Positions 1 to 64,000 of a stretch of DNA of 64,000 nt are shown one piece after another. Origin of the DNA: Fretibacterium sp. OH1220_COT-178. Lineage in GTDB: Bacteria; Synergistota; Synergistia; Synergistales; Aminobacteriaceae. The first letter of the stretch is position 1. Each line of letters opens with the position of its first letter. The notes below the pieces were generated by a model. It was given only the letters and a program-made list of their open reading frames with translations, made no database searches and had not been told where the DNA came from. The translations under genes were made by a program, and so were the position numbers. The stretch is taken from NCBI RefSeq assembly GCF_003860125.1, contig NZ_RQYL01000003.1:1-64000 (forward strand), read 5' to 3'.

Positions 1-41
1 TACTGTATGGGGTACATACGGAAGAGTAGGTCGCCGCCAGA
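1..41 (+). rRNA. 5S ribosomal RNA, 3' end (partial)
   Basis: The first ~41 bases match the conserved 3' end of bacterial 5S rRNA: the GTAGGTCGCCGCC block that closes the molecule, preceded by a short helix arm. The 5' part lies outside the window. A strong GC hairpin follows at 61-95, as expected for the end of an rRNA operon. The exact 3' end is not certain to a few bases. Confidence 0.8.
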
Positions 42-60
42 AAACAGTATGAATACAACA

Positions 61-95
61 CGAAGCCCCCCAGCCATTCTGGCCGGGGGGCTTCG
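61..95 (+). terminator. Hairpin ending the rRNA operon
   Basis: An 11-bp perfect stem pairs 61-71 with 85-95, and the inner GCC/GGC (73-75 with 81-83) extends it. It sits 20 bases after the 5S end. No clear T-run follows, so it may act as an RNA end or processing structure as well as a terminator. Confidence 0.65.
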
Positions 96-165
96 CGCAT
101 CTTGATTGCCAATTGAGGATCTTTAACTTTTACAGGCTCAGTGCCTGTTGAATAGGAGGACCGGT

Positions 166-723
166 ATGAACGAAGTTCTGAAGACCATCCTGGAGCGCCG
201 CAGCGTTCGCCGCTATGCGGACAGGCCCGTTAGCCGAGAGGATATCGAGATGGTGCTCCGTGCGGCACTTCACGCCCCGACCGGGGGCGACGCCGAGCCG
301 TGGCACTTTGGCGTCCTGACCGACCGACGGGAGATCGAGGACCTGGATGAACGAGCCCGAGCTGCGATGCGGGAATCGGGCATCGAGCGAATCGTGGCAA
401 TGGGGGCCAATCCGAACTACAGAATCTTCTTCGGCGCCCCCGTGGTCGTCATGGTGTATGGAGAACGGGTGCTGCGCCGTACGGGGACGCACCTCTCTGC
501 ATTGGCCGACTGCAGCGCCGCGATCCAGAACATGCTGCTTGCAGCGGCCTCCCTGGGGCTTGGAAGCTGCTGGATCGGGCTGATCCGCTATCTGTTTGCC
601 ACGGACCGGTGTCGGGCGCCCGAGGGGTTCGACCCACTTTACGCGATGACCCTGGGGTATGCCGCAGGACCCGACGCCGTCAGGCCGCGCTCCTGCAGGG
701 AGGGCACGGTGACCTGGTTTTAG
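166..723 (+). CDS. Nitroreductase family flavoprotein
   Basis: Predicted FMN-dependent NAD(P)H nitroreductase-family oxidoreductase of 185 aa, cytoplasmic. The N-terminal RRSVRRY (11-17), the APTGGDAEPWHF segment (37-48) and LGLGSCWIG (130-138) are the usual FMN-binding landmarks of the family. The start is ATG 166, because AGGAGG lies at 154-159 with good spacing; a TTG 18 bases upstream is less likely. A 6-bp inverted repeat (132-137 with 143-148, ACAGGC/GCCTGT) lies just before the ribosome site and could be an operator or leader hairpin. The 3' end overlaps the convergent exonuclease gene by 4 bases. The substrate cannot be told from sequence. Confidence 0.85.
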   Translation: MNEVLKTILERRSVRRYADRPVSREDIEMVLRAALHAPTGGDAEPWHFGVLTDRREIEDLDERARAAMRESGIERIVAMGANPNYRIFFGAPVVVMVYGERVLRRTGTHLSALADCSAAIQNMLLAAASLGLGSCWIGLIRYLFATDRCRAPEGFDPLYAMTLGYAAGPDAVRPRSCREGTVTWF

Positions 724-1457
724 GCCAAAACGAGGCGGAGGCGCTGCTCCAGCTTCAGCAGCCCGACGGTGAACCCGTCGTGTCGGGGTTGCGCGTCGAT
801 TCTGTACGGTTTTCCCCCCGGTATGCGAAAGGGAAGGCGGAGGGGCTCGAAGCGCATCCATCCCGGATGATGGGCCTGAATGCGCACCGTGACCCTGTAA
901 AGTTCGAAGCAGTCCGCCAGGGAGACGTGAGCAGAACACGCCCCGACCGCCTCCTCGGCGCGGCGTGCGGCCTCCGTGGGGGCCAGTGCGCTCGGACCGT
1001 TGCACACGATGTCCACGGCCTCCTGGAGGCGCGGCCATTTGTAGCCGCCTCCCCGGGCTCCCGTCCGCTGGGGCAGCGCGCACAGATCGGTGAGCCCCTG
1101 CATGGAGCACCAACAACGCATGGAGTCCTGGGCCATTTCCGGCAGGAAGGCCAGGTCGAATCGGGCGTTGTGGATGACGATTCCACCGACCTCGTAGCGA
1201 GCCCAGAAATCCATGAGGTCAGGCCAGTCTTCGATGAAGTGCGGGGGGGAGGGAATACGCTCTCTCAGCGCCAGGATGCGTTCGGGCGTGAGGCCGTGGA
1301 TACGGAAAAGCCGGGCGTTGAAGGGTTCCGTGGGCAGGTAGAACCGGTTGAAGAAATCCAAGATACGCCCCGCCCCGTCGAGGACGATCGACGAGGCGGA
1401 GAGCACGGAGGAGCCGGCGTATCCGTTGGTCTCCAGGTCGAATACGGCCAGGTTCAA
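720..1457 (-). CDS. DEDDh 3'-5' exonuclease (DnaQ-like)
   Basis: A 245-aa stand-alone exonuclease of the DnaQ/RNase T superfamily. All four acidic positions and the histidine are visible: D7 and E9 in FDLETNG, D101 in HNARFDLAFL, and H177/D182 in AHVSLADCF; HGLT (54-57) also fits. No polymerase or helicase domain is attached, so the role could be DNA proofreading, repair or nucleic acid turnover. It lies 28 bases downstream of the M20 amidohydrolase gene on the same strand and is probably co-transcribed with it. The C-terminal ~50 residues are not recognised. Confidence 0.8.
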   Translation of the reverse strand: MNLAVFDLETNGYAGSSVLSASSIVLDGAGRILDFFNRFYLPTEPFNARLFRIHGLTPERILALRERIPSPPHFIEDWPDLMDFWARYEVGGIVIHNARFDLAFLPEMAQDSMRCWCSMQGLTDLCALPQRTGARGGGYKWPRLQEAVDIVCNGPSALAPTEAARRAEEAVGACSAHVSLADCFELYRVTVRIQAHHPGWMRFEPLRLPFRIPGGKPYRIDAQPRHDGFTVGLLKLEQRLRLVLA

Positions 1458-1485
1458 GGGAGGCTCCTTCGGGATGCGGTTTCGT

Positions 1486-2700
1486 TCAATTTCGGTCGAG
1501 CCAGCGCCAGGCGAAGGCTGCGTGCAGTGCGGCGGCCTTGCGGAGCTGCGTCTCGTCGAGGTCGAACTTGGGGGAGTGGTGCGGCATTCGGGTGAACTCC
1601 CGGTCCGGGTCTCCGACGCCCAGATGGGCGAAGGTCGCCGGGACCACCTGACCGAAGTAGCTGAAATCCTCCGAACCCATCATCAAAGGGGCCTCGGTCA
1701 CATGCTCCGCACCGAGGAGTTCTTCGGCCACCGCCCTCAGGACTTCCGTTGTCTCCGGGTCATTGATCGTCGCGGGGATAAAGCGCGTATAGCGCAGCTC
1801 CGTACCGCAGCGGCAGGCCTGGCCGACGGCTGCGATCACGCGCTCGATGGCGCTCTGAACGCAGTCCTGCACCTCGGGCCGGAAGGTGCGTACCGTTCCC
1901 TTCATCTCGACCCGCTCGGGGATGATGTTGAAGACGGTCGAGGAGGTCGTTACGCTGCCGATGCTGAGAACGGCGGTGTCCTTGGGCGAGACCTCGCGGG
2001 ATATGACGGTCTGGAGCGCGTTGCCGATCTGGAATGCCGCGATCGTGGGGTCGATGGCGTTTTCCGGGGCCGAGCCGTGCCCGCCCTTACCGGAGATCGT
2101 GAGTTCCCAGCCGTCCGCGGCGGCCATGATGGGGCCGGAACGGTACATCAAGGTGCCCGAGGGAAGATTGGTGAAGACATGGAGGCCGAAGACGGCATCC
2201 ACTCCGGACAGGGCCCCATCGTCCACCATCGCCTTGGCACCGGGTTTGATGCCGTGCTCCTCGGCGGGCTGGAACAAGAGCCGTACCCGTCCTTTGAGCT
2301 CCCCCTTGATCTCGGTGAGGATTCGTGCCGCGCCGAGCAGCCCGGCGGTATGGGCGTCGTGCCCGCAGGCGTGCATGGCCCCATCTCGCCGGGAGCGGTA
2401 CTCCACGTCGTTCTCCTCGTTCAGAGGCAGGGCGTCGATGTCCGCGCGCAGCGCCACGCAACGGCCCGGCCGGCCGCCGGCGATCTCCGCCACGACCCCG
2501 CTGTCCGTTCCTCCGAACCCGCGGCGGATGTTCTCGCAGCCCAGCTTTCTCAGTTCCTCCTCGATGCGGAGACTGGTCTCCGTCTCGTTCCAGGATGTCT
2601 CCGGGTGCGCGTGGAAATGGCGCCGGAGCGCTACGATGTCCTTCTCGGATTTGCGGGACAGCGCTTCGATTTTTTCGATTATGGCGTTGCGTACGGTCAT
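1486..2700 (-). CDS. M20 family amidohydrolase (HipO-like)
   Basis: Predicted metal-dependent N-acyl amino acid or aminobenzoyl-peptide amidohydrolase, 404 aa, cytoplasmic. RADIDALPL (85-93), ACGHDAH (111-117) and FQPAEE (143-148) are the metal-site and catalytic motifs of M20D enzymes, and a GKGGHGSAP motif marks the lid/dimerisation domain. Full length for the family. ATG 2700 has GGAGGGG five bases upstream. It likely forms a two-gene operon with the exonuclease downstream. In an amino-acid fermenter it could release free amino acids from acylated forms; this is inference, and the exact substrate is unknown. Confidence 0.88.
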   Translation of the reverse strand: MTVRNAIIEKIEALSRKSEKDIVALRRHFHAHPETSWNETETSLRIEEELRKLGCENIRRGFGGTDSGVVAEIAGGRPGRCVALRADIDALPLNEENDVEYRSRRDGAMHACGHDAHTAGLLGAARILTEIKGELKGRVRLLFQPAEEHGIKPGAKAMVDDGALSGVDAVFGLHVFTNLPSGTLMYRSGPIMAAADGWELTISGKGGHGSAPENAIDPTIAAFQIGNALQTVISREVSPKDTAVLSIGSVTTSSTVFNIIPERVEMKGTVRTFRPEVQDCVQSAIERVIAAVGQACRCGTELRYTRFIPATINDPETTEVLRAVAEELLGAEHVTEAPLMMGSEDFSYFGQVVPATFAHLGVGDPDREFTRMPHHSPKFDLDETQLRKAAALHAAFAWRWLDRN

Positions 2701-2850
2701 GAAGGCCCCTCCAATTCTGCCGTGTCCCTTGGGGACGAGATTTTTTCCGGATGGATATCAGCAGTTTAGCACCGATTGCCCGGAAATGCCCGTTCGAAAG
2801 GAAAAACATTCATTTTTTATTGTGATATTATAGGCTGACGAATTTTCAAG

Positions 2851-2879
2851 GGCGTTCCGCCTTGGGGGAACGCCTTTTT
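2851..2879 (+). terminator. Terminator-like hairpin in the MATE leader
   Basis: An 8-bp perfect stem GGCGTTCC (2851-2858) / GGAACGCC (2867-2874) is followed directly by five Ts (2875-2879). The ribosome binding site of the MATE gene starts one base later. The only upstream gene is on the other strand, so a plus-strand transcript reaching this hairpin must start in 2701-2850, for example from the TATTAT box at 2826-2831. It is therefore best read as a leader attenuator, not an ordinary gene end. Confidence 0.7.
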
Positions 2880-2892
2880 GGAGGTGCTGCAG

Positions 2893-4305
2893 ATGCTCCA
2901 GCCGGAGCGGATGGGGCGCGAGCCCATACTTAGACTGATTGTGAACTTTGCTCTGCCCTCCATTGCGGGACTGCTGGCCAACTCGCTCTACAACTTCGTG
3001 GACCGCATGTTTGTCGGACGGATCGTGGGGCCCATCGGCCTGGCCGCCATCAGCGTCTCTTTCCCATTCATGGTCTTTGTCATCGCGTTGGGGCTACTGC
3101 TTGGCGTAGGTTCCGTGACCTTGATCTCCGCGGCGCTGGGAGAGAAGAACGCGCCCAGGGCGGAGCTCGTCTTGGGCAATGTCGTCTTCGCGTCGGCGCT
3201 TCTTGGAGGAGGAGTGACGTTTTTCGGGCTCGTGAACGTCGACTTTCTGCTCCGCCTGAGCGGAGCGGGGAGGGAGCTGTTGCCCCAGGCTCGGGAGTAC
3301 ATGAACATCATCCTGATGGGGGTCCCCTTCGGCATGGTGGCCTTTGTGGCGAACTTCTGCGTTCGGGCCGAGGGACGTCCCGCCTTCGCCATGGGCACAC
3401 AGGTCGTCGGGGCGCTTGCCAATATCCTGTTGGATGCGCTCTTCATCTGGGGATGGGGATGGGGCGTTGCCGGAGCCGCCTGGGGAACCACGCTGTCGCA
3501 GGTGCTCAGCATGATATGGGTCCTCTCGTTTTACGGTAGGCGCATGGGGTATCTTCATCTACGTCTATCCAACGTCTTTCTCCGTTTCGATGTCCTCAGG
3601 CGCGTCCTGGCTCTGGGGCTCTCGTCCTGTCTCACCGAGCTCTCCTTCTCGCTCTTCTTCGTCCTCTTCAACAGGGGGATGAACGCCTACGGCGGTCCGA
3701 TCGCCCTTTCGGCCCTCGGGGTGTTTCTCGGCTGGGATTCCCTGCTTTTTCTGCCCGTGATCGGCATTGCTGATGCGGTTCAGGCCCTCTTCGGCTACAA
3801 TTGGGGCGCTCGCTTGCCGGCACGCGTGTTGGAGGCCCTGAAGTGGTCCTTGCTCCTCAGCGCCGGTTATTTTGCCGGAAGCGCCGTTCTGGTGTATCTC
3901 TTCGCCGAGGAGATGATCCTGTTGTTTACCGACGACCCTCAATTGCTGCCCTTGGCCATGGAGGGGATGTATATCGCCTATTCGGGGGTGATCCTCGCGG
4001 GCATCGCGCTGATCGCGAACAGTTTTTTTCAAGGGCTGGGCCGGGCCGGACACGCTTTTCTTCTGTCCCTGACGCGTCAGTTTCTGCTGTTGATCCCCGC
4101 AATCCTCATCCTTCCGAGGATCTGGGGGGTGAACGGAGTCTGGGCCTGTTTTCCGGCGCTCGACATCGGAGGTGGGGCGCTGGCGCTTTTCCTGCTCTTG
4201 CACTACTATAAAAAGCTGGGGCTCGATCGCTGTGAAGGGACGGCGGCCGGGATTAAAGAGGCGGGTTCGGACGAGTCCGTCCTGAAGGAGGTCTCGAAAG
4301 GATGA
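2893..4305 (+). CDS. MATE family multidrug/cation exporter
   Basis: Predicted inner-membrane MATE transporter of 470 aa, about 12 hydrophobic segments, exporting organic cations or drugs against Na+ or H+. The N-terminus (PILRLIVNFALPSIAGLLAN), followed by an NFVDRMFVGR-type segment, is typical of bacterial MATE proteins, and the two halves are related. ATG 2893 is chosen because GGAGGTG (2880-2886) is well spaced; an upstream TTG at 2878 lies on the hairpin tail. The stop overlaps the ATG of the alcohol dehydrogenase (ATGA), so the two are translationally coupled. A terminator-like hairpin lies immediately upstream. Confidence 0.88.
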   Translation: MLQPERMGREPILRLIVNFALPSIAGLLANSLYNFVDRMFVGRIVGPIGLAAISVSFPFMVFVIALGLLLGVGSVTLISAALGEKNAPRAELVLGNVVFASALLGGGVTFFGLVNVDFLLRLSGAGRELLPQAREYMNIILMGVPFGMVAFVANFCVRAEGRPAFAMGTQVVGALANILLDALFIWGWGWGVAGAAWGTTLSQVLSMIWVLSFYGRRMGYLHLRLSNVFLRFDVLRRVLALGLSSCLTELSFSLFFVLFNRGMNAYGGPIALSALGVFLGWDSLLFLPVIGIADAVQALFGYNWGARLPARVLEALKWSLLLSAGYFAGSAVLVYLFAEEMILLFTDDPQLLPLAMEGMYIAYSGVILAGIALIANSFFQGLGRAGHAFLLSLTRQFLLLIPAILILPRIWGVNGVWACFPALDIGGGALALFLLLHYYKKLGLDRCEGTAAGIKEAGSDESVLKEVSKG

Positions 4306-5465
4306 AAGATTTTACGTGGTGGAATCCGACGAAGGTGCATTTCGGCCGGGGGACGATTGCTCGGATTGCCGACGAGCTGGAGGCGGCGGAGATTCGGAGC
4401 GTCCTGCTGCTCTATGGGGGCAAGGCGATCTTCAAGAACGGCGCCTATGCCCAGGTGGCCGAGGCGCTGACCCAGAAGGGGATCGTCTTTCCCGAGCTGG
4501 GGGGAGTGAGGCCCAATCCGAGGATCGACAAGGTCAGGGAGGCCGTGGCGCGTATCCGGGCCTCGAGGATCGAGGCGATCGTGCCCGTGGGGGGCGGCAG
4601 CGTGTTCGATTCCGCCAAGGCCATTGCGGCCGGGGCCTGTTACGAAGGGGATGCCTGGGATTTCTTCGAGGGGCGGAAGGTGGAAAAGGCCCTTCCGATC
4701 TTCGGCGTTTTGACCGCCTCGGCGACCTCCAGCGAGGTCAACGGAATCGCGGTGGTCTCGAATCCCGAGCGGGAGGCGAAGACCTCCATGAACAGCCCAT
4801 TGCTCTATCCCCGGGTCGCGGTGATCGATCCCTCCCTTCAGTTCACGCTGCCGGAGACCCAGACCGTTTACGGCGGCATCGACATCATGGCTCACGTCCT
4901 GGAACGCGTTTTGGACGGGGACGCAGGGGTGGAGATGGTGGACGAACAGGGCTATGCCCTCATTCGCAGCATGATCCGTCTGATCCCCGAGCTGCTCGAG
5001 GAGCCGGAGGATTACGAGGCCCGTGCGGAGTACGCCTGGGCGGGATCGCTGGCGCACAACGGTTTCCTGTCCTGCGGACGGGCAGCCCGCGGCGACTTCT
5101 CGTCGCACAGGCTGGGGCACTCGCTCAGCCTGCTTTTCGACACGCCTCACGGGGCCTCCCTGTCGGTGATGATGCCGGCTTGGGGGCGTTACCTCTGCGA
5201 AAGGCATCCCACCCCCTTCGCGCGTTTGGCGGAGGCCGTGTTCGACGTCTTCGACGGCTCGGAGGAGGAGCGGGCCCTCGAGGGGATCGAGCTCCTGGAG
5301 GATTTCTTCCGGTCCGTCGGGGCGCCCACCACGCTTCGGGAGCTGAAAATCGAGGAATCGGACATCGAACGTCTGGCCGCCAACGCCTCCGCCGGAGGAG
5401 GATTCGGGGTCCTGAAAAACCTTGACGCCAAGGATGTCCTGGAGATTTACAAGCTGGCCTATTGA
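4302..5465 (+). CDS. Iron-containing alcohol dehydrogenase (YqhD/BDH type)
   Basis: Predicted NAD(P)H-dependent alcohol or aldehyde dehydrogenase of the group III, metal-containing class, 387 aa. The start MKDFTWWNPTKVHFG is typical of butanol dehydrogenase/YqhD relatives. GGGSVFDSAKA (97-107) is the nucleotide-binding signature. Candidate metal ligands are D194 and H198 (GGIDIMAH), then H269 and H283, at the same spacing as in YqhD. Coupled by ATGA overlap to the MATE gene and 60 bases before the decarboxylase subunit. A role in disposing of reducing power during fermentation is inferred. Confidence 0.88.
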   Translation: MKDFTWWNPTKVHFGRGTIARIADELEAAEIRSVLLLYGGKAIFKNGAYAQVAEALTQKGIVFPELGGVRPNPRIDKVREAVARIRASRIEAIVPVGGGSVFDSAKAIAAGACYEGDAWDFFEGRKVEKALPIFGVLTASATSSEVNGIAVVSNPEREAKTSMNSPLLYPRVAVIDPSLQFTLPETQTVYGGIDIMAHVLERVLDGDAGVEMVDEQGYALIRSMIRLIPELLEEPEDYEARAEYAWAGSLAHNGFLSCGRAARGDFSSHRLGHSLSLLFDTPHGASLSVMMPAWGRYLCERHPTPFARLAEAVFDVFDGSEEERALEGIELLEDFFRSVGAPTTLRELKIEESDIERLAANASAGGGFGVLKNLDAKDVLEIYKLAY

Positions 5466-5525
5466 TTGGTTATGGGGCCGAGGACGAATCGCAAAATCAA
5501 AATTTAGGAGGCTCTCGAAACTGCG

Positions 5526-6653
5526 ATGGAACTTTTTCACGGACTCTCCGCCCTGACCTGGCAGCAGGTCGTGATGGTCGGTGTGGGGCTCTTGTTGATC
5601 TATCTGGCCACGGTCAAGGAGTACGAGCCGTCGCTGCTGCTCCCTATGGGCTTCGGGACTCTGCTGGTCAACATCCCGCTCTCGTCGGCCTTGACCCATC
5701 TTACGGGCGGCGGCGTCGAGGTCGGGGCGATCAGCCGGCTTTTCGAGATGGGGATTCAGACGGAGCTCTTTCCGCTTCTGATCTTCATCGCCGTCGGAGC
5801 GATGATCGACTTCACGCCCCTTTTTCAGACCCCGGTCACGATGATCTTCGGTCTGATGGCCCAGGCCGGAATTTTCCTGACCATGGGGCTGGCCTACGCC
5901 ACGGGGTTTTTCGACCTCAAGGAGGCGGCGTCCATCGGCATCATCGGGGCTGCGGACGGGCCGACCTCCATCTACGTCGCCAACCGCTTCGCCCCGCAGC
6001 TTTTGGGGTCGATCTCCGTCGCGGCGTACTCCTATATGGCCCTGGTTCCCATCATTCAGCCGCCGGTAATCCGTCTGCTGACCACGGAGGCCGAGCGCCG
6101 CATCGCCATGCCGTACCATGAAAAGCCGGTTTCCAAGCGGAAAAAGGTACTTTTCCCCATTCTGGTTACCCTCATCTCCGGATTTCTGGTGCCGGCCTCG
6201 GCCGCTCTCATCGGATTCCTGATGTTCGGCAACCTCCTGCGCGAGAGCGGCGTGGTGGACCGTTTGGCGAAGGGGGCTCAGAACGAGCTGGCGAACATCG
6301 TGACCATCCTTTTGGGGCTCGCCATCTCCACCAAGATGACGGGCGAGGATTTCCTGCGGCCGATGACCTTGGGGATCATGGGGCTCGGGTTGGTGGCCTT
6401 CGTCCTGGACACCGCCGTGGGGGTCGTGACGGCCAAGGTCTTGAACCTCTTTCTCCGCCGGAAGATCAATCCCATGATCGGGGCGGCGGGGATCTCGGCC
6501 TTTCCCATGTCCTCTCGGGTCATCCAGAAGATGGCCACGGCGGCGGACAAGAACAACTTCATTCTGATGCAGGCCGTTGGGGCCAATGTCTCCGGCCAGA
6601 TCGGATCGGTGCTGGCCGGCGGGCTACTGATGGCCATTCTGTCCGCCTTGTAG
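5526..6653 (+). CDS. Sodium-translocating decarboxylase, beta subunit
   Basis: Membrane subunit of the biotin-dependent Na+ pumps that decarboxylate oxaloacetate, methylmalonyl-CoA or glutaconyl-CoA (OadB/MmdB/GcdB family), 375 aa with many membrane spans. GAADGPTSI (141-149) carries the conserved aspartate (D144) thought to take part in Na+ passage, and ISAFPMSSRVIQKMA near the C-terminus is also characteristic. The carboxyltransferase and biotin-carrier genes are not in this window, so the decarboxylated substrate is unknown. The nearest AGGAGG (5506-5511) is 14 bases before ATG 5526, an unusually long gap, and no alternative in-frame start lies closer. Confidence 0.88.
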   Translation: MELFHGLSALTWQQVVMVGVGLLLIYLATVKEYEPSLLLPMGFGTLLVNIPLSSALTHLTGGGVEVGAISRLFEMGIQTELFPLLIFIAVGAMIDFTPLFQTPVTMIFGLMAQAGIFLTMGLAYATGFFDLKEAASIGIIGAADGPTSIYVANRFAPQLLGSISVAAYSYMALVPIIQPPVIRLLTTEAERRIAMPYHEKPVSKRKKVLFPILVTLISGFLVPASAALIGFLMFGNLLRESGVVDRLAKGAQNELANIVTILLGLAISTKMTGEDFLRPMTLGIMGLGLVAFVLDTAVGVVTAKVLNLFLRRKINPMIGAAGISAFPMSSRVIQKMATAADKNNFILMQAVGANVSGQIGSVLAGGLLMAILSAL

Positions 6654-6675
6654 GCGAAGCCGCTTGTCCTGTTTC

Positions 6676-6712
6676 GAGGGGGACGCACTCGTGTGCGTCC
6701 TCTTCATTTTTT
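6676..6712 (+). terminator. Rho-independent terminator after the decarboxylase gene
   Basis: GGACGCAC (6681-6688) pairs with GTGCGTCC (6693-6700) around a TCGT loop and is followed by a T-rich tract to 6712. It ends the MATE-ADH-decarboxylase operon. Confidence 0.8.
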
Positions 6713-6714
6713 GT

Positions 6715-6742
6715 TATAATAGCTACGTATTGAGTAGCTACG
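6715..6742 (+). promoter_or_regulatory. -10 box with overlapping palindromic operator-like site
   Basis: A consensus TATAAT lies at 6715-6720. TAGCTAC (6720-6726) and its exact reverse complement GTAGCTA (6734-6740) form a 7-bp inverted repeat with a 7-base spacer at the likely transcription start. A repressor bound there would block the DNA-metabolism operon that starts at 6764. No good -35 box was seen. The identity of the regulator is unknown. Confidence 0.5.
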
Positions 6743-6763
6743 AAGTTTGTAGGGGGTGATGCG

Positions 6764-8029
6764 ATGAAAGAGGATCTCAGGAGGCGCTTGTCCATACTGA
6801 CTGAGGGAGCGAAATACGATGTCTCCTGTGCCTCCAGCGGCTCCAGTCGTTCCCGGACGAGGGGAGGCGTGGGGAGTGCACATGCCTCGGGCGTCTGTCA
6901 CAGCTGGACCGACGACGGTCGCTGTGTGTCCTTGCTGAAGCTGCTCCTGACCAATGATTGCATCTACGACTGTGCCTATTGCGTCAACCGACGCAGCAAC
7001 GACGTGCCCCGCGCCGCATTCTCTCCCCGGGAACTCGCGGAGATGACGATGGCGTTCTATAAACGCAACTATATCGAAGGATTGTTTCTCAGCTCCGCGG
7101 TACGTCGCAGCCCGGACGATACGATGGTGGAGCTTGTCCGGACGGTCTACCTCCTGCGCCGTGAGTTTGGCTTTCATGGCTATATCCACGCAAAAGTGAT
7201 CCCCGGGTCCTCCCCCGAGCTGATCGAAGCTTTGGGGCGCATGGCGGACCGCGTGAGCGTGAACGTCGAGCTCCCGTCCAAACGGAGCTTGGCTTTGTTG
7301 GCCCCTCAAAAAAGCGTCGATGCCGTCTTTGCCCCCATGCGCTTCATCAGTGCCCGAATCGGAGAACGGGCCTCGGAGCGTCGCTTGGCTCGACGGGCGC
7401 CTCCCTTTGTCCCGGCGGGGCAGAGCACTCAGGTGATCGTTGGGGCCAGCCCCGAGTCGGACCTTGCCCTGCTCCGGTTGTCCGAGGGGCTTTACGGCGG
7501 CATGGGGCTGAAGCGCGTGTACTACTCCGCCTATGTGCCGGTCAACGAAAATCCCAATTTGCCCGCTCTCTCCGCAGCTCCACCTCTGTTGCGCGAACAC
7601 CGTCTTTATCAGGCCGATTGGCTTTTGCGTTTTTACGGATTCCGGGCGGACGAAATTGTCGACGAAGCCCAGCCGAATCTGGAGAAGGGGCTGGATCCCA
7701 AGACGGCTTGGGCGCTTCGGCATATGGAGCTCTTCCCCGTGGATCCAAACCGGGCGGACTATGAGGTGCTCCTGCGGGTTCCCGGCGTGGGGGTGAAGTC
7801 CGCCAAGCGCATTCTGACGGCACGGCGCATGCGCCGCCTCGATGGGGACAACCTCAAACGGCTTGGCGTCGTGATGAAGCGGGCGCAGCATTTTTTGGCC
7901 TTCAAGGAGTCGGCTTGGCGGGCCGGACGCGTTTCCTCCCTGGAGAGGCTGAGGGCGCTTCTGGAGGAGGCTCGCCCCTCGGCGCAACTTTGGCTGCCCT
8001 TTCCGGACTCTGGAGGAGCTTCCCCGTGA
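6764..8029 (+). CDS. Radical SAM protein, putative DNA modification/repair
   Basis: A 421-aa radical SAM enzyme resembling the family annotated as putative DNA modification/repair radical SAM protein, which is usually paired with a uracil-DNA-glycosylase-linked partner. C66-x3-C70-x2-C73 binds the [4Fe-4S] cluster; further cysteines at 22, 45 and 54 are consistent with extra metal binding. A helix-hairpin-helix element (about 335-352, VPGVGVKSAKRIL) near the C-terminus suggests DNA binding. ATG 6764 has AGGGGG at 6751-6756. It overlaps the next gene by GTGA, so the pair is one operon. The reaction is not known for this family. Confidence 0.82.
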   Translation: MKEDLRRRLSILTEGAKYDVSCASSGSSRSRTRGGVGSAHASGVCHSWTDDGRCVSLLKLLLTNDCIYDCAYCVNRRSNDVPRAAFSPRELAEMTMAFYKRNYIEGLFLSSAVRRSPDDTMVELVRTVYLLRREFGFHGYIHAKVIPGSSPELIEALGRMADRVSVNVELPSKRSLALLAPQKSVDAVFAPMRFISARIGERASERRLARRAPPFVPAGQSTQVIVGASPESDLALLRLSEGLYGGMGLKRVYYSAYVPVNENPNLPALSAAPPLLREHRLYQADWLLRFYGFRADEIVDEAQPNLEKGLDPKTAWALRHMELFPVDPNRADYEVLLRVPGVGVKSAKRILTARRMRRLDGDNLKRLGVVMKRAQHFLAFKESAWRAGRVSSLERLRALLEEARPSAQLWLPFPDSGGASP

Positions 8030-8778
8030 TCTATGTCTACGACGGGACCTGGAGCGGTATGATGACCCTTGTCCACAGGACGGCTCTGGAGGGTCGCGCT
8101 CCGGAGGACATCGTTCGTTTTTCCTGTAGGAAGACGGGAAGAATTCTGCTGGAGTGTACGGAGGTCGCGAGCGACGCGGAGGTGGCGGAAGCGACATCCG
8201 CGGTACTGGAACAGCGTTTGGAGGGGCGGGGGCTGGCTGATGCCTCTCTGGCGCTGATGTCGGAGGAGGAGGGGATCGATCTTGCGGTCTGGTGCTACCT
8301 TCATCGGCTCTGGAGGGAAGGAGATGCCGCGTCCTGCGATTTGGCGTCCCCCTGTGTGGGGGCGGTGCACCGCTCCGCGAGGCGTACGTCCCGGGAGTGG
8401 CATCGTTGGATGGGGCTCGTCCGCTTTCAGGACGTGGGCAAAGCCTACTATGCGGCCTTCGCGCCGGAGTGCGATGTCCTGCCCCTGCTGGCGGAGCATT
8501 TTCTGCGTCGTCTGCCGGACCGCTGGGTGCTCCACGACGTCCGCCGCGGCCGGGCCGCCGTTCAGGAGAGGGGGCGATGGGTTCTGACGGATATGGAACT
8601 TCCGGACGGAATGCTGCGGTTTGCCCCGGAGGAGGAGGGGTACCGGGAGCTCTGGAGAGAGTTCTTTCGGAGTGCGGCGGTAAAGGAACGACGGTCCCTG
8701 AAACGCCAGATGCGTTTTCTGCCCAAGCGAACCTGGAAGTACCTGATCGAACGACCGGGAGAGGAGGCAGGGAGCTGA
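8026..8778 (+). CDS. Probable DNA metabolism protein (radical-SAM partner, DUF4130 type)
   Basis: A 250-aa protein resembling the family found next to the radical SAM DNA-repair-like gene; in some bacteria it is fused to a uracil-DNA glycosylase domain, which is absent here. Visible features are the N-terminal MIYVYDGTWSGMM, an HRSARRTSREWHRWMG segment and a basic C-terminus. The start is GTG 8026, with GGAGGAG at 8012-8018 and a GTGA overlap with the upstream stop. Partner status is supported by gene order; a biochemical role is unproven. Confidence 0.78.
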   Translation: MIYVYDGTWSGMMTLVHRTALEGRAPEDIVRFSCRKTGRILLECTEVASDAEVAEATSAVLEQRLEGRGLADASLALMSEEEGIDLAVWCYLHRLWREGDAASCDLASPCVGAVHRSARRTSREWHRWMGLVRFQDVGKAYYAAFAPECDVLPLLAEHFLRRLPDRWVLHDVRRGRAAVQERGRWVLTDMELPDGMLRFAPEEEGYRELWREFFRSAAVKERRSLKRQMRFLPKRTWKYLIERPGEEAGS

Positions 8779-8799
8779 AGATTTTCGAAGAGACAGAAA

Positions 8800-8823
8800 G
8801 GAGCCTGGCGCAAACCAGGCTCC
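8800..8823. terminator. Bidirectional terminator between convergent genes
   Basis: A 9-bp perfect stem GGAGCCTGG (8800-8808) / CCAGGCTCC (8815-8823) lies between the two convergent genes. On the minus strand it is followed by a T-rich stretch (TTTCTGTCTCTT), so it suits the symporter transcript best; on the plus strand the T-tract is weak. Confidence 0.7.
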
Positions 8824-8842
8824 TCGCTTCAGGAAAGTCCTC

Positions 8843-10207
8843 TTACCATTTCAGTCCCATGTAGAAGATGACCGCAATGGCGATGGGAGCTACGAAGCGC
8901 ACGAACCACACCCACGCCTCCATGAGGGCGAAGGGCACGGTTCCGTCGTTGGTGACTTCCTTGCGCCCCTGGTCGAGCCAGAACCACCCGACAAAAAGAC
9001 AGGTCAAAATGGAGCTGAGCGGCATCATGACGTTATTGGAGATGAAGTCCATGGCGTCGAGGAAGTCCTTGCCCACGATCTTGGGGGGCCCGCTCAGGGA
9101 GAGCGCGGAGGGGACGCCCAGCAGGGTGACGAGGGTTCCCATGATGACGATGGACCTCCTGCGCGACCACTTGAAGTCATCCATTCCGTGGGCGACGGCG
9201 ACCTCGAGCAGCGACATGGCCGAGGTGATGGCGGCAAAAAAGAGCAGAAGGAAGAAGAGGGCGGAGAAGATGTTGCCGAAGGGCATCTTGGCAAACACGC
9301 CCGGCAGGCTGATGAACGTCAGGCCCACGCCGGCGGAGGGCTCCACGCCCATGGCGAAGACGGCCGGAAAGATGGCCAGTCCGGCCAGAAGGGCGATGAG
9401 GGTGTCCGTGAAGATGACCCAGCCCACGCTGGAGGGAAGGCGTTCCTGCTTGCCGATGTAGCTGCCGTAGGTGATCATGATTCCCATGCCCAGGGAGAGG
9501 GAGAAAAATCCCTGTCCGAGGGCGTCCAGTACGGTTTTTCCGGTGATTTTCGAGAAATCCGGCTTCAGGTAGAACTCCAGTCCCTTTTCGGCTCCGGGCA
9601 GGGTTACGGAACGGACGATAAGGATGATGAGGATGACGAACAAAAGGGGCATCATGACCTTGCAGGCCCGCTCTATCCCCTTGCCGACTCCGCCGTAGAC
9701 GATGCCGACCGTGAGGAGCATGAAAAACACTTGATACAGCACCACTTGCTTCTGGTCGCCGATGAAAGAGGAGAAGACGTCCCCGGATTTGCCCTCGGCC
9801 GCCAAGGGCATGAGATCCGAGAGGCTGCTGAAGACGTACTTGAGGGTCCATCCCCCGATCACGGCGTAGTAGGAGAGGATGATGAAGCCTCCCGCGAGGG
9901 TTGCGATCCACCCCACGAGGGTCCAGGTGTGCGTCTTCGACAGAACCCAGAAGGCGCCGACGGGAGTTTTCTGGGCCGCTCGTCCCAGGGCGAACTCCGC
10001 AAGCATGACCGTCGATCCGACGGCGGCGATCAGAAGCAGGTAAACCACCACGAAGGCGGCCCCTCCGTTCACGCCCACCAAATAGGGAAAACGCCAGACG
10101 TTGCCCAGGCCTATGGCCGACCCCGCAGCCGCAAGAATGAAACCGATGCGGCTTCCCCAACTTTCGCGCTGAGTTTCCAAGCCCAGTCCGTTGTTCTCAC
10201 TGTTCAC
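8843..10207 (-). CDS. Neurotransmitter:sodium symporter family transporter
   Basis: Predicted inner-membrane Na+-coupled amino-acid transporter of the SNF/NSS family (LeuT, MhsT, TnaT relatives), 454 aa with about 11 spans. The first span (GFILAAAGSAIGLGNVWRFP) is the family signature that lines the sodium and substrate sites. The start chosen is GTG 10207, preceded by an AAGGATGGGAG purine tract; an upstream extension of 30 codons looks non-coding. A clear promoter is at 10269-10297. Substrate not determined. It fits an amino-acid-fermenting lifestyle. Confidence 0.88.
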   Translation of the reverse strand: MNSENNGLGLETQRESWGSRIGFILAAAGSAIGLGNVWRFPYLVGVNGGAAFVVVYLLLIAAVGSTVMLAEFALGRAAQKTPVGAFWVLSKTHTWTLVGWIATLAGGFIILSYYAVIGGWTLKYVFSSLSDLMPLAAEGKSGDVFSSFIGDQKQVVLYQVFFMLLTVGIVYGGVGKGIERACKVMMPLLFVILIILIVRSVTLPGAEKGLEFYLKPDFSKITGKTVLDALGQGFFSLSLGMGIMITYGSYIGKQERLPSSVGWVIFTDTLIALLAGLAIFPAVFAMGVEPSAGVGLTFISLPGVFAKMPFGNIFSALFFLLLFFAAITSAMSLLEVAVAHGMDDFKWSRRRSIVIMGTLVTLLGVPSALSLSGPPKIVGKDFLDAMDFISNNVMMPLSSILTCLFVGWFWLDQGRKEVTNDGTVPFALMEAWVWFVRFVAPIAIAVIFYMGLKW

Positions 10208-10268
10208 TGATCTCCCATCCTTTCCATCTGCCGTATGATTGGAATAAGCCCTAAAAAAGTATCGATAT

Positions 10269-10297
10269 AGGATAAACCTCTTGGGCAAACTCGTCAA
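10269..10297 (-). promoter_or_regulatory. Promoter of the sodium symporter gene
   Basis: Read on the minus strand, a -35 box TTGACG (10292-10297) and a -10 box TATCCT (10269-10274) are separated by 17 bases. It lies 62 bases before the GTG start. Confidence 0.65.
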
Positions 10298-10344
10298 GAG
10301 AGTGTTTGTGAAAAATATTTTGTTTTTCAGTTAAATTTGATTTT

Positions 10345-10380
10345 TATAAAAAAGAAGGCCTCGCACCCGTGCGAGGTCTT
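10345..10380 (-). terminator. Terminator of the small exported protein gene
   Basis: A stem of about 11 pairs (10355-10365 with 10370-10380, one G-T pair) with a 4-base loop is followed on the minus strand by TTCTTTTTTATA. Classic intrinsic terminator 41 bases after the stop codon. Confidence 0.8.
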
Positions 10381-10421
10381 CCGAATCGAGCGTTGTATGA
10401 ATGGGCCAAAGGAAGGTCTTT

Positions 10422-10871
10422 TTAGAGTTTCACGTCTATGATGGCGGTGACGCCCACGCCCTGAACACGGCGGAATTGCTTCACAGGGTTTATGGAGTCG
10501 ATGGGAATCAGGACCTTGGCGCGTATGCCCTTGAAGTCCGCCTCCAGCTGGGCGACGGCCTGGGTCTTCTCGACTGCCGACTTGACCTGCCCCCCGACCT
10601 GAGCCGCGCCGATGTGTGTGCCGCTTCCGAAGGAGACGATGGGGACCACCTTCGTATGCCCCTGGAATTTGGCCCCCTTGTTCAGAGTCACCGTGTTGAT
10701 GAAGTCGTTGATGGGGCCTGCAATGGCGGTCACCACGGCACCGCCGCCCACGATGATCGCTCCTTTTTTCAGAATGTCACCGATATCGATGGCGGATGCG
10801 GGAAGGGGAGAGGAAAAGACGGTCAAGGAGAAGAGTGCGATTGCAACGAGACGAACTAAAGAGCGTTTCAT
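10422..10871 (-). CDS. Small exported protein of unknown function
   Basis: A 149-aa protein with a clear Sec signal peptide (MKRSLVRLVAIALFSLTVFS, with cleavage probably after the following ASA near residue 27), so it is probably periplasmic. The mature part begins with a glycine/valine-rich segment (GAIIVGGGAVVTAIAG), then a predicted beta-rich domain ending in GVGVTAIIDVKL. I do not recognise the family. ATG 10871 has AGGTGA upstream; an earlier ATG would put sequence in front of the signal peptide. It appears monocistronic, with its own terminator and a terminator-like leader hairpin. Confidence 0.7.
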   Translation of the reverse strand: MKRSLVRLVAIALFSLTVFSSPLPASAIDIGDILKKGAIIVGGGAVVTAIAGPINDFINTVTLNKGAKFQGHTKVVPIVSFGSGTHIGAAQVGGQVKSAVEKTQAVAQLEADFKGIRAKVLIPIDSINPVKQFRRVQGVGVTAIIDVKL

Positions 10872-10899
10872 AATTTTCACCTGCTTCACGAGGCAAATT

Positions 10900-10937
10900 G
10901 AAAACAACGCCGGGAGAGAAAATGGAGGGGCCCGGCG
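10900..10937 (-). terminator. Terminator-like hairpin in the leader of the exported protein gene
   Basis: On the minus strand CGCCGGG (10931-10937) pairs with CCCGGCG (10908-10914) and is followed by TTGTTTTC. A TAAGAT -10-like box (10945-10950) would place the transcript start at the foot of the stem. No upstream minus-strand gene exists nearby to be terminated, so an attenuator is possible. Confidence 0.5.
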
Positions 10938-10940
10938 CAA

Positions 10941-11233
10941 AGCTATCTTAGCACACCGCGTGGAGCGAACCGCTCGCGAGTGTTCACGAGAAGTATTTAA
11001 GTATTTCTTCGGGAAAAGCCCGCAAGGGGCGGGACTCGCCGTTCAGGCCCTGCGTGTTTTTCCGTGCCTTGAAAAAACTGAGAGGCCTCGTAACGTCTTT
11101 GCAATCTCCTGAACGATCGCGTGAGAGTCCAGGGCGAGGAGATGATGGATTCAGGCGTTCGTGCGGATTGACAGGCCCCGGAGGGTGAGATATCGTCTGG
11201 CGCATTCTTCCCACTATTTTTAAGGAGGTTTTT
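10941..11233 (+). other. Intergenic region with divergent promoters, no gene seen
   Basis: About 290 bases between the minus-strand exported protein and the plus-strand AhpD-like gene. Apart from the promoter at 11168-11196 and the TAAGAT box serving the other strand, I see no coding frame with a ribosome site, no RNA gene and no repeat. Confidence 0.6.
11168..11196 (+). promoter_or_regulatory. Promoter of the AhpD-like gene
   Basis: A consensus -35 TTGACA (11168-11173) and a -10 TATCGT (11191-11196) with a 17-base spacer lie 38 bases before the start codon. Confidence 0.65.
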
Positions 11234-11581
11234 TTGAACATGATGGATGTTAAGGCCGAGTTCCGGGAGGTCGAACGCCGCGCCGCGAAGCTGGCTGAGG
11301 CCGCTCCCGAAGCGGTTACGGCATTTCGTTCGGTTGGAAAGGCCATGGTCAAGGAACGTGCGCTTACGCTCAAGACCAAGGAGCTGATCGCTCTGATGCT
11401 TGCCTTGGCTGCACGGTGCATGCCCTGCATCATGGCTCACGCCCAAAAGGCGATCGATGCGGGGGTCACCCGCGAGGAAGTGGCGGAGGCCATCGAAGTT
11501 GCCCTCCTCATGGGCGGCGGTCCCGCCTCGGCCTACGGTGCCATCGTTCTGGATGTCTACGACCAGCTGAAGGCGAAGTGA
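11234..11581 (+). CDS. Carboxymuconolactone decarboxylase/AhpD-family protein
   Basis: A 115-aa single-domain protein of the AhpD/CMD family. The CMPCIMAHAQKAI segment holds the redox CxxC with the following histidine, as in alkylhydroperoxidase-like members. It may reduce peroxides or act as a thiol redox protein in the cytoplasm, which fits a strict anaerobe with a rubrerythrin; this is inference. TTG 11234 is best spaced from AAGGAGG (11222-11228); ATG 11240 or 11243 are alternatives. A GC-rich inverted repeat (11608-11616 with 11637-11645) follows the gene and may end transcription. Confidence 0.82.
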   Translation: MNMMDVKAEFREVERRAAKLAEAAPEAVTAFRSVGKAMVKERALTLKTKELIALMLALAARCMPCIMAHAQKAIDAGVTREEVAEAIEVALLMGGGPASAYGAIVLDVYDQLKAK

Positions 11582-11607
11582 CCTTTTCCTCCGTGCTTCG
11601 GCATGAT

Positions 11608-11645
11608 ACGGCGGCGGCCTCATCGTCAGATGCGGTCGCCGCCGT
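11608..11645 (+). terminator. Possible terminator hairpin
   Basis: ACGGCGGCG (11608-11616) pairs with CGCCGCCGT (11637-11645) around a 20-base loop that can itself pair in part. The T-run after it is poor (CGTTTC). Confidence 0.4.
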
Positions 11646-11689
11646 CGTTTCAACAAAGCCTCGACCTCTTGACTACGTAATTTGCCCTA

Positions 11690-11718
11690 TTGCAGTTTAA
11701 GGGGGGAGAGGCTAATAT
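11690..11718 (+). promoter_or_regulatory. groESL promoter (sigma-A type)
   Basis: TTGCAG (11690-11695) and TAATAT (11713-11718) with exactly 17 bases between them. The predicted start is near 11725, just before the CIRCE element. Confidence 0.75.
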
Positions 11719-11733
11719 TTCTTTCGTAGACAA

Positions 11734-11760
11734 TTAGCACTCTAAGCGTTCGAGTGCTGA
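11734..11760 (+). promoter_or_regulatory. CIRCE element (HrcA operator)
   Basis: TTAGCACTC (11734-11742), nine bases, then GAGTGCTGA (11752-11760). This matches the CIRCE consensus with a single mismatch in the right arm. It lies between the promoter and groES and indicates HrcA repression relieved by heat or misfolded protein. The hrcA gene is not in this window. Confidence 0.92.
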
Positions 11761-11784
11761 CATAAAATCAGGAGGGGATCGTTG

Positions 11785-12078
11785 ATGAATCTCAAACCGC
11801 TTGGGGACAGGATCGTCGTTAAAGTGCTCACCCGCGAGGAGAAGACCAAGGGGGGCATTGTCCTGCCCGATACGGCCAAGGAGAAGCCGACGGAGGGCGA
11901 GGTCATGGCTGTCGGGTCGGGCAAGGTACTGGACAACGGCCAGAAGCTTCCCATCGAGGTCAAGGTCGGCGACCGCATCATCTTCAGCAAGTACGCGGGC
12001 ACCGAGGTGAAGATCGACGGCGACGAGTACGTCATCTTCAGCGAGCGCGACGTCCTGGCGATTGTCGAGAAGAAGTAG
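11785..12078 (+). CDS. groES: GroES co-chaperonin
   Basis: A 97-aa Cpn10 that caps the GroEL ring. The start [12 protein letters not shown], the mobile loop ([18 protein letters not shown]) and the C-terminal [16 protein letters not shown] are standard. ATG 11785 has GGAGGGG at 11771-11777; a TTG one codon earlier is possible but not needed. It is followed 32 bases later by groEL and controlled by CIRCE upstream. Confidence 0.97.
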
Positions 12079-12107
12079 AACGAAAGTTTTCTAAGGAGGG
12101 ACTATAA

Positions 12108-13748
<1,641 letters not shown>

Positions 13749-13770
13749 AATCCCTCACCGAGAAATGCAG

Positions 13771-13803
13771 CCCCGCGCCATAAAGGCGCGGGGCATATTT
13801 TTT
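13771..13803 (+). terminator. groESL terminator
   Basis: CCCCGCGCC (13771-13779), loop ATAAA, GGCGCGGGG (13785-13793), then a run of six Ts ending at 13803. Confidence 0.92.
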
Positions 13804-13866
13804 CGATTTTTTTATCCGGCTTCTCGCTTCTCTCGTCCGGTGCCGGACTCCCGTTTCTGCGTTGTC

Positions 13867-14484
13867 CTAAAGGCTCAGGATCCTGCCCGCCCTGTTCAGG
13901 CTCTCGACGATCTCGAACATGTTCGAAATCGTTCCGACCCCCACACTGTTGGTGATGCCGAAGTGGTTGGTGCAGGTTCCGCACACCAGGACAGTCGTCC
14001 CCTTTTTTTCCAGGTTTTTCAGGTGGTCGCAGGTGGAGGAATCGAAAAGTGCCAGCTTGACGCCCTCGTTCATCAAGGCCAGGACGGCGGGAGGCGTGTC
14101 CATTTGGGAGAGCGTGCCCAAAAAGCCCTTCATGAGGATCTCCCCCAGTTCCTGATCGCTTTGCCCCAATGTCTTGCATGTGATCAGCACGGCCGACCCC
14201 TCGCCCTCCATAGGACGGGGCTCGGGGGAGGGAACGGGCGCGACGGCCGGGACCGGGACCTGCGGAGGGGGAGGCGTTTTCTGTTCGGCCGTGAGCTTCA
14301 GCCGGCCCTCGTCATCCTGAAGCTGAACGCGAAAATTCTTGCTCTCCAGAAAGCGTTTGACGTTTGTCGCCGATATGGGATTGTCGACGAGAACCTCGAG
14401 CTCCTCCGCACCTTTATCCACAGCGGCCTTTGTCATGGTGACGGGTTCCGGGCAGGCCTTTCCCATAGCGTTGATTGTGATCAT
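13867..14484 (-). CDS. yedF: YedF, selenium-metabolism sulfurtransferase-like protein
   Basis: A 205-aa two-domain protein. Residues 1-70 are a TusA/SirA-like domain with the CPEP motif at C11 (GKACPEPV). A proline-rich linker (about 72-95) leads to a DsrE-like C-terminal domain with a CGTC motif. This architecture matches the YedF family, thought to help deliver selenium or sulfur in selenium-using bacteria. It is divergent from selA-selB, which supports that role. The start at ATG 14484 puts the CPEP motif at its usual place; upstream frame is unlike coding sequence. A TATAAT box (14557-14562, minus strand) overlaps the selA promoter. Confidence 0.88.
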   Translation of the reverse strand: MITINAMGKACPEPVTMTKAAVDKGAEELEVLVDNPISATNVKRFLESKNFRVQLQDDEGRLKLTAEQKTPPPPQVPVPAVAPVPSPEPRPMEGEGSAVLITCKTLGQSDQELGEILMKGFLGTLSQMDTPPAVLALMNEGVKLALFDSSTCDHLKNLEKKGTTVLVCGTCTNHFGITNSVGVGTISNMFEIVESLNRAGRILSL

Positions 14485-14537
14485 TCTTGCGAGTCCCTCC
14501 ACGAATTGACTGTGTTGCAGGCTGAAGTCCGTAACTC

Positions 14538-14566
14538 TTGAGACCACTGCTTTCTTATTATAGAAT
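14538..14566 (+). promoter_or_regulatory. selA promoter, overlapping the yedF -10 box
   Basis: TTGAGA (14538-14543), 17 bases, TAGAAT (14561-14566). On the opposite strand TATAAT (14557-14562) could serve yedF, although its -35 is poor. The shared bases would make the two transcripts compete. Confidence 0.6.
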
Positions 14567-14632
14567 GGTTTGCGAAAACTATCCAGTGCACGCGAGGGTG
14601 CAGAAGAGAGACGATGAGGAGCGGGCCTGATC

Positions 14633-16039
14633 ATGATTGAGGATATCAAAAAGAAAATGCGCGCGATTCCCGGCATGGACATCCTGCTGGCGCAGGAATG
14701 GACGCTGCCGTGGATCGAGGAGCTGGGCCGGGAGACGGTCAAGCGCGTCCTGAATGGGGAGTTGACCCTTATCCGCAGGCGCATGCTTGCGGGCGAGGAG
14801 CCCGATATTTCGTCCGAGGCTCTCCAGGAGTGTTTTCAGGCGCTTTTGCTTGCGGAGAGCCGGCCGCGCCTGCGTCCTGTGGTCAATGCGACGGGAGTGG
14901 TCATCCACACGAACCTTGGGCGTTCTCTGCTTGCGGAGGAGGCCGTCTCGGCCGTTGTGCGCACGGCCGAGGGATACAGCAATTTGGAGTACGATCTGGC
15001 GCGAGGCGCCAGAGGTCACCGCAACGCCCATATCGAGGGCCTGCTGTGCGCTCTGACCGGCGCGGAGGCGTGTCTGGTCGTGAACAACAACGCCGGGGCG
15101 GTTCTGCTCTGTCTTTTCGCCCTGGCCCATGGGACCGAGGTGGTGGTCTCCCGCGGAGAGCTCGTGGAGATCGGAGGCTCGTTCCGGGTTCCCGATATCA
15201 TGGAATTCTCCGGGGCGACCCTGGTGGAGGTCGGGACGACGAACAGAACGCATCTGAAGGACTACTCCGCCGCGATATCCGATCGGACCTCGATGCTCCT
15301 GAAGGTGCATCCCTCCAATTTCAGGATGGAGGGGTTCACTGCCGCCCCCGGGCGTTCGGAGCTGGCGGCCCTGGCGCACGAGCGCGGCCTGATCTTCATG
15401 GAGGATGCCGGGAGCGGACTTTTGGTCGACGGCGGCCTTCTGGGGCTTCGGGGCGAGTGCGACATCCGCACCTGCCTGGAGGAGGGGGCGGACCTCGTGA
15501 CCTTCTCCGGGGACAAGATGCTGGGAGGGCCTCAGATCGGCGTGATCGCGGGGAGGAAAGCCATCGTGGACAGGCTGAGAGGTCATCCGGTCCTGAGGGC
15601 GTTGCGCGTGGACAAGATGACGCTTGCGGCCTTCGAGGCCACGATACGACTTTACGCAAAGGGAGATCTGGACCGTATTCCGACCTTGGCGATGCTGCGT
15701 CTCGCACCGGAGGCGATGCGCGCACGGGCTCGTCGTCTGGCGGCGAAGCTGAGGCGCGTTACGGCGGCCCGCGTGGAGGCCGTCACCGTGGAGGACACCG
15801 TGGGGGGCGGTTCCTACCCGGCGATTCCGCTCTCGGGCTGGGGGGTTGCCGTCAGTGCGCATCCCGCCGGAGGGGCGGGCCATCTTCAGATGTTGCTCAG
15901 GGGGCTCGAGGTTCCGGTGCTCTGCGGGGCGCGTGAAGACGCCCTGCTCCTGCATGTTCGAACGCTTTCCCGCAAGGACGAGGATACGATCGCGGCGGCT
16001 TTCGCCCGGATCGAGGTCGGAGAGGAGGGGAGGGCATGA
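14633..16039 (+). CDS. selA: L-seryl-tRNA(Sec) selenium transferase
   Basis: SelA, 468 aa, converts seryl-tRNA(Sec) to selenocysteinyl-tRNA(Sec) with selenophosphate, using PLP. The PLP lysine is K295 in SGDKMLGGP, the same number as in E. coli, and NATGVVIHTNLGRS (85-98) is a family signature. Full length. The ribosome site GAGGA (14616-14620) is somewhat distant from ATG 14633. The stop overlaps the selB ATG (ATGA), so SelA and SelB are coupled. The presence of selAB means this organism decodes some UGA as selenocysteine. Confidence 0.96.
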   Translation: MIEDIKKKMRAIPGMDILLAQEWTLPWIEELGRETVKRVLNGELTLIRRRMLAGEEPDISSEALQECFQALLLAESRPRLRPVVNATGVVIHTNLGRSLLAEEAVSAVVRTAEGYSNLEYDLARGARGHRNAHIEGLLCALTGAEACLVVNNNAGAVLLCLFALAHGTEVVVSRGELVEIGGSFRVPDIMEFSGATLVEVGTTNRTHLKDYSAAISDRTSMLLKVHPSNFRMEGFTAAPGRSELAALAHERGLIFMEDAGSGLLVDGGLLGLRGECDIRTCLEEGADLVTFSGDKMLGGPQIGVIAGRKAIVDRLRGHPVLRALRVDKMTLAAFEATIRLYAKGDLDRIPTLAMLRLAPEAMRARARRLAAKLRRVTAARVEAVTVEDTVGGGSYPAIPLSGWGVAVSAHPAGGAGHLQMLLRGLEVPVLCGAREDALLLHVRTLSRKDEDTIAAAFARIEVGEEGRA

Positions 16040-17958
16040 GCGAGGGACGGGAGATCTCGCTGGTGCTCGGCACGGCCGGTCACATCGATCACGGCAAGAC
16101 GACCCTGATCTCCGCTCTGACGGGGGTAGACTGCGATCGGCTTCTGGAGGAAAAAAAGAGGGGGATCACCATCGAGCTGGGGTTCGCGCCGCTCCGTCTT
16201 GGGGACGGGCGCGTCGTCAGCGTCGTGGATGTCCCGGGACACGAACGTTTCATCCGCCAGATGGTCGCCGGGGCCTCGGGAATCGACGCCGTCCTCCTGG
16301 TCGTGTCGGCCGACGAGAGCGTCATGCCGCAGACCCGCGAGCACCTGGCCATTCTGGGGCTCCTGGGGGTTCGGGACGGTCTTGTCGCGATCACGAAGGC
16401 CGACAGGGTCGAGCCCGGCATGGTCGATTTGGTGAAGGAGGATGTCCAGGAGTTTGTGCGAGGGTCTTTTTTGGAGGGTAAGCCCATCGTACCTGTATCC
16501 GCTGTGACCGGGGAGAATATCGAAGCGCTGAAGCATGAGCTTGGGGCACTGGTCGATCGGGTTCGGCCCAGGCCCCGTAAGGGGGCCCTTTTCCTCCCCG
16601 TGGATCGGGCGTTCCCGATCTCGGGATTCGGCACGGTGGTAACCGGTACCGCTTATCGTGGAATTGCCCGTCTCGGCGATGAGATCGAGGTTTTTCCTTC
16701 CGGCCGAGAGGGGCGCATCCGAAGCCTTCAGGTTCACGGACGGCCCGTGGAGGAGGCCTTCGCGGGTCAGAGGGTCGCGGCCAATCTCTCGGGCATCTCG
16801 GTGGACGAGCTGGCCCGGGGCGACGTCGTCTGCCGGAAGGGAGTCTATTCTCCGACCTGCTGCTTCGACGCGGTGTTGCGGGTCCTTTCCTCGGCGACGG
16901 AACCGCTGAAGCACTGGCAGAGGGTTCGGCTCTGCATCGGGACCTCCGACGTCCTGGCTCGGGTGGCGCTGCTCCGTGCGCGTACGATCGCTCCAGGAGG
17001 GGAGGAGCCGGCCCAGCTCGTTCTGGAGGAGCCGGTGGTCTGCACGGCGGATCAGCGCTTCATCATCCGCTTCTACAGCCCGTTGGTTACGATCGGGGGC
17101 GGGCGGGTCGTCTTTCCCTATTCTCATAAGCCTCGGGGTGCCTTGGCCCGCGCCGAAGCCGTATCCCGCATCCAGGCGCTCGGAACGGCCACGACGTCCG
17201 AGGATCGGCTGCGCCGTGTGGTCGAGGATGCGGGGATGATGGATTCGCTTCGCGCGGCGATTGCCGTGCAGGAGGCCCCGTCCGACCTTGCGCTGATCGC
17301 GTCCCGGCTCGCCAAGAGCGGTGGGATCGTCGAGTTGAAGGGAGAGAGGACGTTTTACGTCTCCCCCTCGCGCCTGGAGTCCCTGGAGACGGAGGCGCTC
17401 TCGGCGCTGAGGGGGTATCAGGAGGCGTTTCCGTCCGAGAGAGGCATGCCGACGGACGAGCTGATGCGCCGGCTTTCCTTGCCGGATGCCCGAGTGTTGC
17501 GCTCGTTTGCGGCCCTCCTAACGGAGCGGGGCCGTATTCTGGTGGAGGACAACAAGGTCCGGACGCCGGACTTCGTCGCTCGGAACGAGGGCGATTTTCG
17601 ACGGAACAGCGAGGCATTGGAGGCCTTTTGCCGGGAAAGGGGCTGGCAGCTCGCCACTCTCGAGGAGGTCCGCTCCGCGCTCGGGATGGAGCCAGGGGCC
17701 TTCACGCAGCTGATCCAGAGCCTGAAAAACACCAAGAGCCTCGTGCTGCTGGAGGGAGGGTATGTCCTGACTGCGGAGATGGAGAACGTGATGCTCGACA
17801 TTCTGCGGGAGATCGGAGGCAACGTCACTCTGGCGGCGGTCCGGGATGCGACGAACAGCTCGCGGAAGTTCATCCTGCCCGTGCTCGAGTTCTTCGACTC
17901 CAAGGGATACACGCGGCGAGTCGGGGATGTCCGAGTCGTGAAGGGGGCGGGGCGTTGA
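16036..17958 (+). CDS. selB: Selenocysteine-specific elongation factor
   Basis: SelB, 640 aa, the GTPase that brings Sec-tRNA(Sec) to UGA codons next to a SECIS hairpin. The G1 motif AGHIDHGKTT (14-23), DVPGHERF (65-72) and a TKAD guanine-specificity motif are intact. EF-Tu-like domains 2-3 follow and the C-terminal ~250 residues form the winged-helix SECIS-binding part. Immediately followed by nudC (stop and ATG touch: TGAATG). Coupled to selA upstream. Confidence 0.96.
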   Translation: MSEGREISLVLGTAGHIDHGKTTLISALTGVDCDRLLEEKKRGITIELGFAPLRLGDGRVVSVVDVPGHERFIRQMVAGASGIDAVLLVVSADESVMPQTREHLAILGLLGVRDGLVAITKADRVEPGMVDLVKEDVQEFVRGSFLEGKPIVPVSAVTGENIEALKHELGALVDRVRPRPRKGALFLPVDRAFPISGFGTVVTGTAYRGIARLGDEIEVFPSGREGRIRSLQVHGRPVEEAFAGQRVAANLSGISVDELARGDVVCRKGVYSPTCCFDAVLRVLSSATEPLKHWQRVRLCIGTSDVLARVALLRARTIAPGGEEPAQLVLEEPVVCTADQRFIIRFYSPLVTIGGGRVVFPYSHKPRGALARAEAVSRIQALGTATTSEDRLRRVVEDAGMMDSLRAAIAVQEAPSDLALIASRLAKSGGIVELKGERTFYVSPSRLESLETEALSALRGYQEAFPSERGMPTDELMRRLSLPDARVLRSFAALLTERGRILVEDNKVRTPDFVARNEGDFRRNSEALEAFCRERGWQLATLEEVRSALGMEPGAFTQLIQSLKNTKSLVLLEGGYVLTAEMENVMLDILREIGGNVTLAAVRDATNSSRKFILPVLEFFDSKGYTRRVGDVRVVKGAGR

Positions 17959-18699
17959 ATGCTGCTCTTCAAGGGTGATCGGTTGCTGGTTCGAGGCACC
18001 TCCCTCGACTGGCCGGAGCGTCCGGCCGACGTTTTGCGTTGCTCCCTCGATTTTCCGTCCTCCTGGCAGGACCTGGCCCCTTGGTGCGAGGTGGGGGAGA
18101 ACTTCGAGGCACAGGGGTCGGATTGGCTGGATCTTCGCTCGGTTTGGCTTCGCTGCGGGGAGGAGGCCTTCGCCTTGGCGGGGGCGGCCTATCAGTACAT
18201 GAATTGGCGGCGTTCGATGCGCTTTTGCTCGTGTTGTGCCACGGCCCTGACGGCCCGGGAGGAGGACCGGGGACTGAGCTGTCCGGGCTGCGGCAGAGTC
18301 TTTTACGCCCCGCTGCACCCGGCGATCATCGTCGCCGTGGAGCGCGATGGAAAACTTCTTCTGGCACACAATCGGCGTATGCCCTCCAAACGGTACAGCG
18401 TTCTTGCGGGCTTCGTCGAGCCGGGCGAGACCCTCGAACAGACGGTGGCCCGCGAGGTCCGCGAGGAGGTCGGTATCGCGGTCGGAGATATCCGTTACTT
18501 CGGCAGCCAATCCTGGCCCTTTCCCTCCTCCCTGATGCTGGGGTTCACGGCGCGCTGGAGCTCGGGAGACATCGTTGTCGATGGCCTGGAACTGGACGAC
18601 GCCGGCTGGTACGGGCCAGAGGAGCTGCCCGATATCCCTCAGCCCCTCAGCATCTCGCGCCGCCTGATCGACGACTTCGTGCGGCGCCATGCGCATTGA
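17959..18699 (+). CDS. nudC: NADH pyrophosphatase-like Nudix hydrolase
   Basis: A 246-aa Nudix hydrolase of the NudC type, predicted to cleave NAD(H) to NMN(H) and AMP or to remove NAD caps from RNA. A four-cysteine zinc ribbon (C90, C93, C108, C111) precedes a complete Nudix box (151-173, GFVEPGETLE...REVREEVGI), followed by the NudC motif SQSWPFPSS (183-191; the usual form is SQPWPFPxS, so one position differs). It starts directly after selB and probably rides on the sel transcript; a functional link to selenium is not implied. Confidence 0.88.
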   Translation: MLLFKGDRLLVRGTSLDWPERPADVLRCSLDFPSSWQDLAPWCEVGENFEAQGSDWLDLRSVWLRCGEEAFALAGAAYQYMNWRRSMRFCSCCATALTAREEDRGLSCPGCGRVFYAPLHPAIIVAVERDGKLLLAHNRRMPSKRYSVLAGFVEPGETLEQTVAREVREEVGIAVGDIRYFGSQSWPFPSSLMLGFTARWSSGDIVVDGLELDDAGWYGPEELPDIPQPLSISRRLIDDFVRRHAH

Positions 18700-18745
18700 G
18701 CGGGGCCAAGGCAAATCGTGTTGCTGTCGTGTTAGACTTGACGAA

Positions 18746-18795
18746 GGGCTTTTCGCCCTCCCCCCGTCTTTCGCGTGGGGGAGCCGCAAATTTTT
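18746..18795 (+). promoter_or_regulatory. Leader hairpins before the nucleoside hydrolase
   Basis: Two stems compete for C18758: GGGC/GCCC (18746-18749 with 18755-18758) and CTCCCCC/GGGGGAG (18758-18764 with 18777-18783). The second is followed by CCGCAAATTTTTG, ending just before the ribosome site at 18798. This resembles a small terminator/anti-structure pair. An extended -10 (TGT then TAGACT, 18733-18738) lies upstream. Confidence 0.45.
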
Positions 18796-18813
18796 GTGGA
18801 GGAGGTTTTGAGG

Positions 18814-19884
18814 ATGCGTAGGATTTTGCTGGTGCTGTCGTTTTTGTTGGCGTTGCCCGTCGCGTCGATGGGGCGGGAAAAGGTGATCTTGGACACGGAC
18901 ATGGTCGAGCTCTTCGATGACGGGATCGCGATGGTCATGCTGGCCAATTCTCCCAAGATCGACCTTCTTGGGGTCGTGACGGTAGCGGGGAATACGTGGG
19001 CGGAGGAGGGGACGGCCTACGGGGTCCGCCAGCTCGAGATCATCGGCCGAGCGGACATTCCCGTCGCTCAGGGATTCGTCGAGCCCCTCCGAGCGGGCCG
19101 CCTGGAGACTCTGCCGCTCGAACGACAGATGTTCGGCATCGGCCCCTCCAAATACGTCGGAGCCTTCGGACACGAGCGTCCGGCCTCCTGGAGCGCGTTC
19201 TACAAGAAGGCCTACGGCAAGGAGTCCCCGACCCGCATCCTCGAACAGCACGGCGCGGACTTCATCATCGAACAGGTGAAGAAATTCCCCGGGGAGGTCA
19301 CCATCGCGGCGATCGGCCCCTGCACCAACGTGGCGTTCGCCATCCGCAAGGCCCCCGAAATCGTTCCCATGATCAAGCGCGTGATCTATATGGGCGGAGC
19401 CTTCGAGGTTCAGGGCAACACGACCCCCTCGGCGGAGTTCAACTGGTGGTTCGATCCCGAGGCGGCGAAGATGGCGGTCCGCGCTCCCTTCAAGGAGCAG
19501 ATCGTCGTAGGGCTCGACGTCTGCGAGAAGGTCCTCTTCACGAAAAAACAGTACGAGAAACTGATCGGTCTGCCCCGGGGCTACCCGGATCTGGTCCGAA
19601 TGTTCAAGGAGCGCTTCGACTCCCGCTTCGCGAAGGATCCCAAGTACCGCTCCTTCGTCTGGGACCTGATCGTGTCGGCGATTCTCATCGACCCGACGAT
19701 CGTGAAGGAGGAGAAGACGGAATGGATCGACGTGAATAGCGAGTACACCGTGGACTACGGCCGTAGTCTCGGATATGCCAAGCAGGGGCCGGCAGGGACC
19801 CGGAAGGCCAGGATCATCTTCACGATCGATGAAACGAAATTCTGGCAGATGATGTACGAGCTGATTCAGAGGCCCAAAGCGTAG
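18814..19884 (+). CDS. Exported inosine-uridine-type nucleoside hydrolase
   Basis: A 356-aa nucleoside N-ribohydrolase-family protein with a signal peptide (LLVLSFLLALPVASMG), so it probably splits nucleosides in the periplasm. The calcium-site motif is present as DTDMVELFDDG (D27, D29, D35, D36), a variant of the usual DTDPGIDD, with residues inserted between the second and third aspartates. VVTVAGN and the C-terminal half also fit the family. ATG 18814 is chosen by the strong GGAGGAGG at 18798-18805 and by the signal peptide. Preceded by leader hairpins. Confidence 0.82.
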   Translation: MRRILLVLSFLLALPVASMGREKVILDTDMVELFDDGIAMVMLANSPKIDLLGVVTVAGNTWAEEGTAYGVRQLEIIGRADIPVAQGFVEPLRAGRLETLPLERQMFGIGPSKYVGAFGHERPASWSAFYKKAYGKESPTRILEQHGADFIIEQVKKFPGEVTIAAIGPCTNVAFAIRKAPEIVPMIKRVIYMGGAFEVQGNTTPSAEFNWWFDPEAAKMAVRAPFKEQIVVGLDVCEKVLFTKKQYEKLIGLPRGYPDLVRMFKERFDSRFAKDPKYRSFVWDLIVSAILIDPTIVKEEKTEWIDVNSEYTVDYGRSLGYAKQGPAGTRKARIIFTIDETKFWQMMYELIQRPKA

Positions 19885-19911
19885 AAACTCCCGAGATCGG
19901 CCTCGTTTTTC

Positions 19912-19940
19912 TTGCTTTTGGGGCAAAACTTGTGTATACT
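19912..19940 (+). promoter_or_regulatory. Promoter of the rimP-nusA-infB cluster
   Basis: TTGCTT (19912-19917), 17 bases, TATACT (19935-19940). The predicted start is near 19947, giving a leader of about 240 bases before rimP. Confidence 0.75.
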
Positions 19941-19968
19941 GAACGTACTTCGATATGCGTTGGTCCTG

Positions 19969-19996
19969 AGGAGTGGGTTTTTGCCCGCTCCTTTTT
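19969..19996 (+). terminator. Leader terminator 1 upstream of rimP
   Basis: AGGAGTGGG (19969-19977) pairs with CCCGCTCCT (19984-19992) with one G-T pair, loop TTTTTG, followed by Ts to 19996. It lies about 20 bases after the predicted transcript start, so it could attenuate the whole translation cluster. Confidence 0.7.
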
Positions 19997-20112
19997 CGTT
20001 GCATCCTGCGAGAGCGTTCTGTGAGGTTCAAGTCCCGTGCTTTTTGTCGTTCATGCGGCTCTGAATCATGGAGTTGTCCGAGGTTGCATATTTGCAGGGA
20101 CGCGTAAAACGT

Positions 20113-20135
20113 GCAAGGGGACGGGCCTTGCTTTT
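20113..20135 (+). terminator. Leader terminator 2 upstream of rimP
   Basis: GCAAGG (20113-20118) / CCTTGC (20126-20131) with loop GGACGGG, then TTTTGTT. Weaker than the first hairpin; the same leader RNA carries both. Confidence 0.45.
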
Positions 20136-20186
20136 GTTGCCTGGAGGAGTGTGAGGCCGTTGGGCGGTGAGGAAACGGGAGGACGG

Positions 20187-20747
20187 ATGGAATTTCCGGC
20201 AGGGCCCATTCAGGAGATCGTCGAGCGCCTGGGGTACGAATGCGTTCATGTCGGCATCGGTACGGAATCTTCGCAGCAGAGGGTCCGTGTCCTGATCGAT
20301 TCTCTGGGGGGGATCACCGTATCGGACTGCGAGACGGTATCGAAAGCGGTGAATCGCTTCTTGGACGAGAACGACGTGCCGGAGCTCGGAGGACGTTATT
20401 ACCTCGAGGTCAGTTCCCCCGGAGTGGAGCGTCCTCTCTTCACCCCCGAGCACTATGGGCGGTTTCGGGGACGGGAAGCCCGCATCCGTCTGACGGAGCC
20501 CGTGGAGGGGCGCAAGGCCCTGACGGGGAGGATTCTGGAGGTGGGGGAAACCTCGGTGGTCCTGTTCGTCTCCGAGGAGGAGCGGGAAATAGCCATACCG
20601 TTCGCGAACATCAAGAGTGGTGCGCTGGTCTTTCGGGGCTTCGAACCCAAGGCCCCCGTCAAAAGGAAAAAGGGCGTCAAGGACGGGGCCGGGAAGCGGA
20701 GCCGGGCGGGCAAGGATAACGGGAAACATCATGAGGAGGAGCTTTGA
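20187..20747 (+). CDS. rimP: Ribosome maturation factor RimP
   Basis: RimP, 186 aa, needed for 30S subunit maturation. The N-terminal RimP domain includes YYLEVSSPGVERPL, the family hallmark, followed by the Sm-like C-terminal domain and a long lysine-rich tail. ATG 20187 has GGGAGGA at 20177-20183; the frame is open further upstream but has no RimP-like sequence. First gene of the cluster; its stop directly abuts the nusA ATG. Confidence 0.92.
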   Translation: MEFPAGPIQEIVERLGYECVHVGIGTESSQQRVRVLIDSLGGITVSDCETVSKAVNRFLDENDVPELGGRYYLEVSSPGVERPLFTPEHYGRFRGREARIRLTEPVEGRKALTGRILEVGETSVVLFVSEEEREIAIPFANIKSGALVFRGFEPKAPVKRKKGVKDGAGKRSRAGKDNGKHHEEEL

Positions 20748-21842
20748 ATGCAGCTGGGGCGCGATTTCATACGAGCGCTGAGTCAAATAGCCAAGGACCG
20801 TAACCTGTCGCAGGATTTGATCGTATTGAGCCTGGAAGCGGCCCTGATTTCCGCCTATAAAAAGTATCAGGGAGGGAATCAGGATGTGGAGGTCCTCATC
20901 GACTTCGAGACCGGGAATGTCGTGGTCAACGAGCTGCGTACCGTCGTGGAGGCGCTTGAATCGCCCGATACGGAGATTACGCTCGAGGATGCGAAAAGGC
21001 TGGGGTACGGGGATGCCGCGGTCGGCGACGTCCTGCGCCTGGAGAAGAATCCCGGCGATTTTGGTAGGATTGCGGCGCAGACGGCCCGTCAGGTGATCAT
21101 CCAGCGCCTGAAGGACGCCGAGCGTCAGGTGATCTATGACGAGTTCTCCGACAAGGTCGGAGAGATGATGACCGGCGTGATCTTCAAGTCGGAGAACGAT
21201 CAGGTTCTGGTTCGCCTCAACGAGCGCACCGAGGCCATCTTGCCGCGCAAGGAGCGCATACCCGGGGAGAAGTACGTCCCGGGGGAGTTCATGAAGTTCT
21301 ATGTTCTGGACGTCCGCCAGATGACGCGGGGGCCGAGAATCGTGGTCTCCCGGACGCACCCGGGCCTTCTCAGAAAATTGATGGAGCTCGAGATTCCGGA
21401 GGTTCAGGACGGGGTCATCGAGATCCGCAACATCGTCCGCGAGGGCGGCGCACGCGCCAAGGTCGCGCTGGTGACTTTGGATGCCAACGTCGATCCCGTG
21501 GGGGCCTGCGTGGGCAATGCGGGGGCCCGGATCAAGGCCATCAGCAAGGAGCTGATGGGAGAGAAGATCGATGTCATCATCTGGAGCAACGACCCCCTGG
21601 TGTATATCCGCAACTCCCTCTCCCCGGCGAAGGTGGCCAAGGTCGAGCCCGTCCTTGACCAGGAGCATGCGGTACAGGTCTATGTCTATCCCGACCAGCT
21701 CTCTCTGGCGATCGGCAAGGCGGGGCAGAACGTTCGGCTGGCGGCGCGCCTGACGGGGTGGAAGATCGACATCAACGCCCTCGAGGTCGAGCGCATGCCG
21801 ACGCTGCAGGATATCTTCCACGATATCGTGGAGGCCGAATAA
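20748..21842 (+). CDS. nusA: Transcription termination/antitermination factor NusA
   Basis: NusA, 364 aa, binds RNA polymerase and nascent RNA and modulates pausing and termination. The N-terminal RNAP-binding domain (about 1-125), S1 domain (about 135-200) and two KH domains (GNAGARIKAISKEL; LSLAIGKAGQNVRLAARLTG) are all seen. The acidic C-terminal repeats of the E. coli protein are absent, as in the shorter NusA proteins of many other bacteria. Located between rimP and the YlxR/L7Ae gene. Because NusA strengthens hairpin termination, the two leader hairpins upstream make feedback control plausible. Confidence 0.96.
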   Translation: MQLGRDFIRALSQIAKDRNLSQDLIVLSLEAALISAYKKYQGGNQDVEVLIDFETGNVVVNELRTVVEALESPDTEITLEDAKRLGYGDAAVGDVLRLEKNPGDFGRIAAQTARQVIIQRLKDAERQVIYDEFSDKVGEMMTGVIFKSENDQVLVRLNERTEAILPRKERIPGEKYVPGEFMKFYVLDVRQMTRGPRIVVSRTHPGLLRKLMELEIPEVQDGVIEIRNIVREGGARAKVALVTLDANVDPVGACVGNAGARIKAISKELMGEKIDVIIWSNDPLVYIRNSLSPAKVAKVEPVLDQEHAVQVYVYPDQLSLAIGKAGQNVRLAARLTGWKIDINALEVERMPTLQDIFHDIVEAE

Positions 21843-21843
21843 C

Positions 21844-22506
21844 GTGGAGCTCTCTCGGCAGAGGCCTCGTACCTGTGTCGGGTGCCGAGAGGAATCCCCC
21901 AGAAGGGCCCTCGTCCGCATCGTCCGATCTCCGGAGGGGAAGGTCGTGGTGGATACCCGCGGCAAGCTGCCCGGCCGCGGGGCGTACCTCTGTGTCCGGA
22001 GGGAGTGTCTGGAGAAGGCCAGGAGGAGCGGTGCGCTCGTACGGGCTCTCAGGACGGAGATTCCCGATTCCTGCTACGAGGAGCTCGCACGCTGCATCGA
22101 GCTGCGGGGGCGCTGCGGCGACACGGAGGAGCGCATGCAGGAGTTCTGCTCTCTGCTCGGGCTCTCGCGGCGTTCCGGGATGGTCCTCATCGGCATGGAT
22201 AGTGTACAATCGCAGAGCGGCAAGGGAACTTTGCTCGTCCTGACTGCGGAGGACTGCTCCGCCTCGGTGCTGGAGTTTGCGGAGCGGATGGCCTCCGAAT
22301 CGGACCGTGGACGGGCTCATACTCACATCCATACGGCTTTGAGCGTCGAACGGCTGTCCCGGGCCCTTGGGGCGGGGCAGGTGCAGGTGATCGCCCTGCC
22401 GGGCAAAAGTGGCCTGGCGGACAGGATAAAGGTCTTGCTTGGGGAAGGGGGACGCGCCCTTGAACAACAAAATACGGGTTTACGAATTGGCGAAGATATT
22501 GGGTAA
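21844..22506 (+). CDS. YlxR-L7Ae (YlxQ) fusion protein
   Basis: A 220-aa protein that joins two small RNA-binding families usually encoded by adjacent genes. Residues ~1-85 are a YlxR/DUF448 domain ([34 protein letters not shown]). Residues ~95-200 resemble the L7Ae/YlxQ fold ([27 protein letters not shown]). Likely binds RNA in the ribosome or RNase P context. GTG 21844 follows the nusA stop by one base, and the 3' end overlaps infB by about 47 bases in another frame, which suggests tight coupling. No stop or ribosome site is seen between the domains. Confidence 0.85.
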
Positions 22507-24433
22507 GAGCAACAAGGATCTGATGAGGGTGTTGCAGGATTTGGGGATCGAGGTAAAGACGCATATGAGTTCCATCGACAGCGAAACGGCCCAGCTGGTG
22601 GAGGACGCCCTGTCCGCCCCGGCGCCCGAGACGGCTCCGGAGGCGGCCGAAAAAAGGACGGTCGAGATCGGCGAGGGGGCCACGATCAAGGCCATAGCCG
22701 AGAAAATTGGGGTCTCAAGCGCGGAGGCCGTCAAGGCTTTGATGGGAGCGGGATTGATGGTCCCGGCTACGGCCGCCGCCGACGCCAAGGTCCGAGAGGT
22801 GCTGGCATCGGCCTTCGGGGTGGATTTTCTTCTGACCCTGGAGGAGAGGAAAGCTGCCCCCAAGCTTCCGGAGGAAAAGCCGAAGCGGGACGCCGCGAAG
22901 CCGGCGGCCCCCAAACAGGCGGTGCTGACGGAGCGCCCCCCTATCGTCACGGTGATGGGACACGTGGACCACGGAAAGACGACGCTGCTGGACCACATCC
23001 GGCACGCCAACGTGACGGCCCAGGAGGCGGGGGGGATCACCCAGCACATCGGCGCGTACATCGTCACGCACGACAAGAAGCCGATCGTGTTTCTGGATAC
23101 GCCGGGCCATGAGGCTTTCACGGCCATGCGCGCGCGGGGGGCGAGCGTCACCGACATCGTCATCCTGGTCGTCGCAGCCGACGACGGGGTCATGCCCCAG
23201 ACCCGCGAGGCGATCGACCACATCAAGGCGGCAAAGGTGCCGATCGTCGTGGCGGTGAACAAGGTCGACAAACCCACGGCCAAGCCGGATCGGGTCCGTC
23301 AGCAGCTCTCGGACGTCGGGCTGGTGCCCGAGGAATGGGGCGGCGACGTGATCATGGTGGACGTCTCCGCCAAGACCGGCGACGGCATTCCCCAGCTTCT
23401 GGAGATGGTGCTCCTGGTGGCCGAGATGCAGGAGCTCAAGGGCGAGCCCGGGGCGTCGCCCTCGGGGGTCGTCGTGGAGGCCCAGTTGGACAAGGGCAAG
23501 GGAGCCGTGGCGACCGTCATCGTCCAGCGCGGAACGCTGCAGCGCGGGGATATCGTGTTGTTCGGCTCGGCCTGGGGAAAGGTGCGGGCCCTTTTCGACT
23601 GGGCCGGTAAGCCGCTCAAGAAGGCCGGCCCGAGCATCCCGGCCGAAATTCTGGGGTTGGATGAGGTTCCGCAGCCCGGAGAGACCTTCACCGTCGTGCA
23701 GAGCGAGCGCGAGGCCAGGAGCGCCCTGGCGGACCGCCGTGCCCAGGAGCGCGACGCCGGAGCCCCCGCGAAGCGGGCCTCCCTGGAGGACCTCTACGCC
23801 CAGATGCAGTCCGGCCAGATCCCGCAGCTCAATCTCGTGGTGAAGTGCGACGTGCAGGGTTCCCTCGAGGCCCTGGCCTCGTCCCTCGAAAAATTGGCCA
23901 CCAACGAGGTCGGGGTCTCCATCGTCCATCGGGGCGTGGGACGGATCGCGGAGTCCGATGTCATGCTGGCCTCGACCTCCAATGCCGTGGTCATCGGCTT
24001 CAACGTCCGGCCGGACTCCAACGCCAAACGCGCTGCCGAGGCCGATGGGGTGGAAATTCGGACCTACAACATCATCTATGACGTCATCGACGACGTAAAG
24101 GCCGCGATGAGCGGACTTCTCAAGCCCACCCTGCGTGAGGAGCGTCTGGGAGAGGTGGAGATCCGGGAGATCTTCAAGATCCCGAAGGCGGGGAAGATTG
24201 CCGGTTCCCACGTCATGCAGGGGGTGGTTCGCCGCAACGCGCGTGTGCGCGTGGTGCGTGCGGGAATCGTGATCTGGGACGGCGGCATTTCGACCCTCAG
24301 GCACTTCAAGGACGAGGCCCGCGAGGTCAAGGCGGGGTTCGATTGCGGCATCGCTCTCGAGGGGTTCCAGGACTTCGAGGCCGGCGACCTCCTGGAGGTC
24401 TACGAGATTATCGAGGAGAAACGCAGCCTGTAG
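22460..24433 (+). CDS. infB: Translation initiation factor IF-2
   Basis: IF-2, 657 aa, the GTPase that places initiator tRNA on the 30S subunit. Two IF2_N modules lie at the N-terminus ([20 protein letters not shown] and around residues 75-125), followed by the G domain with GHVDHGKTT (167-175), DTPGHEAF and NKVDKP, and the C1/C2 domains. The start is probably TTG 22460, giving [12 protein letters not shown] as in other IF-2 proteins, with GGGGAAGGGGG upstream; TTG 22439 is the alternative. It starts inside the end of the YlxR-L7Ae gene. Confidence 0.95.
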
Positions 24434-24619
24434 GGCTGACGCCCGCTTGGGGTGACGTGTGGGCTGCGTGCCGCTTCATCCATGTGCGCCGCAGCTCATT
24501 TTTCGTCCCGGGTTCGTCGAATGCGCCTCCTCCCCCTCGAGGCGCAAAGTTCGGTCCGGCCTTTCTTGGGAAGTGCCGGGACCGGTATGGATCGGCCTGG
24601 GATTTTTCGGAAGAGGTGA
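24434..24619 (+). promoter_or_regulatory. Structured gap between infB and rbfA
   Basis: This 186-base gap is the longest inside the cluster. GCTGCG (24463-24468) can pair with CGCAGC (24490-24495), followed by TCATTTTTC (24496-24504), a possible terminator after infB. A second stem TGCGCCTC/GAGGCGCA (24522-24529 with 24539-24546) and a third GGTCCGGC/GCCGGGACC follow before rbfA. Any internal promoter is weak, so the gap may be a partial transcription stop or a processing region. Confidence 0.45.
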
Positions 24620-25021
24620 ATGGCTTTGAGTAGCTTCCGCATGGCGAGGATCAACAAGCAGCTTCAGCGGGAGATAGCCCTCCTGCTGGAACAGCGCATA
24701 AAGAACGAGGCCGTCAAGGACGCCATCATCACGGGGGTGGAATGTTCCCGGGACCTGGAGCACGCGCGGGTGTTCTTCACCGCGCTTTCTCCGGAAAAAC
24801 GCGAGCCCCTTCTGGAGGAGCTGCAGGGGGTCAGAGGGGCGCTTCGGACCCTGCTGGGACAGGTGCTGACCCTGAGACATGTTCCGGCCCTGGAGTTCGT
24901 CCAGGACCGAAGCCTGGACTACGGAGAGCGGATCGACGGAATCCTGAACCGTTTGGGGCTCGATTCCGTTCCCGGAAAGGAATCCGAGGATGACCCCGAG
25001 CGGGAGCCGACGGATGAGTGA
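24620..25021 (+). CDS. rbfA: Ribosome-binding factor A
   Basis: RbfA, 133 aa, a cold-shock 30S assembly factor binding 16S rRNA near helix 1. The family start (RMARINKQLQREIALLLEQR) and HARVFFTAL are clear; the C-terminus is acidic. ATG 24620 is preceded by GAGGTGA with very short spacing, so TTG 24626 could also be used. The 3' end overlaps the DHH gene by 8 bases. Confidence 0.92.
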   Translation: MALSSFRMARINKQLQREIALLLEQRIKNEAVKDAIITGVECSRDLEHARVFFTALSPEKREPLLEELQGVRGALRTLLGQVLTLRHVPALEFVQDRSLDYGERIDGILNRLGLDSVPGKESEDDPEREPTDE

Positions 25022-26024
25022 GTTCCCCGAAGGGCTTCTTCTCGAGGCTTCCGGACTTCTGAGCTCGAGCCCTTCCTGGACGATATTTATTCATCAGAAG
25101 GCGGACGGGGATGCGGTGGGGTCGGCGGCGGCACTCTTCGAGGCCGGCCGGCTCCAGGGGCGAAGGGTGCGCTGGGTGGGCCCGGATAAAGCTCTTCCGG
25201 CCCCCTTCCTCTTTTTGCCTCATACGGAGGAGTATCTTTTTTTCGAGGAGTTCGCCTTCGACGACCCCGAGGAGCTCTATGTCTTCCTCGACTCCTCGAA
25301 CGAGGATCGCGGGGTTCGAGGACTGAGGTCCCGGTCGCGGGAGACGGTCGTCCTGAACCTGGATCATCACGAGGACAACACCCGATACGGAACCCTGAAT
25401 TGCGTGGACCCCTCCTGCTCGTCGACGGCGGAGCTCCTGTACCGCCTCATGAGGGCGGGAGACTGGGCCCTGACTCCCAAGATCGCTGAATGTCTTTACA
25501 CCGGTCTCGTTACGGACACCGGCAGTTTCATGTTCAGCAACACCACCCCAAGGACGCATCGGCTTGCGGCCGAGCTTCTGAGCTTGGGGGTCGATCCCTC
25601 CCGCGTCGGCAGCCGTATCTATCAGAGCCGTTCCTTGGCCTCCATGGCGCTTTGGGCCCGTGCCCTCTCCCGTATCGAGGTTTGGGGAGGGGACGGGGAG
25701 TTTGCCGTTACCTGGCTTAAGCAGGACGATTTTTCTCTGGCCGAAGCCGTACCGGCGGATACGGAGGGGCTGGTCCACCAGCTGATGACGGTCCGCGGCG
25801 TGCGTTTTGCCATGCTCCTCTCCCAATTTGTTCCGGGCCAGGTCAAGATCAGCTTTCGGTCCGAGGAGGAGATGGTCGAGGCCGCGACCGTGGCCCGGGG
25901 GCTGGGGGGAGGAGGACACCCGAGGGCGGCGGGCGCAACCGTGGAAGGGGCCTTGGAGGATGTTCTCGCCCAAGTGCGTTCGGAACTGGAAAAACGTCAT
26001 GCCGAATGGATTGCTTCTCGTTGA
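25014..26024 (+). CDS. DHH-family phosphoesterase (NrnA-like)
   Basis: A 336-aa DHH/DHHA1 phosphoesterase like NrnA, which degrades nanoRNAs and dephosphorylates pAp. Motifs: HQKADGDAVGS near residue 27, the DHHED signature in LNLDHHED, DTGSF, and the DHHA1 glycine motif GGGGHPRAAG near the C-terminus. Its place between rbfA and truB is the common bacterial arrangement. ATG 25014 overlaps the rbfA stop, and its own 3' end overlaps truB by 26 bases. Confidence 0.88.
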   Translation: MSEFPEGLLLEASGLLSSSPSWTIFIHQKADGDAVGSAAALFEAGRLQGRRVRWVGPDKALPAPFLFLPHTEEYLFFEEFAFDDPEELYVFLDSSNEDRGVRGLRSRSRETVVLNLDHHEDNTRYGTLNCVDPSCSSTAELLYRLMRAGDWALTPKIAECLYTGLVTDTGSFMFSNTTPRTHRLAAELLSLGVDPSRVGSRIYQSRSLASMALWARALSRIEVWGGDGEFAVTWLKQDDFSLAEAVPADTEGLVHQLMTVRGVRFAMLLSQFVPGQVKISFRSEEEMVEAATVARGLGGGGHPRAAGATVEGALEDVLAQVRSELEKRHAEWIASR

Positions 26025-26934
26025 CAAGCCGGAGGGCATGAGGAGTACGGATTGCGTGGCGCGGGCTCGGCGGGCTTTCGGGAGGGATACGCGCGTCGGC
26101 CATGCCGGCACCCTGGACTCCACGGCCTCGGGACTGCTGATCCTTCTCCTGGGCTCGGCGACGCGTCTCTCGGACTACGTGATGCAGCTCCCCAAGCGTT
26201 ATCGGGCGGTGCTGCGCCTGGGGTCGGAGACCGACACGTGCGACTATTCCGGTCAGGTCGTTTTTTGCGGGGATGCCGAGGGCGTGGACGAGGCCGCGAT
26301 CGATCGGATCCTGCCCTCCTTCTGGGGGGTGAGAATGCAGAGGCCTCCCGAGATCTCCGCTCTCAAACGGAACGGGGCTCCCTCGCATCGGCTGGCCCGG
26401 TCCGGCCTCGGCGCTCCCCTGGACGAGAGGCCCGTGATCATGGAGTCCGTCCGCCGCTGTTCCGCCCTGGAGAACGGCCATATGGCGATCGAGGTCGTGT
26501 GCGGCAAGGGCACCTACATCCGCAGCCTCGTGCGGGATATTGGAACCAGGCTGGGATGCGGGGCGCATGTCGCCTCGCTGCGCCGTTTGGCGATCGGCGG
26601 CTTTCGGGTCGAGGATGCCGTGTCCGACCCCTCCGCCTTCGTCTCCGCGCGACTCCACTCTCCAAGGGCGGTTGGAACCGCCTTTCAGCGCATCCTTCTG
26701 ACGGATGCAGCCGAAGCCAGGATCCGAAACGGCCTTTCGGTCCCCTTGCGGGAGGCCGGTCGCTATGTTCCCGGGGCCGTGGGGCTGCGGAGCGGCCTCT
26801 GCGTGGAAGGAAAGGGAATGATCGGATTCGTCGACAGGCAATTGGGGGAGAGGGGCGTCCTGCTGAAGCCCAGGGCCAACATTCCTCTCGAGGATCGCAC
26901 GGATTGGATTGCCGAAGGGGCGACCGGCCCATGA
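25999..26934 (+). CDS. truB: tRNA pseudouridine(55) synthase
   Basis: TruB, 311 aa, makes pseudouridine 55 in the T-loop of tRNAs. The N-terminus NGLLLVDKPEGMRSTD and the catalytic aspartate D40 in GHAGTLDSTASGLL are diagnostic. The C-terminal part contains a PUA-like region. ATG 25999 is the only start giving the normal N-terminus, although it lies inside the end of the DHH gene. Its stop overlaps the ribF ATG (ATGA). Confidence 0.93.
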   Translation: MPNGLLLVDKPEGMRSTDCVARARRAFGRDTRVGHAGTLDSTASGLLILLLGSATRLSDYVMQLPKRYRAVLRLGSETDTCDYSGQVVFCGDAEGVDEAAIDRILPSFWGVRMQRPPEISALKRNGAPSHRLARSGLGAPLDERPVIMESVRRCSALENGHMAIEVVCGKGTYIRSLVRDIGTRLGCGAHVASLRRLAIGGFRVEDAVSDPSAFVSARLHSPRAVGTAFQRILLTDAAEARIRNGLSVPLREAGRYVPGAVGLRSGLCVEGKGMIGFVDRQLGERGVLLKPRANIPLEDRTDWIAEGATGP

Positions 26935-27901
26935 TTCTGGCGATCGGGGCCTTCGACGGCTTTCACAGGGGCCATGTCCGCCTGCTCGAGCGGGCTCGAT
27001 CGATGGCCCGTTCCCTTGGAACGGATTGGGGGGTGCTCACCTTTTGTCCGCATCCCGGAGTTTTCATGGGGGCGATGCGTTCCACCCTTTTCACCCCGCG
27101 CGAGCGGGAGCTCATCCGGCGCGTCCTGAACATCCCTTATCTGTTGCTCATCTCGTTCGACGACCGCCTGCGAAACCTCGCGCCGAGGGCGTTCTGGAGG
27201 GAACTCAGGAGGATGGCGGATGTGGAGGGCATCGTCGTGGGCAAGGATTTCCGTTTCGGCCATGGAGGGGAGGGAACGGTCTCCCTTCTTGAAGCGTTCT
27301 GCAGGGAAGACGGCCTTGCCTTCGGGGTCGAGGAATTGCTGGAGCGCGATGGGGCCAAATTGTCCAGCTCCTCGATCCGGGCTCGGGTGGAGGCGGGGGA
27401 CGTCTTGGGGGCCGCAAAGGACCTGGGGCATCCCTGGTTTCTCTGGACGGATGTCCTGCACGGTCATGGCCGCGGAAGAAGGATGGGATTTCCTACGGCG
27501 AACCTGAATATCGGGGGGGAGAGGACCTTGCCGGCCTCGGGCGTCTATGCGGTCGCTCTCGTCGTCCGGGGGCGATGGCGCTGCGGAGCGTTGTCGATAG
27601 GCCGAAACCCCACCTTTGACGACGTTCGCGAACTGCGCTCCGAGGTGTTCGTCCTGGATTTCGAGGGAGACCTCTACGGAGAGGAGCTGCCCGTTTTCTT
27701 TCTGGAGCGCCTCAGGCCCGAACGGCGCTTCCCGGATGCCGGGCGCTTGACGGCGCAGATCGCCTCGGATGTGGAACGATGCCGTGCGATTTATGATGGA
27801 CGGATGGAGTCGGAGCCGACGCTGTTCGCCTCCTTTTTACGGCATTTTACGGAGATGGGGGGCCGGGGGGAAGACTGCCCGCGGAACTGGAGGATGGGCG
27901 A

Positions 27902-27908
<7 letters not shown>
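26931..27908 (+). CDS. ribF: Bifunctional riboflavin kinase/FAD synthetase
   Basis: RibF, 325 aa, phosphorylates riboflavin to FMN and adenylates it to FAD. N-terminal FAD synthetase domain with GAFDGFHRGH (7-16) and the SSSSIRARV motif; C-terminal riboflavin kinase domain with GRGRRMGFPTANL and the GVYAV strand. The C-terminal extension past the kinase fold (about 25 residues) is unusual and overlaps tatD by 7 bases. ATGA-coupled to truB. Confidence 0.93.
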
Positions 27909-30781
<2,873 letters not shown>

Positions 30782-30810
30782 TTTTTAGGGTGGTCCCCGC
30801 CGCTTTGGGG

Positions 30811-30838
30811 TTGTGCTTTCCGCTTTTTCGTGTAAAGT
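30811..30838 (+). promoter_or_regulatory. Putative promoter of the zinc-ribbon/SH3 gene
   Basis: TTGTGC (30811-30816), 16 bases, TAAAGT (30833-30838), about 100 bases before the start codon. Confidence 0.45.
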
Positions 30839-30939
30839 TTTTCAAGGGTCCTCATCGGATCGAGCCCGCGTCGTCGCGTCTTGTCTGCAAAAGGGCGCCG
30901 TGGGCGGATAAATTGCTTTTTCTCGTCCTGGAGGAATGA

Positions 30940-32700
30940 ATGATGCGTTGGATCATTTTGGCGTTGTCCTTGGGCGCGTCCCTTACGTCCCTGGTTCATG
31001 GGGTGTTTGTGCTCTTCGGCTTTCTGGTGGCTGGAGGGGGCTCCTCGCCCTGGGTGTCCGGGGGCCTGCCGATCCTCTCCGCATTTTTGGCCTTGATCGG
31101 GGGGATTGTCGCTTTCAACTGCAGCAAGGTCGGGATCGCCTTTTTGGGCCTCGCCGCTCTGCTTTGTCTCTTTGCTCCTGTCGATGTCTGGATCTACGGG
31201 AGCGTCTATCTTATTGCCGCGATGCTCGGCTTCTTCCTTCCGCGCCGTTCCGATCTCCTGGACTACGAGGATTACGATTACGACGACCAGGATTGTGCGG
31301 ACGACGACGAGGAGCTCCCGATCGATTTTCCGCCGAGACGTCATGAGCGTGCCGCCCGTATTTCGCTTTCCCATCAGGAGAGGGAAAAGCGCATTCCTCT
31401 TTCGACCTCCCCGGAGGAGCCCCCGAAGGTACGTCGCAGAACCTCCAAGACCTGTCCTACCTGCGGAGCCAGCGTTGCGATCGATCACCGCTTTTGCCCG
31501 ACCTGCGGCTCTTCCCTGCATATCCCGACTGTGCCGGAGCCCGAGGAGGCCTTGAAGACCGAGGTCCCGGTCCAGCCCGACGCAAGCGAGAGGGGGGCGG
31601 AGGCTGAATCTGCGCCCTGGAGTCCTAAAGCCGCGTTCGTTTCCCCCGCTGGGGAGAGCTCTCCAAGCTCTCCGGATCTCGGCGAAGATGACGATTCGGA
31701 GCCCGAACAAGTCGGGCAGGAGGGGCTTTTCCAGGAGGAGGAGATGGAGATTCCCCTTCCCCATAAGGTATTCGTCAAGCCCTTGAGAGAGGAGACGCTC
31801 ATTCCGACGCGTCCCTTGAGCATTGATCCCGATACCTCTTATCAGGAGTTTTCGCGGTATACGCGTCGGAGAAAGCGGCGCACTCGTCCTTTGGGGCGCA
31901 GGATTTTGGGCTTGCTTCTCCTGTTTGCGGTGGTCGGGGGGGGGACATGGTTCCTGTTGGGGCTGCGCAAGCTGCCCGAGGACAAGCTCCCCGTACTGCC
32001 GCCTGTTTCTCAGGTCGAGGTGCCTCCGACTCCGAGATCCATCGACGTCGTTGCCCAGCCCCTCACAAAAAACGGCACCTCGGACGTGAGCGGCGAATTG
32101 CCGTCCCTTCCTTCTTTGGGTGAGCTCCCGGATCGAGGGATCGTCACCGGTTCGAACGTCAACCTGAGGGAGGAGCATTCGACGGCCTCGAAATCCCTGA
32201 CGCGTCTCGGACTGAACGCACAGGCCGAACTTCTGGAGAGCTGGACCGGCGTCTCGGGGACTCTCTCCGGTGTCTGGTACCGCGTTCGTTCCGGAGGCAA
32301 GGAGGGATGGATTTACGGACAGTATTTCCTGCCGCTAGGGAAGAATCTTCCCAAAGGGTACACGGATGCCCTGTTGCACTCCTTCGGGGGAAGCAGAAAC
32401 GAGGCGGCGGCGAAGTTGGGGCGTCCGGCGCAGAACAAGGCCGCATCCTTGGAATGGCAGGGGCTGACGCTGTCCCTCAAGGACGACGCCGTCAGTCGGC
32501 TGCAGGTCTCCTCTTCCCGATACCCCCTGCGGAACGGGGTGACGGTGGGGATGACCCAGGACGTGCTTTTCAAGACGATGGGGTATCCCTCGGCGCTTGC
32601 CTCCGGTCAGTTGCGCTACCTGGAGGAGCCCAAGCGCGGTGTGGCGGTCCGCATCGGCAAGGACGGCAAGATTACGGCGATTACGGTGGGCAGTTTGTAG
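30940..32700 (+). CDS. Membrane zinc-ribbon and SH3-domain protein
   Basis: A 586-aa protein I cannot name. In order: about four hydrophobic segments (residues 1-100), an Asp/Glu/Tyr stretch (about 107-125), a zinc ribbon CPTCGASVAIDHRFCPTCG (about 172-190), a long low-complexity acidic linker, one membrane span (about 325-345, after an RRRKRRTRP basic patch), then an SH3b-like domain (NVNLREEHSTASKS; WYRVRSGGKEGWIYGQYF) and two small repeats rich in KxGRP/VGMT. This suggests a cytoplasmic zinc-binding middle and an outside SH3b domain touching the cell wall. It is convergent with the giant TPR gene. Start ATG 30940 or 30943. Confidence 0.7.
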   Translation: MMRWIILALSLGASLTSLVHGVFVLFGFLVAGGGSSPWVSGGLPILSAFLALIGGIVAFNCSKVGIAFLGLAALLCLFAPVDVWIYGSVYLIAAMLGFFLPRRSDLLDYEDYDYDDQDCADDDEELPIDFPPRRHERAARISLSHQEREKRIPLSTSPEEPPKVRRRTSKTCPTCGASVAIDHRFCPTCGSSLHIPTVPEPEEALKTEVPVQPDASERGAEAESAPWSPKAAFVSPAGESSPSSPDLGEDDDSEPEQVGQEGLFQEEEMEIPLPHKVFVKPLREETLIPTRPLSIDPDTSYQEFSRYTRRRKRRTRPLGRRILGLLLLFAVVGGGTWFLLGLRKLPEDKLPVLPPVSQVEVPPTPRSIDVVAQPLTKNGTSDVSGELPSLPSLGELPDRGIVTGSNVNLREEHSTASKSLTRLGLNAQAELLESWTGVSGTLSGVWYRVRSGGKEGWIYGQYFLPLGKNLPKGYTDALLHSFGGSRNEAAAKLGRPAQNKAASLEWQGLTLSLKDDAVSRLQVSSSRYPLRNGVTVGMTQDVLFKTMGYPSALASGQLRYLEEPKRGVAVRIGKDGKITAITVGSL

Positions 32701-32728
32701 CGCCGCGTCGGCATTCTCTCACCCCCCC

Positions 32729-32767
32729 AAAAGCAGGTGACCGCCTTATTGGCGGGCACCTGCTTTT
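32729..32767. terminator. Bidirectional terminator between convergent genes
   Basis: An 11-bp stem AAAAGCAGGTG (32729-32739) / CACCTGCTTTT (32757-32767) encloses a second stem CCGCC/GGCGG. A-run and T-run flank it, so it works in both directions. It overlaps the last codons of the giant TPR gene. Confidence 0.9.
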
Positions 32768-35700
32768 GTCTGTTGGATCAGGGAGCGTACCTGGGGAATA
32801 AAACGCTCGACGTCGGGGTTCTTTTGGAGTTTCAGGCTTTCCTGGTACTTTTCAAGGGCCTCGGAATAATTCTGGGCTCTGTAAAGGTCGTTTCCCTCCT
32901 GGACCAGTTGTTTGGCCCGAAGGGTGGTTCTCAGTCGCTCTATGAACTCCTTCAACTTGTCGTTCCTGCGGAGCTCGTAACTGGCCTCGTATTGCGCCAG
33001 GGCCCGAACGTACTCCTTTTTCTTGAAGAGCTCGTTGGCCTCTCGAATAAGGGCATCGGCCTGAGCGGAGCCCTCGGCTTTCCTGTCGTTCGATGACTCT
33101 GCATCGGGGCTGTAAAGCTCCTCCTCCATCCTGGAGGAGCCCTCTTGAGGCACGTCCTCGGACGCGGGCCTGGCGGGCTGGAGAATCCGGTTCAGGCGTT
33201 CGAGTTTCTCGAGCAGAGACTTGTTTTTAGGGGTCAGAGCGAGTGCCTTTTGGTAGTGTTCAAGGGCCTCGAGGGGTTTTTTGCCCCTGAGGGCGGCATC
33301 CCCCCTCCGGATCGCCTGTTCGGACGCCTCGAGCTCGGCTTTCCTCACGAAATCCTCGGCCGTTTTATTGGGGGCAAGAGCGAGGCTTTCCTTGTATTTT
33401 TCCAGTGCATCGGCCGGCCTTCTGCGTTTGACCAAGGCCTCGGCTTCGGCCCGCAGCTTCCGGGCCATTTCCTCGCGCTGTTCCTTTTCCCGCTTCATGA
33501 CGAGGGCCTCCAGTTCCTCGTCATGCCAGAGCAGAAGGCTCTCCTTGTAACTTTTCAGAGCCTCTTTCGGTTTTTTTGCGTTCATTAGGGCATCGCCCTT
33601 CTTGCGAAGGGCCTGGGCCTTTTCCCTGAACTCCCTGTCCCCCTCGAGACGGTCCTTGAGGAGATCGATGTAGGTGGCCAGATAGGGGTCATTCAGATGA
33701 CTCAGACTCTGCTCATAGAGATCGATTCCCTCGGCGATGCGTTTTTTGTCGATGCTCGCATTGGCCCTCCTCCTCAGGGAGAGGGCTGCGTTTCTTTTCT
33801 CGTCCTCCTCGAACAGGGACTTCGAGAGCTTTGCGATATCGAGGCTGACGGCCTCGTTGGGCTCGAAGAGAAAACTGTTGCGCAACTGAGCGAGGGCTCC
33901 GACCTTGTCTCCCGCCGCCATGGAAATTTCGGCGGCGGTCCTCAGGCGCAGGGCTTCGTGACGGCGGTTCTGAACCTCCCTTTCCCGAAGCTCAAGGGCG
34001 TGGCCCATCCTCTCCGTTGCCGCATCCTCCCACAGTTGGGATGCGCGCTCAAGGTTCGCCCTGGCGGCGCTCAATGCGTCCGTCCGGAGCTCCATGGAGC
34101 CTTCGGCCAAGAGACGGGCAGCCTTTGTTCGCCTGTCGAGTTGTGTCCTCATCTCGGGCAGTCCGGCCTCGATCTCCGAACTGAGAGGATCGAGGGTCGA
34201 GGCCCTTTCTCCCGTCCGTATGGCCTTGGCGAACTTCCCCTCCTCCCAGAGGGCGCGGGCCTGAAGCCACAGGCTCCAGGCCTGAGCGCGCCGGCGGCTC
34301 TGCTCCTCGTCCTTTTTGTCCGCAACGGCCAACAGCGGTGCTTCCACCCTGCCGAGCGGTATGTCGCGGCGGTCCTTGACGGTCACCGCGACCTTTCCCG
34401 TTCCTGTCCGGAGGCGGCGAAACACGGCAACGTTGTCTCGAGCCTTGACCAGCACGGTGTCGGCGTCCGATTCCCAAAGGTAACGGAGGGGCTCGGCGGG
34501 GAGGGGGCGGACCTCCGCATAGAATTCCACCTCGTCGGCGGTGCTCAGGCCCTGGGCCTCCACCAGGACCTTTCTCGCGTCGTCCCAAGACTGAACGGTG
34601 GCGTTCGCGGACGCCTGCACGATGCGGAGGTTCCATGGTTCGGCCGTCGTCGAGATTGTGCTGGAGGCCAGGGGCCCCCGTGCTCCCGGTTGCCGGACCA
34701 CCAGAGTGGCCGTGACGGGAGAGTCGTCCGCCGGGTAAAAACGAAAAGCCCTTCCGCCGTCGACGGCCTGCTGCTCTTTGACGTTGCCCAGGATCCGCCA
34801 CTCGAAGGCCAGATCCTTTGCCGTTGTCCAGGGGCCTTCCCCGACCCTGAACGTTGTCCGTTCCCCAACGAGGGGGATCTGAGGAGTCGTTCGAAGCTTC
34901 AGAGGTTCGGCGAGAAGGGCTGTGCGGCGTTGCCGCTCGGAGCGGCGCACGTCGAGTCGGCCGAGGTGGGCCTGTACGTCTGGAGAGACGACGAGGGAGA
35001 GGGAGGCCCTCAGCTTCTCCATCGCCTCCTCGAGCCTTTCTTCCCGCTCGAGGAGGATCCCCTCTTTGTAGAGGGATGAAGCCTGTTTCCGCCGGGCGGT
35101 TTGCTCGTCGATACGTCCTCTGAGAAGGCGGATGTCCGTTGAGACGGGGTCGGTCGGCCATACGGCATGGCTTTCGAGATAGAGCATCAGGGCCTGTTCC
35201 TCCCTGCCGGCGTCGAGGTGCTGCCCGGCCTTTGCGGAGAGTTCCGCGGCCCGTTCGATCCGTCCCTCCCGTTCCTGCAGGGCGTGTTCGATGCGGCGCA
35301 GGACCACCGGAAGAATGTCCAGGGAGGCGATATCGGCCCCCTGCCGTACGGCCGTAAGCGCCTCCGCCAGACGCCCCTGTCTTTCCAGCGTTTGGGCCGT
35401 TTCGAGGAGTTCGAGCGCCGCCGACTCGCGCACCTTCAAGTCCTCGAGACGCCGATCCAGGGCTTCGGCACGCTCCGACACCCTCTTGTCCTCCCATGCG
35501 GAAAGGGAGCGCCGGTAGCGGGCCTGGGCCTCCTCGAGATGTCCCTCCCTCTCGAGGGCGTCCCCTTCGCGGGCAAGGCGATCGGCCTGCTTTTTTCGCT
35601 CTTCGGCTCTGTCCAAAAGGGTTTTGACGCGTCGGACCGCTCGTTCGGTCCCCTCCTCCGCATACAGCTTCGACGCCTCGAGGTACTTTTCCAGGGCCTG

Positions 35701-37161
35701 GGAAAGCAGGGGGACGTCGAGCCGACCATCGGTGCCTTTGCGTTCCAGCTCGGACGCCTCCTCGAGAAGCGCCTCCGCGGTCGACCGGGCTCTTTGCCGG
35801 GCGTTCAGGTCCGACAGAATGCGTTTCTGATCCTGAATCGTCTCGTCCAAGGGCCAGATCTCCAGGGACTCCGCCATTTTCTTCAGCGCCCCTTCCAGTT
35901 CGCCCTGGGCCTCGAGCGCGAGGGCCGTGGCCCTTCGGGAACGGGCAAGCAGAAGCCTCTCCTCCCGGGCGCCTATCTTGCCCTCGAGGTCGATTTTTTC
36001 GGCGTTCAGTTCGGGGGTGAAGTTCAGACGAAGCCCCTGTTCGTACAGGCGCAATGCGGCATTCAGTTCCCCGCTCTTTGCGAGGCCCCGAGCCTCCTGA
36101 ACCAGATGGGACGCCTTCTGAATCCGGGTGTCCCGTTCCTCCAGACGGCCCTTCAGCCGGGATATGTCCTCCGACACCGAGGGATGCTCAAAGAGGCTGT
36201 AGGCCTGCAGGTATTGTTCGAGGGCCTCGTTCAGTTTGCCGTCCCTCCAGAGGGAGGCGGCCACGGAGGACAGCTCCAGGGATTCGAGGCTCTTGGCCTG
36301 AGCGGCGCGAAATCCGGCCAGTTCTCCTTGAAGAAAGCCGGGGTCGGCCCCTCCATCCAGAAGTTTGTCGGCTCCGCGTTCCGCATGAAGCAGGGCTGCG
36401 TCCGTCCGCCCTTTTTTCCGGAGGTCGAGGGCCTCCTGCCATAGCTTCCAGCCCTCTTCCAGACTACGGCTTCTGCGCAGATCCTCGATGGAGAAGCGGA
36501 TGTCGAAGCTCGCCTCGGCCCTTCCAAGCTCCGTGCCCTCCATGAGAAGGGAGAGAGCCACGTTCCCGATCCCGGGGGTTTCCCTGCGGACCAGGCAGGC
36601 CCGGGCATCCTGGGAGACGATCATCGTGCCCTCGTCCGGGATCCATTCGTATTGCAGGGCCGTTTGGGGCTCGGGGGAGAGCAGGGCCCTCATCTCGACC
36701 GTGTCCTCCATGGTCGTTCCGCGCTTCTCGATGGGGGATCGGGTTTGAGAATCCCAGACGAGGACGGGACTCTTTTGGGGGGAGCGGGCACGGATGGAGA
36801 GGTCGTAGGAGGCAGGGGAAACCGTGACCGAGCTGCGCGCCGCCTCGAGCCCTTCCGGATTCAGCAGGACGGCCGTAACCGTCAGCGGACGGGGTCTTGC
36901 CTCGTACTGAATGGCGTTGCCGTCCCGCGTCAGGAAACGTTCCCCCTCCCCGGACCAGCTCCAGCGGAGGGAATGGCGGTGATCTCCGGATTCGGGGAAC
37001 CGGGCCCGGACGACTACGGTCCCGCCCGGAACGGGCGAGACCGGCTCGGCGGTGAGAAGGAGTTTCACGGAGGAAGGGCTCTCCCCGGATTGGGGCCATG
37101 CCGCGGTCGTGCAGACGACCAGAAAAAGGAGGAGGGGGAGGAGCAATCTTGTTTTCTTCAT
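32746..37161 (-). CDS. Giant exported TPR protein with duplicated Ig-like/TPR module
   Basis: A 1471-aa protein with a signal peptide (TRLLLPLLLFLVVCTTA), so exported. A beta-rich region (about 25-230), a long helical TPR array (about 234-745), a second beta-rich region (about 749-945) and a second TPR array (about 947-1465) follow. The junctions align: GWKLWQEALDLRKKGRTDAA and AWSLWLQARALWEEGKFAKA. Each TPR unit is about 35 residues and often ends in a WP or conserved ALxxYxESL pattern. The same plan occurs once in the 633-aa paralogue encoded upstream. Last gene of a minus-strand operon with parA. Probably a periplasmic scaffold; function unknown. Confidence 0.75.
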   Translation of the reverse strand: MKKTRLLLPLLLFLVVCTTAAWPQSGESPSSVKLLLTAEPVSPVPGGTVVVRARFPESGDHRHSLRWSWSGEGERFLTRDGNAIQYEARPRPLTVTAVLLNPEGLEAARSSVTVSPASYDLSIRARSPQKSPVLVWDSQTRSPIEKRGTTMEDTVEMRALLSPEPQTALQYEWIPDEGTMIVSQDARACLVRRETPGIGNVALSLLMEGTELGRAEASFDIRFSIEDLRRSRSLEEGWKLWQEALDLRKKGRTDAALLHAERGADKLLDGGADPGFLQGELAGFRAAQAKSLESLELSSVAASLWRDGKLNEALEQYLQAYSLFEHPSVSEDISRLKGRLEERDTRIQKASHLVQEARGLAKSGELNAALRLYEQGLRLNFTPELNAEKIDLEGKIGAREERLLLARSRRATALALEAQGELEGALKKMAESLEIWPLDETIQDQKRILSDLNARQRARSTAEALLEEASELERKGTDGRLDVPLLSQALEKYLEASKLYAEEGTERAVRRVKTLLDRAEERKKQADRLAREGDALEREGHLEEAQARYRRSLSAWEDKRVSERAEALDRRLEDLKVRESAALELLETAQTLERQGRLAEALTAVRQGADIASLDILPVVLRRIEHALQEREGRIERAAELSAKAGQHLDAGREEQALMLYLESHAVWPTDPVSTDIRLLRGRIDEQTARRKQASSLYKEGILLEREERLEEAMEKLRASLSLVVSPDVQAHLGRLDVRRSERQRRTALLAEPLKLRTTPQIPLVGERTTFRVGEGPWTTAKDLAFEWRILGNVKEQQAVDGGRAFRFYPADDSPVTATLVVRQPGARGPLASSTISTTAEPWNLRIVQASANATVQSWDDARKVLVEAQGLSTADEVEFYAEVRPLPAEPLRYLWESDADTVLVKARDNVAVFRRLRTGTGKVAVTVKDRRDIPLGRVEAPLLAVADKKDEEQSRRRAQAWSLWLQARALWEEGKFAKAIRTGERASTLDPLSSEIEAGLPEMRTQLDRRTKAARLLAEGSMELRTDALSAARANLERASQLWEDAATERMGHALELREREVQNRRHEALRLRTAAEISMAAGDKVGALAQLRNSFLFEPNEAVSLDIAKLSKSLFEEDEKRNAALSLRRRANASIDKKRIAEGIDLYEQSLSHLNDPYLATYIDLLKDRLEGDREFREKAQALRKKGDALMNAKKPKEALKSYKESLLLWHDEELEALVMKREKEQREEMARKLRAEAEALVKRRRPADALEKYKESLALAPNKTAEDFVRKAELEASEQAIRRGDAALRGKKPLEALEHYQKALALTPKNKSLLEKLERLNRILQPARPASEDVPQEGSSRMEEELYSPDAESSNDRKAEGSAQADALIREANELFKKKEYVRALAQYEASYELRRNDKLKEFIERLRTTLRAKQLVQEGNDLYRAQNYSEALEKYQESLKLQKNPDVERFIPQVRSLIQQTKAGARQ

Positions 37162-37200
37162 TGGGCGTAGCGTTCCTTTCGTGTCCGGAAAGTGAAGAGC

Positions 37201-37623
37201 TCATAGAAGCCCGTAGAGCGTCAGGGTCCCCATCTCGTCCCATTTCAGGACGAATTGCACCGGTTCCCGAATTTGGACGCTGGTGCGGATCGGGCGCAGA
37301 AGCTCCCCGGGCCCCTCCAGAAGATAATAGGTGAAGCGGTTCCGGTCTGCGGTGCGAAACTCCTCTCTGAGGGAAACGAAGTCGAGTTCGAGGTGCCGGA
37401 TTTCGGTGCCGGCCTCGAGTATGGGACGCCAGGTCCGGCGGTCCTCTTCGGAGAGGATGGAGAGCAGCGCCGTCGAGAGGGGCGGCGTTTCGGCGGTGCC
37501 GAGGCCGCTCGTGTTGTCCTCCGGAGTCGCCGCGGAGTCGGCTTGGGATATCGGCCCCTCCTCCATTCGGACGACCCCCGTGCGCAGATAGTCTTTCAGG
37601 CTGGGTCTCGCTTTTCTAGCCAT
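37201..37623 (-). CDS. Small protein coupled to ParA
   Basis: A 140-aa cytoplasmic protein starting MARKARPSLKDYLRTGVVRM, with an acidic, Ser/Thr-rich middle (about 20-60) and a beta-type C-terminal domain ending GTLTLYGLL. I do not recognise the family. ATG 37623 lies inside the end of parA (8-base overlap), so the two are translated together. A short basic N-terminus is a common feature of proteins that stimulate ParA ATPases; a partner role is inferred from that and from the gene order. Confidence 0.65.
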   Translation of the reverse strand: MARKARPSLKDYLRTGVVRMEEGPISQADSAATPEDNTSGLGTAETPPLSTALLSILSEEDRRTWRPILEAGTEIRHLELDFVSLREEFRTADRNRFTYYLLEGPGELLRPIRTSVQIREPVQFVLKWDEMGTLTLYGLL

Positions 37624-38383
37624 GATGCTCGCACCTCTCGAGAAATTCTGTTGCAACCCGCTCGTAGTCGCGTGCTCCGTTGCTCGCCGGATCGTAGGCG
37701 AAGACGGACATCCCCAAACTCGAGGCCTCTATCAGGCTGACGTTCTGGCGGACGTACGAGGAAAAAAACAGATTGCCGAAGAAATTTAGGACCTCTCCGG
37801 CCACCTCCCGGGATATGAAGAGATTGGGATTGTGGCGGGTCATCAATACCCCCAGCAATGACAGACGAGGGTTCAGGCGCTCCCGGAAGAGGGGAATGGC
37901 TTCGTTCAGAAGCCGAAGTCCGGCCAAGCTGTAAAAACCTCCGTCCATGGGGACGAGCAGGCGGTCGGAGGCGGTGAGGACGTTTCGCGTAAAGACCCCG
38001 AGCTGAGGAGGGCTGTCCAGCAGGATGAAGTCGTACCGCTCCGGGGCGACGAGGTCCAGGGCCTCGCGAAGAAGGGAGTCCTGGCCTATGGCACCCTCAG
38101 GACGCAATTCCACCATCACCAGGTCCAGAGTGCTGGGGACGACGTCCACTCCCTCCCGGCAGACCACCACCTCGTCCCACCGGGCGTCTCGGGAGAGCAG
38201 GTCGAAGATGTGCGGCGTTCCCGGAGCGACGGAGATGCCGAAACTGGCGCTGAGGTTGCTCTGCGGATCCATGTCCAGAACGGCGACCCTTTTGCCCGCC
38301 CTCGCCAGGGCGACGGCAATATTCTGGCAGGCGGTAGTCTTCCCGACCCCGCCCTTCAGATTGCAAAAACCTACGGTCAGCAA
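37616..38383 (-). CDS. ParA/MinD-family ATPase
   Basis: A 255-aa ParA-type ATPase that dimerises with ATP and may bind nucleoid DNA. Deviant Walker A KGGVGKTT (residues 9-16), Walker A' LDMDPQSNLS and LLDSPPQLG are intact. No ParB, parS-like or oriC genes are near; the neighbours are exported TPR proteins and the 140-aa protein, so plasmid or chromosome partition is unlikely, and positioning of an envelope structure is more plausible. The start is TTG 38383 (MLTVGFCNLKGGVGKTT) with GGAGGG seven bases upstream. Confidence 0.88.
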   Translation of the reverse strand: MLTVGFCNLKGGVGKTTACQNIAVALARAGKRVAVLDMDPQSNLSASFGISVAPGTPHIFDLLSRDARWDEVVVCREGVDVVPSTLDLVMVELRPEGAIGQDSLLREALDLVAPERYDFILLDSPPQLGVFTRNVLTASDRLLVPMDGGFYSLAGLRLLNEAIPLFRERLNPRLSLLGVLMTRHNPNLFISREVAGEVLNFFGNLFFSSYVRQNVSLIEASSLGMSVFAYDPASNGARDYERVATEFLERCEHHG

Positions 38384-38419
38384 AGGAATCCCTCCCCAAC
38401 GGAGCAGAAAACGGCCAGT

Positions 38420-40321
38420 CTACTTTCCCTGGTCGGCGGAGGAGAGATCGCGGCTGGCGGCGGGAAGCGATTTCTCGATCTGCTTGATGAATTTTTCGAC
38501 CTCCGCATTGGGATGGACGGTCAGGCTCTCCTTGTATTTGGCCCAGGCCTGTGGGACATGCCCCTGCTTGTAGAGCGAGTTGGCCTCCTTGATGAGCTTG
38601 TTCGATGCCTGGACGGCCTCGTGTTCCTTTAGGGAGCGCTCTATCTTGCGTATCCACCCGCCCAGGGCCTGATCCTGCGAGATGGCGAAACTTTTGCGAT
38701 ATTGGGCCAGGGCCTCCCTGTAGCGTTTCTCTCCGTAAAGGGTGTCCCCTGCGCGCAGAAGACGTGCAGCATCGGCCTTCGTGCCGATTCCGAAATCCTC
38801 GGGGGTGCGAACGACCGAGTTTTGAGGCAGTGCGACCGTCTTTTCGATGTAGGCGATGCGCTTCTCCGCGTCCGGGGAGGGCCACATGAGCATGCTCTCA
38901 CGAAATCTCAGGAGCGCCTCGGCCTCGTTTTTTTTCCTGTACTGCTCCACTCCCTCCCGGAAGAGGAGCGCCGCTTGTCTCTTGCGCTGGTTGAGGATAT
39001 CCTCCAGCCTCTTGACGTGTTGGCCGAGAGCTTCGTCCGGGTTGAGCTCCAAACTCGATCTGTAGCTTGCGATGGCCTCTACGATCCTGCCGCTTTTTTC
39101 CTGCTTGTCTCCCTGAATGACCAGCTTGTCCGCCTCGGCGACGAGGGCCAGGCGTTGGGTGATGCGGGCCACGCGCTCCTCGACGGCCTCGGAGGGAACC
39201 AACTTCATGGCTCGGTTGTAGTATTCCAGAGCCTCCTGGAACTGTCCTTCCTGGTCGTAGGCGGATGCCGTATCCCTCAGCCACTCCGCCTCCTGACGCT
39301 GCAGGCGGATGGCGTTGACGGCCTTCTCGAGGGCCTCGATCTCCGTGTCGATATCCGGCATGGGCCACGCGATCTTGGCCCGCCGATAGGTCTTCAGGGC
39401 TTCGGCAAGCGCGTTCCTGTTCTTTTCGCCGCTTCCCCTCTCCTGAAGCTCCAACGAGCGCAGCACCCGGCCATAATTGACGCTCATGGCCTTGATGCCT
39501 CCGGAGATGTCGGGATCCTCCGGGACGGCTGCCGCGGCGCGTTTGGCCGTGTCCATGGCCTTGGCGTAGTCGCGCTGCTCCCACAGGGACTCCGCCTCCA
39601 ACCAGGCCTCCCACGCTTTTTTCTGACGTGCGGAGTCCTCCAGACGGGAGGCGGGCAGTGTGATGGGGACGGTTTTGGAGGATGTGCCGAGGGTTATGCC
39701 CGCCGCATTGGAGACCCGCACCGTGACCTCGGCGTCCCCGACCTCGCTGCGCGCGATGGCGACCTCCGGCGAGCCGTCGTTGCTCAGGATGGCCGTCGAG
39801 GCGTCGGCGCCCCAGGAGAAATGGATCTCTCCGTCGTAAGGCGGCGTGAGCTCGGCCCGAAATCGAATGGGACGGCCGCTCGGGAGATCCTCCGTCGGAC
39901 GTTCCTCCTTCGTGAGGACATCCCAGAGCAGGAGGGGGGCGGAGTCCAGCTTGACGATGCCGACCTCGAAATACTGGGGCTGAAGCGCGATGTCGGAGGA
40001 CGCGACGACCTGTCCCTCTTGATTCCGGGCCAGGACCCTGACCTCGATCGGAAGGGGGTTCGTCGGCGTAAATGCGCATTCGGCGCCCTCTTTCCTCAGG
40101 AATATCGGTTTGACGTCACCGCTGACGGCCCACTCGAAGAGCATCTTCTGGGAGACGGCCGTCCCCCCCAGGGAAAGCACGATCTCTCGTCCGACGTAAA
40201 CGTCCTCCTTCGGCATGACCTGGAGTTCCGAGGCCAAAACGGCGAGGGGGGAGGAGAGAACGAGAAGCAGCAGAGTCCCAAACGCGTGCAGAGCCTTGGT
40301 GCGAAGTTTTCGAGAGCCCAT
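38420..40321 (-). CDS. Exported TPR protein, paralogue of the giant TPR protein
   Basis: A 633-aa protein with a signal peptide (LHAFGTLLLLVLSSPLAVLA), two Ig/PKD-like beta regions (about 28-220) and a TPR array (about 225-625). The domain junction AWEAWLEAESLWEQRDYAKA aligns with both modules of the 1471-aa protein, and an LLLWD motif in the second beta region matches VLVWD there. ATG 40321 has AAAGGAGG seven bases upstream. First gene of the operon; parA follows after 36 bases. Likely periplasmic or surface-linked. Confidence 0.75.
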   Translation of the reverse strand: MGSRKLRTKALHAFGTLLLLVLSSPLAVLASELQVMPKEDVYVGREIVLSLGGTAVSQKMLFEWAVSGDVKPIFLRKEGAECAFTPTNPLPIEVRVLARNQEGQVVASSDIALQPQYFEVGIVKLDSAPLLLWDVLTKEERPTEDLPSGRPIRFRAELTPPYDGEIHFSWGADASTAILSNDGSPEVAIARSEVGDAEVTVRVSNAAGITLGTSSKTVPITLPASRLEDSARQKKAWEAWLEAESLWEQRDYAKAMDTAKRAAAAVPEDPDISGGIKAMSVNYGRVLRSLELQERGSGEKNRNALAEALKTYRRAKIAWPMPDIDTEIEALEKAVNAIRLQRQEAEWLRDTASAYDQEGQFQEALEYYNRAMKLVPSEAVEERVARITQRLALVAEADKLVIQGDKQEKSGRIVEAIASYRSSLELNPDEALGQHVKRLEDILNQRKRQAALLFREGVEQYRKKNEAEALLRFRESMLMWPSPDAEKRIAYIEKTVALPQNSVVRTPEDFGIGTKADAARLLRAGDTLYGEKRYREALAQYRKSFAISQDQALGGWIRKIERSLKEHEAVQASNKLIKEANSLYKQGHVPQAWAKYKESLTVHPNAEVEKFIKQIEKSLPAASRDLSSADQGK

Positions 40322-40647
40322 GAAAAATCCTCCTTTGTAAAGACAAGAATGCATATTGTTCTCGCTGAAACGGGCGACCGGACCGGGAAGCCGTTGTCCC
40401 CTCCATCGGGCTTTCAGGCAGGGGCCCGAGAACGGCCCCAGAATGGCAAAAACGGTTCAAAGCCTTCCTCAGCCCGAAGATTTTCGAAATGCGAGCCCCA
40501 TGTCTTTGATTTTACGTCATCTTCAAAGGAAAATCCAACGTTGCCTGTCCTGAAAAAACAGGCTGTGATACAGTATGTGGGTTCTTCCTGCCCGAGAGCG
40601 GGAACATCCCCGGAAGGCTGCGGCCTTCCAGTGAGGAAGTGGAGAGC
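40322..40647 (+). other. Intergenic region, divergent leaders, no gene seen
   Basis: A 326-base gap between divergent genes. It holds an inverted repeat GCCTGT/ACAGGC (40543-40548 with 40558-40563) and a perfect 7-bp hairpin with a TGCG loop (40612-40618 with 40623-40629) right before the ribosome site of the M20 gene. No convincing promoter or coding frame was found. Confidence 0.5.
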
Positions 40648-42300
40648 GTGCCGTCCTTCAAGTACTCGCGTCCCTGTTTTTCTCCGATGGGAGAGCGTGT
40701 TTACGAACTGATGCTGAGCCTCGTCGCCATTCCCAGCGTGACCGGATCGGAGGACGGCGGCGAGAATCGCTGTGCCCGATTCATCCACGATTGGCTTGCC
40801 CGCATCCCCTATTTTCGGGACAGGCCGTCCGACCTGCGCCTGGTGCGCTTGGAGGGGGATCCCCTGGAGAGGATGGCGGTCTGTGCGCTCCTCAGGGCCT
40901 CTCGCGAGACCCGCAGGACGGTGATCCTCACCGGGCACTTCGACGTGGTGGACACCGACATCTGCGGGCCGCTGCGTCCATGGGCCTTCGATCCGGAGAC
41001 CTACACCGATCGTGTTGCCGGGCTTCGCCTGGCCGACGATGCGAGGCGTGATCTCGAATCGGGAAACTACCTTTTTGGGCGGGGCGTATCGGACATGAAG
41101 ACGGGGATTGCCCTCAATTTATGTCTGATCGAGGATTATGCGTCCGAAAGGGACATCTTGGACTTCAACGTCCTGCTCCTTCTCGTCCCCGACGAGGAAG
41201 GGGACTCGGCGGGCATGCGCCTGTCCATCCCCACCCTGCTGGAGCTCCAGGAAGGGGAGGGGCTCGACTTCGTCGTCTGTGTCAATACGGAGCCCGTCCT
41301 GGAGCGTGGGGGCCCGGGAATCTACTACGGTACGATCGGAAAGATCATGCCTCTTTTCCTCTGTGTGGGGCGGGAAACTCACGTTGCGGACTACACCGAG
41401 GGCCTGAATTCGACGTTGATCGCATCCTACCTCAACCTTGCCGTCGAGGGCCATGGAGGGAGGGCGGAACGCTTTGGGGGGCAGAAATTCCCCCCCGATT
41501 GCTGTCTGCGCATGAGGGACCTTCGGGAGCGCTACGCCGTCACCCTGCCGGAGCGCACCGTCGTCTACTACAACTGCCTGACCGTAAGCCGAACCCCTGC
41601 GTCGATTCTGGAGAGCATGAGGGCCGATGCCGAACGGGCGCTTCGTTCCGCCTTCGAACATGTGGGGAACCGGGACTGGCCGATCCGGGTGCTGGACGTG
41701 GAGGAACTCGTCCGCAGGGCGGCGGAGGCCGCGGGAACGTCTCGGGATCGCTTGACGGACGAACTGCTCTCCGGGCTTTCCGCATCGGACGAGCGGGACC
41801 GCAACGTCGAATTTCTGTCGCGATTGCTGGATAGGACGGGAGAAAAGGGCCCCTTGGTCGTCGTAGGGTTTCTGCCGCCGTACTATCCCTCCCGCTTGAA
41901 CGAGGGACGGACCGTCTGCGAACGTGCCGTCCGTCGGGCGGCCGAGGCCGTTCGGCTTTCGCTGGGGAAGCGGGGCTGGAGCTTTTCGGAGACCGAGATC
42001 TTTCAGGGGATATCGGATCTGAGCTATATGGGCTTTCGAGGAAGGGCGGAGGATATCGCCCCTGTGGCCGCCAATATGCCTCTGTGGGGCCGCGGCTATG
42101 ACATCTCCCTTGAGGACCTGAGGCGCCTGGACATTCCCTCCGTCCTTCTGGGGCCGATGGGGGCCGACGACCATAAAATTACCGAGCGGGTCGAGCTGGA
42201 CTACTCCATGAACGTCCTGCCCGAGGTGGTCAAGGAGTTCTTGTCCGTCGCCGTGCGCGAGTCCTTCACCGAGGATGGAGAGGGCCTGAAACGTCCTTGA
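40648..42300 (+). CDS. M20 family peptidase, RocB-like
   Basis: A 550-aa zinc peptidase-fold protein related to RocB, the arginine-utilisation protein of Bacillus. IPSVTGSEDG near residue 32, the metal motif TGHFDVVD, GRGVSDMKTG and PDEEGDS are the M20 landmarks. It is longer than usual M20 enzymes, as RocB is. The start is uncertain: GTG 40648 (after GAGGAAGTGGAG), GTG 40639 or ATG 40690. A role in peptide or amino-acid catabolism is inferred. It stands alone, with a 237-base leader separating it from the next gene. Confidence 0.82.
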   Translation: MPSFKYSRPCFSPMGERVYELMLSLVAIPSVTGSEDGGENRCARFIHDWLARIPYFRDRPSDLRLVRLEGDPLERMAVCALLRASRETRRTVILTGHFDVVDTDICGPLRPWAFDPETYTDRVAGLRLADDARRDLESGNYLFGRGVSDMKTGIALNLCLIEDYASERDILDFNVLLLLVPDEEGDSAGMRLSIPTLLELQEGEGLDFVVCVNTEPVLERGGPGIYYGTIGKIMPLFLCVGRETHVADYTEGLNSTLIASYLNLAVEGHGGRAERFGGQKFPPDCCLRMRDLRERYAVTLPERTVVYYNCLTVSRTPASILESMRADAERALRSAFEHVGNRDWPIRVLDVEELVRRAAEAAGTSRDRLTDELLSGLSASDERDRNVEFLSRLLDRTGEKGPLVVVGFLPPYYPSRLNEGRTVCERAVRRAAEAVRLSLGKRGWSFSETEIFQGISDLSYMGFRGRAEDIAPVAANMPLWGRGYDISLEDLRRLDIPSVLLGPMGADDHKITERVELDYSMNVLPEVVKEFLSVAVRESFTEDGEGLKRP

Positions 42301-42316
42301 AAACGGCATGACGTCT

Positions 42317-42395
42317 TTCGTTTCGGTCTTTTTTGAGTTAAAATGCCGGATAGCGGGTGAAGGGAGCCTTGTTCGCCTCCGTTCCCCGCTCTTTT
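42317..42395 (+). promoter_or_regulatory. Promoter and terminator-like leader before the DHH gene
   Basis: TAAAAT (42340-42345) with a poor -35 (TTTCGT, 42317-42322) is followed at about 42353 by AGCGGG, which can pair with CCCGCT (42385-42390), then TCTTTT. The hairpin lies about 150 bases before the start codon and would be transcribed in the leader. Confidence 0.45.
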
Positions 42396-42537
42396 GTGGG
42401 CCGCGGCGTTTTGTTCCGTCCGGATTTTTCCTCGCAGGACGTCCGCGCCGGGGACTTTTGACTTGCGGCGTATCTACGCACGTGGTTGATGTAACGGAAG
42501 GCAGAGGCTTCTGCCACTTTTGCGGAGGTGAATGGGG

Positions 42538-43494
42538 ATGCGGCTTCTGACCCGATCCGATTTCGACGGATTGATGTGTGCGGTGCTTCTCAAGGAACTG
42601 AACCTTTTCGACGAGAAAAAATTCGTCCATCCCAAGGATATGCAGGACGGTCTGATCGAGGTCACGAGCAACGACATCCTTGTGAACATCCCCTATGCTC
42701 CGGGGTGCGGCATGTGGTTCGATCATCATACCAGCGAGGATGCGCGCGGGTTGATGCATCAACACAAGTATGTCGGCGCGTCCTGGCCCGCCCCGAGCTG
42801 CGCGAGGGTCATCTACGAATACTACGATGGAAGCCGGGGGCGCCTCGCCCGTTTCGACGAGATGGTGGTGCAGGCCGACAAGTGCGATTCCGCCAATTTT
42901 TCAAAGGAAGAGGTTCTGGACCCAAAGGGCATGGTGCTTCTCTCCTTCATCATGGATCCCCGGACCGGTTTCGGGCGTTACCGTGATTTTCGGATCTCCA
43001 ACTATCAGCTCATGGACTGTCTGATCGATCATCTTCGGGACATGACGGTGGAGGAGATCATGGAGCTCGAGGATCTTCAGGAACGGATTCGCCTCTATGA
43101 CGCCCATCGGGAGTCCTTTTCCCGGCTGATGACTGAGCATTCCCGGGCCGAGGGCAGTGTCGTCGTGACGGACCTTCGCGACATCGACGATGTCTATGTG
43201 GGAAACCGTCACATCATCTACGCGCTCTACCCGGAGCAGAACGTCTCGGTTCGCGTCTTCGACGGCAAGGACAAGAAGAACTGCGTGTTTTCGGTGGGCT
43301 ACAGCGTCCTGAACCGAACGGCCACCGTAGACGTGGGCAAATTGATGCTGAAGTACGGCGGTGGCGGCCATCGCCGGGTGGGGACCTGTCAGGTTCCCTA
43401 CTCGGAGGCGGACCGGGTTTTGGGCGAGATGCTCGAGGAGATCAACGCCCAGAACTGGCAGATGGTGAGCATCTCCGGTCTGGAGTCGTTGTAG
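42538..43494 (+). CDS. DHH superfamily phosphoesterase (exopolyphosphatase-related)
   Basis: A 318-aa DHH-family protein distinct from the NrnA-like one at 25014. Motifs: RSDFDGLMCAV at the N-terminus, FDHHTSE, and the glycine-rich GGGGHRRVGTCQ near residue 275. Likely splits a phosphodiester or phosphoanhydride; the substrate is unknown. Start ATG 42538 is preferred over 42532 because GGAGGTG (42524-42530) is then well spaced. Convergent with rubrerythrin; a shared hairpin follows. Confidence 0.85.
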   Translation: MRLLTRSDFDGLMCAVLLKELNLFDEKKFVHPKDMQDGLIEVTSNDILVNIPYAPGCGMWFDHHTSEDARGLMHQHKYVGASWPAPSCARVIYEYYDGSRGRLARFDEMVVQADKCDSANFSKEEVLDPKGMVLLSFIMDPRTGFGRYRDFRISNYQLMDCLIDHLRDMTVEEIMELEDLQERIRLYDAHRESFSRLMTEHSRAEGSVVVTDLRDIDDVYVGNRHIIYALYPEQNVSVRVFDGKDKKNCVFSVGYSVLNRTATVDVGKLMLKYGGGGHRRVGTCQVPYSEADRVLGEMLEEINAQNWQMVSISGLESL

Positions 43495-43511
43495 CGTTTC
43501 GAAGGAACGAA

Positions 43512-43544
43512 GGCGGGCCCATCCCGAAGAAGGAGGGGCCCGCC
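43512..43544. terminator. Hairpin between convergent DHH and rubrerythrin genes
   Basis: A 9-bp perfect stem GGCGGGCCC (43512-43520) / GGGCCCGCC (43536-43544) with a 15-base loop. T-tracts are weak on both sides. Confidence 0.6.
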
Positions 43545-43572
43545 GCGTATGTTCCGGCTCGCGTTTTCGTCC

Positions 43573-44082
43573 CTAACGGCAGGGATTCTTCACGAACGTC
43601 GATCCCTTTGCCTTACAGATCGGGCAGGCGTCCGGGGCCGAGCCCTCCTGAACGAACCCGCAGATGGGGCAGAGGAACCAGTCACTGTCCTTATCCTTCA
43701 GGGAGGCCAGGTTCTCCAAGGCCTTTTTGTACAAGCCTCCGTGGACCTTCTCCGCCTCGTTGGCGAAGTGGAAGCTCCTCTTCGCGGCCTCGTGTCCCTC
43801 GGCCTCGGCATCCTTGATGAAGCCGGGGTACATGGTGGAGAACTCGTAGACCTCCCCATCCAGAGCGTCCTTCAGGTTGGCGGCCGTATCCTTGATCCCG
43901 CCCATGGTCCGGAGATGGGCGGTCGCGTGCAGCGTCTCCGCCGATGCGATGGCCCGGAACATCTTGGCGATGCCGGGGTAGCCCTCCTTGTCCGCCTGGT
44001 CCGCGAAGGCAAGATACTTCCTGTTCGCCATGGACTCGCCGGCGAACCCCTCGTTCAGATCCTTCATGGTCTTCTCATACAT
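43573..44082 (-). CDS. Rubrerythrin
   Basis: A 169-aa non-heme iron protein that reduces hydrogen peroxide in anaerobes. The diiron four-helix domain carries FAGESMANRKYLAFADQA, the ETLHATAH motif and the AEKVHGGLYKKA motif; the C-terminal rubredoxin domain has CPICG and CPICK. Cytoplasmic, full length. A minus-strand promoter (44155-44183) and a leader hairpin lie upstream. Together with the AhpD-like protein it points to peroxide defence in a strict anaerobe. Confidence 0.93.
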   Translation of the reverse strand: MYEKTMKDLNEGFAGESMANRKYLAFADQADKEGYPGIAKMFRAIASAETLHATAHLRTMGGIKDTAANLKDALDGEVYEFSTMYPGFIKDAEAEGHEAAKRSFHFANEAEKVHGGLYKKALENLASLKDKDSDWFLCPICGFVQEGSAPDACPICKAKGSTFVKNPCR

Positions 44083-44105
44083 GGTGGAACCCCCTTAAGG
44101 AATTT

Positions 44106-44183
44106 CTTCCCCGCGTCCGCTCCTGTTCGGGGCGGGGAAGGATGAAGCCCCTATAGAATACGGGAATCGTGCGGAAAAGTCAC
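44106..44183 (-). promoter_or_regulatory. Rubrerythrin promoter and leader hairpin
   Basis: On the minus strand GTGACT (44178-44183) and TATTCT (44155-44160) are 17 bases apart; the -35 lies on the last codon of the upstream glycosyltransferase gene. A perfect 9-bp stem CTTCCCCGC/GCGGGGAAG (44106-44114 with 44132-44140) follows in the leader. The stem could also end the glycan operon transcript. Confidence 0.5.
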
Positions 44184-45337
44184 CCCCCGGGTCGTGGGGT
44201 GTGAGGGGTGCGAGGCCTTCCCAACAGCGTGTCGTAGAGGATCTCGTGCTCCTTGAGAAGCCCTTCGATGCTCCATCGGGGATCGGGCAGCGGCTTTTCC
44301 CCGAAGGGGGCGGCGACCGCCACGAGCATGGCCGCTGCCAGGGCGGCGGAGTTGCCGACAGGGTAGAGAGCGCCGCGAGAGGGGTCCGTGACGAGATCCC
44401 GGATTCCCCGAGCATCCGCGCCCAGGACGGGGATGCCCAGGGCGATGGACTCCATCGCGCTCCGGTTCAGTCCCTCCCGCTCGGAGGGAAGGATGGTCGC
44501 CCTCGAGGCCAGCATCAGCAAGGGGATGTCGGACCGCTGTCCCAGAAAATGGACCTGCGGGGCGATACCGAGTTTTTGGGCGCGGCCCCTCATCGCCTCC
44601 TCAAGCGGCCCCCTTCCGGCGAAGGCCAGGTGGAAGTCCCGCCTTCCGGTCTTGGCCAGGGCGTCCAGGGCGTCCCGATGCCTCTTGCCCGGGTTGAACT
44701 CCGCCACCATCAAAAAGAGCTCGTCCCCCGGCGCGAGGGCGAGCTCCTCGTAGAGCTCGCGTATCCCCGCCACCGAAACGGAGTCCGGGGACCAGCGCTT
44801 CAGGTCCAGGCCGATTCCGGGCAAGTGGGTCAGCCTCTCCGGGGCGATGATGGAACGGTCGAGGACGGCATGCCGGTCCTCCTCGTTGATGACGATCATG
44901 TGGTCGGTCCAGCGCGCGGCCCTGCGCTCCAACTCCAGATAGAGGCGGTTTTTCAGGGGGGAACCGCCTCTGTGGAAGTGGAAACCGTGTGCGGTGTAGA
45001 CGATCCTCGGCCGGACTTCTGCGGGCAGCCCCCTCAGTGCCATGCGCGTCACGAAGGAGGCGACCGGCGTGTGAACGTGTACGATGTCGTACTTCTCGCG
45101 AGCCACGAGGTTGCGGATCGCGTCGTTCATGGGGCGGATGCCCCTGAGCGCCCAGGGCTTTCGTGAAAATGGGGCCTCGTGGCAGGCGTCGAAGGCCTCC
45201 AGACAATCCGGACAGGATGCGGCGCCCCGCGACAGGGCGTCCACCCTCCACCCCAGCGACCTGAAATGCCGGGCATAGGGAAGCAGAAAGGCCCGGAGCG
45301 TGGCGGCTACGGTGGTGACGATCAGAAGTCTTGGCAT
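44180..45337 (-). CDS. Glycosyltransferase family 4 protein
   Basis: A 385-aa GT-B fold glycosyltransferase. The N-terminal domain has VHVHTPVASFVTRMA and TAHGFHFHRG; the C-terminal donor site has AEFNPGKRHRDALDAL and PSEREGLNRSAMESIALG, typical of GT4 enzymes. No membrane anchor; likely acts on a lipid-linked sugar at the inner face of the membrane. Last gene of a four-gene glycan cassette; ATG 45337 overlaps the acyltransferase gene by 16 bases. Donor and acceptor unknown. Confidence 0.88.
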   Translation of the reverse strand: MPRLLIVTTVAATLRAFLLPYARHFRSLGWRVDALSRGAASCPDCLEAFDACHEAPFSRKPWALRGIRPMNDAIRNLVAREKYDIVHVHTPVASFVTRMALRGLPAEVRPRIVYTAHGFHFHRGGSPLKNRLYLELERRAARWTDHMIVINEEDRHAVLDRSIIAPERLTHLPGIGLDLKRWSPDSVSVAGIRELYEELALAPGDELFLMVAEFNPGKRHRDALDALAKTGRRDFHLAFAGRGPLEEAMRGRAQKLGIAPQVHFLGQRSDIPLLMLASRATILPSEREGLNRSAMESIALGIPVLGADARGIRDLVTDPSRGALYPVGNSAALAAAMLVAVAAPFGEKPLPDPRWSIEGLLKEHEILYDTLLGRPRTPHTPRPGG

Positions 45338-46023
45338 GGAAGTCCTCCTCCCGATTCTGCATTGACGCTGACGTTCGGTTTCGAGGGGCTTCGGATCGGT
45401 TTTGCGGGGTTGCCGACCGCAACGCAGTCGTCCGGCACGTCGTCGATGACGATTCCCCCCATCCCCACGGTCGATCGGGATCCCACGGTCCTTCCCTGCA
45501 GGATGGAGGCTCCCGCACCGATCAACGTCTCCTCTCCAATGACGACGTTGCCCGAAATGCTGGCGTGGGGCATGACCGAACCGAAGCTGCCGATGGAGGA
45601 ATCGTGCGCGACGTAGGCTCCGGTATTCAGGTAGACGCAGTGCCCCAGAGCGACGTTGAGGGAGACGAAACACATGGGGAAGATCACGAGGCCTTCTCCC
45701 ATCCGGGCGGGGGCTGTGATCTGAGCCGTTCGGTCGATGACGTTGGGAAAGTGAACGTGGGCGCATTGCTTGAGCTTCTGGTAAATTCTTTTTTTGGGCG
45801 AAGGCGCACCGATTCCCAGAACGACGTCCAGCGGCTTTCCGAATTGACGAATGAAGCGGATGTCCCCCAGGACCTCCAGGTTTCGCCAGATGGTGCCCGA
45901 GTGGGGGACATCGTCCACAAAACCCAGGAGGTTCCAAACGTAATGCTGTTCGTTGATTCGCCGGACAACCTCGGCAATCTCTCTTCCCAGCCCTCCGGCC
46001 CCGTAGATGACGAGATCGTGCAT
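45322..46023 (-). CDS. Sugar O/N-acyltransferase (PglD/NeuD family)
   Basis: A 233-aa left-handed beta-helix acyltransferase. The N-terminal Rossmann-like part (LVIYGAGGLGREIAEVV) binds the sugar nucleotide; hexapeptide repeats fill about 95-210 and end in GNPAKPIR. In the Campylobacter pgl pathway the homologue acetylates the 4-amino group made by the aminotransferase. The neighbouring aminotransferase and PglC-like transferase support the same chemistry here. Confidence 0.87.
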   Translation of the reverse strand: MHDLVIYGAGGLGREIAEVVRRINEQHYVWNLLGFVDDVPHSGTIWRNLEVLGDIRFIRQFGKPLDVVLGIGAPSPKKRIYQKLKQCAHVHFPNVIDRTAQITAPARMGEGLVIFPMCFVSLNVALGHCVYLNTGAYVAHDSSIGSFGSVMPHASISGNVVIGEETLIGAGASILQGRTVGSRSTVGMGGIVIDDVPDDCVAVGNPAKPIRSPSKPNVSVNAESGGGLPCQDF

Positions 46024-46027
46024 CGTT

Positions 46028-46618
46028 TCAACTCCCCCGAAACCGTGGCATGGTCGCCTCCCCGGGGGAGGAGATGCCCTCGCGCCTCAGGACCTTCCAT
46101 GCCGTAATCGCCAAGATCTTTGCATCCAGCCAAAACGTGCGGTGCTCCACGTACCATACGTCGAGCTCGAACTTCTCCTCCCAGGTCAGTGCGTTCCGTC
46201 CGTTGATCTGCGCCCAGCCGGTAATGCCCGGCTTGACGGAGAGGCGTTTCCTCTGGCGTTCGTCGTAGAGCGGCACGTAATCCAGAAGCAGCGGGCGCGG
46301 CCCCACCAGGCTCATGGCGCCGCACAGGACGTTCCAGAGCTGGGGAAGCTCGTCCAGGCTGCTGCGCCTCAGAAAAACGCCCAGGGGCGTCAGCCGGTCG
46401 GCGTCGGGCAGGAGCGAGCCGTCCCCGTCCCGCGCGTCCGTCATGGAGCGGAACTTGTAGAGCCGGAAGGGCCGTCCCCCAAGTCCGGCGCGGAGCTGCG
46501 AGAAGATCGCCGGCGGCCCCATGCGGCGCCGGATGGCCAGCGTCAGCAGAAGAAACACCGGGGAGAGAAGAAGCAGGCCCAGGAAGGAGCCCGTCAGGTC
46601 CACGAGGCGTTTCAGCAT
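46028..46618 (-). CDS. Initiating sugar phosphotransferase (PglC-like)
   Basis: A 196-aa monotopic phosphoglycosyl transferase that links a sugar-1-phosphate to undecaprenyl phosphate. One N-terminal membrane helix ([19 protein letters not shown]) followed by [22 protein letters not shown] (catalytic Asp-Glu pair) and [10 protein letters not shown] are standard. Short, like Campylobacter PglC, not the long WbaP type. Four bases before the acyltransferase gene; overlaps the aminotransferase gene by 7 bases. Confidence 0.9.
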
Positions 46619-47784
46619 CGGGCCAAAACCGCTCCGTCGAGCGCTTCGAGGACCGCCGCGATCACACGGTCCTGCTGCGCCTCGGTCAGCCCGGAGCCCG
46701 AGGGCAGACAAAGGCCCCGGGCGAAGAGCTCCGCGCAGACGTCCCGGCCCTCCTCGTGCGGCCAGTACCGCGCTCCCTCGAACACGGGCTGGAGGTGCAT
46801 GGGCTTCCAGAGGGGACGCCCCTCGATGTTGTGAGACGCGAGATGCTCCAACACCGCCAGGGGGGAGACGCGGAGCGGCTCCTCCAGGGTCAGCGTCGTG
46901 AGCCAGCGGTTGGAATGGCTCCAGGAGGGCTCGGGCATGAAGCGCACGCCCTCGACCTTCCCAAGGGCCTCGATGTAGCGGTCGAAGATGCGCCGTCGGG
47001 CCGAGACCCGATCGTGCAGGTGCGCCGTCTGGCCGCGGCCGATGCCCGCCAGAACGTTGCTCAGACGATAGTTCCACCCCAGGGTCGTGTGTTGATACCA
47101 GGGGGCGGATTCGCGGGCTTGGGTGGCGAGAAAACGGGCGCGCTCGATGGCCTCAGCATCGTTGGAGAGGAGCATCCCGCCGCCCGAGGTCGTGACGATC
47201 TTGTTGCCGTTGTACGAGAGGATGCCGAAGGATCCGAACGATCCGCAGCGGCGTTCCCCGTAGAGCGATCCCAGGGACTCCGCCGCATCCTCGACGACGG
47301 GGACGCCGTGACGGGCACAGAGCTCCAGCAACGGGTCCATGTGGCAGCTTTGCCCGTAAAGATCGACCAGGACGACCGCCTTGGGCTTCCGCCCCCTTTC
47401 TGCGGCATCCAGCAGGGCCCTCTCGAGCGCCCTGGGGCTCATATTCCACGATTCGGGCTCGGAGTCGATGAAGGCGCACTCCGCGCCCTTGTGAAAGAAC
47501 GGGGCGATGGAGGCCGCGAAGGTGAAGGATGAGCAAAGGACGAGGTCGCCTGGCCGAATGTTCAGAAGTTCCGCGGACAGGTGCAGGGCCGCCGTCCCGG
47601 AGGACAGGGCCAGAGCGGAGCGGACGCCCACCAGCTCGGCCGTCTCCCGCTCGAAGGCCTCGACGTGGGGCCCCAGCGGTGCGATCCAGTTCGACGCGAA
47701 CGCCTCGCCGACCCTTTTCAGCTCGTCCCCGCTCATGTGCGGCGGTGAAAGGTAGATACGTTCCTGCGGCGCCAGAGGGATCAC
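46612..47784 (-). CDS. DegT/DnrJ/EryC1 aminotransferase (PglE-like)
   Basis: A 390-aa PLP-dependent nucleotide-sugar aminotransferase. IYLSPPHMSGDELKRV and SNWIAPLGPHVEAFE near the N-terminus are typical of PglE relatives; the PLP lysine lies in SYNGNKIVTTSGGG. GTG 47784 gives the standard N-terminus. First gene of the cassette; a UDP-sugar 4,6-dehydratase (PglF) is not in the window and must be elsewhere for the pathway to work. A terminator-like hairpin lies directly before the ribosome site. Confidence 0.88.
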   Translation of the reverse strand: MIPLAPQERIYLSPPHMSGDELKRVGEAFASNWIAPLGPHVEAFERETAELVGVRSALALSSGTAALHLSAELLNIRPGDLVLCSSFTFAASIAPFFHKGAECAFIDSEPESWNMSPRALERALLDAAERGRKPKAVVLVDLYGQSCHMDPLLELCARHGVPVVEDAAESLGSLYGERRCGSFGSFGILSYNGNKIVTTSGGGMLLSNDAEAIERARFLATQARESAPWYQHTTLGWNYRLSNVLAGIGRGQTAHLHDRVSARRRIFDRYIEALGKVEGVRFMPEPSWSHSNRWLTTLTLEEPLRVSPLAVLEHLASHNIEGRPLWKPMHLQPVFEGARYWPHEEGRDVCAELFARGLCLPSGSGLTEAQQDRVIAAVLEALDGAVLARC

Positions 47785-47798
47785 CTCTTCCTTTCAAC

Positions 47799-47833
47799 AA
47801 AAAACTCGCCCCGGCGGTCCTTCAGGGGCCGAG
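47799..47833 (-). terminator. Terminator-like leader hairpin before the glycan cassette
   Basis: On the minus strand CTCGGCCCC (47825-47833) pairs with GGGGCGAG (47805-47812), one bulge, followed by TTTTTTG. The ribosome site of the aminotransferase comes about 8 bases later. No minus-strand gene lies upstream before clpB, so this is a candidate attenuator. Confidence 0.6.
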
Positions 47834-47936
47834 ACGGGGGGATCGTCCGATTTCATCACGGATGAGTTTATCGCATCTCGCGAGAAAATCAAAGCTGATG
47901 CCCGTTGGCGCATTGCTTAATACGACAAACGGCGTA

Positions 47937-47965
47937 TTGCGGGTACAGGAGCGCGACTCTATAAT
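47937..47965 (+). promoter_or_regulatory. clpB promoter
   Basis: TTGCGG (47937-47942), 17 bases, TATAAT (47960-47965). An inverted repeat AATACG/CGTATT (47919-47924 with 47933-47938) overlaps the -35. Confidence 0.75.
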
Positions 47966-47967
47966 TT

Positions 47968-47984
47968 GGTCATTAAAGGTCAAA
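47968..47984 (+). promoter_or_regulatory. CtsR-like operator
   Basis: GGTCATT (47968-47974), AAA, GGTCAAA (47978-47984): a heptad direct repeat with the 3-base spacer of the CtsR box known from Firmicutes. The right half is perfect; the left half differs at two positions. It lies just downstream of the -10 box, where a repressor would act. Confidence 0.6.
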
Positions 47985-48006
47985 TTATTTTCAGGGGTGA
48001 AGTCAG

Positions 48007-50613
<2,607 letters not shown>

Positions 50614-50625
50614 CGTTGCGGGGTC

Positions 50626-50657
50626 ATGGGGAGGCCCTTTGCGAAGGGTGTCCCCAT
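50626..50657 (+). terminator. Possible clpB terminator
   Basis: ATGGGGA (50626-50632) pairs with TCCCCAT (50651-50657) and CCCTT with AAGGG inside, with a small internal loop. No T-run follows, so termination may be partial. Confidence 0.4.
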
Positions 50658-50763
50658 GGACCCTTGGGATGCGTTCCGGATGGCCTTGTGGTAAGCTAAA
50701 GATGCGGCGAAGCATGTCTGGAGGTTTTGGGGTCCATGCGACTTGCTTGAAGGAGGGAGCGGT

Positions 50764-51678
50764 TTGATCTTTGAGTTGATGTCCAACGGAACGACGGCCC
50801 AGTTGCCGCAGGCGCCCCTCCCTGAGGGGATCCCCGAGCCCGGAGGTCCCTTTGTGTTGCTTTTGTTGCCATACAATCGGTACCTTCTGGGTTGTTCGCC
50901 GAAAGGGGGGCTCGAGCGCTGGATATGGGGCCGGCCAGGCGGAGAACCGGAGGAATTGTTCCTCTATGAGGATAGGGAGCTGGTCCTCACCTCGAAAGAA
51001 GCGACCCTGGCGGTCCTTTCCCCGGAGATCGTCGAACGTCTGAGGTCCGCGCTGCTCAGCCAGGCAGAGCCTCCCGGCGATCATCTCTCGGCGGTCCTCA
51101 TCCTCAGGGGGCTGATGAGGGAGCATGCGGCTTTTTCCGACGGAGTCCCGTTTCGGAGCGAGGGGGCCTTTGTTCGGTTCATGGAGGAAGACGAAAGCCT
51201 CCGCAAGTGCTATTGGGCCCTGCGCTTCGCGCTCGCCCGGGGGGAGTTCGACGCCGTGGTTCGGCTCCGGGCCTGGCTCAAGGCGGGGCCGCAGAATTTT
51301 TCCGCGCAGGAAACTCCGGCCAGGATATGGTTTTCCATTTTGGACCTCCCGTGCGAAAAGGACCTTTCGGAGCTCGAGTCCCTGTCGTTCTCCCGGGAGG
51401 ACCTCCAGCACATGGTCTCTCAAGACACGGTGCCGCTGCTCCTGTTCAATCCCCGTTCCGGGTACCTTATCCTGTCGCGGTTCGGGTCCCGGGAACGGGC
51501 GGCCTTCCAGCTGTGGGTCTACCTGTCCGCGGCGCTTTGGGGCGAGCTGCGGGAGCGCCGCAAGCTTTCCATGAGGGAGTTGCTGCTTGCGGTGTGGGGG
51601 GATTTCGAGGTCGCCCAGGCTCAGCTTCAGCGGGCCCGCTACATGCCGAGCCCGGGAAATACGGTCTCCGTAGTTTAG
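50764..51678 (+). CDS. Unknown protein downstream of clpB
   Basis: A 304-aa cytoplasmic protein with no signal peptide or clear membrane segment. I do not recognise the family. The N-terminal third contains a short hydrophobic strand (PFVLLLLPYNRYLLG) and an SPEIVERLRSALL helix; the C-terminal part is helical (RERAAFQLWVYLSAALWGEL). Start TTG 50764 is chosen because AAGGAGG (50750-50756) is well spaced. A terminator follows at 51728-51764. It may be read from the clpB transcript if the weak hairpin at 50626 lets polymerase pass. Confidence 0.6.
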   Translation: MIFELMSNGTTAQLPQAPLPEGIPEPGGPFVLLLLPYNRYLLGCSPKGGLERWIWGRPGGEPEELFLYEDRELVLTSKEATLAVLSPEIVERLRSALLSQAEPPGDHLSAVLILRGLMREHAAFSDGVPFRSEGAFVRFMEEDESLRKCYWALRFALARGEFDAVVRLRAWLKAGPQNFSAQETPARIWFSILDLPCEKDLSELESLSFSREDLQHMVSQDTVPLLLFNPRSGYLILSRFGSRERAAFQLWVYLSAALWGELRERRKLSMRELLLAVWGDFEVAQAQLQRARYMPSPGNTVSVV

Positions 51679-51727
51679 AATCGACCCTTGGGGTTGGGAA
51701 GGGCGTCCGCCGGCGGAGCGTCGCGGG

Positions 51728-51764
51728 GCCCCCGGCGTCCGTTCAGGATGTCCGGGGGCTTTCC
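51728..51764 (+). terminator. Terminator after the unknown gene
   Basis: An 8-bp perfect stem GCCCCCGG (51728-51735) / CCGGGGGC (51752-51759) followed by TTTCCC. Confidence 0.65.
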
Positions 51765-51788
51765 CATCGGGGCTCTTAAGGGTAGAAT
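51760..51788 (+). promoter_or_regulatory. Putative promoter of the PPDK_N-like gene
   Basis: TAGAAT (51783-51788) with a weak -35 TTTCCC (51760-51765) 17 bases upstream; the ribosome site is GGGAGGGGGAGG just before GTG 51849. Confidence 0.45.
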
Positions 51789-51848
51789 TTTCGTATGGGC
51801 TCTTAGGCGGAGCGGTGCGCTCCTGCCGAGACGGGAGGGGGAGGTTCG

Positions 51849-53600
51849 GTGACCGCGGGAAGGTTTCTGGCGTACGACGCGGAGAACTATTACAGACAAA
51901 GGGGATGGCTTCTGGGCCTGGGCAAGTGCGGGGGCAAGGCCAAAGGGCTTGCCTTCGCCCATACGGTGCTCTTCGAGTCCGAGTTGGCGAAGAAGGTCGA
52001 GCTGCCGGCCCTCAGCCATGTCATTTCCACCGAGATCTTCGAGGACTTCTTGAACGCCAACGGGCTGAGCGATCTCTACGGCGAGGAGGACTGGGACGTC
52101 ACGCGAGAACGTTTTTCCAGGGGCGTCTTCTCCGATGCGTTGAAGCGAGACCTTGTACGGATGCTTCGCGATTTCGAGGTTCTGGGCAATCCTCCTCTGG
52201 TGGTTCGTTCCAGCTCGCTGATGGAGGATTCCGTCGACTTGGCCTTCGCGGGAAAATACGATTCCTTCTTCTCCGCCAACGTTCGGGATATGGACTGGCG
52301 CATGGCCAAGCTGGAGGAGTGCATCCGTGCGGTATGGATCTCCACGTTCAACCCCTCGGCCAGAAAATACCGCGCCAAGCACGGAAAGACGCATCGTGAC
52401 GAATCCATGGCCGTGATCGTCCAGTCGATGGTCGGCAAGGATCGCCACAACCTCTACTACCCAAAGCTTGCGGGCACGATCTTCTCCCGCATCTTTCGGC
52501 GTCCCTCGCCCCGAATCCAGAAGGAGGACGGGCTGATGTGCATCTGTTTCGGGATCGGCACCCGAGCGGTCGATCGCGGAGCAGCCCGCAGCTTCTACCT
52601 GACCAATCCCGCCCTCCGCCCCTCGGGCAACTCTCCGGAGCGTATCGCCGGGTCCAGTCAGGAGTTTTTCGACTACATCGATCGGGAGGAGGGAACTTTC
52701 AAAACCGGCTTCATGCGGGATTGGATGACCTCGTTCACCAACAATCACAGGGATCTCGACCAGTACATCGAGCTGTACGACGAGGACAGCAACACGCTCC
52801 TCCCTTTCAGCGTCCATTCCATGATGTCCGGCCTGCGCCCCCTGGTGACGTTTCCGAACTTCCACCGAACGCAGACCTATCTGTTCGACCTCGTTCGGGA
52901 TCTGATCCGGACCATGGAGGAGGGCCTGGGACTCCCCGTGGATATGGAGTTCACCTACGATACTTCAAGCCGTGACTTTCGCCTGGTCCAGATGCGTCCT
53001 CTGACCCACTTTCAGGAGATGAGCCGTGTCGTGGTGCCCGAGGTGCCGCAGGACAAGGTCGTCTTTCGCGGGGACCGTATGGTGAGCAACGGACGCCTGC
53101 GCAACATCCCCTGTCTGGTCTACGTCGACCCCGTCAAATATATGGACCACTGGGATCCCGGCGGGGTGGCCCGGGCGGTCGGGCGGCTCAACGATTCGCT
53201 CAGGGGAACGCGCTACATCCTGGCGGGGCCCGGACGGTGGGGCAGCCGCAATCCCGCGATCGGCGTTCCGATCCAGTACGCGGATATCTACAACTGCAGC
53301 TGTCTGGTGGAGCTGAGTGCGCCCCAATTCAACTTCAGTCCCGAGCTGTCCTACGGTTCCCACTTCTTCCTCGACATGGACTCCGACAACATTCTGTACC
53401 TGCCCGTATTCTCCGGGGAGAACGGCAATTTCTGTGCCTGGGATTGGCTTGAGGAGGCCGAGTACGAGACCGGCGAGCATCCGTCCGTCCGCATCTATCG
53501 GGACAACTTCTTCGTGTTTCTGGACGGGGAGAGCGAGAACGGGCTGGTGTGCAGAGGGGGGCCCAGGGACTATGCCTGGCGGCAGAACGGGACCGTCTGA
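51849..53600 (+). CDS. PEP/pyruvate-binding (PPDK_N-like) domain protein without the phospho-His domain
   Basis: A 583-aa protein related to the ATP-grasp N-terminal domain of PEP synthase and pyruvate phosphate dikinase. Seen: LGLGKCGGKAKGLAFA, VVRSSSLMEDS with FAGKYDSFF, a nucleotide-site segment (LVQMRPLTHFQE) and a C-terminal block GPGRWGSRNPAIGVP shared with stand-alone PEP-binding-type proteins. The swivelling domain with the catalytic TSH histidine and the PEP barrel are absent, so it cannot be a complete PEP synthase. It overlaps the next gene by one base (TGATG). Could bind ATP and phosphorylate or sense a metabolite; unproven. Confidence 0.75.
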   Translation: MTAGRFLAYDAENYYRQRGWLLGLGKCGGKAKGLAFAHTVLFESELAKKVELPALSHVISTEIFEDFLNANGLSDLYGEEDWDVTRERFSRGVFSDALKRDLVRMLRDFEVLGNPPLVVRSSSLMEDSVDLAFAGKYDSFFSANVRDMDWRMAKLEECIRAVWISTFNPSARKYRAKHGKTHRDESMAVIVQSMVGKDRHNLYYPKLAGTIFSRIFRRPSPRIQKEDGLMCICFGIGTRAVDRGAARSFYLTNPALRPSGNSPERIAGSSQEFFDYIDREEGTFKTGFMRDWMTSFTNNHRDLDQYIELYDEDSNTLLPFSVHSMMSGLRPLVTFPNFHRTQTYLFDLVRDLIRTMEEGLGLPVDMEFTYDTSSRDFRLVQMRPLTHFQEMSRVVVPEVPQDKVVFRGDRMVSNGRLRNIPCLVYVDPVKYMDHWDPGGVARAVGRLNDSLRGTRYILAGPGRWGSRNPAIGVPIQYADIYNCSCLVELSAPQFNFSPELSYGSHFFLDMDSDNILYLPVFSGENGNFCAWDWLEEAEYETGEHPSVRIYRDNFFVFLDGESENGLVCRGGPRDYAWRQNGTV

Positions 53601-54439
53601 TGCCGGGTGAACCGGGGACGAGGGGGACGCCTTCGGTGGATGCCCTGCGGCGACGTGCCCTTGCGGTACGCCGCGACATCGTCGGCATGCTCAAGATGGC
53701 GCGCGCCGGCAGCCTGCTCCCCCCTTTCTCGGCAGTGGACATCTTGGTTTGGCTCTATGGAGGGATATTGAAGGTCTGCAGCGAAGCGCCGCTCGAGCCG
53801 GAGCGCGATCGCTTCGTCCTGAGCCGGGCTTCGGCCGCCCCGGCGCTTTATGCGGTGCTGGCGGAAAGAGGGTTCTTCGAACGGGATGAACTGTGGGGCT
53901 ACGGGCGTTTGGGCAGCCTGTTGCAGGGCACGCCGGAACCGCGTCGGACGCCCGGGGTCGATGTGTCCTGCGGGGCCCCGGGGATGGGCGTGGGCATCGC
54001 CTTGGGGCTCGCCCTGGCCCTGAAGGACTGCAGGCCCGGCGCGAACGTTTGCTGCCTGCTTGGGGCGGAGGAGCTGAGGGCCGGCTCCACATGGGAGTCG
54101 TTGGACAGGGCCCTGGCGTCGCCCCCGGCCAATTTGACGTTGATCGTGGAGCATGCGCGCGTCCCCGAAAAAGTCGGGGACGCATTCGGGTCCCCGGAGC
54201 TCGCATCGCGTCTCTCCTCGCTGGGCTGTGACGTCCGGTGTGCGGACGGGCACGATTACGATTCCTTGACGGAGGCCTGGGCGTCTCTTTCGAAGGATCG
54301 GCTGCGGGTGGTCCTGGCATGTACGGTCCGAGGAAAGGGGCTGCCCCCTCTGCGTGAGGGAGTTCTGAACGACACGAGCATCCTGGACCACCAGACCACG
54401 GAACTTCTGCTTCGGAGCCTGGAGGCCGTGTCGTCGTGA
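53600..54439 (+). CDS. Degenerate transketolase, N-terminal half
   Basis: A 279-aa protein with the fold signature of the split transketolase N-subunit (LGSLLQGTPEPRRTPGVDVS, GVGIALGLALALK), but key residues are changed. The conserved GHPE histidine is T111 (GTPE, 110-113). The ThDP/Mg2+ motif GDGE is GAEE (155-158), and the asparagine that completes the metal site (normally in IVDRNKLQ) is replaced in LIVEHARVPE. Ordinary transketolase chemistry is therefore unlikely. Overlaps the C-terminal half gene by GTGA. Adjacent to ftsE, not to pentose-phosphate genes. Confidence 0.75.
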   Translation: MPGEPGTRGTPSVDALRRRALAVRRDIVGMLKMARAGSLLPPFSAVDILVWLYGGILKVCSEAPLEPERDRFVLSRASAAPALYAVLAERGFFERDELWGYGRLGSLLQGTPEPRRTPGVDVSCGAPGMGVGIALGLALALKDCRPGANVCCLLGAEELRAGSTWESLDRALASPPANLTLIVEHARVPEKVGDAFGSPELASRLSSLGCDVRCADGHDYDSLTEAWASLSKDRLRVVLACTVRGKGLPPLREGVLNDTSILDHQTTELLLRSLEAVSS

Positions 54440-55353
54440 AGGATGCCGAGGCGAGTGGGATGGACTGCAACGCAGTTTTGCGGGAGGCCTTTAAGGGAGA
54501 GGAAGAGTTTGCCGGGCTTGCCCTGCTGGGCTCCGGCGCCGGGGAGGAAGATGCCGATGGCCCCGGAGCTGCGGAACAGAGCCTGGTTTTGATGGCCGCG
54601 GGAATGGCCTGCGGTGGGAAGAGGGTTGTGGTGTCGGCCTGTTCCTCGCTCCTGATCGGCCGGGCCTACGAGCAGATCCGTTCCGCAATTGCCCTTCCCT
54701 CCCTTCCTGTCTGTCTGGTGGGGCGGGATTCGGGATTCGGGGCCGGGTACGCCGGGGGTGCGCGGCAGATGTTCGAGGATGTCGCCCTGATGCGTTCTCT
54801 GCCCAACATGAAGCTGCTCGTCCCGGCGGACGGCCGCTCGGCCGTGACGCTTCTTCGCGAAGCCGTCAGGCAGGGAGGCCCTTCCTACGTGAGGTTGGGT
54901 GCGGAGGGGGGCGAACCATGTTCCGCCGAGGAGCCGCGCCTGCGTCTGGGGGGGATGCGCGTTCTGCGGCAGGGGACGGACATCACCCTGTGTGCGTATG
55001 GTATCATGGTCGGCGAAGCCTTGAGGGCCGCCGACGTTTTGGCTCAGCAGGAGATTCAGGCCGAGGTCATCGACTGCTACAGTCTCGCTCCGTTTCCGGC
55101 TCGCCCATTGCTGTCCTCCCTGCAGCGCACGGGATGTTGCGTCACTGCCGAGGAACATTTTTTGCCCGGCGGGCTTTTCGAGACGGTGGCGGGATTGGCC
55201 GCTAGAGAATACCCTGTTCCGGTACAGCCGGTTGCGGTTCGGTCCGGATTCGGTCAGAGCGGTGCCCCCCAGGACCTGAAAGGTTACTATGGTCTGACAG
55301 CGGCGCAAATTGTCAGTGCCGCTGTTTTGGCTTGGACTCGTCGACGGCGGTAG
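54436..55353 (+). CDS. Transketolase-like C-terminal half
   Basis: A 305-aa protein matching the split transketolase C-subunit. The pyrimidine-domain glutamate appears kept (GPGAAEQ), but the HAGLTVGEDGPTHQ-type substrate loop is changed to RDSGFGAGYAGGARQ, with its histidines lost. The C-terminal domain (DITLCAYGIMVGEAL, VIDCYSLAPFPARPL, GGLFETVAGLAA) is well preserved. GTG 54436 overlaps the N-half stop. It likely pairs with the N-half to form a two-subunit pseudoenzyme or an enzyme with altered chemistry. Confidence 0.75.
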   Translation: MKDAEASGMDCNAVLREAFKGEEEFAGLALLGSGAGEEDADGPGAAEQSLVLMAAGMACGGKRVVVSACSSLLIGRAYEQIRSAIALPSLPVCLVGRDSGFGAGYAGGARQMFEDVALMRSLPNMKLLVPADGRSAVTLLREAVRQGGPSYVRLGAEGGEPCSAEEPRLRLGGMRVLRQGTDITLCAYGIMVGEALRAADVLAQQEIQAEVIDCYSLAPFPARPLLSSLQRTGCCVTAEEHFLPGGLFETVAGLAAREYPVPVQPVAVRSGFGQSGAPQDLKGYYGLTAAQIVSAAVLAWTRRRR

Positions 55354-55407
55354 CGTCGGTCCCGCGCGCCGGAGACCAACTTCGAACTGAAGAGGGGACT
55401 TGTCCGA

Positions 55408-56103
55408 ATGAAGATCAGTTTTTCGGGGATCACCAAGATTTTCGCCCCCGACATCATCGCTCTGAGGGATGTGAACCTCACCATCGAAAAGGGAGAGTTC
55501 GTCTATATCGTCGGAGCCACGGGGTCCGGGAAGTCGACGCTTTTGCGCCTGATTACGCGTGAGCTTCTGCCCTCCCGGGGCAACGTGTTCGTCGACGACG
55601 TCAATCTTCGCAAGATGAGGACGGCGGACATTCCCTATTACAGAAGAGACGTCGGGCTGGTGGCCCAGGATTTCAAACTGATTCCCCACCTCACCGTCTA
55701 CGAGAATGTGGCCTTCGTCATGGAGGCCATGGCCGTCCCGAGCAAGATGGTGGAGTACCGGGCGAACAAGGTCATCGAGCAGGTGGGGCTTTGGCGCCGG
55801 CGACACATGAAGACCACCCAGCTTTCGGGCGGCGAGCAGCAGCGGGTCGCCATTGCTCGTGCCCTGGCGAATTCGCCGTCGCTTTTCATCGCGGATGAAC
55901 CGACGGGAAACCTGGATTTCCGGACCGCTGCCGACGTGATGAAAATTCTCTTTGCGATCAATGCGGCGGGGGTGACGGTCGTGATGTCCACGCACAATCA
56001 TTACATCGTCGACTCGTGCCGCCAGAGGGTCGTCGAGCTCGAGGCCGGTCGGCTGATTCGGGACGAGAAGGCCGGGAGGTACCATTTGGATGACGACTTT
56101 TAA
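55408..56103 (+). CDS. ftsE: Cell-division ATP-binding protein FtsE
   Basis: A 231-aa ABC ATPase that with FtsX forms the FtsEX complex, which activates septal peptidoglycan hydrolases. Walker [10 protein letters not shown] (36-44), signature LSGGEQQR (139-146) and Walker B LFIADEP (159-165) are intact. It overlaps ftsX by 14 bases. GAAGAGGGG precedes the ATG. Neighbouring LytM-domain genes support the division role. Confidence 0.94.
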
Positions 56104-56974
56104 ATATATTCTGAGGGACATGGGACGTCTTATCGTCCGTCATTGGGTTTTGGGGTTGCTCACCCTCGTCACGGCCTCGGTGATGCTCTGGATTTTGGGG
56201 CTGACGACGCTCTTTGCCCTGAACATAGAGACCTTCCTGACCAAGCTGGAGGGCGAGCTGGTGGTCCAGGTTTTCCTCAAGAAGGGCAGCGAGGTGGAGC
56301 GGGTTGCGGAACGCATCCGGCTCATGAAATCGGTGGCGGACCTCCAGGCATTCTCCCCGGACGAGTCCCTGGCCAAGCTTCAGGCCAAAATGGGAAGTCA
56401 GACGCGGGCTCTCTCGCAGATCGGTGCGAACCCCATTCCCTGGAACTTCAAGGTTCGTGTCCGCAGCGCAAGGGATGTCGATCCCCTGGTTCGGAACCTC
56501 ATGGCGATGCCGGAAGTCGACGACGTGATTTATGCGGGGACCGTCGTCCAGAGGGTTTCGGCGCTTTCGCGTGTGGCCTCGCGTGTGGCCATGATGATGT
56601 TTGCCCTGTCGATTGTCGTTACCTCGTTGGTGGTCTACAACACGATTCACATCTCCCTCTACTCGCGCCGGGAGGAAATTGGCATCATGTATCTCGTAGG
56701 GGCGACGCGGAGCTACATCGCCACGCCCTTCGTGCTGCAAGGGACCCTTCTGCTTCTCCTGGGCGCGGTTGCAGCGGTGGCCGGGCTCGTTTTGACCTAT
56801 CTGCCGGGCATTCGAATTCTGCAGGAGAACCTTCCTTTTCTCTCCCTGGCAAACGATCCTCAGTTGCTCGGCCGTTTCTGCGTGCTCCTGGTGAGTTTTG
56901 GGGCCACGTTGGGCTGGGTGTGCAGCTGCATCGTCGTGGCACGCTTCATGCATGCCGCGACGACGCCCCAGTGA
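56090..56974 (+). CDS. ftsX: Cell-division protein FtsX
   Basis: A 294-aa inner-membrane protein with four spans: one near residues 18-38 and three after about 160 (VAMMMFALSIVVTSLVVY; LLLLLGAVAAVAGLVLTYL; the last near 265). The large periplasmic loop between spans 1 and 2 is the part that contacts EnvC-type activators. SRREEIGIMYLVGATRSYI is the FtsX signature. The stop codon sits in the loop of a perfect hairpin (56961-56987) that covers the next ribosome site. Confidence 0.93.
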   Translation: MTTFKYILRDMGRLIVRHWVLGLLTLVTASVMLWILGLTTLFALNIETFLTKLEGELVVQVFLKKGSEVERVAERIRLMKSVADLQAFSPDESLAKLQAKMGSQTRALSQIGANPIPWNFKVRVRSARDVDPLVRNLMAMPEVDDVIYAGTVVQRVSALSRVASRVAMMMFALSIVVTSLVVYNTIHISLYSRREEIGIMYLVGATRSYIATPFVLQGTLLLLLGAVAAVAGLVLTYLPGIRILQENLPFLSLANDPQLLGRFCVLLVSFGATLGWVCSCIVVARFMHAATTPQ

Positions 56975-56987
56975 TACGGGGGCGTCG
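56961..56987 (+). promoter_or_regulatory. RNA hairpin over the ftsX stop and the next ribosome site
   Basis: A 9-bp perfect stem CGACGCCCC (56961-56969) / GGGGCGTCG (56979-56987). The ftsX stop (56972-56974) lies in the loop and the GGGGG ribosome site of the LytM gene is in the right arm. Ribosomes finishing ftsX would open it, so it can couple the two genes. Confidence 0.6.
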
Positions 56988-56989
56988 CT

Positions 56990-58201
56990 TTGCGCTCCAG
57001 GTTTTGTCTGTTTTTGGGCCTTTTGCTTTCGGCGGGAACTCTCCTTTTTGCGCTCCCCGCCAGGGCTGCCGTGTCGGATATCGACGCCCGGATTGCCGAG
57101 GAGGAGCAAAGACGCAAGAGGCTGGAGGGGCGGATCAGCGATTACCGGACCCGTATTCGGGAGCTGACCACCAAGGTCGACACGCTTCTGGGACAGATCG
57201 ATCGGCTGCAGCAGAACGAGGCGGTTGCGGGGCAGGAACTCTCCCTGCTCGAACTCCAAAGGCGCAAGGTTCAGGAGGACATCGCCTTTTTGAACGCCGA
57301 GATGGCCCGCGAGCGGATAAAGCTGAACGAGCTCGTCGACCGGCTGCAGAACAGAGTCGTGGACATGTACAAGTATGGGGAGACGGAGGAGTTGAACCTG
57401 CTTTTCGGTTCCGCCAGCACCTTCGAGGCGCTCGAGTCCCTTCACCTTTTGAGAATGCTCTCCCGTCACGACGAGCTTCTCCTGATGCAGCTGCAGGATC
57501 GCATGAGGGAGATGGAGCTTTCCCGGAGGACGATGGATGATCATCGGGCGCGCCTTGTGAAGCAGGGCGAGGCCCTCAAGGCCCAACGGATACGTTACAG
57601 GGGCTCGATTCAGCAGACGAACAATTTTATCGGCAATATTCGCAAGCAGAAGGCCTTGGCCGAGAAGGCGGCTCGCGAGATGGAGGCGGCTCAGAAGGCT
57701 GTGGGGCACACCATCCTGACGCTGATGCGCCGTAAGAAGGAGCGGGAGGCTCAGGCGCCGCAGGTGAAGGGGCGGAGGGGCGGAGGCGACTACCTCGCCG
57801 GGCGGGGACGGGGCTCCATGTTCGACTGGCCCGTCAGAGGTCCGATCACCAGCGCCTTTGGCCGTCGCGTCCACCCGATTTTCAAGACGAAGTCCTTTCA
57901 CTCCGGAATCGACATCTCGGCTCCTCCGGGAACCGCCGTTGCGGCCGCAGCCTCGGGAGAGGTTCTGTTCGATGGATGGCTGCGGGGCTACGGCCAGGTT
58001 GTCATCCTGGATCATGGGCGGAATTACTCCACCGTCTATGCGCACCTCTCCTCGACGGCCGTGCGTGAGGGGCAGGTCGTTCAGGCGGGGAGGACGATCG
58101 GCAGGGTCGGAAAGACCGGGACGACGACGGGCTACCACCTGCATTTCGAGGTGCGTGTGGGCAGTGAGGTCAAGAATCCGCTGGACTACCTCAAGAGATA
58201 G
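56990..58201 (+). CDS. M23/LytM-domain peptidoglycan hydrolase with coiled coil
   Basis: A 403-aa EnvC/NlpD-like protein: signal peptide (FCLFLGLLLSAGTLLFALPA), a long coiled coil (about 28-250), and a C-terminal LytM domain. Zinc ligands H304 and D308 (FHSGIDIS) and H383/H385 (YHLHFEV) are present, so it should be an active endopeptidase, unlike E. coli EnvC. The start is TTG 56990. Placed right after ftsX, it is a likely FtsEX-controlled wall hydrolase in the periplasm. Confidence 0.88.
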   Translation: MRSRFCLFLGLLLSAGTLLFALPARAAVSDIDARIAEEEQRRKRLEGRISDYRTRIRELTTKVDTLLGQIDRLQQNEAVAGQELSLLELQRRKVQEDIAFLNAEMARERIKLNELVDRLQNRVVDMYKYGETEELNLLFGSASTFEALESLHLLRMLSRHDELLLMQLQDRMREMELSRRTMDDHRARLVKQGEALKAQRIRYRGSIQQTNNFIGNIRKQKALAEKAAREMEAAQKAVGHTILTLMRRKKEREAQAPQVKGRRGGGDYLAGRGRGSMFDWPVRGPITSAFGRRVHPIFKTKSFHSGIDISAPPGTAVAAAASGEVLFDGWLRGYGQVVILDHGRNYSTVYAHLSSTAVREGQVVQAGRTIGRVGKTGTTTGYHLHFEVRVGSEVKNPLDYLKR

Positions 58202-58285
58202 AGGCGGTTGTTTGCCTTGAGTGATGCCAAACTCCTCGTTTCAGTGAAGCACGGCCCCGAAAAAAGCGATGAAGAGGTCGATTCC

Positions 58286-59533
58286 TTGACGCGAATGATG
58301 ACGGTTTTGCGGATTTTTTTTGTGGCGGCGCTTCTTTTGTTCTTTCAGGGCGACACGTCTGCGGCGCCCCCGACCGAGGCGGAATTGTTCGAGATGAGAA
58401 ATCTGGACGCCCAGATCGCGATTCAGGAGCGGGCGAGAAAAACCCTGAGCCGTCAGATAGAGCAGTACAATGCAAGCGCCCGAAAGAAGGCGAAGGAAGC
58501 GCGCAGCCTCCTCGGAAAGCTGACCAAGCTGCGCCAGGAGGCACAGCTTGCGAGCACGAGAATCGAGCTCCTGGAACTTCAGTCCAAGCGCCTTCAGGGC
58601 TCGATGGCCGAGCTCAACCGGGACATCGCCAGGACGAGCGACTCGATGAAATCGCTGATCGAGGAACTTGATGACCGCATACTCGATATCTACAAATACG
58701 GGTCCCGTGAAGAATTGAATCTTCTGCTCTCGGCGGAGAACACGCATGAGGCCATCGCAATGGCCTACATGCTGGATCGGTTGTCCAAACAGGATCAGAT
58801 GATCGTCGAAGAACTTTCGGGAAAGATGAAGGATCTGGAGCGGGCAAAGGCCACCTTGGAGAAGAACAGGGTCCAGATGGCGCGTCAAACGGAGGAACTC
58901 ACAAAACAGCGCGATCACTATCACTCCACGATTGCCCGGACGAACGCCCTGCTGCGGGAGGCCCAGGGACAAAGACAAAAGGCCGAGGCGGCTGCGCGGG
59001 AGATGGAGGCCGTACAGCGGGAAATCGGGCAGAAGATCCTCTTCCTTCTGCAGAGCCGGGGGATAAAAAAGCGCCCCGATCCTTCCCCTGCCGAAGGGCA
59101 GAAAAAGCCGCCTCAGCAGGATTATTCTTATCTGGCTCAGGGGTCGCAGCTGGACTGGCCCCTTCGTGGCCCCGTGATCATGCCCTTCGGATCGAGAAAT
59201 CATCCTGTATTCAGGACGAAGGTCTTCAATTCCGGCATCGACATCCGGGCCGCCGCAGGGGCACCTGTGAAGGCGGCTGGACCGGGCGAGGTGTTGTTCT
59301 GTGGCTGGCTTCGGGGTCTGGGACGTATCGTGATCGTGAACCACGGCAGCAATCTCTCCACCGTCTACGCCCATCTGGGCACGACTGCGGTGAACGAGGG
59401 GGATGCGGTGCGTTCAGGAACCCTTCTGGGAACGGTGGGCAACACGGGGACTTCCAACGAATACAGTCTGCATTTCGAAGTGCGCTATGGAGGTTCGGCG
59501 AAGGATCCCCTGCGGTACTTGAGAAGGATTTAG
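58286..59533 (+). CDS. Degenerate LytM-domain protein (EnvC-like activator)
   Basis: A 415-aa paralogue of the upstream protein: signal peptide (TVLRIFFVAALLLFFQGDTS), coiled coil and LytM domain. Two zinc ligands are lost: the first histidine is N315 (FNSGIDIR) and the HxH motif is SLH (S394, H396). It is thus probably inactive, like E. coli EnvC, and may activate an amidase. TTG 58286 is favoured by AGAGG (58273-58277); ATG 58295 or 58298 are alternatives. Confidence 0.87.
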   Translation: MTRMMTVLRIFFVAALLLFFQGDTSAAPPTEAELFEMRNLDAQIAIQERARKTLSRQIEQYNASARKKAKEARSLLGKLTKLRQEAQLASTRIELLELQSKRLQGSMAELNRDIARTSDSMKSLIEELDDRILDIYKYGSREELNLLLSAENTHEAIAMAYMLDRLSKQDQMIVEELSGKMKDLERAKATLEKNRVQMARQTEELTKQRDHYHSTIARTNALLREAQGQRQKAEAAAREMEAVQREIGQKILFLLQSRGIKKRPDPSPAEGQKKPPQQDYSYLAQGSQLDWPLRGPVIMPFGSRNHPVFRTKVFNSGIDIRAAAGAPVKAAGPGEVLFCGWLRGLGRIVIVNHGSNLSTVYAHLGTTAVNEGDAVRSGTLLGTVGNTGTSNEYSLHFEVRYGGSAKDPLRYLRRI

Positions 59534-59586
59534 GAAACGACGGAGTCGTTCGGAAAAACGGCAGTCCGCACGCTGCATTTCTGAGG

Positions 59587-60837
59587 ATGGTGTTTGGCGC
59601 GATGGTAAGGAAGAGCAAAAAGGGATTGTGGTGCATTGCGTGGCTGTGCATCCTCTTGACGGCCGCGGGGATGGGGAATTTTTATATGGAGAGCGCGGGG
59701 GCTGCGGACCTGAACGAACTAGAGCGCCTGTCCCCTTTCAATGCCCGCTCGCTTTGGCTCCTGCGCCAGGCGAGGGCCATTATCGAGACCTATCAGGTGG
59801 ATGCCGCTTCGAAGCCCGTCCCCGAGGACGAGTTGCTGCACGGCGCGATGAAGGGCATGGTGGAAGCCTGGAAGGATCCCTACACCCGTTTCGTGGCTCC
59901 CGATCAGCTCAAGGACGAGGAGATCGAGATGGAGGGCCGCTACGGCGGTCTGGGCATGTACATCGGGGAACGGGACGGCAGAATTTTGGTCATCAGCCCG
60001 ATGGAGGACTCTCCCGCAGAGCGTGTGGGGCTCAAGCCCAAGGACCAGATCGTCAAGGTGGACGAGGAGGTCGTGCTGGGGTGGGACTCCCAGAGAGTGG
60101 TTCAGCGCCTGCGCGGCAAGCCGGACACGAAGGTGACCCTCTGGGTGCGCCGGGACGGTGAGGAGGAGCTTTTGAAATTCGAGCTGACCCGGGAGATCAT
60201 CAAGCTCAAATCGGTCCGGTACGAGATGCTTTCGGACGACATCGGCTACCTCCGTCTGACGCAGTTCAAGCAGAAGACGGACGAGGAGGCTCGTGACGCC
60301 CTGAAGGACTTGATGAAGAAGGGGGCCAGGGGTCTGGTCCTCGATCTGCGCAACAATGGCGGTGGCCTGCTGGACGTCTCCGTCCGGATCAGCGGGATGT
60401 TTCTCAAGGGCGGCCCCGTCGTCGAGACCCGAGGGCGGGCGGAGAAGGCCAACGAGAAGTATTCCGCAAACCCCGCGCTTTTTCTGACCGCCATGCCGAT
60501 GACGGTCCTGATCAATGGGGGCAGCGCCAGTGCCTCCGAAATCGTGGCCGGTGCGCTCCTGGACAGAGGGCGCGCGTCCCTGGTCGGTGAGAAAAGTTTT
60601 GGCAAGGGATCGGTGCAGACGCTCTTTCCCCTGACCGACGGTTCGGGCCTCTACGTCACCATCGCCAGGTACCATACGCCCTCGGGCCGGGTCATCGATC
60701 ACGTGGGGCTCTCGCCGACCATCGAGGTGAAGGGCGAGCCCGACAAGGACAAGAGCAAGGACGCTCAGCTTCAGAGGGCCGTAGCGGAGGTCAAGAAATT
60801 GCTGGCTAAGGACTCCGGAGGGGGCGCAAAAAAATGA
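59587..60837 (+). CDS. S41 C-terminal processing protease (CtpA)
   Basis: A 416-aa exported serine protease with an N-terminal signal or anchor (CIAWLCILLTAAGMGNF), a PDZ domain (about 110-200, GGLGMYIGERDG) and the S41 catalytic domain: serine in GGSASASEIVAG and lysine in GEKSFGKGSVQT. Family members trim periplasmic and wall-hydrolase-related proteins. It follows the two LytM genes, so it may control their level; inference. The start is uncertain: ATG 59587 lies directly on GAGG, ATG 59602 is the alternative. Confidence 0.92.
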   Translation: MVFGAMVRKSKKGLWCIAWLCILLTAAGMGNFYMESAGAADLNELERLSPFNARSLWLLRQARAIIETYQVDAASKPVPEDELLHGAMKGMVEAWKDPYTRFVAPDQLKDEEIEMEGRYGGLGMYIGERDGRILVISPMEDSPAERVGLKPKDQIVKVDEEVVLGWDSQRVVQRLRGKPDTKVTLWVRRDGEEELLKFELTREIIKLKSVRYEMLSDDIGYLRLTQFKQKTDEEARDALKDLMKKGARGLVLDLRNNGGGLLDVSVRISGMFLKGGPVVETRGRAEKANEKYSANPALFLTAMPMTVLINGGSASASEIVAGALLDRGRASLVGEKSFGKGSVQTLFPLTDGSGLYVTIARYHTPSGRVIDHVGLSPTIEVKGEPDKDKSKDAQLQRAVAEVKKLLAKDSGGGAKK

Positions 60838-60922
60838 ACCGGCCGGGTTCTGAATTCCGGCAAAGCCGTTTCGTGGCGACCGCATGGACGCGTTGCAGGG
60901 CGGTCGAGGGAGGCTCATCGCG

Positions 60923-62212
60923 GTGAAAAAAAGTAAGGTCGATTTGCTCATAGGCGCCCAATGGGGCGATGAGGGCAAGGGCAAGGTCGTCGACATGATG
61001 GGGGCGGACGTGGATGTCTTCGTCCGTTATCAGGGAGGAGCGAACGCGGGGCATACGGTGATCGTGAACGGCCAGAAGGTCGTTTTTCACCTCCTTCCCT
61101 CAGGGATGCTCTATCCTGGGAAACTCTGTATCATCGGGAACGGGCTGGTCCTAGACCCCGAACAGTTTTTGGCGGAGAACGCGGGGCTTCACGAGAGGGG
61201 GCAGGATCGGGCCCGCCTTGTCGTCAGTCCCCACGCCCACGTTGTGATGCCCTATCATAAGATCTTGGACAGGGCTCAGGAGGCGGCACGGGGCAAGGGG
61301 CGTCAAATCGGGACGACAGGGCGTGGAATCGGTCCCTGTTACGTCGATAAGTACGCGCGGAACGGACTGCGCGTCGAAGACCTGCTGGATCCGGATCTCC
61401 TGAGGGAAAAGCTGGTTCCGCTCATGGAGGAGAAGAATCAGCTTCTCACACGCCTCTATAACGAGAAGCCCATCCCGTTCGACGAGGTTTACGAGCCGGC
61501 CCGGGAGTGGGGAAAGGCCTTGGCTCCTTACGTCGACGATGTCGTTCGCCTCCTCAGGGCGGCCGTGGATGCAGGGCGGCATATCCTGCTCGAAGGGGCT
61601 CAGGCGGTTTTGCTGGATGTCGACCATGGGACTTACCCTTATGTGACGAGCTCCTCGACCATCGCTGCCGGAGCCTTTACCGGGACGGGGCTTGCCCCCT
61701 GCGACCTGACCCGCGTGATCGCCGTCGTCAAGGCATATACGACAAGGGTGGGGGAGGGGCCCATGCCCACCGAGGAACGCGGCGAGATCGGAGAGCTCCT
61801 TCGCCGGAGGGGGGGGGAGTTCGGGGCCACCACAGGCCGCTCCCGACGTTGCGGATGGTTGGATATGATGGGGCTCAAGTACTCCATGGAGCTGAACGGG
61901 GTGGACGTGCTCGCCCTGACGAAGCTGGACGTTCTCTCCGGGATGGATCGGATACGGATCTGCTCCGGGTACGAATACGATGGCAGGAGGCTCGACCGCT
62001 TTCCCACCTCCAGCCGGGTGTTGGAGGAGGTCGTCCCCGTGTACGAAACCCTTCCGGGATGGAAGGAGGATATCTCGGGCTGTACGTCGTTCGAATCCCT
62101 TCCCGACGCGGCACAGAACTTTGTGCGCTTTATCGAGGCCCAACTGGACGTCCCCGTGAAGCTCATCGGCGTTGGACCGGATCGCGCTCAGACCATCGAC
62201 AGGGGCCTTTGA
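60923..62212 (+). CDS. purA: Adenylosuccinate synthetase
   Basis: PurA, 429 aa, joins IMP and aspartate with GTP, the first step toward AMP. LIGAQWGDEGKGKVVD at the N-terminus, GGANAGHT, QIGTTGRGIGP and the C-terminal GVGPDR are diagnostic. GTG 60923 with GGGAGG nine bases upstream gives the normal length; an ATG at 60884 would add 13 unlike residues. Followed closely by the GNAT gene. Confidence 0.96.
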   Translation: MKKSKVDLLIGAQWGDEGKGKVVDMMGADVDVFVRYQGGANAGHTVIVNGQKVVFHLLPSGMLYPGKLCIIGNGLVLDPEQFLAENAGLHERGQDRARLVVSPHAHVVMPYHKILDRAQEAARGKGRQIGTTGRGIGPCYVDKYARNGLRVEDLLDPDLLREKLVPLMEEKNQLLTRLYNEKPIPFDEVYEPAREWGKALAPYVDDVVRLLRAAVDAGRHILLEGAQAVLLDVDHGTYPYVTSSSTIAAGAFTGTGLAPCDLTRVIAVVKAYTTRVGEGPMPTEERGEIGELLRRRGGEFGATTGRSRRCGWLDMMGLKYSMELNGVDVLALTKLDVLSGMDRIRICSGYEYDGRRLDRFPTSSRVLEEVVPVYETLPGWKEDISGCTSFESLPDAAQNFVRFIEAQLDVPVKLIGVGPDRAQTIDRGL

Positions 62213-62224
62213 GCCGCTCGAGCG

Positions 62225-62725
62225 ATGTTCCTGCCGCAGATTCGTTTCTGTGAGAGGAGGGATATCCCCGCGCTTCTCGACGTGAACGGATTGTCCCCCC
62301 ACCCCTGGCCGGAATCCGCCATTGTCGGGGATTTGGCGGATCCCTCCGTCCCGGGGACCGCTTCCGGCGGTCCCTCTTATCTGGGGGCCTTTGCCCTCTC
62401 CGCCGGCTCCCGGCTTTTGGGGTACGCGGCAATGGGGCATGAGGACCGTTTTGCGCTCCTTATGGGGCTCGTCGTGCGTCCGGAATACCGTCGACGGGGG
62501 ATAGGGACTCAATTGGTCCTGGCCGTCGCGGAGTGCGCCCGGTCCATCGGGCGGACGCGTCTGATCCTTCGGGTGCGGGAATCGAACTTTCCCGCACGGT
62601 CGTTGTACGAGAGGCTCTCCTTTCGAAGGGAGACGACGTGCGTTCGCTATTACTCGGATGGGGAAAACGCGGTGCGGATGGGTTTGCCCCTTGTCCCGGG
62701 ATTTCCTGGCCTATGGACAGGATGA
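62225..62725 (+). CDS. rimI: GNAT acetyltransferase, RimI-like
   Basis: A 166-aa acetyltransferase. The acetyl-CoA loop is VRPEYRRRGIGTQLVLAV, and RVRESNFPARSLYERLSF carries the RimI-type motif (N-x-A-x2-LY). RimI acetylates ribosomal protein S18 in E. coli; a different target is possible here. The stop overlaps the next ATG (ATGA). The ribosome site is weak. Confidence 0.8.
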   Translation: MFLPQIRFCERRDIPALLDVNGLSPHPWPESAIVGDLADPSVPGTASGGPSYLGAFALSAGSRLLGYAAMGHEDRFALLMGLVVRPEYRRRGIGTQLVLAVAECARSIGRTRLILRVRESNFPARSLYERLSFRRETTCVRYYSDGENAVRMGLPLVPGFPGLWTG

Positions 62726-63087
62726 GGGTCTATATTCCGTTTCCCGACGGGTCGGCAGTATCCTTCGACGGCGAAAGCTTCACGTTGCATCGCCGCCCCG
62801 TGGAGATCGACGTCGCTCCCGGCGCCTTTGCCGAGAGCGGCGCGTCGGAGGCGTGGGCAAGAAGGCGGGACGATCTGGTGCGGGCTCTGGAGTCCGCGTG
62901 GATTCGTCGCCGGGAACAGGCTCGGATGAATCGAATCAAGCGCGTCTATTCCCGGGAGCTTACGGACGGGGTCGGCTCTCGCAAGAGCCGACCCGGCTCG
63001 AGGGATGAGCGGTCGCATGTTGAGAGAGAAATCCTGTGCGTGCGATCCGGCCGCTCGTCCAGTGCTGGAGAACGAGAGAGGGAGTGA
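62722..63087 (+). CDS. Small unknown protein between rimI and aldolase
   Basis: A 121-aa frame starting MRVYIPFPDGSAVSFDGES, coupled to rimI by ATGA and touching the aldolase gene by TGATG. The first ~90 residues look like coding sequence (balanced codon use, regular hydrophobic pattern, helix RRDDLVRALESAWIRRRE). The last ~35 are Arg/Ser/Glu-rich and include an exact 9-bp hairpin at RNA level (62971-62992). It may be a genuine small protein or one whose real end is earlier, with the tail read through. No family recognised. Confidence 0.55.
   Translation: MRVYIPFPDGSAVSFDGESFTLHRRPVEIDVAPGAFAESGASEAWARRRDDLVRALESAWIRRREQARMNRIKRVYSRELTDGVGSRKSRPGSRDERSHVEREILCVRSGRSSSAGERERE
62971..62992 (+). 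promoter_or_regulatory. Perfect hairpin inside the small gene
   Basis: GTCGGCTCT (62971-62979), loop CGCA, AGAGCCGAC (62984-62992): a 9-bp stem with a tetraloop and no T-run. It may shape the mRNA ahead of the aldolase gene. Confidence 0.45.
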
Positions 63088-64000
63088 TGTGGGGGATGAA
63101 CGTCAACGGCGGTGCCTGGCAGGCGATGTTGGAACGCAGACCTCTGAACGTCGGAGCTCTGTGGGGGAACGAGGGCGCAGGGTTGGTGAGCGGGCGCGAT
63201 GTCTTTGCCGCCTGCCGGGAGATGGGGTGCGTCGCCCTGGCGGCGAACTGCCGGCATCCTCTGACCGCGAAAGGGGTACTGAGGGCGGCCAAGAAGCTGG
63301 GTGCCGCCGTGGTGCTGGAGCTTGCCAAATCGGAGAACTCCTATTGCTACGGGACCTTCGACAACCTGCCGCACTGCGCCGTCAAGTACTCCGGGGAGAT
63401 GGGGGACGGCGTCGTCTTCGCCATGCACGTGGATCACTATGGAATCAAAAACCGGGGCGATCTGGTCAAGGCGGTGGGACATATCCCCCATCTGGTGAGC
63501 AACGGATGGACCTCCTTTGCCGTTGACGCGTCGCACCTGGACGATTACGACAACCTCATGGCGACGCGCGACGTCGCAATGAGCATTCCCGCCTATCTCG
63601 GACTGGAGGTCGAGGTTGGAGAGATCAAGGGGCCGGGCGAACTGACGACCGTGGAGGAGGCCCTCTATTTTATCGGGGGACTCAATGCTTGGGGAATCTA
63701 CCCCGATTTGCTGGCCATCTCCAACGGCTCCCTTCATGGAACGTACGATGCCGGGAGCGGTCAGCACGAGGGCATCGACCTGAATCGCACGCGGGAGATC
63801 GCGGACGCGATCCGCCCTTATGGCGTTTCCATCGCCCAGCACGGCATCTCGGGAACGCCGCTGGACAAGGTGGGCGAATTCCACAAGTTCGGTATCCACA
63901 AGGGGAATGTCGCGACCCTCTTCCAGAACGTTCTTTTCGGTCTGAGGATGGACCCCGAGACGGGCAACGCCGACACCTCCACGGGGGCCTATGTGAAGGA
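63087..64000 (+). CDS. Class II fructose-bisphosphate aldolase-like protein (5' part)
   Basis: An open frame of at least 304 codons running off the right edge, starting ATG 63087 (or 63096). It resembles the class II aldolase/ketose-bisphosphate aldolase family: MHVDHYG holds the HxDH metal motif (about residue 114), ISNGSLHGTYD and QHGISGTP are the other active-site segments. It is zinc-dependent by family. The N-terminus NVNGGAWQAMLERRPLNVGAL fits. Stop codon not seen. The substrate (FBP, tagatose-BP or other) cannot be told. Confidence 0.8.
   Translation, partial: MWGMNVNGGAWQAMLERRPLNVGALWGNEGAGLVSGRDVFAACREMGCVALAANCRHPLTAKGVLRAAKKLGAAVVLELAKSENSYCYGTFDNLPHCAVKYSGEMGDGVVFAMHVDHYGIKNRGDLVKAVGHIPHLVSNGWTSFAVDASHLDDYDNLMATRDVAMSIPAYLGLEVEVGEIKGPGELTTVEEALYFIGGLNAWGIYPDLLAISNGSLHGTYDAGSGQHEGIDLNRTREIADAIRPYGVSIAQHGISGTPLDKVGEFHKFGIHKGNVATLFQNVLFGLRMDPETGNADTSTGAYVK

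Follow-up and report, generated by a model that had tools for sequence, protein, structure and literature searches.

Gene organization of the locus

The window, a 64,000-nucleotide stretch of the Fretibacterium sp. OH1220_COT-178 genome, contains a set of four minus-strand genes (Table 1). Their gene calls stand in the order claimed by the original prediction (633-aa TPR, ParA, 140-aa protein, 1471-aa TPR), and the 140-aa gene does overlap parA by exactly 8 bases (37616-37623). The other neighboring genes are separated by 36 and 39 bases, and a purine-rich stretch precedes the start of each gene. RNA folding predicts a strong hairpin where the giant TPR gene ends; it is probably a terminator common to the four-gene unit and a convergent plus-strand gene (30940-32700). 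A scan for consensus terminators listed only a plus-strand part of this hairpin. As also predicted, no ParB gene was seen adjoining the set, and the only parS-like site (2 mismatches) is located on another contig with the canonical rsmG-soj-parB set of this genome.

Table 1. Features of the ParA locus and their coordinates in the window.
Feature	Coordinates	Strand	Evidence
633-aa TPR gene	40321..38420	minus	gene call confirmed
parA, 255 aa, TTG start	38383..37616	minus	AAA_31 match
140-aa partner gene	37623..37201	minus	no family match; beside or fused to ParA
Putative partner N-terminal docking motif, MARKARPSLKDYLRTGV, residues 1-17	37573..37623	minus	motif in 26/26 separate partners; predicted helix 9-15
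Partner C-terminal domain, residues 48-140	37204..37482	minus	AF2 model; W65 and F89 invariant
Giant TPR gene, 1471 aa	37161..32746	minus	gene call confirmed; TPR matches
Strong hairpin, end of unit	32725..32768	minus	RNA fold -41.6 kcal/mol, z -5.5

The ATPase belongs to a distinct ParA group

The ParA protein matches AAA_31 with E = 1.5e-42, its nearest solved structure is Thermus thermophilus Soj (1wcv, E = 1.7e-42), and its Walker A (KGGVGKTT), A' and B motifs are intact. The deviant Walker A with the signature lysine (KGGVGKT), A' and B are invariant in 42 sequences of the ParA group, which places the group in the ParA/MinD family. A survey of 188 Synergistota genomes located orthologues in 62 of them at ≥53% identity, against ≤42% for Soj. 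Judged by sequence, the group is sharply separate from chromosomal Soj and confined to Synergistota, and the nearest ParAs outside the phylum include plasmid proteins with ~41% identity. The position equivalent to Bacillus subtilis Soj R189 is Arg or Lys in ~80% of the group. The equivalent of R218, the second DNA-binding Arg, is Ser in 85%, so nucleoid binding by this ParA may be altered or absent.

The ParB-docking site has been mapped on Myxococcus xanthus ParA (PMC12462528), and most of its positions are conserved in the group (F/Y60, D61, D87, L93, L128, L165 and L170). The ParB-pocket position L155 is Arg in all separate (unfused) ParAs, which means that docking of the partner cannot match ParB docking exactly.

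The 140-aa protein represents a candidate new family

The partner consists of an N-terminal motif, a flexible linker and a C-terminal domain of ~88 residues. Its homologues in ~60 genomes and a dN/dS of 0.11-0.25 (0.05-0.16 in the C-terminal domain) indicate that the 140-aa open reading frame does not arise by chance. Searches of Pfam, NCBIfam, PHROGs and PDB sequences gave no family match, Foldseek comparison of the partner model with PDB and BFVD gave no match with E < 0.3, and no homologues were found in plasmids, phages or viral contigs. A profile scan of genome contigs with strict peptide patterns, which distant relatives outside Synergistota could escape, returned 10 loci, all of them Synergistota MAGs. 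The partner appears to be a new family that is so far lineage-specific to Synergistota.

The AF2 monomer model predicts a C-terminal domain with the order helix-helix-strand-helix-three strands (HHEHEEE) and a pLDDT of 81-89 from residue 51 onward; the N-terminal helix is predicted with low confidence. The net charge of the domain ranges from neutral to strongly acidic (+1 to -13). Neither the model nor Pfam identifies a ribbon-helix-helix, helix-turn-helix or CheW-like domain in the partner. The basic N-terminal motif of the separate partners, (K/R)RPSLK(D/N)YLxTG, scores 31-41 and occupies the place of the ParA-docking peptide in ParB and McdB. McdB residues 1-20 are necessary and sufficient for docking, and a basic N terminus is the docking element of other ParA/MinD partners (PMC12204374). 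The partner appears to carry a basic docking-type peptide like those of ParA/MinD positioning pairs. The N terminus of the ParB encoded in the soj-parB set of the same genome differs from that of the partner.

ParA and the partner are an obligate gene pair

For 60 of the 63 ParA copies, the partner C-terminal domain is encoded no more than 1.14 kb away on the same contig, and the remaining three copies lie at contig ends, which cut the loci in G045 and G081. G079 seemed to encode ParA without a partner; the partner is present and has a long Glu-rich linker. No convincing match to the partner domain was detected in the 126 genomes without this ParA, and across all 188 genomes the domain was found only beside or fused to it. 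Within Synergistota, the two genes form an obligate pair. 'Orphan' ATPases without a known partner are common in the ParA/MinD family, whose partners lack a common sequence and so are difficult to identify. Here the role of ParA partner, first proposed for the 140-aa protein from the locus itself, is upheld by near-perfect co-occurrence and adjacency, natural fusion, and a ParB/McdB-like N-terminal motif, and no complete locus contains parA without the partner gene.

Natural ParA-partner fusions lack the N-terminal motif

In 34 genomes of genus g10, one reading frame of 359-503 aa encodes ParA and partner as a fusion; some of these fusions were deduced because the ParA and partner matches had open frames of the same length, rather than from full reading. 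The N-terminal motif is absent from all 22 inspected fused tails, where the best score of 1.7 falls within the shuffled background (median -3.7, 95th percentile 3.9). The partner of G079, on a basal g10 branch, is still separate and retains the motif. Loss of the motif upon fusion is what a docking role would predict. The fused ParAs also have residue changes in the docking site, several of which are already present in G079; the changes therefore partly predate fusion and give no support for relaxed docking in the fused proteins. A motif required for stimulating ATP hydrolysis would imply that the fused proteins have lost this stimulation as well. The literature searched contained no description of a ParA-partner fusion in which the docking motif is lost. 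Genus g10 offers a natural experiment that makes the role of the peptide in recruitment or catalysis directly testable.

The exported TPR proteins are optional neighbors

Both TPR proteins have an N-terminal signal peptide, identified by eye, and Pfam TPR matches. The AF2 model of the 633-aa protein consists of the signal peptide, two Ig-like β domains and a TPR solenoid, and Foldseek returned only generic TPR and Ig matches for it. The 1471-aa protein, which is confined to some genera, resembles two copies of the 633-aa type joined head to tail: one half aligns with the other (E = 1e-18), and both align with the 633-aa protein (E = 6e-35). This tandem-double nature was not part of the original prediction. 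From their signal peptides, the TPR proteins are predicted to be exported and to lie across the membrane from the cytoplasmic ParA-partner pair, and the operon encodes no transmembrane linker or membrane adaptor.

The 633-aa TPR gene is present in 62 of 188 genomes, with or without ParA. It is directly upstream of ParA in 44 loci of one ParA clade, of which 43 were measured (gaps of -25 to 206 bp) and one, in G099, was seen at a contig end. This retained adjacency leaves room for a clade-specific functional tie between ParA and the 633-aa protein. Another arrangement is found in genera g2, g6, g8 and g27, which encode ParA and the partner without the 633-aa TPR gene, and in G106, where the genes are unlinked; one ParA clade has no TPR proteins. 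The 633-aa TPR gene occurs without ParA in 17 genomes, and TPR genes without ParA are distributed over g11, g12, g16, g17, g19 and some g10, g13 and g15 genomes. The 633-aa and giant TPR genes are directly adjacent without ParA in five genomes (G092, G095, G101, G102 and G104), and in G098 a decayed ParA remnant lies between intact TPR genes. On the TPR tree, ParA presence must change eight times, with at least 5-6 of these changes forced by supported branches; in the ParA clade that has TPR genes, no fewer than 5-6 losses of the pair occurred with the TPR genes retained. Branching in the TPR and ParA trees is similar, as joint inheritance would produce. The TPR proteins are optional neighbors of the pair, often sharing its neighborhood and often occurring without it. 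In the ParA clade with TPR genes, the pair follows the exported-TPR gene on its downstream side.

A proposed two-component positioning module

The best explanation, to which we assign a probability of about 0.6, is that ParA and the 140-aa partner form a self-contained spatial module of the ParA/MinD type in which the partner docks through its N-terminal helix and cytoplasmic cargo is positioned. ATP-bound ParA would dimerize and associate non-specifically with the nucleoid. The partner helix (RPSLKDYL) would dock on the ATP-bound dimer at or near the ParB-peptide site and trigger ATP hydrolysis, and the flexible linker and C-terminal domain would hold the cargo, which would thereby be positioned or partitioned. 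The new partner domain allows the cargo to be sought by pull-down. It is possible, and we propose it tentatively, that this is an undescribed ParA system, observed to date only in Synergistota, that combines a new partner domain with a new cargo, perhaps chemosensory, flagellar or, in one clade, a structure linked to the exported TPR protein, and in which fusion replaces the trans-acting docking peptide and yields a ParA machine with a built-in partner.

The closest parallel is McdA-McdB, in which a ParA-type ATPase positions carboxysomes with a dedicated small partner specific to the ATPase (PMC12204374, PMC11321042). The systems share a basic N-terminal docking segment, a low-complexity linker, a cargo-binding end and a partner specific to its ATPase, but no sequence similarity between the partner and McdB was found. 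Shell genes (PF00936) are absent from genera with the module, among them g2 and g9, and from the module-bearing g10 genomes, which excludes a microcompartment as the general cargo. ParABS (Soj-Spo0J) has in common with the pair the ParA fold, the Walker motifs, most ParB-docking-pocket residues and a short hydrophobic-basic N-terminal partner motif. It differs in that the 140-aa partner has no ParB/Srx domain by Pfam or NCBIfam, no parS is nearby and a separate soj-parB is carried elsewhere in the same genome.

Alternative functions of the pair

The original prediction placed ParA, its partner and both TPR proteins in one system that positions or counts a TPR-built envelope structure. Maintenance of the upstream 633-aa TPR gene over long divergence and the similar tree orders favor this idea, but constant co-occurrence of the four genes failed when tested, since the pair and the TPR genes each occur without the other and ParA has decayed between intact TPR genes. 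The location of the TPR proteins across the membrane, with no adaptor in the operon, also argues against an envelope structure built on them, and we consider a single four-gene system improbable. Type Ib DNA-segregation cassettes (ParF-ParG, delta-omega) consist of a small ParA followed by a small downstream gene whose product has a basic N-terminal tail. The pair fits this layout and has plasmid ParAs among its nearest relatives outside the phylum, both in favor of a chromosomally captured cassette in which the small partner would bind a centromere and activate ParA through its tail. However, the partner C-terminal domain is a predicted mixed α/β fold of acidic to neutral charge rather than a ribbon-helix-helix or helix-turn-helix, only weak chance-like repeats and no iteron-like array were found in 37000-41000, and partner homologues were not found in plasmids or phages. 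A captured cassette is improbable.

Soj-type ATPases can serve as regulators, and the partner might instead modulate ParA as a switch in transcription or replication control with no positioned cargo. The pair has no universally linked cargo gene, which is consistent with such a role, but no DNA-binding domain was recognized in the partner by Pfam or in the AF2 model, and a regulatory switch is unlikely. Fusion of ParA to the partner fits a switch and positioning alike. A more specific form of the positioning module would serve chemosensory arrays or flagella, as the ParA-like ATPases of PpfA-TlpT and ParC-ParP do in chemosensory positioning. Like those ATPases, the module would act on a protein cargo, and it occurs only in CheW-bearing genomes (62 of 62, with flagellin in all but G037); the g2 outlier G028 and the f6 genera g28 and g29 lack CheW, flagellin and the module. 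The association has a Fisher p of 1.6e-9 by genome and 0.013 by genus, without phylogenetic correction in either case. Set against this, many chemotactic genomes have no module, independent contrasts are few, the genes are outside che and fla clusters, and the partner has no chemoreceptor or CheW-like domain. This specialization is rather unlikely, and the hint that the cargo is chemosensory or flagellar machinery is weak, with chemoreceptor and GGDEF/HD-GYP genes located near ParA in g2 and g8.

ParA and the 140-aa protein form an obligate pair

Comparative evidence from 188 Synergistota genomes shows that the 140-aa protein is obligate for ParA; the original prediction had named it as the ParA partner, and that proposal is now strongly supported. 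A genome search recovered 63 copies of this ParA (identity at least 53%) in 62 of the 188 genomes. The partner was matched by a single-sequence search in 59 genomes, every one among these 62, and searching with a C-terminal-domain profile brought the count to 60. The profile found no convincing match outside the ParA genomes of the 188-genome set, and a weak match in genome G057 (E 0.005) contains a stop. The partner domain lies within 1.14 kb of ParA on the same contig in 60 of 63 copies and the remaining 3 are at contig ends; in G041, where ParA is at a contig end, the partner sits on the matching end. The partner is under purifying selection that is strongest in its C-terminal domain. In genomes of group f6, a gene for a secreted LmeA-like protein lies directly upstream of parA (gap ~10 bases) and rpsD is downstream of the partner gene.

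The ParA of the window has all nucleotide-binding motifs. Its group is distinct because the nearest plasmid (~41% identity) and phage (~36%) ParAs are so remote, and Soj-type proteins of the 188 genomes, at most 42% identical, split cleanly from the 63 group copies. The window's genome carries a separate rsmG-soj-parB cluster, whose ParB starts MAERKALGKGLSALLG, and its sole parS-like site is on that contig. Genome G085 encodes a second ParA-family ATPase (310 aa, 26% identical to the window ParA) directly downstream of a fused ParA-partner gene.

Coordinates of the genes and features
Feature	Location	Coordinates	Strand
TPR633 (633-aa exported TPR protein)	window	40321..38420	-
ParA (255 aa)	window	38383..37616	-
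Partner (140 aa)	window	37623..37201	-
Exported TPR protein (1471 aa)	window	37161..32746	-
LmeA-like protein, f6	L054	7919-8725	+
Second ParA-family ATPase, G085	L056	8932-9864	-
Partner linker, genus g2	L105	5090-5662	
Partner linker, genus g2	L106	4182-4700	
Decayed ParA, G098	L078	9461-9778	

A putative positioning mechanism

The partner begins with a basic, invariant motif and ends with a domain of ~88 residues in which W65 and F89 are invariant. The AF2 model places a low-confidence helix at residues 9-15; the C-terminal domain is modeled confidently as helix-helix-strand-helix-three strands and has no structural match in PDB or BFVD. The intervening linker is very variable in composition and length (~20 to >300 residues), being Lys/Ala-rich in g2 and Glu/Pro-rich in g10, with an additional conserved stretch in f6. 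This f6 segment (L053-L055) adds ~100 residues between the motif and the C-terminal domain, is conserved within the genus, and has no significant Pfam match. The Lys/Ala/Pro-rich g2 linkers resemble histone H1 and may themselves be DNA-binding, whereas the g10 linkers are acidic.

ParA and its partner are most likely a positioning pair of the ParA/MinD type. By analogy with the known ParA family (PMC10241942, PMC12204374, PMC12462528), the ATP-ParA dimer would sit on the nucleoid, although residue comparison shows that most of the group lacks one of the two arginines with which Soj binds DNA (residue names after PMC3778016). The partner would dock on ParA via its N-terminal helix and stimulate ATP hydrolysis, and its C-terminal domain would sit on the cargo. 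The two genes could instead be a partition cassette, but this reading is disfavored because the partner is not a ParB, is not a recognized DNA-binding protein, and was not found on plasmids or phages.

The putative docking site and the natural fusion

The ParB peptide of M. xanthus is located at the ParA dimer edge (PMC12462528). Transfer of the site through a HMMER alignment matched M. xanthus Y81, E82, D110, V116, and E117 to F60, D61, D87, L93, and R94 of the window ParA, and L150, L152, L155, L187, and L192 to L128, V130, R133, L165, and L170. Most positions keep their character in separate ParAs; the exceptions are those of E117 and L155, where the changes would fit a pocket retuned against cross-talk with Soj-ParB. 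D87 is Asn or Ser in every fused ParA and is already Asn in G079, which has separate ParA and partner genes.

ParA and partner occupy a single reading frame in 34 genomes of genus g10 (22 tails were inspected, the rest deduced from equal open-frame lengths of the ParA and partner matches). The motif is missing from 22/22 inspected tails (best score 1.7 versus 31-41 in separate partners), and G079, which the ParA tree puts on a long basal branch of g10, has the motif DRPSLRGYLSTG. This loss is expected, though not proof, if the main job of the motif is bringing the partner to ParA; a motif that bound something the fusion made unnecessary predicts the same pattern. The natural fusion makes the putative docking role of the motif testable.

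Candidate cargo

Microcompartment shell genes do not track the module (genus-level p 1.0). CheW is present in 62/62 module genomes and flagellin in 61/62; the single module-less g2 genome also lacks both, and genera g28 and g29 of f6 lack module, CheW, and flagellin alike. The CheW association (genus-level p 0.013, kinship among genera not taken into account) makes a chemosensory or flagellar tie a lead rather than a finding. Recurrent neighbors in g2 and g8 (L041, L044, L045, L047) are a chemoreceptor, a thioesterase-like protein, and a GGDEF/HD-GYP protein on one side of the module and an MntP-like membrane protein on the other.

The exported TPR proteins

The predicted run of four minus-strand genes was confirmed. 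parA and the partner gene share 8 bases, spacers of 36 and 39 bases separate them from the flanking TPR genes, and RNA folding places a strong hairpin at the end of the unit. Co-transcription is inferred from this spacing because a promoter scan found no sigma-70 consensus promoter for the unit.

The envelope system built on TPR proteins in the original prediction is unsupported as a general feature: the pair and TPR633 often occur apart. Contact between the exported TPR proteins and cytoplasmic ParA would need an adaptor, and none is encoded at the locus. The ParA tree has two clades, one (g2, g6, g8, and g27 of f6) without TPR633 next to ParA and the other with TPR633 adjoining; the exception is G106, whose TPR633 is not linked to ParA. 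Of the 62 genomes with TPR633, 17 lack this ParA. In G092, G095, G101, G102, and G104 the two TPR genes are immediate neighbors, and in G098 a decayed ParA (tblastn 2.7e-10) lies between intact TPR genes in a gap where no partner was found. ParA presence requires 8 changes on the TPR633 tree, at least 5-6 of them forced by supported branches. The simplest history would put the pair behind TPR633 in an ancestor of the clade with TPR633 beside ParA, followed by repeated pair loss with the TPR gene retained. TPR633 consists of a signal peptide, two Ig-like domains, and a TPR solenoid; the 1471-aa protein is approximately a head-to-tail double of this plan (Ig-like part plus TPR part), and its halves match one another (E 1e-18).
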